From NCBI GenBank assembly GCA_011321815.1, contig DROS01000024.1, positions 1 to 41,335 on the forward strand: a stretch of 41,335 bases of DNA, given 5' to 3'. Positions within the stretch are counted from its first letter, which is position 1. Each line of letters begins with the position of its first letter. Source of the stretch: Gammaproteobacteria bacterium (lineage in GTDB: Bacteria > Pseudomonadota > Gammaproteobacteria > SZUA-152). The translations under genes were made by a program, and so were the position numbers. Under the pieces are notes generated by a model that saw nothing but the letters and a program-made list of their open reading frames with translations, was not told where the DNA came from and made no database searches. Below are positions 1 through 41,335 of this stretch, one piece after another.

Positions 1-241
1 CTTTTACAGGGTTTTTGACGCTTTCAAACAATCCGCGAACATAACCCACCGCATAAGAGGCATCAATGGCCTCAACCAAAAGCCCTTGTGCAAAACCCCG
101 CAAATAATCCGTCATGGGCAGTGAATCAATTAAATCATGATCCGTGGGTTTAAAAATAAATTTCAACACGATGCGGGTTTCTTCTTCATTAAACAGAAGT
201 TCTTCTGCGCTGAATTGACGAAGTTTTTTATAGCTGCTCAT
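1..241 (-). CDS. Hypothetical protein, 3' end cut by the window edge
   Basis: An open frame of 80 codons runs from an ATG at 239-241 to the left edge without a stop, so the C-terminus is outside the window. The start is supported by GGAGAAG about 6 nt upstream, a good ribosome binding site. The visible protein begins MSSYKKLRQFSAEELLFNEE and looks mainly helical and soluble, with no signal peptide or membrane segment. I do not recognise the family and assign no function. The next gene on this strand, alaC, is 162 bp away, and that gap carries a degenerate repeat, so the two need not be cotranscribed. Confidence 0.6.
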   Translation of the reverse strand, partial: MSSYKKLRQFSAEELLFNEEETRIVLKFIFKPTDHDLIDSLPMTDYLRGFAQGLLVEAIDASYAVGYVRGLFESVKNPVK

Positions 242-344
242 GACGTACTTCTCCACTGGCTTTACATAGACTACATTGCCCTGCTGCCTGACAAATCGAT
301 GCAACAGCACCCACCCACATTATTTTATTTCTCTTCTTTCTAAC

Positions 345-379
345 CTTTGCGTTCTTTGCGCCTCTGCGACCTCTGCGTT
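345..379. repeat. Degenerate half-copy of a CTCTGCG-type repeat
   Basis: The stretch is built from repeated CTTTGCG and CTCTGCG units ending in CTCTGCGTT. It matches one arm of the long hairpin at 3106-3188, and a weaker relative (AACGCAAAGGTCGCC) lies at about 7711-7725. It sits in the 162-bp gap between two minus-strand genes and appears to be a remnant of a dispersed repeat. Confidence 0.6.
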
Positions 380-403
380 TACATCACCATTCTCAAAAAA
401 ACC

Positions 404-1591
404 TTACCCCGCCGCATCAGCACGAAACATATCCCGAATACCCCGCAACGCCTGACGGGTACGATGCTCATTTTCGATCAAACCAAAGCGCACATGATCG
501 TCACCGTATTCACCGAAGCCGATACCCGGCGACACCGCCACTTTGGCTTCTTTCAACAATTTTTTACTGAATTCCAGCGAGCCCATTTCTTTGTACTGTG
601 CAGGAATGGGCGCCCACACAAACATGGTGGCTTTGGGTTTTTCCACTGGCCAGCCAATAGCGCAAAGCCCTTCGCAAAGCACGTCACGACGGCGGCAATA
701 CATGTCAGCAATCTCTTTCACGCATTCTTGCGGACCTTCCAGCGCCGCAATGGCCGCCACCTGAATCGGCGTGAACATACCATAATCCAGATAGGACTTT
801 ATACGCGCCAGCGCGGCCACCAGCGTGGGATTGCCCACCATAAAACCCACCCGCCAGCCGGGCATATTATAGCTTTTCGACAGGGTGAAAAATTCCACCG
901 CCACTTCCTTGGCCCCCGGCACTTCCATAATGGAAGGCGGTTTGTATCCATCGAACACAATATCCGCATAGGCCAGATCATGAATCACCCAAATCTGATG
1001 TTCCTTGGCGATGGCCACCACTTTTTCGAAAAACTCCAGCTCTACACACTGTGTGGTGGGATTGCCAGGGAAATTCAGCACCAGCATCTTGGGCTTGGGC
1101 CAGGTATCCTTGATCGCCTTTTCCAGTTCGGAGAAAAAATCCACATCAGGTGTCAGTGGCACATGACGAATATCTGCTCCGGCAATCACAAAGCCGTAGG
1201 GGTGAATGGGATACGAAGGGTTCGGCACCAGCACCGCATCTCCCGGCCCCACGGTGGCCAACGCCAGATGCGCCAGCCCTTCTTTGGAACCGATGGTCAC
1301 AATAGCCTCGGACTCAGGGTCCAACTCCACGGCATAACGGTCTTTGTACCAGTTGCAAATAGCCCGGCGCAGACGCGGGATACCGCGAGACACCGAATAA
1401 CGATGTGTATTACCCCGCTCCGTGACTTCGATCAGCTTATCCACAATGTGCTTCGGCGTGGGTTGATCCGGGTTACCCATGCCAAAATCCACAATATCTT
1501 CACCGCGCGCGCGCGCTTTGGCCTTCAAGTCGTTTACAATATTGAAAACGTAGGGTGGCAGGCGATTGATTCGAGGGAAGTCTTCAAACAT
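404..1591 (-). CDS. alaC: Alanine-type PLP aminotransferase (AlaC family)
   Basis: A class I/II aminotransferase of 395 residues, full length for the AlaC/YfdZ group, which makes alanine from pyruvate with glutamate as amino donor. The fold-type I signature is intact. The substrate-binding Asn is in NFPGNPT (N177), the cofactor-ring Asp in HDLAYAD (D205, with Y208), the PLP lysine in [11 protein letters not shown] (K239), and the carboxylate-binding arginine near the C-terminus in [10 protein letters not shown]. No signal peptide is present, so it is cytoplasmic. It starts at an ATG with no strong Shine-Dalgarno sequence and is divergent from the Mth938-like gene across a 162-bp gap. Some relatives are annotated as LL-diaminopimelate or aspartate aminotransferase, but the overall sequence fits AlaC best. 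Confidence 0.88.
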
Positions 1592-1753
1592 AGTGGTGGG
1601 TAAACTCGGCTTGGCAGCTGTGCAAATGTCTGTAAAATCAGAGGCTTGGAAAATTTACCCGGCTCCTGAAAAAAAGAGCCAAAGTATACCTTAAGCGCCC
1701 GACACTTGGCCATTGGCAAACCAGACTGAAAAAAACAACCCAGGAACAATCCC

Positions 1754-2191
1754 ATGCAAGTCAATCTCGACAGCGACATCCGCTCTTACACCATCCGCGC
1801 CTACGAGCCGGGAGCCATTTCGCTCACCGTACCCTATTCTGCCGAAAACGCCCCGCAAGCCCGGCCTGGGGAGCAGGCATCCGCTCCACTGGGGATCGAA
1901 ACTATCAGCAGCAGTTTTATCGTCAGTCCGCGTCACTTGCTACCCGGCTGGCCACCCGCAAGCATCAGCAACCTGCAAGCAGAACATCTCGAAGCAATCA
2001 TTGAGCTACAGCCTGAACTGGTATTGCTGGGCACGGGAGCACAATTGGCCTTCCCGCCCCCGCAAATCCTGGCGGCCCTGCACCGGCAGCGCATTGGGGT
2101 AGAAATCATGGATACCGCTGCCGCCTGTCGCACCTACAACATTCTGATGACCGAAGGACGGTTTGTGGTGGCGGGTCTGATAAACAATTAA
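1754..2191 (+). CDS. Mth938-like domain protein (DUF498/Xcc1710 family)
   Basis: A small protein of 145 residues that matches the Mth938-like family by pattern. It has an N-terminal beta region, the segment [14 protein letters not shown] at about 55-68, [15 protein letters not shown] in the middle, and a C-terminal [18 protein letters not shown] block, where the family typically ends in a similar TxxAxxTxNxLxxEGR motif. The molecular function is not established; eukaryotic relatives (NDUFAF3) assist complex I assembly. The ATG is preceded by CAGGAAC, a fair ribosome binding site. ubiG follows 49 bp downstream on the same strand, so cotranscription is likely. Confidence 0.82.
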
Positions 2192-2240
2192 CATCACTAA
2201 TTCGCCTCACACACCTGCTGGAATGCGTTATCCTGTGCCT

Positions 2241-2975
2241 ATGAATGACACGGCTTTCGACCACACGACACAACACAACACCGATCCTGCCGAGCTTGCC
2301 AAATTCGAGGCGCTGGCCTCGCGCTGGTGGGATGCGCAGAGTGAATTCAAACCCCTGCACGACATCAACCCGCTACGCCTGAATTACATTGACCAGCGTT
2401 GCGGTGGGTTAAACGGAAAAACCGTGATTGATGTGGGCTGTGGCGGCGGCATTCTCGCCGAAAGCATCGTCGCAAAGGGCGCGACGGTAACAGGTATCGA
2501 CATGGGCGAAGCCCCACTGAAGATCGCCAAATTACACGGGCTGGAGTCCGGTATCAGCGTCGATTACCAGCAAATTACCGCCGAGCAAATGGCCGAACAG
2601 CATCCGGCTCAATTCGACGTGGTCACCTGCATGGAAATGCTCGAACATGTACCGGACCCGGCCTCGGTCATCACCGCCTGCGCACAGCTGGTGAAACCCG
2701 GCGGCGCGGTGTTTTTTTCCACCCTCAACCGCAATGCAAAGGCGTACATGTTAGCCATCGTCGGTGCAGAATACCTGCTGCGCATGCTGCCCAAAGGTAC
2801 CCACGATTACGCCAAATTTATTCGCCCCTCAGAAATGGAAAGCTGGGTACGTCACGCCGACCTCAACATGCATGACCTCACCGGCATGACGTACAACCCG
2901 CTGAACCAACACTATGCGTTAAGCCGTGATATTGACGTGAATTATCTGGCCCACTGCACACGCAATGAAGCATAA
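2241..2975 (+). CDS. ubiG: Ubiquinone biosynthesis O-methyltransferase UbiG
   Basis: UbiG carries out both O-methylations of ubiquinone synthesis using S-adenosylmethionine. The 244-residue protein has the UbiG N-terminal signature ([14 protein letters not shown], about 18-31), the SAM-binding motif VIDVGCGGG (62-70), the acidic motif at GIDMGE, and EMLEHVPDP (about 132-140). The membrane-interaction insert typical of UbiG follows ([17 protein letters not shown]), then the C-terminal GMTYNPL block. An in-frame ATG 18 nt upstream exists, but the family start corresponds to MNDTAF. A mupP-type gene follows, as in Pseudomonas, but the two are separated here by 270 bp containing repeats. Confidence 0.95.
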
Positions 2976-3105
2976 CCTTTCCGTAGAATGTACCCTCTGG
3001 GGCATAAAGGCATTACCTGCCGGCTTTACCAGGGACCACACTGCACGCGTAATGACATCTGACCTGAATTATGCCGTTTTTAGTCATTTTGTGTTGGGAG
3101 TTATA

Positions 3106-3188
3106 AACGCAGAAATCACAGAGACACGGAGACGCAGAGGAAATATTTTTAATTCTCTGCGCCTCTGCGCCTCTGTGGCCTCTGCGTT
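3106..3188. repeat. Long imperfect hairpin of CTCTGCG units between ubiG and mupP
   Basis: Two 34-nt arms (3106-3139 and 3155-3188) are near-perfect inverted complements. They are built from AACGCAGA, CACAGAG and CGCAGAG units and separated by a 15-nt AT-rich loop. A degenerate single arm occurs at 345-379. The remainder of 2976-3245 has no convincing gene; a 94-codon frame through it reads the repeat and has no recognisable features. This looks like a dispersed intergenic repeat inserted between two genes that are adjacent in related bacteria. Confidence 0.8.
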
Positions 3189-3218
3189 ATTTCCCCGAGC
3201 GTATCAACAACTGACAAA

Positions 3219-3245
3219 CGGTGGGCAATGCCCACCCTGTAACCG
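3219..3245. repeat. Palindrome GTGGGCA-ATGCCCAC abutting the mupP start
   Basis: The core GTGGGCAATGCCCAC (3221-3235) is a palindrome with 7-bp arms around one central base. The repeat extends to within a base or two of the TTG start of mupP. Such short palindromes are common as dispersed repeats in environmental proteobacteria. Its position removes any normal ribosome binding site for the following gene. Confidence 0.65.
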
Positions 3246-3926
3246 TTGACAGACGCAACGATCAAAACCGTCCTGTTTGATCTCGACGGTACCCTGGCTG
3301 ACACCGCGCCCGACCTCGCCTACGCATTGAATCAGGTATTGGTGGAAAATAACCGCGCACCCTTGCCTTTCGAGACCATTCGCCCGGAAGTGTCCCACGG
3401 TGGCATTGCGCTGATCCGGCTCGGCTTTCGCATCGAACCTGAACACTCCGACTTTGACTCGCTGCGACAACGGCTGTTAAAAATCTACCGTGACAATATC
3501 GCCCGCGAAACCCGACTCTTCCCCGGCATGGCCGGCCTGCTGAACCACATAGAACAAAACAACATGAACTGGGGCATCGTCACCAACAAACCGGGCTGGC
3601 TCACTGAACCATTAATGGAAGCATTGGGACTCAGCCAACGCGCTGCCTGTATCGTCAGCGGTGACACCTGCACTAATCGCAAACCGCATCCCGAACCTAT
3701 CCTGCACGGCTGCCAACTGGCAGGCAGTGAGGCGCAACAGTGCGTGTACATCGGTGATGCCCAACGCGACATCGAATCCGGCCAGCGTGCGGGAATGCGC
3801 ACTATCGTCGCCCTGTTTGGTTACATCGGCGACAACGATACCCCGCATCAATGGCAGGCCGATGCCATGATCGATACACCGCAAGCCATCATTGACTGGC
3901 TCAACAACCTGACAATGGCCCCCTGA
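3246..3926 (+). CDS. mupP: HAD phosphatase, MupP/Gph type
   Basis: A HAD subfamily IA phosphatase of 226 residues. Motif I is FDLDGTLADTAPD (nucleophile and acid/base aspartates), motif II is the Thr in IVTNKP, motif III the Lys in NRKPHPEP, and motif IV is YIGDAQRDIESG. The RDIESGxxAG block, the FGYIGDNDTPxxW segment and the position after ubiG resemble Pseudomonas MupP, which dephosphorylates N-acetylmuramate 6-phosphate in peptidoglycan recycling. An annotation pipeline may call it phosphoglycolate phosphatase (gph), and sequence alone does not fully separate them. The start is TTG at 3246. A TAA at 3240-3242 in the same frame means no upstream start is possible, and there is no ribosome binding site because a repeat abuts the start. 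Confidence 0.8.
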   Translation: MTDATIKTVLFDLDGTLADTAPDLAYALNQVLVENNRAPLPFETIRPEVSHGGIALIRLGFRIEPEHSDFDSLRQRLLKIYRDNIARETRLFPGMAGLLNHIEQNNMNWGIVTNKPGWLTEPLMEALGLSQRAACIVSGDTCTNRKPHPEPILHGCQLAGSEAQQCVYIGDAQRDIESGQRAGMRTIVALFGYIGDNDTPHQWQADAMIDTPQAIIDWLNNLTMAP

Positions 3927-3929
3927 AGC

Positions 3930-5228
3930 ATGGAACAAGGCATGTTTATTTTTTCATTACTGCTTGTGGCAGTGTTTGCCGCCATCGCGGGTGGCTGGGT
4001 TACCTATTTACGCCTGCATCGTCGCATTTCCATACTTTCCGAAAAAAACACCGAACTCAAAACCACGCTGGAAATGGAACGCGCCGCACAAACGGACAAG
4101 CTCGCCTCCCTCGAACAGGCACAGGAACTGGCTCGCAAGCAACTCACCGAAACCTTTGGCCATCTGTCCAGCCAGGCGCTAAAACAAAACAACGAAGAAT
4201 TCCTGAAACTGGCACAGGAAAATCTCAAGCAATTCCAAAACAAGGCACAGGGTGAACTGACACAAAAAGAACAGGCCATCGAAAACCTGGTAAAACCCAT
4301 CAAAGAGGCATTGGAAAAAACCGAAAAACAGATTCGCACCATGGAACACGACCGCAAGGAAGCCTACGGCGCACTCACCCAGCACCTGGAAACCATGACC
4401 CAGACCCAACAGATATTACAGGGTGAAACACGCAACCTGGTGAAAGCACTGAGCCGTCCCGAAGTCCGTGGACAATGGGGGGAAATGACCCTCAAGCGCC
4501 TGGCCGAACTCGCGGGTATGGTGGAACATTGTGATTTTTACGAACAGGAGCACACACAAACCGAAGACGGCGCCATGCGTCCGGACATGATTGTACGCAT
4601 GCCCGGTGGGCGTGAAATTGTCGTGGATGTTAAAACACCACTGGATGCCTATCTTTCTGCTGTAGAAGCCATCGACGAAAAAGAACGAGAAATACACCTG
4701 GCCCGCCATACCAAAAACGTGCGCAAGCGGGTGCAGGAACTGGCCACCAAAGGCTATTGGAATCAATTCAAAAACTCACCGGATTTTGTTGTGCTGTTTA
4801 TTCCCGGCGACCAGTTTTTAAGCGCCGCACTGGATAATGACTATTCACTGTTAGAAGACGCCATGCAGCAAAAAGTGATTCTCGCCACGCCCACCAGCTT
4901 TGTCGCATTGTTACGTGCGGTGGCATACGGCTGGCGGCAGGAATCGCTTGCAGAAAATGCCCAACACATCCGGGAAGTGGGTGAAGATCTTTACGGTCGG
5001 CTGGCAACATTTGCAGAACACCTGGGCAAAGTCGGCAAAAACCTCAACAACTCAGTACAACATTACAACAAAGCCGTTGCCTCGTTTGATACCCGCGTAC
5101 TGCCCGGCGCACGAAAATTTACCGAAATGGGTATTTCAGGCAAAAAATCCGTGGCAAATATTGATCAGATAGAAACAGCAACGCGCAACATTGAAACACA
5201 GACTGTTGAACCACAAGACAATACCTGA
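3930..5228 (+). CDS. rmuC: DNA recombination protein RmuC
   Basis: A 432-residue RmuC homologue. An N-terminal membrane anchor (about residues 5-26, FSLLLVAVFAAIAGGWV) is followed by a long charged coiled coil (about 35-150). The RmuC domain then contains RPEVRGQWGEMTLKRLAE, a PD-(D/E)xK-like block VVDVKTPLDAYLSA, and FIPGDQFLSAALDNDYSL. RmuC limits inverted-repeat recombination and is thought to be a membrane-anchored nuclease-like factor. It begins 3 bp after the mupP stop, so it is cotranscribed. A second Met at 3942 is also possible. Its stop codon lies inside a copy of the ACCTGAATC motif (5223-5231) that also ends the repeat element downstream. Confidence 0.93.
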   Translation: MEQGMFIFSLLLVAVFAAIAGGWVTYLRLHRRISILSEKNTELKTTLEMERAAQTDKLASLEQAQELARKQLTETFGHLSSQALKQNNEEFLKLAQENLKQFQNKAQGELTQKEQAIENLVKPIKEALEKTEKQIRTMEHDRKEAYGALTQHLETMTQTQQILQGETRNLVKALSRPEVRGQWGEMTLKRLAELAGMVEHCDFYEQEHTQTEDGAMRPDMIVRMPGGREIVVDVKTPLDAYLSAVEAIDEKEREIHLARHTKNVRKRVQELATKGYWNQFKNSPDFVVLFIPGDQFLSAALDNDYSLLEDAMQQKVILATPTSFVALLRAVAYGWRQESLAENAQHIREVGEDLYGRLATFAEHLGKVGKNLNNSVQHYNKAVASFDTRVLPGARKFTEMGISGKKSVANIDQIETATRNIETQTVEPQDNT

Positions 5229-5291
5229 ATCTCAAACGCTACGGGGCTATACTCCCCACAAGGTTTTGTTGTGATGCGAACCTGAGTAATA

Positions 5292-5407
5292 ACCTGAATC
5301 CGTACCTTCATGCCAGCGCATAGCACACGCACTGTGAAACCAATATCCCGCCTAAGCGCACCTGCTTTTGGTGCACTCTGCATCCGCCCTAAGGCGCTGA
5401 TTCAGGT
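5292..5407. repeat. MITE-like element, copy 1 (116 bp)
   Basis: The element is bounded by perfect 9-bp terminal inverted repeats, ACCTGAATC (5292-5300) and GATTCAGGT (5399-5407). The interior matches, in inverted orientation, the copy at 6039-6225. Shared blocks include CCTTCATG, GCGCATAG, TGAAACCAATATC and CTGCTTTTGG. Relative to copy 2 it lacks about 71 bp from its middle. No transposase frame is present, so it would be non-autonomous if mobile. Confidence 0.75.
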
Positions 5408-5466
5408 AATAAGTTAATAAAAAGTGAACGACAGCAGGACTTTTAAAACAATTAGAGGACAAAACC

Positions 5467-6033
5467 ATGAGCAATAATACTGACATTGATTACGGCCCGT
5501 TAATGGGTTTGATTGGCACCTGGAAAGGTGACAAGGGGCTTGATGTCGCACCAGAACCGGATGGCGCCGAAAATAACCCTTATTACGAAACCATTACTTT
5601 TGAGGCCATTGGTGATGTCACCAATGCAGAATCACAAACGTTAACGGCACTCCATTATCGACAGATAGTGCACCGTAAATCCACAGACGACGTGTTTCAC
5701 GATGAAACCGGTTACTGGCTGTGGGACTCACGCAGCGAAACCATTATGCACTCATTCACCATTCCCCGTGCGGTCTGCGTGCTGGCAGGCGGGAAACATA
5801 CGGGAGCAAAAAATGAGGATGGCAGCGTGACGCTGGAAGTTTCTGCTGGCATTGATGATGCTCAGTGGAATATCATTCAGTCGCCCTTTATGCAGAGCAA
5901 TGCACGCACCACAGCATTCCGGCATCGCATCACCGTGGGCAATGGCAAACTGTCTTATTCAGAAACCACTATCGTGGATATTTATGGCAAGGTTTTTGAG
6001 CACACGGACGATAATGAGCTGTTATTACAATAA
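5467..6033 (+). CDS. Heme-binding beta-barrel (nitrobindin/DUF1794-like) protein
   Basis: A 188-residue protein with the nitrobindin/FABP-like signature PLMGLIGTWKGDKG near the N-terminus (about 11-24). It has alternating beta-strand character throughout and a lipocalin-like tryptophan (W19). The ETITFEAIGDVTNA and DETGYWLWD blocks are typical of the approximately 180-residue proteobacterial members. Nitrobindins bind heme and can isomerise peroxynitrite or carry NO; whether this one does is inferred from the family. No signal peptide is visible, so it is probably cytoplasmic. The start has a clear AGAGGAC ribosome binding site. The gene is bracketed by two inverted copies of a MITE-like element. 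Confidence 0.8.
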   Translation: MSNNTDIDYGPLMGLIGTWKGDKGLDVAPEPDGAENNPYYETITFEAIGDVTNAESQTLTALHYRQIVHRKSTDDVFHDETGYWLWDSRSETIMHSFTIPRAVCVLAGGKHTGAKNEDGSVTLEVSAGIDDAQWNIIQSPFMQSNARTTAFRHRITVGNGKLSYSETTIVDIYGKVFEHTDDNELLLQ

Positions 6034-6038
6034 ATTAC

Positions 6039-6225
6039 ACCTGAATCCGTGTCTTCAGGATGGATGCAGAGCGCCCCAAAAGCAGGCGCTCTTGGGGCGA
6101 GATATTGGTTTCACCGTGTTTTCAAAAAATCCTGGCTTCATCCACCGGTTAAGCGGGCATTTTTGGGAAGCGCTGTGGAAGCAAGCGCTTGTACTATGCG
6201 CCGCCATGAAGGCACGGATTCAGGT
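6039..6225. repeat. MITE-like element, copy 2 (187 bp, inverted relative to copy 1)
   Basis: It is bounded by ACCTGAATC (6039-6047) and GATTCAGGT (6217-6225). Its reverse complement aligns along its length with copy 1 except for about 71 extra internal bases. The right terminus lies 9 bp before the sprT ATG, and CAGGT of the terminus forms part of the AGGTGA ribosome binding site. An open frame runs through this copy into sprT, giving a false N-terminal extension if the upstream ATG at 6049 is used. Confidence 0.75.
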
Positions 6226-6234
6226 GACGATCAA

Positions 6235-6753
6235 ATGCTGATCATTGACCCCATAACACCAAAACAGCAGCAACAGGTTATTGTGCGCACTTCTGACCTG
6301 TTGCAGCAATGCCAACGCCACTTCGGACAGGTATTCAAGCCTGTTGATATTCAATTCGATTTACGTGGCAGAAGCTCGGGCATGTATGTGCTAAAAAACG
6401 GCCGGCGATATTTCCGTTTTAATCCGTTCATTTTTGCAAAATATTTTGATGACAATCTGGCAACCACCGTGCCCCATGAAGTGGCCCATTATGCTTCGGA
6501 CATTTTATTTGGCATTAAAAACATCCGGCCTCATGGAAAAGAATGGCAGGCCATTATGCACACGCTGGGAGTGGAACCCAAAGTAACGGGAAATTATGAT
6601 CTCTCAGGAATACCACTCAAACGACAACGCCATTTCACTTATGCCTGTCATTGCATGACGCATCAGTTGACAACAGTCAGGCACAATAAAATAGCCACAG
6701 GCAAGGCGCGCTATTTTTGCCAAAAATGTGATGGGCAGTTAAGCCTAAATTAA
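6235..6753 (+). CDS. sprT: SprT-like zinc metalloprotease
   Basis: A 172-residue SprT-family protein. The zinc-binding helix is VPHEVAHYASD (HEVAH at 81-85) and a further histidine lies in PHGKEW (H100). A C-terminal zinc ribbon has cysteines at 138, 140, 162 and 165 (YACHC and FCQKC), which matches SprT architecture. Eukaryotic relatives (SPRTN) cleave DNA-protein crosslinks; the bacterial role is not well established. I place the start at the ATG at 6235, preceded by AGGTGA with a 7-nt spacer. The frame is open another 62 codons upstream, but that part encodes the repeat element, not a conserved domain. It is convergent with pssA. Confidence 0.88.
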   Translation: MLIIDPITPKQQQQVIVRTSDLLQQCQRHFGQVFKPVDIQFDLRGRSSGMYVLKNGRRYFRFNPFIFAKYFDDNLATTVPHEVAHYASDILFGIKNIRPHGKEWQAIMHTLGVEPKVTGNYDLSGIPLKRQRHFTYACHCMTHQLTTVRHNKIATGKARYFCQKCDGQLSLN

Positions 6754-6772
6754 TTCAGTTTAATCCACAAAT

Positions 6773-7597
6773 TCATTCATTCTGATCACTACTCTGCGCC
6801 CGACGCTCCGCCCGACGGCGACGCAGAGACAGCAAGGTGCCCACCGGTCCGGAAAATGCGTATACCGCAAAACCCGCAAGCAATACCTGCGGTGGGTCCA
6901 GCGAAATCAGCACAAACAACAGCACCACCGCAAGAATGGCCACAAACGGTACCTTGCCCTTGAGATCAAGATCCTTGAAGCTGCGGTAACGCACGTTGCT
7001 CACCATCAACAGCCCCGCGCACACAGTCACCAGCGTGGCGAAAATGGAGGTGGCCAGACCCTCGAATTGATAATCCTGTCCCACCCAGACCATGCCGGCA
7101 ACCACCGCAGCGGCAGCCGGGCTTGCCAGCCCCTGAAAATAGCGTTTGTCGGCACGCCCAACCTGTGTATTAAAACGCGCCAGACGCAATGCCGTGGCAG
7201 CCGTGTAAATAAAAGCCCCCAGCCAACCCAGTTTGCCCAGGTCAGACAGAGCCCACATATACACCACCAGTGCTGGCGCCAGCCCGAAAGACACCATGTC
7301 AGCAAGACTATCGTATTCTGCGCCGAAAGCACTCTGAGTATTGGTCATCCGCGCCACCCGGCCATCCAGACCGTCAAGAATCATCGCAATAAAAACAGCC
7401 ACTGCGGCTGACTCAAAACGCCCGCCCATAGCAGCAACAATAGCGTAAAAGCCTGCAAACAGGCAGCCGGTGGTAAACAGATTGGGCAGCAAATAAATGC
7501 CGCGATGGCGACGGCGCTCTGGCGTACCCTCCCGACTGCTTTCGCGGGAGTTTTCATTGCTGCCATCAATAACGGTGTCTTTTTTGTCTTCGCTCAT
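6773..7597 (-). CDS. pssA: CDP-diacylglycerol-serine O-phosphatidyltransferase
   Basis: An integral membrane enzyme (274 residues) that makes phosphatidylserine from CDP-diacylglycerol and serine. The CDP-alcohol phosphotransferase motif is complete at D75-x2-D78-G79-x2-A82-R83-x8-G92-x3-D96-x3-D100. An N-terminal hydrophilic tail of about 32 residues precedes YLLPNLFTTGCLFAGFYAI, and six to eight membrane segments follow, so this is the type II (Bacillus/Sinorhizobium-like) PssA, not the E. coli phospholipase-D-like form. The C-terminus is arginine-rich. It lies downstream of a psd homologue in the same orientation, as in many proteobacteria, but a small unknown frame separates them. Confidence 0.93.
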   Translation of the reverse strand: MSEDKKDTVIDGSNENSRESSREGTPERRRHRGIYLLPNLFTTGCLFAGFYAIVAAMGGRFESAAVAVFIAMILDGLDGRVARMTNTQSAFGAEYDSLADMVSFGLAPALVVYMWALSDLGKLGWLGAFIYTAATALRLARFNTQVGRADKRYFQGLASPAAAAVVAGMVWVGQDYQFEGLATSIFATLVTVCAGLLMVSNVRYRSFKDLDLKGKVPFVAILAVVLLFVLISLDPPQVLLAGFAVYAFSGPVGTLLSLRRRRAERRAQSSDQNE

Positions 7598-7740
7598 CGT
7601 CTATTTGCCGATTATGATTCCGTGGTTCTTTGAGGTAATGGCTCGTTACGCCCCAAACCTTATGAATCAAAAAACTAAAACACTCCTCCCCAAAAAATCA
7701 ATGAGTATTTAACGCAAAGGTCGCCAGCGCCACTTAATTT

Positions 7741-8019
7741 TTATTGATATATATCAATAAACTTTACTGGCGCAACCACTTTCACCTCTCCATCCACGCT
7801 GATCAAAAATGACTCTCGCAAGACAATGCCATCCATTGCTTTCATTTCAATATCTACCCCTAAAGACAATTGATTATTGACAACAGCCAATGATAAATCT
7901 TGTACGTAACCTTTAATCCCGGGTGATTTTATCTGTATATCTTTTATAATTGTTTGATTATTTGATTCAGCATTAGCCCTGGTTATTAACACTCTGACTT
8001 TATCTGCTGGATGTTCCAA
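7741..8019 (-). CDS. Small hypothetical protein between psd-like gene and pssA
   Basis: An open frame of 92 codons from a TTG at 8017-8019; there is no ATG. The frame stays open another 13 codons upstream (to a stop at 8059-8061), and the extra peptide (DYGYFKLIAYRDG) looks protein-like, so the true start may be another non-ATG codon or the 5' part may be lost. The product is rich in alternating hydrophobic residues (KVRVLITR, LSLGVDIEMKA, VKVVAPVKFIDIY), suggesting a beta fold. It is visibly more AT-rich than its neighbours. I do not recognise the family. It could be a real gene with a weak start or a truncated remnant. Confidence 0.4.
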   Translation of the reverse strand: MEHPADKVRVLITRANAESNNQTIIKDIQIKSPGIKGYVQDLSLAVVNNQLSLGVDIEMKAMDGIVLRESFLISVDGEVKVVAPVKFIDIYQ

Positions 8020-8070
8020 ACCATCTCTATAGGCAATTAGTTTAAAATAACCATAATCTCAGCATATAAA

Positions 8071-8745
8071 TCAGCCTGCTGCCAACTGAACAGGCTTGGG
8101 CGGCGTTACCTTTGCATGCACCAGGGTAGCAATGATGTCCGTGCCCGCCAGTACACTATCACCCACTGACACATCAATACGTGAACCCACCGGAATCAAC
8201 ACCTCAACGTGTGCGCCAAAGTGAATAAAGCCACAGCGTTGCCCCTGACCTATACGTTCACCGCTCTGCGCATAACATTGTGGCCGGGGTAAATGTGAAT
8301 TAACTTCAACCACCAGCACGACATCATCTTTTTCGTCACTTTGAATCCATTGCGCATAAGTTGCAACCTCTTCACCCATACCCGTGATTTTTCGCGGCAC
8401 ATTCAGCCATTGCTCCACCACCCTGCCTTCCATGGGGCTGTGCACGGAATACACACTGGTAATCCCCATTTTCACGCTCACACTCAATGCCTGCCTGTTC
8501 AGATATATATCATGCACAGTATCAATGGCCACCACCTTGCCGTCCACCGGGCTCACAATACCCAAAGGCACTGCGGGCACGTTGCGTGCGGGGTCACGAA
8601 ACAAAAACAACAGCAACAGCACCAATCCCCACAATGGCAATGATGCCAACCCGTACAATAAATATACGATAGCGGCAGGAATGACAGTGGCAGCAATCCA
8701 TACCCAGCCTTCGCGCGCAATTAAGGGATAGCGATAAGACAGCAT
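8071..8745 (-). CDS. psd: Phosphatidylserine decarboxylase homologue lacking the pyruvoyl serine
   Basis: A 224-residue member of the short (Sinorhizobium/archaeal type) Psd family. It starts SYRYPLIAREGWVWI with a hydrophobic anchor (about 14-50), then FRDPARNVP and SPVDGKVVAID (D68). Active enzymes self-cleave at a Gly-Ser in an F-G-S-R context, the serine becoming the pyruvoyl group. Here the segment reads GFIHFGAHVEVLIP, with Ala178 instead of Ser. The usual NVHxxRSP segment reads SVYSVHSP (Y99, H102). From memory of the family, roughly 17 residues before the cleavage site are also missing. The C-terminal VGSRIDVSVGDSVLAGT aligns with the normal alpha-chain, so its GS is not the usual site. 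It is probably not an active decarboxylase. It begins 33 bp after the ilvC terminator. Confidence 0.85.
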   Translation of the reverse strand: MLSYRYPLIAREGWVWIAATVIPAAIVYLLYGLASLPLWGLVLLLLFLFRDPARNVPAVPLGIVSPVDGKVVAIDTVHDIYLNRQALSVSVKMGITSVYSVHSPMEGRVVEQWLNVPRKITGMGEEVATYAQWIQSDEKDDVVLVVEVNSHLPRPQCYAQSGERIGQGQRCGFIHFGAHVEVLIPVGSRIDVSVGDSVLAGTDIIATLVHAKVTPPKPVQLAAG

Positions 8746-8778
8746 TGTTAGTAGACCAAAGATAGACGTGTTAAACAG

Positions 8779-8809
8779 AAAAAAGGGGTAAAGCTCGATG
8801 CTTTACCCC
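8779..8809 (-). terminator. Rho-independent terminator after ilvC
   Basis: A perfect 9-bp stem GGGGTAAAG/CTTTACCCC (8785-8793 and 8801-8809) with a 7-nt loop. On the minus strand it is followed by six T residues (8784-8779). It lies just past the ilvC stop and should end the ilvBHC transcript before the psd-like gene. Confidence 0.85.
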
Positions 8810-8829
8810 TTGGACATTTTAGTTGGCAT

Positions 8830-9897
<1,068 letters not shown>

Positions 9898-9912
9898 TCA
9901 CCGTGCATATTC

Positions 9913-10407
9913 CTAAATATGTAAATTCTTTGCGCCACGTGAAATACCGGAAACCCCCGAACGTACGGTCTCCAGGATCGGCGTCTTTTCAAACGCATTG
10001 ATAAACGCATCCAGCTTGTCGCCCGCACCTGTCAGCTCAATGGTGTAGCTGGTGGCCGTGACGTCAATAATGCGTCCGCGAAAAATATCCGCCAGGCGTT
10101 TCACTTCTTCCCGCGAATCACTGCTTGATGTACGCACCTTGATCATCAGCATTTCACGCTCGATGTGCGGGCCTTCGGTAAGGTCCACCAGCTTGACCAC
10201 ATCCACCAGCTTGTTCAGCTGCTTGGTAATCTGCTCAATAATTTCATCCGAGCCCCGGGTCACCACCGTCATACGCGACAACGTGACATCTTCAGTCGGC
10301 GCGACCGTCAGTGATTCTATGTTATAGCCACGCGCAGAAAATAATCCTGCCACCCGTGACAAGGCTCCCGCTTCATTTTCCATCAGAATGGAAATGATGT
10401 GGCGCAT
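9913..10407 (-). CDS. ilvH: Acetolactate synthase small (regulatory) subunit
   Basis: The regulatory subunit of acetohydroxyacid synthase, which activates the large subunit and confers valine feedback inhibition. The N-terminal ACT domain begins MRHIISILMENEAGALSRV and continues GLFSARGYNIESLTVAPTED, almost the E. coli IlvH pattern. The C-terminal domain includes GRIIDVTATSYTIELTG. I choose the start at 10407 (164 residues, family length). An in-frame ATG 33 nt upstream would add a lysine-rich extension and cannot be excluded, since neither has a strong ribosome binding site. It lies between ilvB and ilvC in one operon. Confidence 0.95.
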   Translation of the reverse strand: MRHIISILMENEAGALSRVAGLFSARGYNIESLTVAPTEDVTLSRMTVVTRGSDEIIEQITKQLNKLVDVVKLVDLTEGPHIEREMLMIKVRTSSSDSREEVKRLADIFRGRIIDVTATSYTIELTGAGDKLDAFINAFEKTPILETVRSGVSGISRGAKNLHI

Positions 10408-10474
10408 GCCTTTTTCATCCGCTTTTTTTTCTCGTTTCATTTCAGTCTGGGTTCATTATTAACGACATAAAACA

Positions 10475-12169
10475 CTAGATGAGAATCATCTCGTCCAGGC
10501 CAGCACCCGCAGGCACCATGGGATAAACGTTTTCTTCCGGATCGGTGAGAATATCAAGAAAGACCAGGCGGTTTTTCAGTTTGAAAGCTTCTTTCATCGC
10601 GGCTTCCACATCTTCCGGTTTTGTCACCTGTATACCCACATGACCGTATGCTTCGGCAAGTTTTACAAAATCCGGCAAAGAGTCCATATAGGAATGCGAA
10701 TAACGTTCATCGTAAAAGAACTCCTGCCATTGGCGCACCATGCCGAGAAAACCATTGTTTAAACAAACAATTTTGATCGGCAGATTATGTTGCATGCAGG
10801 AAGACAGCTCCTGAATATTCATCTGGATACTGCCTTCACCCGTCACACAGGCAACCGTTGCATCGGGAAAGGCCAGTTGTACCCCCATTGCAGCAGGCAG
10901 ACCAAAACCCATGGTGCCAAGACCACCGGAGTTGATCCAGCGCCGCGGTTTATCAAAACGATAATACTGTGCGGCCCACATCTGGTGCTGACCCACATCT
11001 GATGTCACATAGGCATCACCTTTGGTGATGTTATACAGCATTTCCAGCGCAAACTGGGGCTTGATTTTGTCGCCGTCGGTTTTGTAACTGAGACAATCCA
11101 CCGCACGCCATTCGTTAATCTGCTGCCACCATTCTTTCATGGCCGTTTTATTGGGCTTGAAGTCGCTGGCTTTGATTTCCCTCAGCAGGGATTTGATCAC
11201 ATCGCTGACGCTGCCCACGATAGGCACATTCACCTTCACATTTTTGGAGATAGATGCCGGATCAATATCGACGTGAATGATTTTGGCCTGCGGCGCAAAT
11301 TTTTCGATGTTGCCGGTCACCCGGTCGTCAAAGCGCGCACCAATGGCAATCATCAAATCACAATTGGAAATTGCCATGTTGGCTTCGTAAGTGCCGTGCA
11401 TACCCAGCATGCCGACAAACAATTTGTCCGAGGCGGGAAAACCTCCCAGCCCCATGGAAGTGTTGGTCACTGGCGCATTGAGTTTTTTCGCCAGTTGCGC
11501 CAGTTCTTTATGCGCATTGTCAAGAATCACTCCACCGCCGGTATAAAACATGGGGCGCTTGGCTGCGGCCATCAGTTTCACGGCTTTTTTGATCTGACCG
11601 CCGTGCCCTTTCACCACCGGATTATAGGAACGCATGGTGATTTCTTTGGGATACACATAATCCGCACTGTCCGCCGTCACATCTTTGGGGATGTCCACGA
11701 CCACCGGGCCGGGTCGTCCTGTGGTGGCCACGTAAAAAGCCTTCTTCAGGGTCGACGTCAGATCCCTTACATCCTTCACCAGAAAGTTGTGTTTTACACA
11801 AGGGCGGGTAATACCCACAGCATCCACTTCCTGAAAGGCGTCATTACCGATGAGGTTGGTGGGTACCTGGCCGGTGATCACCACCATGGGGATGGAATCC
11901 ATGTAGGCAGTGGCGATACCCGTCACCGCGTTGGTGGCGCCGGGGCCGGAAGTCACCAGTACCACACCGGGCTTACCCGTGGAACGCGCGTAACCATCAG
12001 CGGCGTGGGTCGCGGCCTGCTCGTGACGCACCAAAATATGTTTGATGTGCTCCTGACGGTCAATAGCATCGTAAATATGCAAAACCGCGCCACCAGGATA
12101 GCCGAACAGGAATTCAACTCCCTCGTCCGCGAGGAAATGGGTCAATATATCTGCGCCAGTCAGTTTCAC
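10475..12169 (-). CDS. ilvB: Acetolactate synthase large (catalytic) subunit
   Basis: The 564-residue catalytic subunit condenses two pyruvates, or pyruvate with 2-oxobutyrate. The catalytic glutamate is E50 (HEQAATHAADGYARS). The FAD-binding middle domain and the C-terminal ThDP domain are complete. The ThDP metal motif reads GEGSIQMN in place of the common GDGS; I recall this from related proteobacterial enzymes, so it is probably a conservative lineage variant. It starts with GTG, preceded by AAGAG. A 21-codon frame ends inside the start (GTGA overlap). It is closest to IlvI/IlvB of the IlvIH type, and heads the ilvB-ilvH-ilvC operon. Confidence 0.96.
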   Translation of the reverse strand: MKLTGADILTHFLADEGVEFLFGYPGGAVLHIYDAIDRQEHIKHILVRHEQAATHAADGYARSTGKPGVVLVTSGPGATNAVTGIATAYMDSIPMVVITGQVPTNLIGNDAFQEVDAVGITRPCVKHNFLVKDVRDLTSTLKKAFYVATTGRPGPVVVDIPKDVTADSADYVYPKEITMRSYNPVVKGHGGQIKKAVKLMAAAKRPMFYTGGGVILDNAHKELAQLAKKLNAPVTNTSMGLGGFPASDKLFVGMLGMHGTYEANMAISNCDLMIAIGARFDDRVTGNIEKFAPQAKIIHVDIDPASISKNVKVNVPIVGSVSDVIKSLLREIKASDFKPNKTAMKEWWQQINEWRAVDCLSYKTDGDKIKPQFALEMLYNITKGDAYVTSDVGQHQMWAAQYYRFDKPRRWINSGGLGTMGFGLPAAMGVQLAFPDATVACVTGEGSIQMNIQELSSCMQHNLPIKIVCLNNGFLGMVRQWQEFFYDERYSHSYMDSLPDFVKLAEAYGHVGIQVTKPEDVEAAMKEAFKLKNRLVFLDILTDPEENVYPMVPAGAGLDEMILI

Positions 12170-12231
12170 GTCCGGATTCTCTTTTGCCTGTTTTGCTGTT
12201 GTGCCAAGTTAAATGTTGCCCGTTTTTTCAT
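12166..12231 (-). CDS. Possible 21-codon upstream frame coupled to ilvB
   Basis: An ATG at 12229-12231 opens a 21-codon frame rich in Lys, Arg and Gln. Its TGA overlaps the ilvB GTG start (GTGA), the arrangement used for translational coupling. It has no run of Ile, Val or Leu codons, so it is not a classical attenuation peptide. Its first codons (AAAAACGGGC, 12227-12218) can pair with the upstream hairpin arm. Whether it is translated is unknown. Confidence 0.3.
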   Translation of the reverse strand: MKKRATFNLAQQQNRQKRIRT

Positions 12232-12247
12232 TCGTTTGCGCCGAGAT

Positions 12248-12271
12248 AAAAAACGCCCGTAAAAACGGGCG
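12248..12271 (-). terminator. Terminator-like hairpin in the ilvB leader (possible attenuator)
   Basis: On the minus strand, CGCCCGT (12271-12265) pairs with ACGGGCG (12260-12254) around a TTTT loop, and six T residues follow (12253-12248). No minus-strand gene lies upstream for it to terminate. It sits about 80 nt before the ilvB start, the usual place for an attenuator. A candidate promoter further upstream is TTGACC, 17-bp spacer, TAATTT (about 12363-12335). Confidence 0.6.
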
Positions 12272-12568
12272 ATTTTTAGCAATGACTCGTTGCACTGTAA
12301 TCTTAAAAGAGTATCGGCGCGAAGGACAGAGTAAATTACTGGGAACCGTCCATCAGGTCAAGTGCTGCTAAGGCTTTCCCGCAAATTAACACGCCAAAAA
12401 TCCCGTTGTGGAAATATTTTGCCGGTTTGCCCCGCCCCCCTCAGGAAAAACGATTCCGGCCGGTAAAAATTATCTCAATAATTCAACGATTTCCTGCCCT
12501 GTTGTATTCATTTTTGCGTTATAATGCCGACGGTTAATAGCACATCGGACGTTCCTGGCTGGGCAACC
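12272..12568. other. Intergenic region between ilvB and the DUF3579 gene
   Basis: About 300 bp with no convincing gene on either strand. It must carry the divergent promoters. On the plus strand a consensus TATAAT (12520-12525) lies about 45 bp before the small frame at 12569 but has no good -35. On the minus strand the best candidate is TTGACC-17-TAATTT around 12335-12363. A 23-codon minus-strand frame starting at about 12511 contains five Ile/Val codons but no run. Confidence 0.45.
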
Positions 12569-12637
12569 ATGTCCATAGAACAAGCGTTAGAGATATTACC
12601 GGAACCAATCGCCAGAACCATTAGCAGAACACCGTGA
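12569..12637 (+). CDS. Possible 22-codon leader frame before the DUF3579 gene
   Basis: An ATG at 12569 opens a 22-codon frame (MSIEQALEILPEPIARTISR and two more residues). Its TGA overlaps the GTG start of the DUF3579 gene at 12634 (GTGA). Since that GTG has little ribosome binding site of its own, coupled translation is plausible. No family is recognised, and coding status is uncertain. Confidence 0.3.
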   Translation: MSIEQALEILPEPIARTISRTP

Positions 12638-12927
12638 AAAAAATCATCATCGAAGGCAAAACCCACTCAGGCAGGAAATTCCGGCCCAGCGATTGGGCTG
12701 AACGTATGAGCGGCGCTCTTTCCACATTTGGAACTGATCATCGCATCCGCTATTCTCCTCTGCTACAGCCTCTCACTATTGATGGCATAAAGTGCGTTGC
12801 GCTTGATCCCAAAATGCAGGATCAGTTTCCTGAAATGTTCCGCTACATCATGAACTGGGCCGACGGCAACGATCTGATCGTGTCAGAAGGTACTGTGGAC
12901 CCACACAACAATTCAACACCAGCCTGA
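12634..12927 (+). CDS. DUF3579 domain protein
   Basis: A 97-residue protein matching the DUF3579 family of beta- and gammaproteobacteria. The diagnostic blocks are IIIEGKTHSGRKFRPSDWAERM at the N-terminus, YSPLLQPLTIDGIKCVALDP in the middle and NWADGNDLIVSEG near the end. The function is unknown. It is small and soluble with no signal peptide. It starts with GTG, overlapping the stop of a short upstream frame, and is followed 15 bp later by the tautomerase gene, so the two probably share a transcript. Confidence 0.8.
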   Translation: MKKIIIEGKTHSGRKFRPSDWAERMSGALSTFGTDHRIRYSPLLQPLTIDGIKCVALDPKMQDQFPEMFRYIMNWADGNDLIVSEGTVDPHNNSTPA

Positions 12928-12942
12928 AACGACCGCCAAACC

Positions 12943-13287
12943 ATGCCCTTCCTCAAAATTCAAACCAATCAGGCACTGGATGACTCCGTCCAGCAATCCT
13001 TGATAAAAAAGGCATCGGCCATCGTTGCAGGACAACTGGGCAAACCGGAAAACTACGTCATGGTGATCCTTCAGCCCTCGCAAACCATGTTGTTTGCCGG
13101 CACCGACAGCCCGCTCGCGTTCCTCGAACTAAAAAGCATCGGCCTGCCCGAACCTGTCATACAAAACCTTTCGGACAGTTTGTGTACCCTCATGGCCCAG
13201 GAACTGGATATCGAAAAAAACCGCACGTACATTGAATTTACCGATGCACCACGACATATGTGGGGCTGGAACGGCGGTACTTTTTAA
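12943..13287 (+). CDS. MIF-like phenylpyruvate tautomerase family protein
   Basis: A 114-residue homologue of macrophage migration inhibitory factor and light-inducible proteins. It starts MPFLKIQTN, so removal of Met exposes Pro2, the catalytic base of the tautomerase superfamily. Further family features are NYVMVILQPSQTMLFAGTD, LELKSIGLP, and the C-terminal NRTYIEFTDAPRHMWGWNGGTF, the typical MIF ending. The likely activity is keto-enol tautomerisation, but the physiological substrate in bacteria is unknown. It lies between the DUF3579 and DUF4124 genes in the same orientation. Confidence 0.85.
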   Translation: MPFLKIQTNQALDDSVQQSLIKKASAIVAGQLGKPENYVMVILQPSQTMLFAGTDSPLAFLELKSIGLPEPVIQNLSDSLCTLMAQELDIEKNRTYIEFTDAPRHMWGWNGGTF

Positions 13288-13330
13288 CCGACACCTGCTG
13301 ACAAGCTGAAAACAGCCACAGGGGCACAAC

Positions 13331-13822
13331 ATGATGATCCGCCTGCTGATTATTATTTTGATTGTGGTGGTGGGTGCTGCCGCACTGACTGAGTTAAACC
13401 CCTCTGCCCAACAAAGTACCAACCCCATTGTCAAGGGACTGGCCACGGTGCAATCATGGTTTCGTGGATCATCGGCGCCCAAACTGCCTGGTATCAACGA
13501 AGAAAACGAAACAACCATCTACAAATGGCAGGATGATTCGGGAGAGTGGCATTTCAGCAACCAGCCACCACCTGCCGGCGTGAACAGCAGCGCGAAAACC
13601 TATGGCAACAATGTCAACATCACCCAGACACCGCCACCAGCACCTGTCGAAAACAAGCCTGAACAACCAGCCAGGACAACCGACGATATTCCAAAAACGG
13701 CTGCGCCATTACTACCGATTACTGACCCGGAGCGGGTCAAACAGCTCATTGAGGATGCCAAAAATGTGCGGGAGCTGGTGGGCAACCGGCAACAAGCACT
13801 GGACGCACAAATTGAACCCTAA
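13331..13822 (+). CDS. DUF4124 domain protein, membrane anchored or exported
   Basis: A 163-residue protein. The N-terminus MMIRLLIIILIVVVGAAAL is a membrane anchor or uncleaved signal. At about 63-80 the DUF4124 motif IYKWQDDSGEWHFSNQPP appears, the usual YKWxDxxGxxHxSxxPP pattern. A proline-rich stretch (QTPPPAPVENKPEQP) and a charged helical tail follow. DUF4124 proteins are envelope proteins of unknown function. A ribosome binding site AGGGG precedes the ATG. It is the last of three plus-strand genes and is convergent with ybbP. Confidence 0.8.
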   Translation: MMIRLLIIILIVVVGAAALTELNPSAQQSTNPIVKGLATVQSWFRGSSAPKLPGINEENETTIYKWQDDSGEWHFSNQPPPAGVNSSAKTYGNNVNITQTPPPAPVENKPEQPARTTDDIPKTAAPLLPITDPERVKQLIEDAKNVRELVGNRQQALDAQIEP

Positions 13823-13865
13823 GGGACGTGCATTGAAAACCTAACGCAAAGTTTTCTTAAACCTA

Positions 13866-13889
13866 AGTACTCTTTCAAGGTAATAAATT
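13866..13889. repeat. 24-bp motif shared with 41193-41216
   Basis: AGTACTCTTTCAAGG followed by TRATAAATT occurs here and at 41193-41216 with a single difference. Here it abuts the stop codon of ybbP. At the right edge it adjoins a large palindrome. It may be an end sequence of a dispersed element. Confidence 0.5.
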
Positions 13890-16459
13890 CAGAGTTTCTG
13901 CAATACGGCCAACGGCGGACTATTCACCACCTGTCGTGTGCCGATGATTCCCGCCAGCCCTACGCCCACGCCCCCTCCCAACAGCCCCCATACCCACAGC
14001 CACGGGCTAAACAGGTAATCCATCTCCAGTACCCGGTACGCAATCACGGCCCCCAACACACTGGCAAAAAATGCCGCCAACAGCCCGGCCAAAGCACCCA
14101 GCGAGAAGAATTCCACCGCCAGGCTTTGCCACAGCCGGCGACGGCGTGCGCCCAGGGCGCGTAACACGGCATTTTCATGCAGGCGCACATCCAGCGTGGA
14201 TTGAATAGCCGCCGTCATTACCAGCAACCCCGCTGCCAGGGTAAACAGAAAAACGAACTCCACCGCCATGGACACCCGTTCAATAATCAACCGTACCTGA
14301 TCCATGATGGCGGTAATATCAATCACTGTCAGGTTGGGAAAAACATGCACCAGTTCATCCAATACGCCACTTTTTTCTGCGGGCAGAAAAAAACTGGTAA
14401 TGTAACTCGCGGGATAGTTGTCCAGCATACCCGGCGGTGTCAGCACAAAAAAATTGGCGCGAAAGCTGTCCCATTGCACACTGCGCAAACTGCTCACCGT
14501 GGCAGTAAACGATTCACCCGAAATCAAATACGTCAACCGGTCACCCAGCTTGAGGCCCAGGGTTTTTGCAATGCCCTCTTCCACCGAAAACTCTCGTGGA
14601 AAACGTTTTTTGTCACCGGAGCTTTCCCCCCACCAACGCCCCTGCACAATATGGTTGTCTATTTGCAGTTTTTCTGCCCAGGACAGATTAAACTCCCGCT
14701 CCACCAGTCCCTTGGCACGGGAATCGGCGTACTGCTGTGAAGAAACCGAAACACCATTGATTGCTGTCAAACGCCCGCGCACCATGGGAAACAATTCAAC
14801 ATCCCCCATACCGTTTTGTGTAAAAAAGTGCCGCACATCCGTCAATTGCTGTGACTGAATATTAATAACAAAACGGTTGGGCGCATTTTCAGACAACCCC
14901 TTCGCCCAACCCTGTAACAAATCACCACGCACGATAGTCAGCAATAACAACACCATCAAACCCACGCCAAAGGCCATCACTTGCAGGGTGGAAACATGGC
15001 GATTACGGGTCAAATTAACCAACCCCAAATGCCAGGCTGAGGCTTTGCTTTGCGAGAAATTTCTCAAAAAATACTGTAGAAAACAGTTAAGCCCCCAGGT
15101 CAGGAATGTCGCTGCCGCCCAAAGCAACAACGTTGCCAGCAACAGGCCGGACAATAAAATCCCACCCAACACAACATCGCCTGCCTGATAAATCACCAGC
15201 AATACCAGCATCATCAAACCGAACAAATAAGCCAGCAATGCCGCAGGTTGCAGACGCGGGCTCATTGCGGATTGCACAGCCACCCGGCGCAATACCCGCA
15301 ACGCAGGCACATCGCGCAGCTGTAGCACCGGAGGCAGGGCAAAGCCCAACACACCCCCCATGGCCACCAACAAGCCAACCCACACCGTCATCCACGACGG
15401 CGCAGGCAGATCAGTAATAATCAGCTGCCCTAATAAAACCACCAGACCTTCCTGCGCCAAAAACCCGCTCAAAACACCGAGCGGTCCGGCAAACAGGCTC
15501 AACACAATAAGCTGCAATAAAAAGATGTGATTAATACGGTTTTGACTGGCGCCAAAACACCGCAACATGGCACAGGTATCCAGATGCCGCTGCGCATAAC
15601 GCCGCGCCGCCATGGCAATGGCCACACAGGCCAGCATCACAGCAACCACCGCCGCCAGGCCCAAAAACTGCTGTGCACGCTGCATGGCGGAGCGCACCTC
15701 GGGACGGGCATCTTCTGCGCCTTCGATATTTTCCCCACGTTGCAAATGGGGCATTAACGCCTGCCGATAGTCTGCAACCGCCCCCGGCTCACCCGCCAGC
15801 AAAAACCGGTAATGGACATGACTGCCTTCCTGGATCAATCCGGTCACAGACAGATCGCTGAGGTTTATTAACAGGCGTGGTGCAATGCTGAACATGTCTC
15901 CACTGCGATCCGGTTCATAGGTCAGCACCGCAGCAATACGTAATTGTGCATGGCCTAACTGTAATTGGTCGCCAACCCTGGCTCCCAACTGTTGTAGCAG
16001 TTGCGGCCCCGCCCATGCCTCACCGGGCTGTGGCAGATCTTGCGTCATATTGTCTTTCGCAAACCGCGCTGGTGCAGTTTTTAATGCGCCGCGTAACGGG
16101 TAGCCCGGACTCACCGCCTTGATTTCTGCAAGCCGTGACACCCCCCCTGCCTGAACCATACTGCGGAAAGAGCGAGTCTCTGCTGAGCGTAAATCGTAAT
16201 TCTTCGCACTGGCCGTCACCCGTGCAGGCAAGGGATGGTCTGCCGCCACCCGCAAATCCGCCCCCAGTAATTCACCGCTTTGATAATTGAGCGCCTGTTG
16301 AATGCGATCAGTGAAAAAACCGACCGAGGTGACACAGGCAACCGCAATAATGATAGCGATGAGCAGGATGCGCAGCTCCCCGGCCCGCCAGTCCCGGCCC
16401 AGCATGCGCAGCGATAAGCGCCAGACATTCTGTGACAATAAACCCTGATAAAAAGCCAA
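13889..16459 (-). CDS. ybbP: ABC transporter permease, YbbP/FtsX family
   Basis: An 856-residue permease with an N-terminal membrane segment (ELRILLIAIIIAVACVTSVGFF, about 28-49), a large periplasmic domain, and two FtsX-type domains with four core segments each plus central extra segments. The C-terminal FtsX domain includes VRLHENAVLRALGARRRRLW. This is the YbbP architecture and length. The YbbAP complex is thought to act in envelope extraction of hydrophobic compounds, not import. The coding sequence starts with TTG directly after the ybbA stop (TAGTTG), with AGGGA just upstream, so it is translationally linked to ybbA. Confidence 0.9.
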   Translation of the reverse strand: MAFYQGLLSQNVWRLSLRMLGRDWRAGELRILLIAIIIAVACVTSVGFFTDRIQQALNYQSGELLGADLRVAADHPLPARVTASAKNYDLRSAETRSFRSMVQAGGVSRLAEIKAVSPGYPLRGALKTAPARFAKDNMTQDLPQPGEAWAGPQLLQQLGARVGDQLQLGHAQLRIAAVLTYEPDRSGDMFSIAPRLLINLSDLSVTGLIQEGSHVHYRFLLAGEPGAVADYRQALMPHLQRGENIEGAEDARPEVRSAMQRAQQFLGLAAVVAVMLACVAIAMAARRYAQRHLDTCAMLRCFGASQNRINHIFLLQLIVLSLFAGPLGVLSGFLAQEGLVVLLGQLIITDLPAPSWMTVWVGLLVAMGGVLGFALPPVLQLRDVPALRVLRRVAVQSAMSPRLQPAALLAYLFGLMMLVLLVIYQAGDVVLGGILLSGLLLATLLLWAAATFLTWGLNCFLQYFLRNFSQSKASAWHLGLVNLTRNRHVSTLQVMAFGVGLMVLLLLTIVRGDLLQGWAKGLSENAPNRFVINIQSQQLTDVRHFFTQNGMGDVELFPMVRGRLTAINGVSVSSQQYADSRAKGLVEREFNLSWAEKLQIDNHIVQGRWWGESSGDKKRFPREFSVEEGIAKTLGLKLGDRLTYLISGESFTATVSSLRSVQWDSFRANFFVLTPPGMLDNYPASYITSFFLPAEKSGVLDELVHVFPNLTVIDITAIMDQVRLIIERVSMAVEFVFLFTLAAGLLVMTAAIQSTLDVRLHENAVLRALGARRRRLWQSLAVEFFSLGALAGLLAAFFASVLGAVIAYRVLEMDYLFSPWLWVWGLLGGGVGVGLAGIIGTRQVVNSPPLAVLQKL

Positions 16460-17200
16460 CTATCCCTGCTCCACTTTGGCCGCACGGCAAAACTGCCCGT
16501 CCTGCAATTCCAGCACACGCGCACAGCGATTCGCCAGAACATGGTCATGCGTCACCAGTACCAGCGTGGTATCCTGCTCACGATTCAGTTCAAACATGAA
16601 ATCAATGACTTGCTGACCCGTGTGTGTATCCAGATTGCCGGTGGGTTCATCGGCAAACAACAATGATGGTTTGCTGACAAAAGCACGGGCGATGGCAACA
16701 CGCTGCTGTTCACCACCGGATAATTGGCTGGGGTAGTGATGCTCACGCTCGCTCAACCCCACTCGCGCCAACAACTGCCCCGCCTGCTCCCGCGCTTGCG
16801 CATAAGTGCCGCCATTATCTTGTAACTCCAAAGGCAGCATGACATTTTCCAGCGCAGTAAACGATGGCAACAATTGAAATGACTGAAAAACAAAGCCGAT
16901 TTTTTCGCCACGCAATGCAGCGCGCTCATCTTCATTCAATTGCAGAATATTTTTACCATCGAGAAATATTGTGCCACGGGTCGGCACGTCCAGCCCGGCC
17001 ATCAGACCCAGCAATGTGGACTTACCAGAACCGGAAGGCCCCACTATGGCGACAGAATCACCACGCTGAATACACAAATCAATGTCATGCAGAATGACCA
17101 GCTCGTCATCCGCCGATACATGTTCGCGGTTTGCATGATTGGCCACGTTTTTCCCCAGCCCCTCGACAAGCAGAATAGGCTGATTCACACTCTCACTCAT
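16460..17200 (-). CDS. ybbA: ABC transporter ATP-binding protein YbbA
   Basis: A 246-residue ATPase of the LolD/MacB-like group. Walker A is GPSGSGKS (54-61), the Q-loop is [21 protein letters not shown], the signature is [15 protein letters not shown], Walker B is [12 protein letters not shown], and the H-loop is LVLVTHD. It partners the YbbP permease encoded immediately downstream. The first 30 residues include a short non-conserved insert. Its ATG overlaps, on opposite strands, the ATG of tesA within a single CATG (17198-17201). The divergent ybbAP/tesA arrangement is conserved in E. coli and other gammaproteobacteria. Confidence 0.93.
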
Positions 17201-17909
17201 GATTCGTTATTTCTCACATTTTGTTTTATATTTTTTACTGATTCCCAGCATCGGCCTCAGTGTACCTTGTTGCATGGCGAATGCTGCAAGCGCCACAAAT
17301 AAAAACACGCCGGTCATTCTCGTCATGGGGGACAGCTTGAGCGCCGGATACAGGATGCGCATATCCGAAGGCTGGGTGGCATTACTGGAAAAACGCCTGG
17401 CAAATGAAAATTTTCCACACCGTGTGATCAACGCCAGCATCAGTGGTGAAACCAGCAGCGGCGGACTCAGCCGGTTACCCGGGGCCCTGCGCAAACATCA
17501 ACCCAAAATTGTCATTATCGAGCTTGGCGCCAATGACGGGTTGCGCGGATTGCCTCTGCCGTTAATGCGGGAAAACCTGCGGCGCATGATCATCACAGCG
17601 CAACAGAACAGTGCACAGGTTTTGTTGTTAGGCATGCGCCTGCCACCCAATTATGGGCCACGTTACACGCAGGGATTTGCCCAGGTTTTTGTTGAACTTG
17701 CCCAACAATATAAAACCGGCCTGGTCCCGTTTCTGCTGGCAGGCGTCGCCACACAAGCCACGTTAATGCAAAGCGACGGCCTGCATCCTACCGCCACTGC
17801 ACAGAACCAACTGCTGGATACGGTGTGGCCATATTTACAACCGCTACTCAATAGCACGTTCACAACGGCATCAGTTTCAGCACCAGCTGATCCCTCGTAC
17901 TCTAACTAA
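17199..17909 (+). CDS. tesA: Periplasmic multifunctional esterase/thioesterase TesA (SGNH hydrolase)
   Basis: An SGNH-family lipase/acyl-CoA thioesterase I of 236 residues. The catalytic residues are visible: Ser46 in GDSLSAGY (44-51), the oxyanion Gly and Asn in GETSSGG and GAND (110-113), and Asp193/His196 in DGLHP. The N-terminus ([20 protein letters not shown], then an Ala-rich segment ending near residue 32) is a plausible signal peptide, consistent with the periplasmic location of E. coli TesA. The chosen ATG shares its bases with the ybbA start on the other strand and has no clear ribosome binding site. Its stop overlaps the iscX stop. Confidence 0.9.
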   Translation: MIRYFSHFVLYFLLIPSIGLSVPCCMANAASATNKNTPVILVMGDSLSAGYRMRISEGWVALLEKRLANENFPHRVINASISGETSSGGLSRLPGALRKHQPKIVIIELGANDGLRGLPLPLMRENLRRMIITAQQNSAQVLLLGMRLPPNYGPRYTQGFAQVFVELAQQYKTGLVPFLLAGVATQATLMQSDGLHPTATAQNQLLDTVWPYLQPLLNSTFTTASVSAPADPSYSN

Positions 17910-18109
17910 CCTTCCCTTTCTTCAATCCAGGCCATCTGCACAGCTTCAAGAATGCGCTCTCCACAATGTTCCGGGTCGTCATCAAACCCGGCCAGTGCCA
18001 TTATCCAGTTGCGCAAATCCACAAAATTGACATGCAGCGGATCGGCATCAGGATGCGCTTCGTCCAGTTCAATGGCGATGTCCAGAGTGTCTGTCCATTT
18101 CAACGTCAT
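17906..18109 (-). CDS. iscX: IscX, Fe-S assembly regulator
   Basis: A 67-residue acidic protein with the IscX pattern: MTLKWTDTLDIAIELDEAHPDADP, then VNFVDLRNWIMALAGFDDDP and EAVQMAWIEE. IscX binds IscS and iron and modulates cluster assembly on IscU, competing with frataxin. It is the last gene of the isc operon, 32 bp after fdx. Its stop codon overlaps that of convergent tesA. Confidence 0.94.
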   Translation of the reverse strand: MTLKWTDTLDIAIELDEAHPDADPLHVNFVDLRNWIMALAGFDDDPEHCGERILEAVQMAWIEEREG

Positions 18110-18141
18110 GATCTGTTTCCCATCATTTGTTGTGTAAGCAT

Positions 18142-18480
18142 TTAGTGGTTTTCGGACACCATGTTAATGGTGTATTTGGGAATTTCCACCACCAGATCCG
18201 CCGTGCCGACTTTAGCCTGACAACTCAGGCGTGAATCCGGTTCCAGCCCCCATGCTTTGTCCAGCAGGTCGTCTTCTTCTTCGCTGGACTCTTGCAATGT
18301 CTCAAAACCTTCACGAATCACAACATGACAGGTAGTGCAGGCACAGGATTTTTCGCAGGCATGCTCAATCTCGATACCGTGAGCCAGCGCGGCATCACAA
18401 ATGGTGGTGCCGGTTTCAGCTTCAATAACCGCCCCTTCAGGGCAGATTTCTTCGTGCGGTAAAAAAATGATCTGTGGCAT
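18142..18480 (-). CDS. fdx: Isc-type [2Fe-2S] ferredoxin
   Basis: A 112-residue adrenodoxin-type ferredoxin that supplies electrons for Fe-S assembly. Cluster ligands are C42, C48 and C51 (CEKSCACTTC, CX5CX2C) and C87 (LSCQAK). The acidic interaction helix is FETLQESSEEEDDLLDKAWGLEP. I place the start at MPQIIFLPHE, 13 nt after the hscA stop, with GAAGAG upstream. An in-frame ATG nine codons earlier would overlap hscA and is not conserved-looking. Confidence 0.96.
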   Translation of the reverse strand: MPQIIFLPHEEICPEGAVIEAETGTTICDAALAHGIEIEHACEKSCACTTCHVVIREGFETLQESSEEEDDLLDKAWGLEPDSRLSCQAKVGTADLVVEIPKYTINMVSENH

Positions 18481-18493
18481 TACTTTCTCTTCA

Positions 18494-20374
18494 CTAAAAT
18501 TCATCAACTTTATGGCCGGTCATCGCTGACTGGATACTGGCATCCATGCGTCGCGCAGCAAAATCTGTGCTGGCCGCGTTCAATGCTTCAATGGCGCTTT
18601 TGATTTTCTGCGGGTCATCACCATCGCGCATTTTCCGCAGCTCCGCCAGCGCAATATCAATTTGTGTACGCTCCACATCGGTAAGCAGTGCGGCATCGGC
18701 GGTAATGGCCGATGCGACGGATTCAAGAATCCGGTCAGCTTCTACCTGCTGCTCACGCAACATGCGCGCAACAATGTCCTCTTTCGCATGACTCATGGAT
18801 TCACGCAGCATGGTTTCGATTTCACCATCCGTCAAACCAAAAGACGGTTTGACCTGCACCGTACTTTCCACACCGGAAATCTGCTCCCGGGCGGTAACGG
18901 AAAGCAAACCGTCCGCATCCACCTGGAAGGTGACACGTATGCGCGCACTGCCCGCTACCATGGGTGGGATGCCGCGCAGTTCAAAACGCGCCAGTGAACG
19001 ACAATCACTGACCAATTCTCGCTCACCCTGCACGACATGCACTGCCAGTGCAGTTTGCCCATCCTTGAATGTGGTAAAATCCTGGGCCTTGGCCGAAGGA
19101 ATGGTGGTATTACGGGAAATGATTTTTTCCACCAGACCGCCCATAGTCTCAATGCCCAGAGACAGTGGAATCACATCAAGCAGCAACATTTCATCATCGG
19201 GCTTGTTGCCCACCAGAATATCAGCCTGAATTGCAGCGCCTGCGGCCACCACTTTATCGGGGTCAATATCCACCATAGGTTCACAGTGAAAAAAGTCGCC
19301 AACCAGTTCACGTACCCGTGGCGAGCGCGTTGAACCTCCCACCATCACCACATCTTCAATTTCGTCCACATCAATTCCGGCATCACGCAGGGCGCGGCGA
19401 CAGGAGGACAGGGTCTTTTTAATGAGTGGATCAATCAGCTCGTTCAGCCGTGTGCGCGTCAGCTCGCCCCGCCACACACTGCTGTCGGCAACGGCATCAT
19501 CAGATAAAAAAACATTCACTGCCTCTGTGTCCGAAAGCGCTTCTTTGGCGCGACAGGCTTCCAACAGGATAGCGCGCATCTGCCCGGCGGAAAGCGCAGA
19601 CGGATCAAGCCCGGCCTGCTGTATCAGCCATTGTGCAATAATGCGATCAAAATCGTCGCCACCCAGTGCCGTATTCCCCGCTGTGGACATCACCTCGAAG
19701 ACTCCACGGTTAAGTCGCAGAATAGAAATATCAAAGGTGCCGCCACCCAGGTCGTAAACCACATGTACACCTTCCGAGCCCTTATCCAGCCCGTAAGCGA
19801 CAGCTGCTGCGGTGGGTTCATTCAGCAAACGCAATACCTGCAAACCGGCAAGCTGGGCGGCGTCCTTGGTGGACTGTCTCTGTGCATCATCAAAATAGGC
19901 GGGGACAGTAATCACTACACCGGTCAGTTCACCGCCCAGTGTTTCTTCAGCGCGCTGTTTCAGATTTTTAAGAATTTCTGCTGATACTTCAACAGGGCTG
20001 ATGTCTCCCGCCACAGTACGAATACGCGGCACAGAGGAATCACTGTCAACAAATTCATATTCGCTACAGGAACAGCCTTTACAGATATCAGCCAAACCAC
20101 GTCCCACATAGCGTTTCACCGAGCTGATGGTGTTACGTGGGTCACTGATGGCGGATTGTTTGGCAATAGCGCCGACTTGTGGTGCGCCCATTTCACGATA
20201 ACGTACCACTGACGGCAATAGGTGTCTGCCTTGCGCATCCGGCAGGGTTTCCACCTTGCCACTGCGCACGGTTGCCACCAGAGAGTTGGTTGTGCCCAGG
20301 TCAATGCCGGCCGCCAGTTTGTGCTGGTGCGGAGCGGCTGCCTGACCGGGTTCACTGATTTGCAGAAGCGCCAT
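18494..20374 (-). CDS. hscA: Fe-S assembly chaperone HscA
   Basis: A specialised Hsp70 of 626 residues, the length expected for HscA. The nucleotide-binding domain shows [16 protein letters not shown] (phosphate loop), [48 protein letters not shown] and [16 protein letters not shown]. The substrate domain includes [20 protein letters not shown]. HscA recognises the LPPVK motif of IscU (present in the IscU here) and, with HscB, drives cluster transfer. It lies 77 bp after hscB, a larger gap than elsewhere in the operon, and is followed directly by fdx. Confidence 0.96.
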
Positions 20375-20451
20375 ATATAATATCTTGAGGTGTGTTGTTA
20401 ATCATTTCGAGAATTGTATTGTTGTGCATGGGGAGGCGGGCTGCACGTTCC

Positions 20452-20997
20452 TTAATAATCGCCCAGTTCATCTTCCAGGGTTTCAACTTCTTCATTCAGA
20501 CGCCGGAAAAATTGCAGTTTACGGGTTACATCCCGTGCCTGTTGTAAAGATTCCGCACTGGCTTCGGCCAACAGGCTGGCCAGTTGCGTAATTAACAGTT
20601 CTCCGTGTACAGCGATATCATCGGCAATAATGTGCAATTGCCGCACAGGGTCGGTACTGTTTTTAACATCCGCCAGACGCTCACGTAATTCCATTTGTTC
20701 CATGAGAAAAGCAGCATCGAAAGCCGTATCAGCGTCATCAAGGGCAACACCCTGCAATTCAAGCAAGTAACGCCCCCTCGACAAGGGATCTTTCAACACC
20801 TGATAGGCTTCATTGATGCGCGCAGCCATTTGTACTGACAAACGGCGCTCGGCCTCCGGGGCATGAGCAAATTTGTCGGGATGCACAGCGCGCTGCGCTT
20901 CGCGATAACGCGCAGACAAGACACCCAAATCAACATCAAAGGAAACCGGCAGGTCAAATACTGCAAAAAAACTGCTGGAAAGATCCACCGTTTGCAT
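20452..20997 (-). CDS. hscB: Fe-S assembly co-chaperone HscB
   Basis: A J-type co-chaperone of 181 residues. The J domain starts SSFFAVFDLPVSFDVDLGVL and carries the HPD motif at 39-41 (VHPDKF), then RINEAYQVLKDPLSRGRYLLEL. The C-terminal helical bundle that binds IscU begins FLMEQMELRERL. I use the start at MQTVDLSSS, 17 nt after the iscA stop; an upstream in-frame codon would overlap iscA. It stimulates the HscA ATPase and delivers IscU. Confidence 0.93.
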   Translation of the reverse strand: MQTVDLSSSFFAVFDLPVSFDVDLGVLSARYREAQRAVHPDKFAHAPEAERRLSVQMAARINEAYQVLKDPLSRGRYLLELQGVALDDADTAFDAAFLMEQMELRERLADVKNSTDPVRQLHIIADDIAVHGELLITQLASLLAEASAESLQQARDVTRKLQFFRRLNEEVETLEDELGDY

Positions 20998-21014
20998 ACC
21001 AAAAACCGAAACAG

Positions 21015-21338
21015 TTAAACCGTGAAGCTTTCGCCGCAACCACAGTTATCTTTTACATTGGGGTTATTAAACTTGAACCCTTCATTTAAACCTTCTTTGG
21101 CATAATCAAGTTCGGTGCCATCGAGATAAATCAGGCTTTTGGTATCCACCAGAACACGCACGCCTTTGTCTTCAAACACTTCATCATCGCTGCCAATTTC
21201 ATCGGCAAATTCGATAACGTAAGCCATGCCCGAGCAGCCACTGGTTTTTACACCCAGGCGCAGGCCGACACCTTTGCCCCGGTTTTCAAGAAAGCCGCGA
21301 ATACGGTCTGCGGCTGATTGCGTTAATGTTATCGACAT
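21015..21338 (-). CDS. iscA: A-type Fe-S carrier IscA
   Basis: A 107-residue A-type carrier. The three conserved cysteines are C35 ([10 protein letters not shown]) and C99/C101 (DNCGCGESF). The [22 protein letters not shown] block is typical of IscA. It carries Fe-S clusters from the IscU scaffold to apo-targets. It sits 27 bp after iscU and 17 bp before hscB. Confidence 0.96.
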
Positions 21339-21365
21339 TTTTTATTTCACAAATAATTAATTCTG

Positions 21366-21797
21366 TTATGCGGCTTTGCCCGAGCCATCAGCGTCTTTTG
21401 AATCATCCGTTTTTTTATTGTCCGCCTTGCCACGAAAGTCTTCGATGGCCGCCTTGATGGCATCTTCCGCCAGTACCGAACAATGGATTTTCACCGGTGG
21501 CAAGGCCAGCTCTTCGGCAAGATCAGTATTTTTGATCTGGCCTGCCTCTTCCAGGGTTTTACCTTTTACCCACTCAGTCAACAGTGAGCTGGATGCTATG
21601 GCAGAACCGCAGCCATAGGTTTTAAACCGTGCCTCTTCAATAACGCCGTCATCACTGACCTTGATTTGCAAACGCATCACGTCACCGCACGCAGGCGCGC
21701 CGACCATGCCGGTGCCCACAGAAGGATCATCTTTTTCCAGAGTACCCACATTACGCGGGTTTTCATAATGGTCTAAAACTTTGTCGCTGTATGCCAT
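21366..21797 (-). CDS. iscU: Fe-S cluster scaffold IscU
   Basis: The scaffold on which [2Fe-2S] clusters are built. Ligands C37, C63 and C106 and the conserved D39 are all present, and the HscA recognition motif is LPPVK (99-103). The protein is 143 residues. The extra length compared with the approximately 128-residue E. coli protein is a charged, low-complexity tail (KADNKKTDDSKDADGSG). It lies 82 bp after iscS. The tail is unlikely to affect the core fold. Confidence 0.97.
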   Translation of the reverse strand: MAYSDKVLDHYENPRNVGTLEKDDPSVGTGMVGAPACGDVMRLQIKVSDDGVIEEARFKTYGCGSAIASSSLLTEWVKGKTLEEAGQIKNTDLAEELALPPVKIHCSVLAEDAIKAAIEDFRGKADNKKTDDSKDADGSGKAA

Positions 21798-21879
21798 GTT
21801 ACACCTTCCTTAAACACTCTATTGCAGTCACTGTACATTTGAAAAATCAGCTTTGCACTGTTTTACGTTCCAAAAAATT

Positions 21880-23118
21880 TTAATGCGCTGCCCATTTCAC
21901 CTGGGACAAATCAATGCCCTCTTTGTACATGTCCCACAATGGTGAAAGTGCGCGCAGTTTTTCGATTGCGCCACGCACATGGGTGATTGCTTCGTCAATA
22001 TCCTCTTCCGTGGTAAAGCGCCCAATGCTGAAGCGAATGGAACTGTGCGCCAGTTCGTCGTTACGCCCCAGGGCGCGCAACACGTAAGAGGGTTCCAGGC
22101 TGGCCGAGGTACAGGCCGAGCCGGACGATACGGCCAAGTCTTTCAGGGACATGATCAGGGATTCACCTTCAACATAATTGAAGCTGATATTAAAGATATT
22201 TGGCACGCTATGGGCCATATCCCCGTTGACATACACCTCTTCGAGATCTTTTACGCCAGCGTATAACCGGTCACGTAAAGCGGCGGCATGCGCCTGATCT
22301 TTAGCCATGTCTTCTTTGGCAATGCGAAAGGCTTCACCCATGCCAACAATCTGGTGTGTGGCCAGCGTGCCGGAACGCATACCCCGCTCATGTCCGCCAC
22401 CGTGTGTCTGTGCTTCCAACCGGATGCGCGGTTTGCGGCGTACATACAATGCGCCCATGCCTTTGGGGCCATAAATCTTGTGCGCAGAAAAAGACATCAA
22501 GTCAACCTTCATGTTTGACAGATCAATATCTACCTTACCTGCACTTTGCGCAGCATCCACATGAAAAACAATCCCCCTGGCACGGGTCAACTCGCCAATG
22601 GCGGTAATATCCTGAATCACTCCCAGCTCGTTGTTGACGTGCATGATGGAAACCAGAATGGTGTCGTCACGCAGGGCCGCTTCCAGTTTGTCCAGGTCAA
22701 TCAGCCCCGTAGGCTCCGGATCGAGATAGGTAACTTCATAGCCTTCACGTTCCAGCTGCCGGCAGGTATCCAGCACGGCTTTATGCTCGGTTTTGCTGGT
22801 AATGATATGTTTACCTTTTTTACTGTTTTTTCCACCATAAAAATGCGCGGCGCCTTTGATGGCCAGATTGTCGGATTCGGTGGCGCCCGAGGTCCAGATA
22901 ATTTCTTTGGGATTGGCGTTTACCAGCGCTGCCACCTGTTTGCGCGCGTCCTCAACTGCTGCTTCCGCCGCCCAACCATAAGCATGGGAGCGCGAAGCCG
23001 GGTTGCCAAACTCACCGTCCGGCGTCAAAAACTGCATCATTTTTTTTGCGACACGGGGGTCCATGGGCGTGGTGGCCGCATAGTCCATGTAAATCGGTCG
23101 TCGGTTTGAGCTTGTCAT
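21880..23118 (-). CDS. iscS: Cysteine desulfurase IscS
   Basis: The canonical 412-residue IscS. It has [13 protein letters not shown] at the N-terminus, the PLP lysine in [12 protein letters not shown] (K214), and the persulfide cysteine in [21 protein letters not shown] (C336, mobile loop). The C-terminus [22 protein letters not shown] is the IscU-binding tail. It removes sulfur from cysteine for Fe-S clusters and other thio-compounds. It follows a second cysteine desulfurase gene by 41 bp and precedes iscU. Confidence 0.97.
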
Positions 23119-23159
23119 TAATTACTTGCCTTTCATTTTTTCAATCATAAAGTGCCAAA

Positions 23160-24323
23160 TCAGGCATAGGCGACGGCTGCAAAGCTTTGCAAAGCACGCA
23201 CCTGTTGCTTGAGACAACCAATAAAGCTGTCAATTTCACTGCGGCGTGACTCTTTACCCAGACTGACGCGAATGGCTCCACGGGCACGCTCCGGCGAAAC
23301 CCCCATGGCCAGCAGCACATGGCTGGGTTCCACGTCACCGGTACCACAGGCGGAGCCGCTGGATACTGCCAGTCCCGCCTGATCAAGATTCATCAACAGG
23401 GTTTCTCCATCCAGCCCCGGTAACGCAAAAAAGCTGGTATTGGGCAAACGCTTTGCCTGTTGACCAAAAATGCACACCTGCGGCAACTCCGATCGCAAAC
23501 GGGTTTCCAGGTAATGGTGCAGCGTTTGCGTCTGTGCGTGGCGCGTGGACAATTCACTCAGCGCCAGTTCTGCCGCCTTGCCAAAACCCACAATGGCCGC
23601 CACATTTTCCGTACCGGCCCGACGCGCTTTTTCATGGCCACCGCCGTGCAACAACGGCTCCATATCCACGGCCTTGTCGACAATCAGTGCACCCGCACCT
23701 TTGGGGCCATAAATTTTGTGCGCGGAAAGGCTCATAAACTGCGCACCGCTGCCGGTAAAGTCCACCGGAATCTTGCCGGCAGCCTGCACCGCATCAACCA
23801 GCAACGTAGCACCAAACTCACGCGCCAGCGCCTCAATGGGCGCCATATCATGGATGATGCCGGTCTCATTGTTCGCCAACATCACCGCCAGGATTTTCGC
23901 GCTGTCTGCCGGCATGCTGGAAAAAATTGCCTGCAAATTCTCAGAAACCAGCAGACCATCGGCATCAACGCCAATTTCATCCAGCATCCAGCCATGTTTT
24001 TGCAAGGCAATGGCCGGGGTGCGCACCGAACTGTGCTCCACACCGCTCATCACAATGTAACCGGATATCAAACGAGCCGCACGCCCTTTTAATGCAAGGT
24101 TATTGGCTTCGGTGCCACCACTGGTAAATACCACTTGCGAGGGATGTGCATTAACCAGTGCAGCCACCTGTTCCCGCGCAACATCCACCGCTGCGCGGGC
24201 AATACGCCCGGACTGATGACCGCTGGAAGCATTACCGAATTGCTCACGCAAAAACGGCAGCATGGCATCCAGCACCCGCCCGTCCAAAGGCGTGGTGGCG
24301 TTATAGTCAAGATAAATGGCCAT
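23160..24323 (-). CDS. Second cysteine desulfurase (NifS/IscS-like) in the isc operon
   Basis: A 387-residue class V PLP enzyme with all desulfurase landmarks: MAIYLDYNATTPLDGRV, EHSSV with the PLP-stacking His97, the PLP lysine K203 ([12 protein letters not shown]), HGGGHEKARRAGTEN, and the active cysteine C326 in SSGSACGTGDVEPSHV. It is clearly diverged from the IscS encoded next to it and lacks the [15 protein letters not shown] tail, so it may not dock on IscU in the same way. The start is set at MAIYLDY, 13 nt after iscR. The frame is open 26 codons further, but that part overlaps iscR and is arginine-rich noise. Confidence 0.92.
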   Translation of the reverse strand: MAIYLDYNATTPLDGRVLDAMLPFLREQFGNASSGHQSGRIARAAVDVAREQVAALVNAHPSQVVFTSGGTEANNLALKGRAARLISGYIVMSGVEHSSVRTPAIALQKHGWMLDEIGVDADGLLVSENLQAIFSSMPADSAKILAVMLANNETGIIHDMAPIEALAREFGATLLVDAVQAAGKIPVDFTGSGAQFMSLSAHKIYGPKGAGALIVDKAVDMEPLLHGGGHEKARRAGTENVAAIVGFGKAAELALSELSTRHAQTQTLHHYLETRLRSELPQVCIFGQQAKRLPNTSFFALPGLDGETLLMNLDQAGLAVSSGSACGTGDVEPSHVLLAMGVSPERARGAIRVSLGKESRRSEIDSFIGCLKQQVRALQSFAAVAYA

Positions 24324-24336
24324 GGCGGGTCGCGGA

Positions 24337-24834
24337 TTACATGCCTGTCGCAGCCTGTAACGGGTTCTCCTGGATGTCCTGCGCTGCCTGCTCCTGCACA
24401 CCCGTCAACTGACGCTCGGACACCATTTTTACGTGGTCCTCCTGCACCAGGTCACCCAACGAGATACCGGTCAGAAAACCCTGAATCTGGTCGCTCAGCG
24501 AACACCAGAGTTTGTGTGTCAGACAGGCTTCGCCATTTTGACAATCACCCTTGCCGCCACAACGGGTCACGGATACTTTTTCATCCACGGCCGCGATTAC
24601 CTGCGCCACGCTGATTTCACCCGCATTCCGGCTCAGGCGGTACCCACCACCCGGCCCTCGTGCACTGGACACCAGGTCCTGCTTGCGCAGGCGCGAAAAC
24701 AGCTGCTCAAGGTAGGATAGTGAAATACCCTGTCGCTGGGAGATATCCGCCAGTGTAATGGGGTGCTCCTTTGCATTTAATGCCAAATCCAGCATGGCCG
24801 TAACCGCATAACGGCCTTTAGTTGTCAGTCTCAT
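24337..24834 (-). CDS. iscR: Fe-S responsive regulator IscR (Rrf2 family)
   Basis: A 165-residue Rrf2-type regulator beginning [19 protein letters not shown]. The winged helix ([18 protein letters not shown], then [12 protein letters not shown]) is intact. The cluster ligands are C92, C98 and C104 with H107 ([19 protein letters not shown]), as in [2Fe-2S] IscR. When it holds a cluster, IscR represses its own operon through type 1 sites; a good one lies at 25083-25107. It is the first gene of the isc operon. Confidence 0.97.
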
Positions 24835-25075
24835 AGCTTCACCTCTGTGGTCTCAAACCTTGCGATGATAAAATATACATATAGAATATATGTATAAACC
24901 CAATGCCACCAGCGTAGTTTACGGATCAAAAACATACTAAAAAAGTGGGGATTCGGCGAGAGCCTACAGAAACTGCGTTTACGGGTCAAACCGTACTCGC
25001 CCACAACTTGCGCCAATTACTGCTATACCCTCCAGGAAATGGGGTTGCGCAAATTCCCGATCAATTTAATCAGTT
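24835..25075 (-). other. Long untranslated leader of the iscR operon
   Basis: About 240 bp with no credible gene between the predicted iscR promoter and the iscR ATG. It contains one striking 23-bp palindrome near the start codon (24874-24896). If the promoter at 25076-25107 is correct, this region is transcribed as a 5' leader well over 200 nt long. The cysE terminal region lies on the other side. Confidence 0.5.
24874..24896. promoter_or_regulatory. 23-bp AT-rich palindrome upstream of iscR
   Basis: TATACATATA and TATATGTATA form perfect 10-bp inverted repeats around a 3-bp centre, about 40 bp before the iscR ATG. It does not match the IscR type 1 pattern. It could be an operator for another regulator, or part of a secondary AT-rich promoter. 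Confidence 0.45.
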
Positions 25076-25107
25076 ATTATCTATATCCGACAAGTTTAGT
25101 CAAGAAA
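25076..25107 (-). promoter_or_regulatory. iscR promoter with overlapping IscR type 1 box
   Basis: The 25 bp at 25083-25107 match about 20 of 25 positions of the remembered type 1 IscR consensus (ATASYYGACTRWWWYAGTCRRSTAT), including both GAC/AGTC core half-sites. On the minus strand the box contains TTGACT (25103-25098), followed after 16 bp by GATAAT (25081-25076). The operator thus covers the -35, as in the E. coli iscR promoter. It reads toward iscR. Confidence 0.72.
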
Positions 25108-25165
25108 TTATTTTTAGGATAGTGCCACAAGGATTAAATCGGGTAAAACCCCCCACACGGTTTGT

Positions 25166-25975
25166 TCATCCGCTCTTATTATTATCCGCTGCCTCATCCT
25201 GGTGGGCAGGCTCGTCGCTGCTGTCGTCCATACCGCAATCATCCAGATCCGGCAATTGCACATCCTTGAAACTCGCGTCCAGTTGTTTGATAGACTCACT
25301 CATAGCGGTCATTTTACTGTCCATTATATGTACGTGGTCAAGCAGGCTGTTGATGGCGTGGGCCACCGGGTCCGGTGCATCGCTGGTAGCGCCATAAGCA
25401 TCAAAGCCCAGCTTTTTGGCCGTGGCATGCCGCCGCTTGTCTTCGCTGGAGGTTGCTTTTTTCTTGGCCTTGACCACCTGTCCCGGCACCCCGACCACCG
25501 TAGCACCGGGCGGCACCTCTTTGACCACCACAGCATTGGACCCCACCCGCACACCCTCCCGCAGCACAATCGGCCCCAGTACCTTGGCGCCAGCACCCAC
25601 TACTACGTTATTTTCCAGCGTGGGATGGCGTTTGCCTTTTTTCCAGCTGGTGCCGCCAAGGGTGACCCCGTGATACAGCGTACAGTCATCGCCAATTTCT
25701 GCGGTTTCACCGATCACGACGCCCATGCCATGGTCAATAAAAAAACGTCGGCCAATTTTGGCGCCAGGATGAATTTCGATACCCGTCAACCAGCGGCCCA
25801 GGGCCGATGACATCCGTGCTGGCCAGCGTAAATTCATATTCCACAAACGATGTGCAAAACGATGCAGCATCAGTGCATGCACACCAGGGTAAGTGGTAAT
25901 AACCTCAAACGTGGTATGCGCTGCGGGATCGCGGTCAAATACGCAGTTGATATCTTCTCGAATATGGCTGAACAT
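25166..25975 (-). CDS. cysE: Serine O-acetyltransferase
   Basis: CysE makes O-acetylserine from serine and acetyl-CoA, the first step of cysteine synthesis. The 269-residue protein has the N-terminal [25 protein letters not shown] helical region, the catalytic D81/H82 in [14 protein letters not shown], and left-handed beta-helix hexapeptides ([15 protein letters not shown] through [22 protein letters not shown]). After the core, a tail of about 90 residues is lysine-rich, then acidic ([20 protein letters not shown]); short family members lack this. It lies between trmJ and iscR as in Pseudomonas, where it links cysteine supply to Fe-S synthesis. Confidence 0.94.
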
Positions 25976-26033
25976 TAGTAGTTATGTTTAGTAGTATAAG
26001 TATTGTTACGCGCTAAATTATATTGCTTCGTAA

Positions 26034-26801
26034 TTAGTCCGGTTGGTGTGTATGTCTTTGCGCCGACGTTAAAATACCCCGCAGGATATTCATTTCCACT
26101 TCACTGGGGCGCGCACGATTAAATAAACGCCGTAGACGTTGCATCATGATACGCGGATTTTTCGGATCGAGAAACCCGGTAATTTCTAATGTTTGTTGCA
26201 AGTGCACATAAAACCGCTCCATATCGTCGGCGCTGGCCAGTTGCCCGGCATTCTCGTCGAGTATCGCCTCTGTCTGCACATCCAACGTAGCCATGCGCAG
26301 TTCATAACCAAGTACCTGCACTGCAGCCGCCAGATTCAATGAACTGTATTCAGGATTGGTCGGTATATTCACCAAATAATGACAACGACCTAACTCATCA
26401 TTAGTCAGCCCTGAATGTTCGCGACCAAAAACAAGTGCACACTCAATGCCCAGTGTAGTCACCTCGCCCAGCACCTTTGCGGCACATTGCCGGGGTCCCA
26501 GCAGGGGCACTGGCAAATTGCGTAAACGTGCACTGGCCCCCATCACCAGACTGCAATCAACCAGCGCCTCATCCAATGTGGCGCAAACTGTGGCCTGGGC
26601 CAGTACATCATCTGCCCCCGAGGCCCGGGCCGTCGCGTCCGCATGGGGAAATTGTTTGGGTTTCACCAGATACAATCGGGCCAATCCCATATTTTTCATT
26701 GCCCGGGCCGTCGCGCCAATATTGCCCGCGTGGCTGGTATCCACCAATACGATACGCACCTGGGTTTGCAATTGTGCTTGTATTTTCGTTACGTCCGGCA
26801 T
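26034..26801 (-). CDS. trmJ: tRNA (cytidine/uridine-2'-O-) methyltransferase TrmJ
   Basis: A SPOUT-class methyltransferase of 255 residues that 2'-O-methylates position 32 of tRNA. The N-terminal VRIVLVDTSHAGNIGATARAMKNMGL block is the SpoU motif 1 with its Asn/Arg, followed by ALVFGREHSGLTNDEL (motif 2) and IPTNPEYSSLNLAAAVQVLGYEL (motif 3, trefoil knot). The C-terminal extension (MERFYVHLQQTLEITGFLDP, then RRLFNRARPSEVEMNILRGIL) is the TrmJ-specific domain. I use the start at MPDVTKIQ; an upstream in-frame start adds 12 cysteine-rich residues. It is divergent from suhB and upstream of cysE, conserved gammaproteobacterial synteny. Confidence 0.94.
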   Translation of the reverse strand: MPDVTKIQAQLQTQVRIVLVDTSHAGNIGATARAMKNMGLARLYLVKPKQFPHADATARASGADDVLAQATVCATLDEALVDCSLVMGASARLRNLPVPLLGPRQCAAKVLGEVTTLGIECALVFGREHSGLTNDELGRCHYLVNIPTNPEYSSLNLAAAVQVLGYELRMATLDVQTEAILDENAGQLASADDMERFYVHLQQTLEITGFLDPKNPRIMMQRLRRLFNRARPSEVEMNILRGILTSAQRHTHQPD

Positions 26802-26899
26802 GAGGCATACCTTACATGAGGCACACAACACATGCACTTTCTACCGCCCACCTATCGGGCTGGAAATAGCAAGGGCTGTCGCAATTCGGGGGCAATTCT

Positions 26900-26907
26900 G
26901 CTAGAGT
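26900..26907 (+). promoter_or_regulatory. Possible extended -10 element for suhB
   Basis: TGC followed by TAGAGT (26902-26907) forms an extended -10 about 75 bp before the suhB ATG, in the gap between divergent trmJ and suhB. No matching -35 is evident. Confidence 0.3.
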
Positions 26908-26983
26908 CGCGCGCGGCTGACCGTAGCCCGCCACTGGACCTCCGGCGGCCATTTTTTGAAAACCGTTGGAAAACAAAAAAACC

Positions 26984-27793
26984 ATGCATCCCATCGTCAA
27001 TATCGCCGTTCGTGCCGCCCGCCGCGCAGGTAACCTTATCGCCAATGCCGTGGAGCAGGTGGATCGCCTCGACATTACCGAAAAAGCCAGCAATGACTTT
27101 GTCACCGAGGTTGACCGTCAGGCCGAAGAAGCCATCATCAGTATTATTCACGAGGCCTATCCCAACCATGGCATTCTCGGCGAAGAAGGCGGCGAGATAG
27201 CAGGCAAAAAAGAGGGGGTGGACTATCAATGGATAATTGATCCACTGGACGGCACCACGAATTTTTTACATGGCTTCCCGCAGTTTGCCGTGTCCATTGG
27301 TGTGCGCCACAAAGGCCGCCTGGAACACGCTGTCATCTACGACCCCATGCGCCAGGAATTATTCACAGCCTCCCGTGGCGGTGGCGCCCAACTCAATGAC
27401 CGTCGCCTGCGTGTCACCTCTTGCAAAGGATTGGAAGGTGCTCTGCTTGGCACTGGTTTTCCGTTCAAACAGCAACAGCATTTAGACGCTTACCTGGCTA
27501 CTTTCAAGGCCTTGTTTCCAATGACCGCCGGCATTCGTCGCCCCGGTTCTGCGGCACTGGATCTGGCTTACGTGGCCGCTGGCCGTCTCGATGGTTTCTG
27601 GGAAATTGGTCTCAGCCCCTGGGACATGGCCGCCGGCACACTGCTGGTGCAAGAGGCTGGTGGGCTGGTAAGTGACTTTAGCGGCGGCGATAACTATCTG
27701 GACACGGGTAACGTGGTTGCCGGAAACCCTAAAGTGTTCAAGGCAATTTTGCAGAAAATTCGTCCACACCTGACCACAAAACTCGCCAGATAG
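26984..27793 (+). CDS. suhB: Inositol-1-monophosphatase SuhB
   Basis: A 269-residue member of the inositol monophosphatase family. Metal ligands lie in GILGEEGGE (E67), IIDPLDGTTNFLHGFP (D86, D89) and the C-terminal WDMAAGTLLVQEAGG. In E. coli SuhB also acts with Nus factors in rRNA transcription antitermination, independent of catalysis. I use the start at MHPIVN, the family start; an in-frame ATG 18 nt earlier gives a short lysine-rich extension. Divergent from trmJ. Confidence 0.95.
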   Translation: MHPIVNIAVRAARRAGNLIANAVEQVDRLDITEKASNDFVTEVDRQAEEAIISIIHEAYPNHGILGEEGGEIAGKKEGVDYQWIIDPLDGTTNFLHGFPQFAVSIGVRHKGRLEHAVIYDPMRQELFTASRGGGAQLNDRRLRVTSCKGLEGALLGTGFPFKQQQHLDAYLATFKALFPMTAGIRRPGSAALDLAYVAAGRLDGFWEIGLSPWDMAAGTLLVQEAGGLVSDFSGGDNYLDTGNVVAGNPKVFKAILQKIRPHLTTKLAR

Positions 27794-27909
27794 TGCGCTC
27801 TTTGCTGCCATTCCTCCAGACAAACCCAGCTCAAGTATTACCCTTGTGCGCCGTTGTGTTCCCTGAATTTACCCCAAAAAAGCAGGCGCATTGCGCACAT
27901 GGTAAACGT

Positions 27910-28137
27910 ATGAATGACGACAACCCTCTTAACCTGCCGGATAAATCGCTGGAAATCACTCTGCAAGACAGCCTTGATGGCCTGGAAGATTTCACCCTGC
28001 AAATGGCTTATGCCACTACCGGGCTGCAATTTGAAATTATCGCCATCGGTAACGCAACAGATGGTGAAAATAACTTGCCAGCGAAACCCACACCACTTAC
28101 GCTGGTAACCGCATCAATCGCCAGCAACAACGGCTAA
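27910..28137 (+). CDS. Small hypothetical protein upstream of the FHA gene
   Basis: A 75-residue acidic protein starting MNDDNPLNLPDKSLEITLQD. The frame is open further upstream, back to the suhB end, but the region before this Met reads like non-coding sequence. No signal peptide or membrane segment is visible. The N-terminal half looks helical (SLDGLEDFTLQMAYATTGL). I do not recognise a family. The same-strand position 60 bp before the FHA gene suggests cotranscription. Confidence 0.45.
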   Translation: MNDDNPLNLPDKSLEITLQDSLDGLEDFTLQMAYATTGLQFEIIAIGNATDGENNLPAKPTPLTLVTASIASNNG

Positions 28138-28197
28138 GTTAACTGCCAATAACTACTAATAACTGATAATCCGCCGCCAACGGCACACCTAAACATC

Positions 28198-28875
28198 ATG
28201 TCCAAAATCACCATTAACCGGGAAAACTTTAATGTCGACGAGCGCGAATTGGAACAGGGTGCACTCAGTATCGGCCGTAGTCATGACAACGCTCTGACCA
28301 TTGATGACCCGGCCGTCAGCAGTCACCATGCACAAATTGTAACCGTATTTGATTCCTCCTACGTGGAAGACCTTGGCAGCACCAATGGCACCTTCGTCAA
28401 TGGCAAGAAAGTCAAGACGCACACCCTGCATAATGGTGACGTGCTCACCATAGGCCACTACCAGATATTATTTCAAAACGAAACAGACTCAACAGCTCAA
28501 GACGCCGAAGCCACCCTGCTGTTCGGCGTTTCCCAGCTCGAAGAGCTGACCACGAAAGCCAAACAAAGAGACCGCGTAAAGACACCACCACCGCGTAAAA
28601 AACCGCAGCCGCCCGCAGCCGCCACATCGCCAGCCAATAAACCCAAACTGGAAGTGCATGATAACAACGGGCAGCCTGCCCCTGGCAATACTGAATTACC
28701 CGATATCGGTGATGGCGCAGATATATTGGGGAAAACACACCCCGTTCCCCCTGCGCCCCCTCTGCACAATCGCCGTAAAGGTGACAATAGCCTTCTGCCC
28801 TCGCTAAAAGTCATTGCGTTGGCTGTGCTTGTCACTGTTATCACCTTTACGCTGTTGATGCTGATTTTTAAGTAA
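28198..28875 (+). CDS. FHA-domain protein with C-terminal membrane anchor
   Basis: A 225-residue protein. Residues 1-95 form a forkhead-associated domain with the phosphothreonine-binding residues GR (26-27), SSHHA (41-45) and LGSTNGTFVNGKKV (59-72). A proline-rich linker (about 122-150, with PPPRKKPQPPAAA) and a second disordered stretch follow. The last 20 or so residues (VIALAVLVTVITFTLLMLIF) are a single membrane segment, so it is a tail-anchored protein with the FHA domain in the cytoplasm. The partner phosphoprotein is unknown, and no Ser/Thr kinase gene is in the window. It lies 136 bp before pilU. Confidence 0.85.
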   Translation: MSKITINRENFNVDERELEQGALSIGRSHDNALTIDDPAVSSHHAQIVTVFDSSYVEDLGSTNGTFVNGKKVKTHTLHNGDVLTIGHYQILFQNETDSTAQDAEATLLFGVSQLEELTTKAKQRDRVKTPPPRKKPQPPAAATSPANKPKLEVHDNNGQPAPGNTELPDIGDGADILGKTHPVPPAPPLHNRRKGDNSLLPSLKVIALAVLVTVITFTLLMLIFK

Positions 28876-28946
28876 AGCACCCTCCTCCGCATCTCAAAAC
28901 AATAAGCCGTCCGCCCTGCGCAGAATCATCCGCGTTTTACAATTTT

Positions 28947-28955
28947 TGGTACACT
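28947..28955 (+). promoter_or_regulatory. Possible extended -10 element for pilU
   Basis: TGG followed by TACACT (28950-28955) lies 57 bp before the pilU ATG. It resembles an extended -10; no convincing -35 is seen. Confidence 0.3.
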
Positions 28956-29011
28956 TGCACCACCAGCCAGCAATGAAAGCCAGCATAAATCGCGCGCAGT
29001 AGAGGAAACCG

Positions 29012-30115
29012 ATGATGGAACTATTATCAAAATTATTAAAAATAATGATGGCAAAAGATGCCTCGGACCTGTTTTTATGTACCGGTTCCCCTCCTGCATT
29101 TCGCATCAATGGCGCACTGCAAACCTATGCCATAGAACCCCTGACAGCAGGCACCACGGAAAAAATGGCCCAACTGGTGATGCACCCGGAACACGCCGCC
29201 GCCTTCAAGGAGGATCCTGAAGTCAGTCTGGGTTACACCGTTCCCGGTATTGGCCGTTTTCGTTTCAACGTATTCCGCCAGCGTGGTGAAGTAAGCTTGG
29301 TAATTCGTCTGGTACCGCTGCAAGTGCCAGGGTTTGAAACACTGGGCATCCCGGAGTTGCTCAAAGACATTACCATGCTCAAGCGCGGACTGGTGTTAGT
29401 GGTGGGACCCTCCGGAGCTGGCAAATCCACCACCCTGGCAGCAATGATTGACCATCGCAACACCAACACCATCAGCCACATCATTACCGTGGAAGACCCC
29501 ATCGAATACATATTGACGGCCAAGCAATCAGTCATCAACCAACGCGAAATCGGTGTCGACACTCAGTCCTATCACAAAGCACTGATCAATGCCCTGCGCC
29601 AATCGCCGGACATGCTGATGATTGGTGAAATTCGCGAACATGAAATCATGGAAGACGTGCTGGAGTTTTCCGATACCGGCCACCTTTGTCTCGCCACCCT
29701 GCACGCCAACAGTGCCAGCCAGGTATTCGAACGCATTGTGCACATGTTCCCACAGGAAAAGCGCGAGCTGTTACGCTACTCGTTGTCACAAAACATCAAA
29801 GCAGTAATATCACAAGTGCTGGTACCCACCAGAGATGGCGGCCGCACCGTGGCCGTGGAAATGCTGGTCGCCACCTCCCGGGTGCGTGACCTCATTCGCC
29901 GTGGCAACTTTACCGAACTGGCCGAAGTCATGGAAAAAGACACCAACTCTGGCATGTGCACCATGGACCAGTCATTGTATCTACTGTACGCCGACGGTAA
30001 AATCAGCGCAGAAACGGCCTTGGCCTACGCCGAATCTCGCAGTAACATGCGCTTGCAAATGCGCCTATCGGGAGTACCGCCCCACACCCCTGCCGACGCA
30101 GACATCAATTCCTAG
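29012..30115 (+). CDS. pilU: Type IV pilus retraction ATPase PilU
   Basis: A 367-residue PilT/PilU-family ATPase. It starts MELLSKLLKIMMAKDASDLFLCTGSPP, the PilT-like N-domain. Walker A is GPSGAGKST (132-140), the Asp box surrounds IITVEDPIEYIL, Walker B is DMLMIGEIREHEIMEDVLEF, and the His box is HLCLATLHANSASQ. The length and the GHLCLATLHAN form point to PilU, not PilT. Walker B carries IGEIRE where I recall IGEIRD in relatives, a mild change. PilU is an accessory motor that needs PilT for retraction; pilT itself is not in the window. It has a clear AGAGGAAAC ribosome binding site. Confidence 0.93.
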   Translation: MMELLSKLLKIMMAKDASDLFLCTGSPPAFRINGALQTYAIEPLTAGTTEKMAQLVMHPEHAAAFKEDPEVSLGYTVPGIGRFRFNVFRQRGEVSLVIRLVPLQVPGFETLGIPELLKDITMLKRGLVLVVGPSGAGKSTTLAAMIDHRNTNTISHIITVEDPIEYILTAKQSVINQREIGVDTQSYHKALINALRQSPDMLMIGEIREHEIMEDVLEFSDTGHLCLATLHANSASQVFERIVHMFPQEKRELLRYSLSQNIKAVISQVLVPTRDGGRTVAVEMLVATSRVRDLIRRGNFTELAEVMEKDTNSGMCTMDQSLYLLYADGKISAETALAYAESRSNMRLQMRLSGVPPHTPADADINS

Positions 30116-30162
30116 TTAGACTATTCACTGCGCCACTACACGCAACAAAACAAAGGAACAAT

Positions 30163-30984
30163 ATGACTACAACACAAATTCCCCTCGTCATTGAACCCGA
30201 GCAATTGCAAGCACAGCTCGGCACAGCTGACCTGCTGATCGTGGACCTCTGCAAACCTTCGACCTATGCCAGAGCTCACGTACCGGGCGCAGTCTACCTG
30301 GGTTACGCACAAATCATCGCCATACAAAAACCAGCGATGGGCCTGCTGCCTGATGCTGCCACCCTGAGTCAGACTTTTTCCAGCATCGGTCTCACCCCCG
30401 AAACCCATGTCGTTGCCTATGATGATGAAGGCGGTGGTCGCGCTGCCCGCCTGCTGTGGACACTGGATGCCATCGGTCACCAAAAAGCTTCGCTGCTCAA
30501 CGGCGGCATCGGTGCCTGGTTCAACGAAGGCCACCCTACGGAAGATACACCGGTACAAGCCACACCCTGCGAATATCAGGCAACCATTGTCGACACTGTT
30601 ATCGCAGACCAACCGTTCATTCGTGAGCACCTTGGTGATGACAGCGTTGTACTGCTGGATTCCCGCTCTCCGGAAGAATATCGTGGCGAAAAAAAATTCG
30701 CCGAACACGCCGGACACATTCCCGGAGCCGTGAACCTGAACTGGCTTGAAATCATGGATCAATCACGCAATATGCGCCTCAAACCAGAGGCTGAACTGCG
30801 TGCGTTAATGGAAGAACGTGGTGTGACTGAAGACAAAACCATCGTAACCTACTGCCAAACCCACCACCGTTCCGCACTCACGTATTTTGCATTGAAGGTA
30901 TTGGGCTATTCCAGGATAAAAGGGTATCCAGGCTCCTGGTCTGACTGGGGAAACAGTGAGAACACGCCCATCGAAACCGGCTAA
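30163..30984 (+). CDS. rhdA: Tandem-domain thiosulfate sulfurtransferase (rhodanese, RhdA type)
   Basis: Two rhodanese domains in 273 residues. The N-terminal domain is catalytically inactive: the loop reads VVAYDDEGGGRAARL with Asp where Cys would be. The C-terminal domain holds the active loop CQTHHRS (C231), the distinctive loop of Azotobacter vinelandii RhdA. It also has LLDSRSPEEYRGEKKF, HAGHIPGAVNLNW and the C-terminal YPGSWSDWGN. It transfers sulfane sulfur from thiosulfate or persulfide donors; in Azotobacter it is linked to Fe-S and redox homeostasis. It has no signal peptide. AAGGA precedes the ATG at good spacing. Confidence 0.93.
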   Translation: MTTTQIPLVIEPEQLQAQLGTADLLIVDLCKPSTYARAHVPGAVYLGYAQIIAIQKPAMGLLPDAATLSQTFSSIGLTPETHVVAYDDEGGGRAARLLWTLDAIGHQKASLLNGGIGAWFNEGHPTEDTPVQATPCEYQATIVDTVIADQPFIREHLGDDSVVLLDSRSPEEYRGEKKFAEHAGHIPGAVNLNWLEIMDQSRNMRLKPEAELRALMEERGVTEDKTIVTYCQTHHRSALTYFALKVLGYSRIKGYPGSWSDWGNSENTPIETG

Positions 30985-31179
30985 CCCCCGGGGAGGGGGA
31001 ACGTCGAGTACAAAAAACAGTAATACATAAATGACGGATACACATAAAGCCTTGAGGTAAAACGTGCATCGGGAAACGGCGTAAAAACCCAATGCGGTTG
31101 AGCGGCATCTGTTTGTCTTTCCATCGGCGCACAAGCGCATAACACTTTCTTTCCGCGCAAAAATCAGTACGCTGCGTGC

Positions 31180-32487
31180 ATGAATAATTTCTCCAATCAA
31201 CAACTGATGGCGCTGGATCGCGCTCACGTCTGGCACCCATACAGCGCCATGGGTGCCGGGCAACCTGCCTATCCTGTGGTATCAGCCACCGGGGTACGGC
31301 TGACTCTGGCCGACGGTCGGGAGCTGATCGACGGCATGTCGTCGTGGTGGTGCGCCATTCATGGGTATAACCATCCGGTAATGAATCATGCATTGCAGGC
31401 ACAAATGGCAAACATGGCTCATGTAATGTTCGGTGGCCTCACCCACCCTCCAGCCATTGAGCTGGCGCAACAATTGGTGGCGTTGACACCGGAACCACTG
31501 CAAACCGTATTTTTTGCCGACTCGGGCTCCGTGTCTGTGGAAGTGGCAATGAAAATGGCGATCCAGTATTGGCATGCTAAAGGCCAGCCACACAAACAGC
31601 GTTTTGTCACTCCCCGCCACGGCTATCATGGCGACACCTTTGCCGCTATGTCGGTATGCGACCCGGTCGCGGGCATGCACACACTGTTCTCCGACGTGCT
31701 GCCCCAACAGTTTTTTGTGGATGCTCCGTCGTGCGGATTTGGTGAGTTTTGTTCCGAGGCACAGATCGCTTCGCTGGTGAAAACACTGGAAACTGAGCAC
31801 CAACATATCGCCGCGCTTATTTTGGAGCCCATCGTGCAGGGCACAGGCGGCATGCGGTTTTATGCTGCCGATTATCTGAAACAGGCGCGCGCACTCTGTG
31901 ATGAATATGGCGTACTGTTGATCCTCGATGAAATTGCCACCGGTTTTGGCCGTACAGGCAAACTGTTTGCCTGCGAATACGCTGATATTGCTCCAGACAT
32001 CCTCTGTCTCGGCAAGGCGCTCACCGGTGGTTACCTCACTCTGGCGGCCACGCTCACCACAAGCCCTGTTGCTGAAACCATTAGTTCGGGCAACCCAGGG
32101 CTGTTTATGCACGGCCCTACTTTCATGGCCAATCCCCTGGCCTGCGCTGCGGGTCTGGCCAGCCTGCAATTACTGCTCGATTCGCCCTGGCAACAAAACG
32201 TGCAGCGCATCGCACGCGATTTGGAGGCAGGGCTTGCCCCCTGCCGCGCCTTTGATGCGGTGGCGGATGTCCGGGTACTGGGGGCCATTGGTGTGGTGGA
32301 ACTACACCATCCCGTGGAAATGACCACCCTGCAACCGCGCTTTGTGGATGCTGGCGTTTGGGTACGTCCTTTTGGCAAGCTGATCTACCTGATGCCGCCC
32401 TTTATTATTGAGAAGAATGATCTCGCCACTCTTACACAAGCCATTACCAATATTGTTGCCGAACTCTCCAAAACAAGCCCGGCATGA
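31180..32487 (+). CDS. bioA: Adenosylmethionine-8-amino-7-oxononanoate aminotransferase
   Basis: BioA makes 7,8-diaminopelargonate in biotin synthesis, unusually taking the amino group from S-adenosylmethionine. The 435-residue protein shows [12 protein letters not shown] (substrate pocket), [45 protein letters not shown] (Asp of the PLP ring) and the PLP lysine K279 in [12 protein letters not shown]. No other biotin gene is nearby, so it is a detached bio gene. The 195-bp upstream gap shows no convincing promoter or gene. Confidence 0.96.
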
Positions 32488-32704
32488 TGGTGTAACGGGA
32501 CAACAGCGAAACCCGTTCTAAAAAAAACCGCAAAATTCCGAATCCCACCTTGAAATTAAAAAAAACGAACTACAATTTAGCCAACCAATAAACCATTGGC
32601 TGGATGGATTTGCCGTGGCCTGCCCCCGGCAGTGTCCAATACCGGTTCACTGCGAGCCTTTGCACACTGTTAAGCAGGCTTGCTGACAAGGAAAAAAGCA
32701 CGCA

Positions 32705-33853
32705 ATGAAAATAGCTCAGGTTTCCCCTCTTATCGAAAGCGTACCTCCCCGGCAATACGGCGGTATTGAGCGCATCGTTTCCTATTTAACAGAAGAACTG
32801 GTGGCTCAGGGCCATGATGTCACTCTGTTTGCCAGCGGAGACTCGGTAACCTCGGCACAACTGATTGCCCCTTGCAAACATGCCTTACGGCTCGATGCCT
32901 GCCAGGAATCACCGGCGCACCATCTGGTCATGTTTGAAGAACTTTACCGGCGGGCGGCCGACTTTGACATCATTCACTTTCATACCGGTTATCAGCATTT
33001 CCCTTTGGGGCGTCGATTGACGGTACCACACATCACCACCCACCATGGCCGCTTGGACATTGCAGAACTGGAAAGCCTGAATCGTGAATTTCACGAAATT
33101 CCCGTGGTCTCCATTTCTGACTCGCAACGTGAACCCCTGCCGTATGCCAACTGGCAGGGCACGGTCTACAATGGCCTCCCGCTTGACCTCTACCATTATC
33201 AGCCCAGACCGGACGATTACCTGGCCTTTCTGGGCCGCGCCTCCCCGGAAAAGGGTATCGACGAAGCAATCAGTATTGCCCGGCAGACAGGGCGAAAATT
33301 AAAAATTGCCGCCAAGGTCGACCTGGTGGACAAGCACTATTTTGCCAAAACCATTCAACCATTGTTGCAACAGCCGGGCATCGAATTCATCGGCGAAATT
33401 AACGATATGCAAAAACAGGACTTCCTCGGCAATGCCAGCGCCCTGCTGTTTCCCATCAGCTGGCCGGAACCTTTTGGCCTGGTGATGACCGAAGCCATGG
33501 CCTGCGGCACACCGGTGATTGCCTATAATCGCGGTGCCGTTCCCGAGGTAATGGAACACGGCGTAAGCGGGTTTATCGTCAACACACAGCAAGAAGCCAT
33601 CGATGCCATCGGCCAACTGGATACTATCGACCGGTTACAATGCCGCCGCGCTTTTGAGCGACGCTTCTCGGCGCAACATATGACGCAAAGCTATCTGCGT
33701 CTTTATGAGCAACAAATCCGCCAACGGCAAAAAAATGAACGACACAAGAAACGCCCGAAAACAACAAACCGCGCCATACAGAACCTGCTCACAACCACCG
33801 ATGACTCATTAACAGCACCGGTCACTTTCACGAACAGGACAAACCGCCTGTGA
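32705..33853 (+). CDS. GT4-family glycosyltransferase
   Basis: A 382-residue GT-B fold glycosyltransferase. The N-terminal Rossmann half starts MKIAQVSPLIESVPPRQYGGIERIV, with the glycine-rich donor loop, and has IIHFHTGYQHFPLG and ITTHHGRLD. The C-terminal half has the family EX7E motif at 255-263 (EPFGLVMTE), followed by AMACGTPVIAYNRGAVPEV. A basic, probably disordered tail of about 45 residues follows. The substrate is unknown. It overlaps the next gene by four bases (GTGA), so the two are coupled and the product probably works on the same glucan or glycoconjugate. Confidence 0.88.
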   Translation: MKIAQVSPLIESVPPRQYGGIERIVSYLTEELVAQGHDVTLFASGDSVTSAQLIAPCKHALRLDACQESPAHHLVMFEELYRRAADFDIIHFHTGYQHFPLGRRLTVPHITTHHGRLDIAELESLNREFHEIPVVSISDSQREPLPYANWQGTVYNGLPLDLYHYQPRPDDYLAFLGRASPEKGIDEAISIARQTGRKLKIAAKVDLVDKHYFAKTIQPLLQQPGIEFIGEINDMQKQDFLGNASALLFPISWPEPFGLVMTEAMACGTPVIAYNRGAVPEVMEHGVSGFIVNTQQEAIDAIGQLDTIDRLQCRRAFERRFSAQHMTQSYLRLYEQQIRQRQKNERHKKRPKTTNRAIQNLLTTTDDSLTAPVTFTNRTNRL

Positions 33854-36012
33854 GCAATGACGAAATCATCCAGGCCAGCAATTACTCACTGGATGACCGC
33901 ACCCTGGTACTCAAACACGGTAGCAGCTTTGCCGTGTTTGACCGCTACGGAGACATCCACGCCCAGGGACATAGTGAACAGGGCATCTACCACCAGGATA
34001 CCCGTTTTTTATCGCAGCTGGATTTACGCCTGGCCGACGGCCGGCGGCCAGTGCTGTTGAACTCAACCCTCAAACAAGACAACAGCCTGCTCACCGTCGA
34101 CCTGACCATTCCGGAAATAGTCAATGATGCAAACAAGCCCATAGTACGCATCGACACCGTGCATGTGTTTCGTGCCAAACTGCTCTACCAGGACACCTGC
34201 TACGAACACCTGCGCCTGTGCAACTACGGCGCCACGACCATCAACCTCCCCTTCGTATTGGCCTTCGATGCCGACTTTGCCGACATTTTTGAAGTACGTG
34301 GCAAACAACGCGAGGCACATGGCCATTGCCTGCCCGTGGAAGTGGATGGACAACAACAAACCATCATCCTGGCGTACACCGGTCTGGATAAAATCACCCG
34401 CCACACCTACATCCAGCTGGAGAATGCCAACGCCAGCATCAACAATAACAACGCCCATTTTGAAGTGGCGCTCGCCCCCGGCGAAGACAAAGACATCTAT
34501 ATCAATATCCAGTGTGATGCGAACCAGGGTGCCACCCCCATCACCAATTACCTCGATGCCCTGCAAAAATTATCAGGTGAATTAAAAACAGCACGCGAAA
34601 ACCACTGCGCAATTCATACCTCCAACGAACAATTCAACGACTGGCTGAATCGCTCGCAAGTAGACCTCAACCTGCTCATCAGCAACACTCCCCATGGCCC
34701 CTACCCCTTTGCTGGCGTGCCCTGGTTCAGCACCCCCTTTGGGCGTGACGGCATCATCACCGCCTTGCATTCATTGTGGATCAACTCCAACACCGCCCGC
34801 GGCGTACTGGCTTTTCTTGCCGCCAACCAAGCCACCGAAATTGATCCTCAGCGTGAAGCTGAACCCGGAAAAATCCTGCACGAAACCCGTGGCGGTGAAA
34901 TGTCGACGCTGGGAGAAGTGCCCTTTGCACAATATTACGGCACCATTGATGCGACGCCACTGTTTGTGGTGCTCGCTGGCGCGTATTATCAGCACACCGG
35001 TGATCGTGCTTTTATTGAATCCATCTGGCCCAACATCGAAGCCGCACTGAATTGGATCGACAACTACGGTGATAAAGATGGCGACGGTTTTTTTGAGTAC
35101 GCCAGCCAAAATGAAAAAGGCCTGTCACAACAAGGCTGGAAAGACTCCGACGATTCGATATTTCACGCCGACGGCAGCGCCGCCACCGGTGCCATTGCCC
35201 TTTGCGAAGTACAAGCCTATGTTTATGACGCTTGGTGCTGCGCTGCAAAACTCTATGCGATGTTAGGCCGGAACGACAGGGCCGAAGCACTGGAAAAAAA
35301 GGCGGCTTCGCTGAAAAAGCGTTTCAACCATACCTTTTGGTGTGACGAACTGGGCACTTATGTACTGGCGCTGGACGGTGACAAACGCCCCTGCCAGATA
35401 CGCTCCTCCAATGCCGGACACACCCTGTTCAGCGGCATCGCCACCCGGCGGCACGCCCGATGCACCATGGAAACCCTATTGAACAAAGCCAGTTATTCCG
35501 GCTGGGGAATACGCACCATCTCCACCAGCGAAAACCGCTACAACCCCATGTCGTACCATAATGGCGCAGTCTGGCCCCACGACAACGCCATGGCCGCCCT
35601 GGGCTTTGCCCGCTACGGTTATCGTAAAGAAGCGGCGCAAATACTCACAGGCTTGTTTGAGGCCAGCCTGTTTCTCGACCTGCGACGCATGCCGGAATTA
35701 TTTTGCGGATTTCTCAAACGCAAAGGCGAAGGTCCCACACTTTATCCGCTGGCCTGCGCACCACAAGCCTGGTCCAGCACCGTGGTATTCGCCCTGTTGC
35801 AGGCCTGTCTGGGCATAGAAACAAGCAATACCCCGCAACCCCAAATCACTTTCTGCAAACCTTATTTACCGCCCTGGCTGGATTTCCTGGAAATCAAAAA
35901 ACTCACTGTAGGCAACACATCCGTTGATGTTTTTCTTCAGCGTTACGATAATGATGTAGGGGTTAATGTTTTGCGGCGGGAAGGTAATGTAAAAGTAACG
36001 GTAGTAAAATAA
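33850..36012 (+). CDS. Amylo-alpha-1,6-glucosidase (glycogen debranching) family protein
   Basis: A 720-residue protein with an N-terminal GDE_N_bis-type beta domain (about 15-215, with GIYHQDTRFLSQLDLRLADGRRP) and a C-terminal (alpha/alpha)6 GDE_C domain. Family landmarks are GVPWFSTPFGRDGIITALHSLW, GEMSTLGEVPFAQYYGTIDATP, GWKDSDDS (likely catalytic acid region) and SYHNGAVWPHDNAMAALGFARYG. It may hydrolyse alpha-1,6 or related alpha-glucosidic linkages in glycogen or another glucan; the exact substrate cannot be read. It starts with GTG overlapping the glycosyltransferase stop. No other glycogen gene lies in the window. Confidence 0.85.
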   Translation: MSNDEIIQASNYSLDDRTLVLKHGSSFAVFDRYGDIHAQGHSEQGIYHQDTRFLSQLDLRLADGRRPVLLNSTLKQDNSLLTVDLTIPEIVNDANKPIVRIDTVHVFRAKLLYQDTCYEHLRLCNYGATTINLPFVLAFDADFADIFEVRGKQREAHGHCLPVEVDGQQQTIILAYTGLDKITRHTYIQLENANASINNNNAHFEVALAPGEDKDIYINIQCDANQGATPITNYLDALQKLSGELKTARENHCAIHTSNEQFNDWLNRSQVDLNLLISNTPHGPYPFAGVPWFSTPFGRDGIITALHSLWINSNTARGVLAFLAANQATEIDPQREAEPGKILHETRGGEMSTLGEVPFAQYYGTIDATPLFVVLAGAYYQHTGDRAFIESIWPNIEAALNWIDNYGDKDGDGFFEYASQNEKGLSQQGWKDSDDSIFHADGSAATGAIALCEVQAYVYDAWCCAAKLYAMLGRNDRAEALEKKAASLKKRFNHTFWCDELGTYVLALDGDKRPCQIRSSNAGHTLFSGIATRRHARCTMETLLNKASYSGWGIRTISTSENRYNPMSYHNGAVWPHDNAMAALGFARYGYRKEAAQILTGLFEASLFLDLRRMPELFCGFLKRKGEGPTLYPLACAPQAWSSTVVFALLQACLGIETSNTPQPQITFCKPYLPPWLDFLEIKKLTVGNTSVDVFLQRYDNDVGVNVLRREGNVKVTVVK

Positions 36013-36037
36013 ACCAGCATAACAGCAAGCAACACCA

Positions 36038-36478
36038 TCAAGGCCGGAGATAACTGTAACCCTGCTCCTGCAATTCCATAATACGCGCCACACCAGCTTT
36101 CACAGTACCCACACCCGACAGTAGCTCAGGTTTTTTGCCGGTCTTTTTAGTCACTTTTTCCATGGTATTGGAACAAGCGTTAAAGGTAATATCCTGAATG
36201 GCCAGACTTTCCACACGTTTGGCCTGCTTGCTTTTTTTGGTTAACAAATCAAGGCCCGGACCATAGGCCACAATCTCAATCAGAATATTGTCCATACCAT
36301 AAAGCTTTTGCAGATTAACCGCATTATTAAGCGCAATTCTTTGGGTACGTGGATCATCAGTACTGACCTGTATCACGATTTTATGAATAACATCATCTTC
36401 CGCAAAAACGAAACCGGTATTCCCCAGCAACAACAGTGCACCAAGTACAGGTATAAATAATTTCTGTAATCTGTTCAT
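36038..36478 (-). CDS. Exported DsrE/DsrF-like protein
   Basis: A 146-residue protein with a signal peptide (MNRLQKLFIPVLGALLLLGN through about FVFA, residue 26), then a DsrE-like fold: KIVIQVSTDDPRTQRIALNNAVNL, ILIEIVAYGPGLDLL and FNACSNTMEKV with a single conserved-looking cysteine. It ends in GVARIMELQEQGYSYLRP. Cytoplasmic DsrE homologues carry sulfur in sulfur oxidation and tRNA thiolation. Exported single-cysteine relatives are common in sulfur-metabolising and other proteobacteria but lack a defined role. The ATG has a very strong ribosome binding site (GAAGGAGGG). Convergent with the debranching enzyme gene. Confidence 0.82.
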   Translation of the reverse strand: MNRLQKLFIPVLGALLLLGNTGFVFAEDDVIHKIVIQVSTDDPRTQRIALNNAVNLQKLYGMDNILIEIVAYGPGLDLLTKKSKQAKRVESLAIQDITFNACSNTMEKVTKKTGKKPELLSGVGTVKAGVARIMELQEQGYSYLRP

Positions 36479-36616
36479 CAGATTCCCTCCTTCTTTGGTT
36501 TCACAGGATTCTGTAAATATATACCTGTGACGTTTGGGTTTCAGATTTAAGTGTGCATTGTTGCTTTAATTGACAATAAATGAAAGAAGTGGGACGGTGA
36601 AGCTAGGTCAAGCCTT

Positions 36617-36645
36617 GGTAGTCCCCCGGCACAGCCGGGACTACC
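36617..36645. repeat. Hairpin directly after the RND permease stop
   Basis: GGTAGTC and GACTACC arms with inner CCGGC/GCCGG form a GC-rich stem with a 2-nt bulge and 3-nt loop, immediately after the TAA. There is no T tract on either strand, so it is more likely a dispersed palindrome of the GTAGTCCCGGC type, though it could still stabilise or end the transcript. Confidence 0.55.
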
Positions 36646-39600
36646 TTACTGATTTTTATGCGCACTCGGTACGCTGACCATCAGCCACCGGGCGCCCTGC
36701 TTTACATCTTCCAGAATCCGATAGCCTGTGGGAATTAACAATAATGTTAAAAACGTTGCGTATAAAATACCGAAACCCAGCGATACCGCCATGGGAATCA
36801 AAAACTGCGCTTGGGTGCTTTTGTCCAGCAGCAATGGTGTCAGCCCTGCAAACGTTGTGACTGAGGTCAGCAGAATGGGGCGGAAACGTGCCCCTCCGGC
36901 AGTGCGTAATGCTTCATCCAGCCGCATGCCTTCACGACGTTTGCGGTTAATCCAGTCCACCAGCACCAGGCTGTCGTTGACCACCACACCTGCCAGCGCC
37001 AACATGCCCAGCAGACTCAGGATATTAAGGTTCAGTCCCATCACCATGTGTCCCAATAGCGCGCCAACGATACTGAATGGAATCACGATCAATACCAGTA
37101 ACGGTTGCACGTAGGAACGAAACGGGATGGCTAACAATGAATAGATGGCAAACAGGGTAAAAAATGCGCCGGAGATAAGACTGCCAAAAGTTTCACCCTG
37201 TTCCCGCTGTTCACCTTCGAGACTGTAAGACACGCCCGGGTATTTTAGCAGTAGTTCGTCCATGAAGCGTCGCAGGTCGTCAGCAATGGTACGGGCATCG
37301 GTGGTTTTTTTGTCAAGATCAGCGGTGACATTCACTACCCGCCGCCGGTCGACACGACGGATACTGGAAAAGCCATGGCCCATTTCCACCGCCGCCACAT
37401 TACCGAAGGGCACTTGTGTGCCATCGGCGGTGCGAATGTGCATGATATCAAGGCTGCCCAGGTCACGGCGTTCGGCTTCTGTGTAACGTACCATCACCCG
37501 CACATCGTCACGGCCGCGCTGAATACGTTGCGCTTCGGCACCCAAAAAGGCCTGTTGTACCTGTCTGCCCAGTTCAGTCGTGGACAGTCCTAACAATTCC
37601 GCCTCGGGGCGTACCGTGAGTTTGATTTCCGGTTTACCGTCTTCAAAGCTGTCCCGAATTTCATACACACCGGGATATTGGCGCAACTGCTCACGCACTA
37701 TGCCCGCAATTTCTGCCAGTACGGCAAAATCCCGTCCGACAAGCTGTACATCAATGGGGTCACCGCCACGACCGATTTCAGCACGATAAGTCAGTCCTTT
37801 GGCGCCAGGAATTTCGCCAACGGCACGACGCCAGGCATGCACCAGCTCGCGGGTCGACACCTCCATTTTTCGTTCTTCGGGTGGCACCAACGCCAGACTC
37901 ACCTGCCCCAGTTCGGCACTCCCCTTCAACAGCCCGCTCTCACGGCCATTTGTGGACGGTGTCCCGCCACCACTACTCCAGCCAGTGTTGACCATGATGT
38001 TCGTGATTACCGAATTGCCATCGCTGTCCACATAGCGATCACGCAATACTTCTGCCGCCTTGGCCATGGCCGTCAGGTGTCGTGCGGTTACCTGCTCAGG
38101 CGTACCAGACTGCATCACCAGCGTGGCATATACGATTTCACTTTCCACACGAGGAAAAAAAGTAAATGCATAACGGCCACTCATCGCAAAGCTGAGTATC
38201 ACAAATGATACCGCGATAAAAAAGGCTAACGTTAAATAGCGTTGCCGTAACGCGCTGGCCAGCAGTGGCTGATAAAAGTGTTTAACAACATATTCCAGTC
38301 CATTCGCCACTTTGCGTTGCAGACGCAACAACGGATTAATTTTTTTCTGTTGTTGCTGGTGTTCCATGCGCACATGGCGCAGGTGCGCGGGTAAAATCAA
38401 CTTGGATTCCACCCAGGAAAACAACAGCACTGGAATCACTATAGTGGGGATCTGCGCAAAAATCAGCCCGCGGTATCCATCCACAAACAGCAGTGGTGCA
38501 AAAGCCACTACAGTCGTCAGCAGGCCAAAGGTCACTGGCACCGAGACTTCCTGCGCGCCACGCACAGCCGCTTCCACCGGGTCTTCCGAGCGCTTGAGGT
38601 GGCTGAAAATATTTTCGCTGGTAACAATGGCATCATCCACCACGATACCCAGTACCAGAATAAACGCGAACAGGCTGATGATATTAATAGTCACGCCCAG
38701 TTCCGGCATCACCCATAACGCGCCCATAAAGCTGATGGGGATGCCCGCGCACACCCACAATGCCACCGAGAGGCGCAGAAACAACGCCAGAATCAGAAAA
38801 ATCAGCAGCCCGCCCTGCCAGGCACTGTCCAGCAGGGTCTGCAAACGCAACTTGACGATATGCGAACGATCCTGCCATTGTCCCAGTGATACATTGGCTG
38901 GCAACAGCGCATTTTTGCTGGCTATGTAATCCTTGACCACCCGGGCAATGGCCAGCGTACTTTGCTCACCGGTACGAAACACTTTAACCAATACACCGGG
39001 CTTGCCATCAAAGCGCATGGCCAGCGGGTTCTGCTCAAAACCGTCATTAATATGCGCCACATCGCCCAGCATAAGCCGCGAACCATCGGCACGTGCACGC
39101 AACACAATGGCCGCAAAATCATCACTACCATAGGCTTGTCCCTGGGTGCGCAATAAAATTTCGCCACCTTCGGTACGAATGGAACCGGCAGGCAAATCCA
39201 CTGATGAACGTTGAATGGCTTGCACCACGGCATCAAAAGTCAACCCATAACGATTCAATACCTGCTCGCTCAGCCCGATACTGATTTCCGGTGAGCGCAC
39301 CGCATTCAATTCAACCTGATTCAGCATTGGCAAAGCCGCAAGTTCATCACGCACTTCCTCGCCATAACGGCGCAGCTCACGCTCAGACAACTCGCCGGAC
39401 ACAACCACACTAATCGCTGCACGGCGAAATATCACCACGTTGAATGCGGCACGCCCCACCCCATCGGGAAATGTGGAAATAACATCCACCCGCGCCTTGA
39501 TGTCTTCCAGCAATTGATGAGGATTGATGCCCTTAAGCACCTCGACGCGGATGCGCGCCATCCCCTCCTCAGCCACCGAGGTGATTTTTTTTATGCCATC

Positions 39601-39828
39601 AAGGTCGATGATAGCCTCTTCGATACGAACCACCAGCGACTGTTCCACTTCAGCAGGAGTCGCGCCACGATAAGCGAGGCCAATGGTGATCATGTCGCTT
39701 TCAAACGATGGGAACTCTTCCAGCGGAATACGATTAAACGCCGCATGCGCACCCAGCATGAGGATGATCACCATCAACAAATTGGCAGCGACCGGATTAC
39801 GGACAAACCAGTTGATCATGGCGTGCAT
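36646..39828 (-). CDS. RND efflux pump inner-membrane permease
   Basis: A 1060-residue RND transporter with twelve predicted membrane segments and two large periplasmic loops. It opens MINWFVRNPVAANLLMVIILMLGAH. The proton-relay segment is VLGIVVDDAIVTSENIF (two adjacent Asp), and the second half has MLALAGVVVNDSLVLVDWINRKR. The DD pattern fits the HAE (organic-compound/multidrug) branch, not the heavy-metal HME branch. It starts 2 bp after the membrane fusion protein gene, so they form an operon. No outer-membrane channel gene is in the window. A second ATG three codons in is an alternative start. Confidence 0.93.
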   Translation of the reverse strand: MHAMINWFVRNPVAANLLMVIILMLGAHAAFNRIPLEEFPSFESDMITIGLAYRGATPAEVEQSLVVRIEEAIIDLDGIKKITSVAEEGMARIRVEVLKGINPHQLLEDIKARVDVISTFPDGVGRAAFNVVIFRRAAISVVVSGELSERELRRYGEEVRDELAALPMLNQVELNAVRSPEISIGLSEQVLNRYGLTFDAVVQAIQRSSVDLPAGSIRTEGGEILLRTQGQAYGSDDFAAIVLRARADGSRLMLGDVAHINDGFEQNPLAMRFDGKPGVLVKVFRTGEQSTLAIARVVKDYIASKNALLPANVSLGQWQDRSHIVKLRLQTLLDSAWQGGLLIFLILALFLRLSVALWVCAGIPISFMGALWVMPELGVTINIISLFAFILVLGIVVDDAIVTSENIFSHLKRSEDPVEAAVRGAQEVSVPVTFGLLTTVVAFAPLLFVDGYRGLIFAQIPTIVIPVLLFSWVESKLILPAHLRHVRMEHQQQQKKINPLLRLQRKVANGLEYVVKHFYQPLLASALRQRYLTLAFFIAVSFVILSFAMSGRYAFTFFPRVESEIVYATLVMQSGTPEQVTARHLTAMAKAAEVLRDRYVDSDGNSVITNIMVNTGWSSGGGTPSTNGRESGLLKGSAELGQVSLALVPPEERKMEVSTRELVHAWRRAVGEIPGAKGLTYRAEIGRGGDPIDVQLVGRDFAVLAEIAGIVREQLRQYPGVYEIRDSFEDGKPEIKLTVRPEAELLGLSTTELGRQVQQAFLGAEAQRIQRGRDDVRVMVRYTEAERRDLGSLDIMHIRTADGTQVPFGNVAAVEMGHGFSSIRRVDRRRVVNVTADLDKKTTDARTIADDLRRFMDELLLKYPGVSYSLEGEQREQGETFGSLISGAFFTLFAIYSLLAIPFRSYVQPLLVLIVIPFSIVGALLGHMVMGLNLNILSLLGMLALAGVVVNDSLVLVDWINRKRREGMRLDEALRTAGGARFRPILLTSVTTFAGLTPLLLDKSTQAQFLIPMAVSLGFGILYATFLTLLLIPTGYRILEDVKQGARWLMVSVPSAHKNQ

Positions 39829-39830
39829 GA

Positions 39831-41039
39831 TTAATCCTCAACCTTCGCCAGACGGGCCTCACTATTTTCATTGTTTTCATCGAAAACAGAAACGGCTGTG
39901 CCATCGCGGGCAAACGGCATGGGCGTCAAAGAAATACGCTCCCCAGCCTGTAAACCAGCGCTAACCACAACTTGCTCCCCCCTGCGTAAAGCCACCTGCA
40001 CGGTACGACGCTCAATATGCCGGTCTTCTGTCACCACCAACACCGTATCACCAATCTCCACTGCTGAACGCGGCAGTACAAACACATCCCGCAGGCGCTG
40101 CCCCTGAATATCGGCTTCCACAAACTGACCGATTTTTAATGGTGGAATAGCATCATTACCCTGTTTTTTATACTGAAAGGGACTATCAATTTGCGCCACC
40201 ACAAACAACTGACGACTGGCAGTATCAATGGCGCCATCTGTACGCACCAACCGCCCCTGCCATTGATGAATCACATTACCCACGCGATGGCTGAGTGTAA
40301 CGGCGGCCTTATGCTTGCTGTTTTGCTCACCAAAACCAGGCAAATCCACAAATGCCAATTGACTGTCAGTAAGCGGCAAACGCACTTCGGCAGCATCTAC
40401 GGCATAAATGGTGGCTGCTATGGTACCGGGTGCAATGTACTGCCCCACATCCACCTTTTTCTCCAACACCCGCCCGGCATAAGGCGCGCGAATTTTAGTG
40501 CGCGCCAGGTTTGTTTCCGCCTGTTGCAAACGTGCCTCGGCAGCCGCCATGTCGGCGCGGGCACTGGCAACTTGTGGTTTGTACAAAGTCAGATCGGTGG
40601 GTTGTTCCTTGCGTCCCAGTTTTTCCCAGTCATGCAACGCATTTTGTGCCAACGCTTTTTTCTGTTCCAAAACCAGATGAGCACGGGCCAGGTCGGCGCG
40701 GGCGATGATAATGGCATTCTCATAGTCCGTAGGCGCGATAACCAACAGGGTTTCACCCGCAGCAAATGAACCACCATTACGAAAATTGGTGGCAATGGAA
40801 ACAATGCGCCCTGCCACCTCCGGAATCAGCGTGCTCTGTGTACGCGGTGTTACCGTACCCTGGGTACGCAGCAACACCTGATAGTTTTGCGGCTGTACAA
40901 TTTGTGTTTCCACTGTCGGCAAAGCCGGAATCGGCAAGCGCAATGTAACTTCGGGACCCGTGGCCATCAGCACCAGACCGGTAAAAATGCCAATGCCAAG
41001 CACCACAACGGGGAAAAAAATACGTGATAAACGATTCAT
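39831..41039 (-). CDS. RND efflux pump periplasmic adaptor (membrane fusion protein)
   Basis: A 402-residue HlyD/AcrA-type adaptor. It has an N-terminal anchor (IFFPVVVLGIGIFTGLVLMA, about 7-26), a split lipoyl domain (GTVTPRTQSTLIPEVAGRIVSIA and ARTKIRAPYAGRVLEKKVDVGQYI), an alpha-hairpin (about 112-178, rich in Ala/Glu/Arg), and a beta-barrel and membrane-proximal domain ending VVSAGLQAGERISLTP. No lipobox is seen. It connects the downstream RND permease to an outer-membrane channel encoded elsewhere. The start has GGAGG upstream. Confidence 0.92.
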   Translation of the reverse strand: MNRLSRIFFPVVVLGIGIFTGLVLMATGPEVTLRLPIPALPTVETQIVQPQNYQVLLRTQGTVTPRTQSTLIPEVAGRIVSIATNFRNGGSFAAGETLLVIAPTDYENAIIIARADLARAHLVLEQKKALAQNALHDWEKLGRKEQPTDLTLYKPQVASARADMAAAEARLQQAETNLARTKIRAPYAGRVLEKKVDVGQYIAPGTIAATIYAVDAAEVRLPLTDSQLAFVDLPGFGEQNSKHKAAVTLSHRVGNVIHQWQGRLVRTDGAIDTASRQLFVVAQIDSPFQYKKQGNDAIPPLKIGQFVEADIQGQRLRDVFVLPRSAVEIGDTVLVVTEDRHIERRTVQVALRRGEQVVVSAGLQAGERISLTPMPFARDGTAVSVFDENNENSEARLAKVED

Positions 41040-41192
41040 AATGCCTCCATGCCACTACAGTAATCCTGGGCGCAAAACGAACCAATCATCACAATGGGAA
41101 AAATATTATCGGGTTTGATACCAACTATCATCCATGAATGGGGCGACTCAGTGCCCTTGTTGTTTCACGCTCACCGTCCGGCGACCAATCCT
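41040..41192. other. Upstream region of the RND operon
   Basis: About 150 bp with no gene. It should contain the RND operon promoter; the AT-rich GATAATATT on the minus strand (around 41110-41120) is the best -10 candidate, but no clear -35 or operator was found. No regulator gene is visible before the window ends. Confidence 0.35.
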
Positions 41193-41216
41193 AGTACTCT
41201 TTCAAGGTGATAAATT
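41193..41216. repeat. 24-bp motif shared with 13866-13889
   Basis: AGTACTCTTTCAAGG followed by TGATAAATT, differing at one base from the copy after ybbP. Here it lies just outside a large palindrome. Confidence 0.5.
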
Positions 41217-41224
41217 GGGATTCA

Positions 41225-41322
41225 GTTGGTCTGTCAGCGTTCAGGGCAAGACGCTCCTCGCAGCGAATGGCCGTCGTCCTTTGCAAGAGGAGCAACGCCG
41301 CCATGGACGCTGACAGGCCAAC
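41225..41322. repeat. Large imperfect palindrome at the right edge
   Basis: Arms at 41225-41259 and 41287-41322 pair over about 35 bp with a few mismatches (outer CTGTCAGCG/CGCTGACAG, inner GCTCCTC/GAGGAGC) around a loop of about 27 nt. No coding frame with recognisable features runs through it. It may be the end of a mobile or dispersed element continuing beyond the window. Confidence 0.6.
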
Positions 41323-41335
41323 CCTTCGGGCGCTC

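Follow-up and report, generated by a model that had tools for sequence, protein, structure and literature searches.

The psdL locus

The window, that is, the whole stretch of DNA analysed here (41,335 nt, contig DROS01000024.1 of the gammaproteobacterial assembly GCA_011321815.1), carries a gene that we call psdL, which encodes a putative pseudoenzyme related to phosphatidylserine decarboxylase (Psd). It lies between the ilvBNC genes and pssA. The features of the locus are as follows; the row counts refer to the 82 pseudo rows defined below.

6773..7597, reverse strand: pssA, phosphatidylserine synthase, the next recognised gene downstream of psdL (TIGR00473, 125.3 bits, cut-off 107)
7598..8070, reverse strand: AT-rich stretch of 473 nt between psdL and pssA (comparison with 37 loci)
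8071..8745, reverse strand: psdL, gene of a putative Psd-like pseudoenzyme of 224 aa (ORF with ATG start, Pfam match, relatives)
8212..8214, reverse strand: codon of Ala178 (GCA), at the position of the pyruvoyl-forming Ser (E. coli Ser254; alignment and codons)
8230..8262, reverse strand: GERIGQGQRCG segment, residues 162-172, pseudo-clade signature (R164 in 82/82, G166 in 99%, Q167 in 91%, C171 in 76%)
8323..8340, reverse strand: S/T-D-E-x-D-D segment, residues 136-141, pseudo-clade signature (D137 and E138 in 82/82, D140 in 96%)
8449..8451, reverse strand: codon of Tyr99 (TAT), at the position of the catalytic His (E. coli His144; alignment, with the E. coli equivalence by motif)
8602..8709, reverse strand: N-terminal hydrophobic membrane anchor, residues 13-48, one predicted helix (hydropathy and model helix)
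8830..9846, reverse strand: ilvC, upstream of psdL (named by eye; relatives by phmmer)
9913..10440, reverse strand: ilvN, acetolactate synthase small subunit (named by eye; relatives)
10475..12169, reverse strand: ilvB, acetolactate synthase large subunit (named by eye; relatives)

The translated ORF contains ...CGFIHFGAHVEV..., including Ala178. In a Pfam profile search the protein scored 55.6 bits against PF02666 (cut-off 22), so that its homology to Psd is not due to chance. The best NCBIfam model was NF003680 (160 bits, below the equivalog cut-off of 262), and the score against TIGR00164 (107.1 bits) was also below the equivalog cut-off of 230, a weak test which only 1 of 120 phylum genomes passed. 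A phmmer search of the PDB sequences at E 1 gave zero matches. The first-pass annotation had regarded the Psd domain as otherwise well kept, and FRDPAR, SPVDGK and the N-terminal anchor were indeed all found.

Elsewhere in the window, two cysteine-desulfurase-like ORFs lie back to back (21880-23118 and 23160-24401) and adjoin IscU-like and IscR-like ORFs, as judged by eye.

Loss of the catalytic residues

According to excerpts of a study of the E. coli Psd (PMC7952604), D90/D142-H144-S254 drive self-cleavage, residue 254 gives rise to the pyruvoyl group, and mutation of H144 abolishes decarboxylation, whereas slow cleavage persists in the H144 mutants. Columns were made to correspond by aligning short-type sequences, and were related to E. 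coli Psd by motif.

A class draw of 276 genomes, each at least 90% complete and belonging to the class of the window, was searched with a profile of 21 relatives (E 1e-6 or better). As this profile came from pseudo rows, it may have overlooked some active-looking short Psds. The short-type gene was matched in 97 of the 276 genomes, and all 97 sequences were aligned. Rows with His at column 99, Ser at column 178 and NE[RQ] in the loop were called active-looking (15/97), and the remaining 82 were called pseudo, single-column alignment being unsure in distant rows. Canonical short-type Psds of other lineages have Ser at column 178 in 30/30 and His at column 99 in 30/30. When canonical and active-looking rows are taken together, both residues are found in 45/45, but 15 of these 45 were selected for those residues; in the NER columns the same rows have N and E in 45/45 and R in 91%.

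The pseudo rows share two losses. The catalytic His is lost in 80 of the 82 (the site is occupied by Y in 48, F in 21 and other residues, and by His in 2), and NE[RQ] is missing from all 82, including the row of the window. Ser at column 178 is retained in 12 of them. The named locus of Thiohalobacter thiocyanaticus (L114) likewise combines Ser at this site with Tyr in place of the His and a missing NER. The Asp of SPxDG, matched by motif to E. coli Asp90, is Asp68 in the window and is Asp in 88% of the 82 rows.

The first-pass annotation had pointed to GFIHFGAHVEV, with Ala178 in place of Ser, and to SVYSVHSP at the NVHxxRSP region. Both are borne out: codon 178 is GCA where 30/30 canonical rows have Ser, and SVYSVHSP is present, with Tyr99 where 30/30 have His. 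The proposed absence of about 17 residues before the site, however, shrinks to a net loss of 4 in the alignment with the catalytic-looking sequence L089. This loss falls between E106 and D137 (E106/D137/R164 of the window correspond to E107/D142/R169 of L089), and the ENER stretch is replaced in the window, with no clean deletion; some relatives are shorter there. Cleavage at Gly187-Ser188, which had been offered as an example of a finding that would overturn the annotation, is unsupported by the columns, as Gly187 occurs in 5/82 pseudo rows, and Ser188 in 50/82 pseudo rows and in 2/45 active-looking or canonical rows.

Single origin of the pseudo rows and the change at position 178

The main tree comprised 130 rows (the window, 96 of the class, 30 canonical and 3 named active-looking rows); the columns of the His, the loop and the Ser were masked. 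On this tree the 82 pseudo rows lie on one side of one branch with support of 100/98, the bootstrap being not fully settled and three rows having long branches. Additional masking of the new signature still left them together in a quick tree (SH-aLRT 99). The clade covers 46 family codes and 60 genus codes.

A further set of 80 named loci, the best 80 of 213 matches, comprised 76 from Gammaproteobacteria, three from Pseudomonadota without a class and one from Nitrospirota. The active-looking short Psd of a Nitrospira-labelled MAG (L111, 1938-2582) groups with gammaproteobacterial ones and lies at ilvC-psd-pssA; transfer or a mis-binned contig could explain it.

The Ser site varies among the pseudo rows, with G in 22 of the 82, A in 21, R in 18, S in 12, C in 4 and other residues in the rest. 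On the 130-row tree the letter changed at least 33 times, and Ser/non-Ser switched 11 times; hence the site is free in the clade. A GA variant forming a clade beside pssA, as the first reading had proposed to look for, was therefore not recovered. Among 10 rows of the genus of the window, Ser is found in 8, Thr in 1 and Ala in the window, while Tyr occupies the His site in 10/10. Codon 178 is TCA or TCG in the genus rows with Ser. Since GCA is one base from the TCA of several close relatives, a base-call error may lie behind Ala178 in this single genome; the clade-level result is independent of Ala178. Judging from the alignment, the Ala appears to be a minor and recent change of one codon in the species of the window only, and the loss of catalysis appears to be old.

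These data bear on the possibility that the protein is still a decarboxylase, acting via another Ser or an unusual processing route, which we consider very improbable. Ser stands at the site in the 12 pseudo rows and the 8 genus rows noted above, and the E. coli H144 mutants cleave slowly (excerpts of PMC7952604). However, Ser is absent from the site in the window, the nearby Ser188 is hardly shared with active-looking or canonical rows (2/45), His and NE[RQ] are lost in 80/82 and 82/82 rows, and in the same excerpts the H144 mutants fail to decarboxylate phosphatidylserine (PS).

Selection and integrity of the reading frame

In comparisons of the window with six close relatives, the dN/dS of psdL was 0.061-0.118. 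The values were 0.063-0.117 for pssA (five close relatives with a finite value) and 0.011-0.030 for ilvC (close relatives). For the two most distant of these relatives, synonymous change approaches saturation, and selection was estimated near the window only. Among these close relatives, psdL is under purifying selection like pssA. At all 80 named loci the frame is open over about 198-245 aa. Many matches of the class draw extend past a stop; apart from two partial rows of 128 and 133 aa, which lie at contig ends, their open frames are nevertheless at least 190 aa.

That psdL is a decaying relic of a Psd is hardly credible on this evidence. The catalytic residues are lost and the Ser site is unconstrained, the AT-rich insert adjoins psdL in the window, and of 11 other genus members nine have a psdL match and two (G003 and G006) have none, which indicates that the gene can be lost or missed in genus mates. 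Decay was nevertheless rejected in view of the dN/dS near 0.1 among close relatives and the new invariant residues, and the formation of one clade across 46 families and the open frames at 80/80 named loci likewise argue against it. As far as the sequences allow, psdL appears to be an old pseudoenzyme rather than a decaying gene. The first-pass view of a retained protein with a changed role thus stands as regards retention and the loss of Psd catalysis, but the Ala is not the defining change.

Conserved gene order

The order ilvC-psdL-pssA is conserved. All 80 named loci have ilvC upstream in the same orientation, with a median gap of 70.5 nt, and in 77 of the 80 pssA was found downstream. Of the 97 class genomes, 80 were tested for adjacency to pssA, which was found in 61/65 pseudo and 11/15 active-looking genomes. 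The four pseudo genomes without adjacency are that of the window, where the 473-nt stretch intervenes, and three with the matches on separate contigs.

The intervening stretch (7598-8070) has a G+C content of 36%, compared with 52% for the window. As a whole it is absent from 37 related loci and from the rest of the genome, where only pieces of 23-47 nt recur. A reading-frame remnant inside it (7741-8019) has no Pfam match.

A Psd/PssA system linked to an exosortase was considered as an identity for the psdL locus. It was rejected, as the genome of the window gave 0 matches to the exosortase family PF09721 at E 0.001.

New signature residues

The pseudo-clade has gained a near-invariant signature consisting of E106, TDExD and GxRxGQG, wherein E106, D137, E138 and R164 each occur in 82/82 pseudo rows. 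Seven signature residues, chosen after inspecting the pseudo rows, are all present in 73/82 of these rows, whereas canonical rows (n=30) carry 0-3 of them. Six of 18 active-looking rows (L224, L226, L252, L091, L107 and L111) carry 5-7 of the seven. Going by the alignment, these six rows may point to an ancestor in which the new feature coexisted with catalysis. When the signature columns were masked, a quick tree did not place the six beside the pseudo-clade (4 changes), and an AU test with seven rows left out left the placement beside the pseudo-clade unrejected (p 0.599, likelihood 8.34 higher). It is thus possible that the signature arose before catalysis was lost.

Such residues could also be read as a new active or metal site (E106, D137, E138, D140, R164, Q167 and often C171) of a neofunctionalised enzyme with other chemistry. 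The charged E106, D137, E138 and R164, invariant in 82/82, are of a kind typical of active sites and interfaces alike. However, most signature residues are also present in the six active-looking Psds, so there is no need to read them as a new active site, and C171 is conserved in 76% only; we regard such an enzyme as unlikely.

A second Psd in the genome

The first-pass annotation had expected either a second Psd elsewhere or unusual synthesis of phosphatidylethanolamine (PE). In a search of the genome of the window (3.58 Mb, 99.16% complete) for another psd, PF02666 matched at two places, psdL (53.9 bits) and a long-type gene (200.4 bits). The latter lies on another contig (G000:C19), encodes 298 aa with NMGST near the C-terminus, and scores 238.9 bits against TIGR00163 (cut-off 111.75). 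The first alternative therefore proved right, and PE synthesis need not be unusual here.

A similar pattern was seen in the class draw. Among the matches listed, the 15 active-looking carriers have one PF02666 match each, of a strength fitting the short gene, whereas in 78/82 pseudo carriers the best match is below 1e-48, which we read as a putative long Psd. The association of the pseudo class with a strong Psd match is significant by Fisher's test (p 2.5e-14, kinship ignored), but because the pseudo rows form one clade, the co-occurrence amounts to little more than one event. In four pseudo carriers (G226, G246, G267 and G131; 150-410 contigs), no further Psd was revealed by PF02666 even at E 10; either assembly gaps or PE made in another way would explain these four.

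In a second set of 30 genomes, drawn from the 80 named loci and overlapping the class draw, 24/25 pseudo genomes have another Psd, which in G075 is split between frames, and the PF02666 search showed no other Psd in the remaining one (G067). Four of the five active-looking genomes have a single match, and the fifth (G076) has a further match of 127.5 bits, which makes a strict exclusion between an active-looking short Psd and a long Psd doubtful. At three places (G010:C3:68583-69242, G016:C20:33758-34372 and G051:C21:3024-3665) a second PF02666 match, covering nearly the full model with 160-185 bits, was observed beside the strongest one.

The co-occurrence would suit a partner or maturation factor of the long Psd, aiding its self-cleavage or sharing its substrate in the manner of a pyruvoyl-enzyme activator. 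A strong Psd match accompanies 78/82 pseudo and 0/15 active-looking genes among the matches listed, and excerpts of PMC3496974 and PMC4410942 provide a precedent in the activator of the pyruvoyl enzyme PanD. However, the psdL gene stays with pssA; PF02666 is matched in 163 of the 179 drawn genomes without a short-type match, so a Psd can manage without psdL; and the co-occurrence may go back to a single event on the tree, while G076 is an active-looking genome with a further Psd match. Such a helper role seems rather improbable to us.

Fold and comparison with known systems

An AlphaFold2 model of the psdL protein, built from 62 sequences, has a mean pLDDT of 90.9. Its best structural match is EIIA-Glc (Z 14.9, 2.5 A over 127 residues), followed by E. 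coli Psd (Z 10.4, 2.7 A over 126 residues), a match limited by the solved E. coli structure, which comprises the beta chain after cleavage. LytM/M23 domains and PsiD come after these, including the inactive regulators EnvC and DipM at Z 8.2-8.7 (DipM, 8.4), values little above the level that the structure tool calls common. Foldseek alone gave the Psd relative PsiD as the best match (E 3.7e-4, TM 0.43).

A control model of the active-looking L089 gave the same order (EIIA-Glc, Z 14.0; E. coli Psd, 11.7). Therefore, the likeness to EIIA is a trait of the short Psd barrel, and an EIIA-like identity special to the pseudo-clade was rejected. The protein also has a weak Pfam match to EIIA-Glc (PTS_EIIA_1, E 0.0099; 16 bits, where the cut-off is 27.2). 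By motif, position 175 may be that of the phospho-His of EIIA; the window has H175 in IHFG, yet His is found in only 6/82 pseudo rows.

The closest known relatives are the short-type phosphatidylserine/archaetidylserine decarboxylases (PF02666; NF003680, NF003678, TIGR00164), with which psdL shares the N-terminal anchor, FRDP, SPxDG and a homologous barrel, and whose active-looking members adjoin pssA too (11/15 genomes). The pseudo-clade differs from them in nearly always lacking the catalytic His, in lacking NER, in not keeping the Ser site and in having gained E106, TDExD and GxRxGQG. The long-type Psd (TIGR00163; E. coli Psd) is a distant homologue, whose His and Ser have no counterpart in psdL. 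EnvC and DipM are likewise inactive barrel proteins, and they act as partners; excerpts of PMC10336132 describe how DipM uses its inactive LytM domain, at the dead site, to dock partner proteins. They regulate cell-wall hydrolases, and they serve here as an analogy of mechanism rather than as evidence of function.

A possible role beside PssA

The psdL protein is very probably a conserved pseudoenzyme, i.e. a short-type Psd barrel on a membrane anchor that would neither self-cleave nor decarboxylate PS. This reading is based on the loss of NER and, nearly always, of His, the unkept Ser, the one origin, purifying selection among close relatives of the window, the linkage to pssA and another strong Psd match in 78/82 carriers; against it, 12/82 pseudo rows keep the Ser and 2/82 keep the His. 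Gene order, anchor, fold and ancestry make a role with PssA or PS the best guess as to its function. Taken by itself, the proposal that the psdL product is a non-catalytic partner in PssA/PS handling has somewhat less than an even chance in our judgment. Adjacency may reflect ancestry alone, active-looking genes adjoining pssA as well. For the conserved pseudoenzyme and the partner of PssA/PS both together, we consider the chances to be balanced.

The course of events might have been as follows. An ancestral short Psd at ilvBNC-psd-pssA would have acquired an additional role, of which E106, TDExD and GxRxGQG are the marks. With PE supplied by a long Psd, catalysis could then be lost and the additional role kept. 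As an adaptor or regulator of the PS step, the protein would interact either with PssA or, at the membrane, with the phosphatidylserine that PssA produces, and the former catalytic groove may serve as the docking site. More specifically, and only tentatively, the clade might be an ancient gammaproteobacterial pseudoenzyme family of single origin that reports on or gates phosphatidylserine synthesis, with a function that arose in an active decarboxylase and outlived catalysis. If gating were true, bacteria would possess a dedicated control point between PssA and Psd.

Descriptions of lipid synthesis usually give the PS/PE branch two enzymes, and psdL would add a further protein to it. The clade also offers a clear case of an enzyme retained after the loss of catalysis, with catalytic-looking relatives that bear the new signature. 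Among the matches listed in a search of open-licence PMC papers by title or abstract opening, no description of an inactive bacterial Psd homologue or of the psdL locus was found. The gene has probably taken on a new job and has been kept in many bacteria of one branch, mostly beside the gene of the preceding step. Judging from the NCBIfam models, genes of this type are likely to be annotated as phosphatidylserine decarboxylase, though they lack what the enzyme needs.
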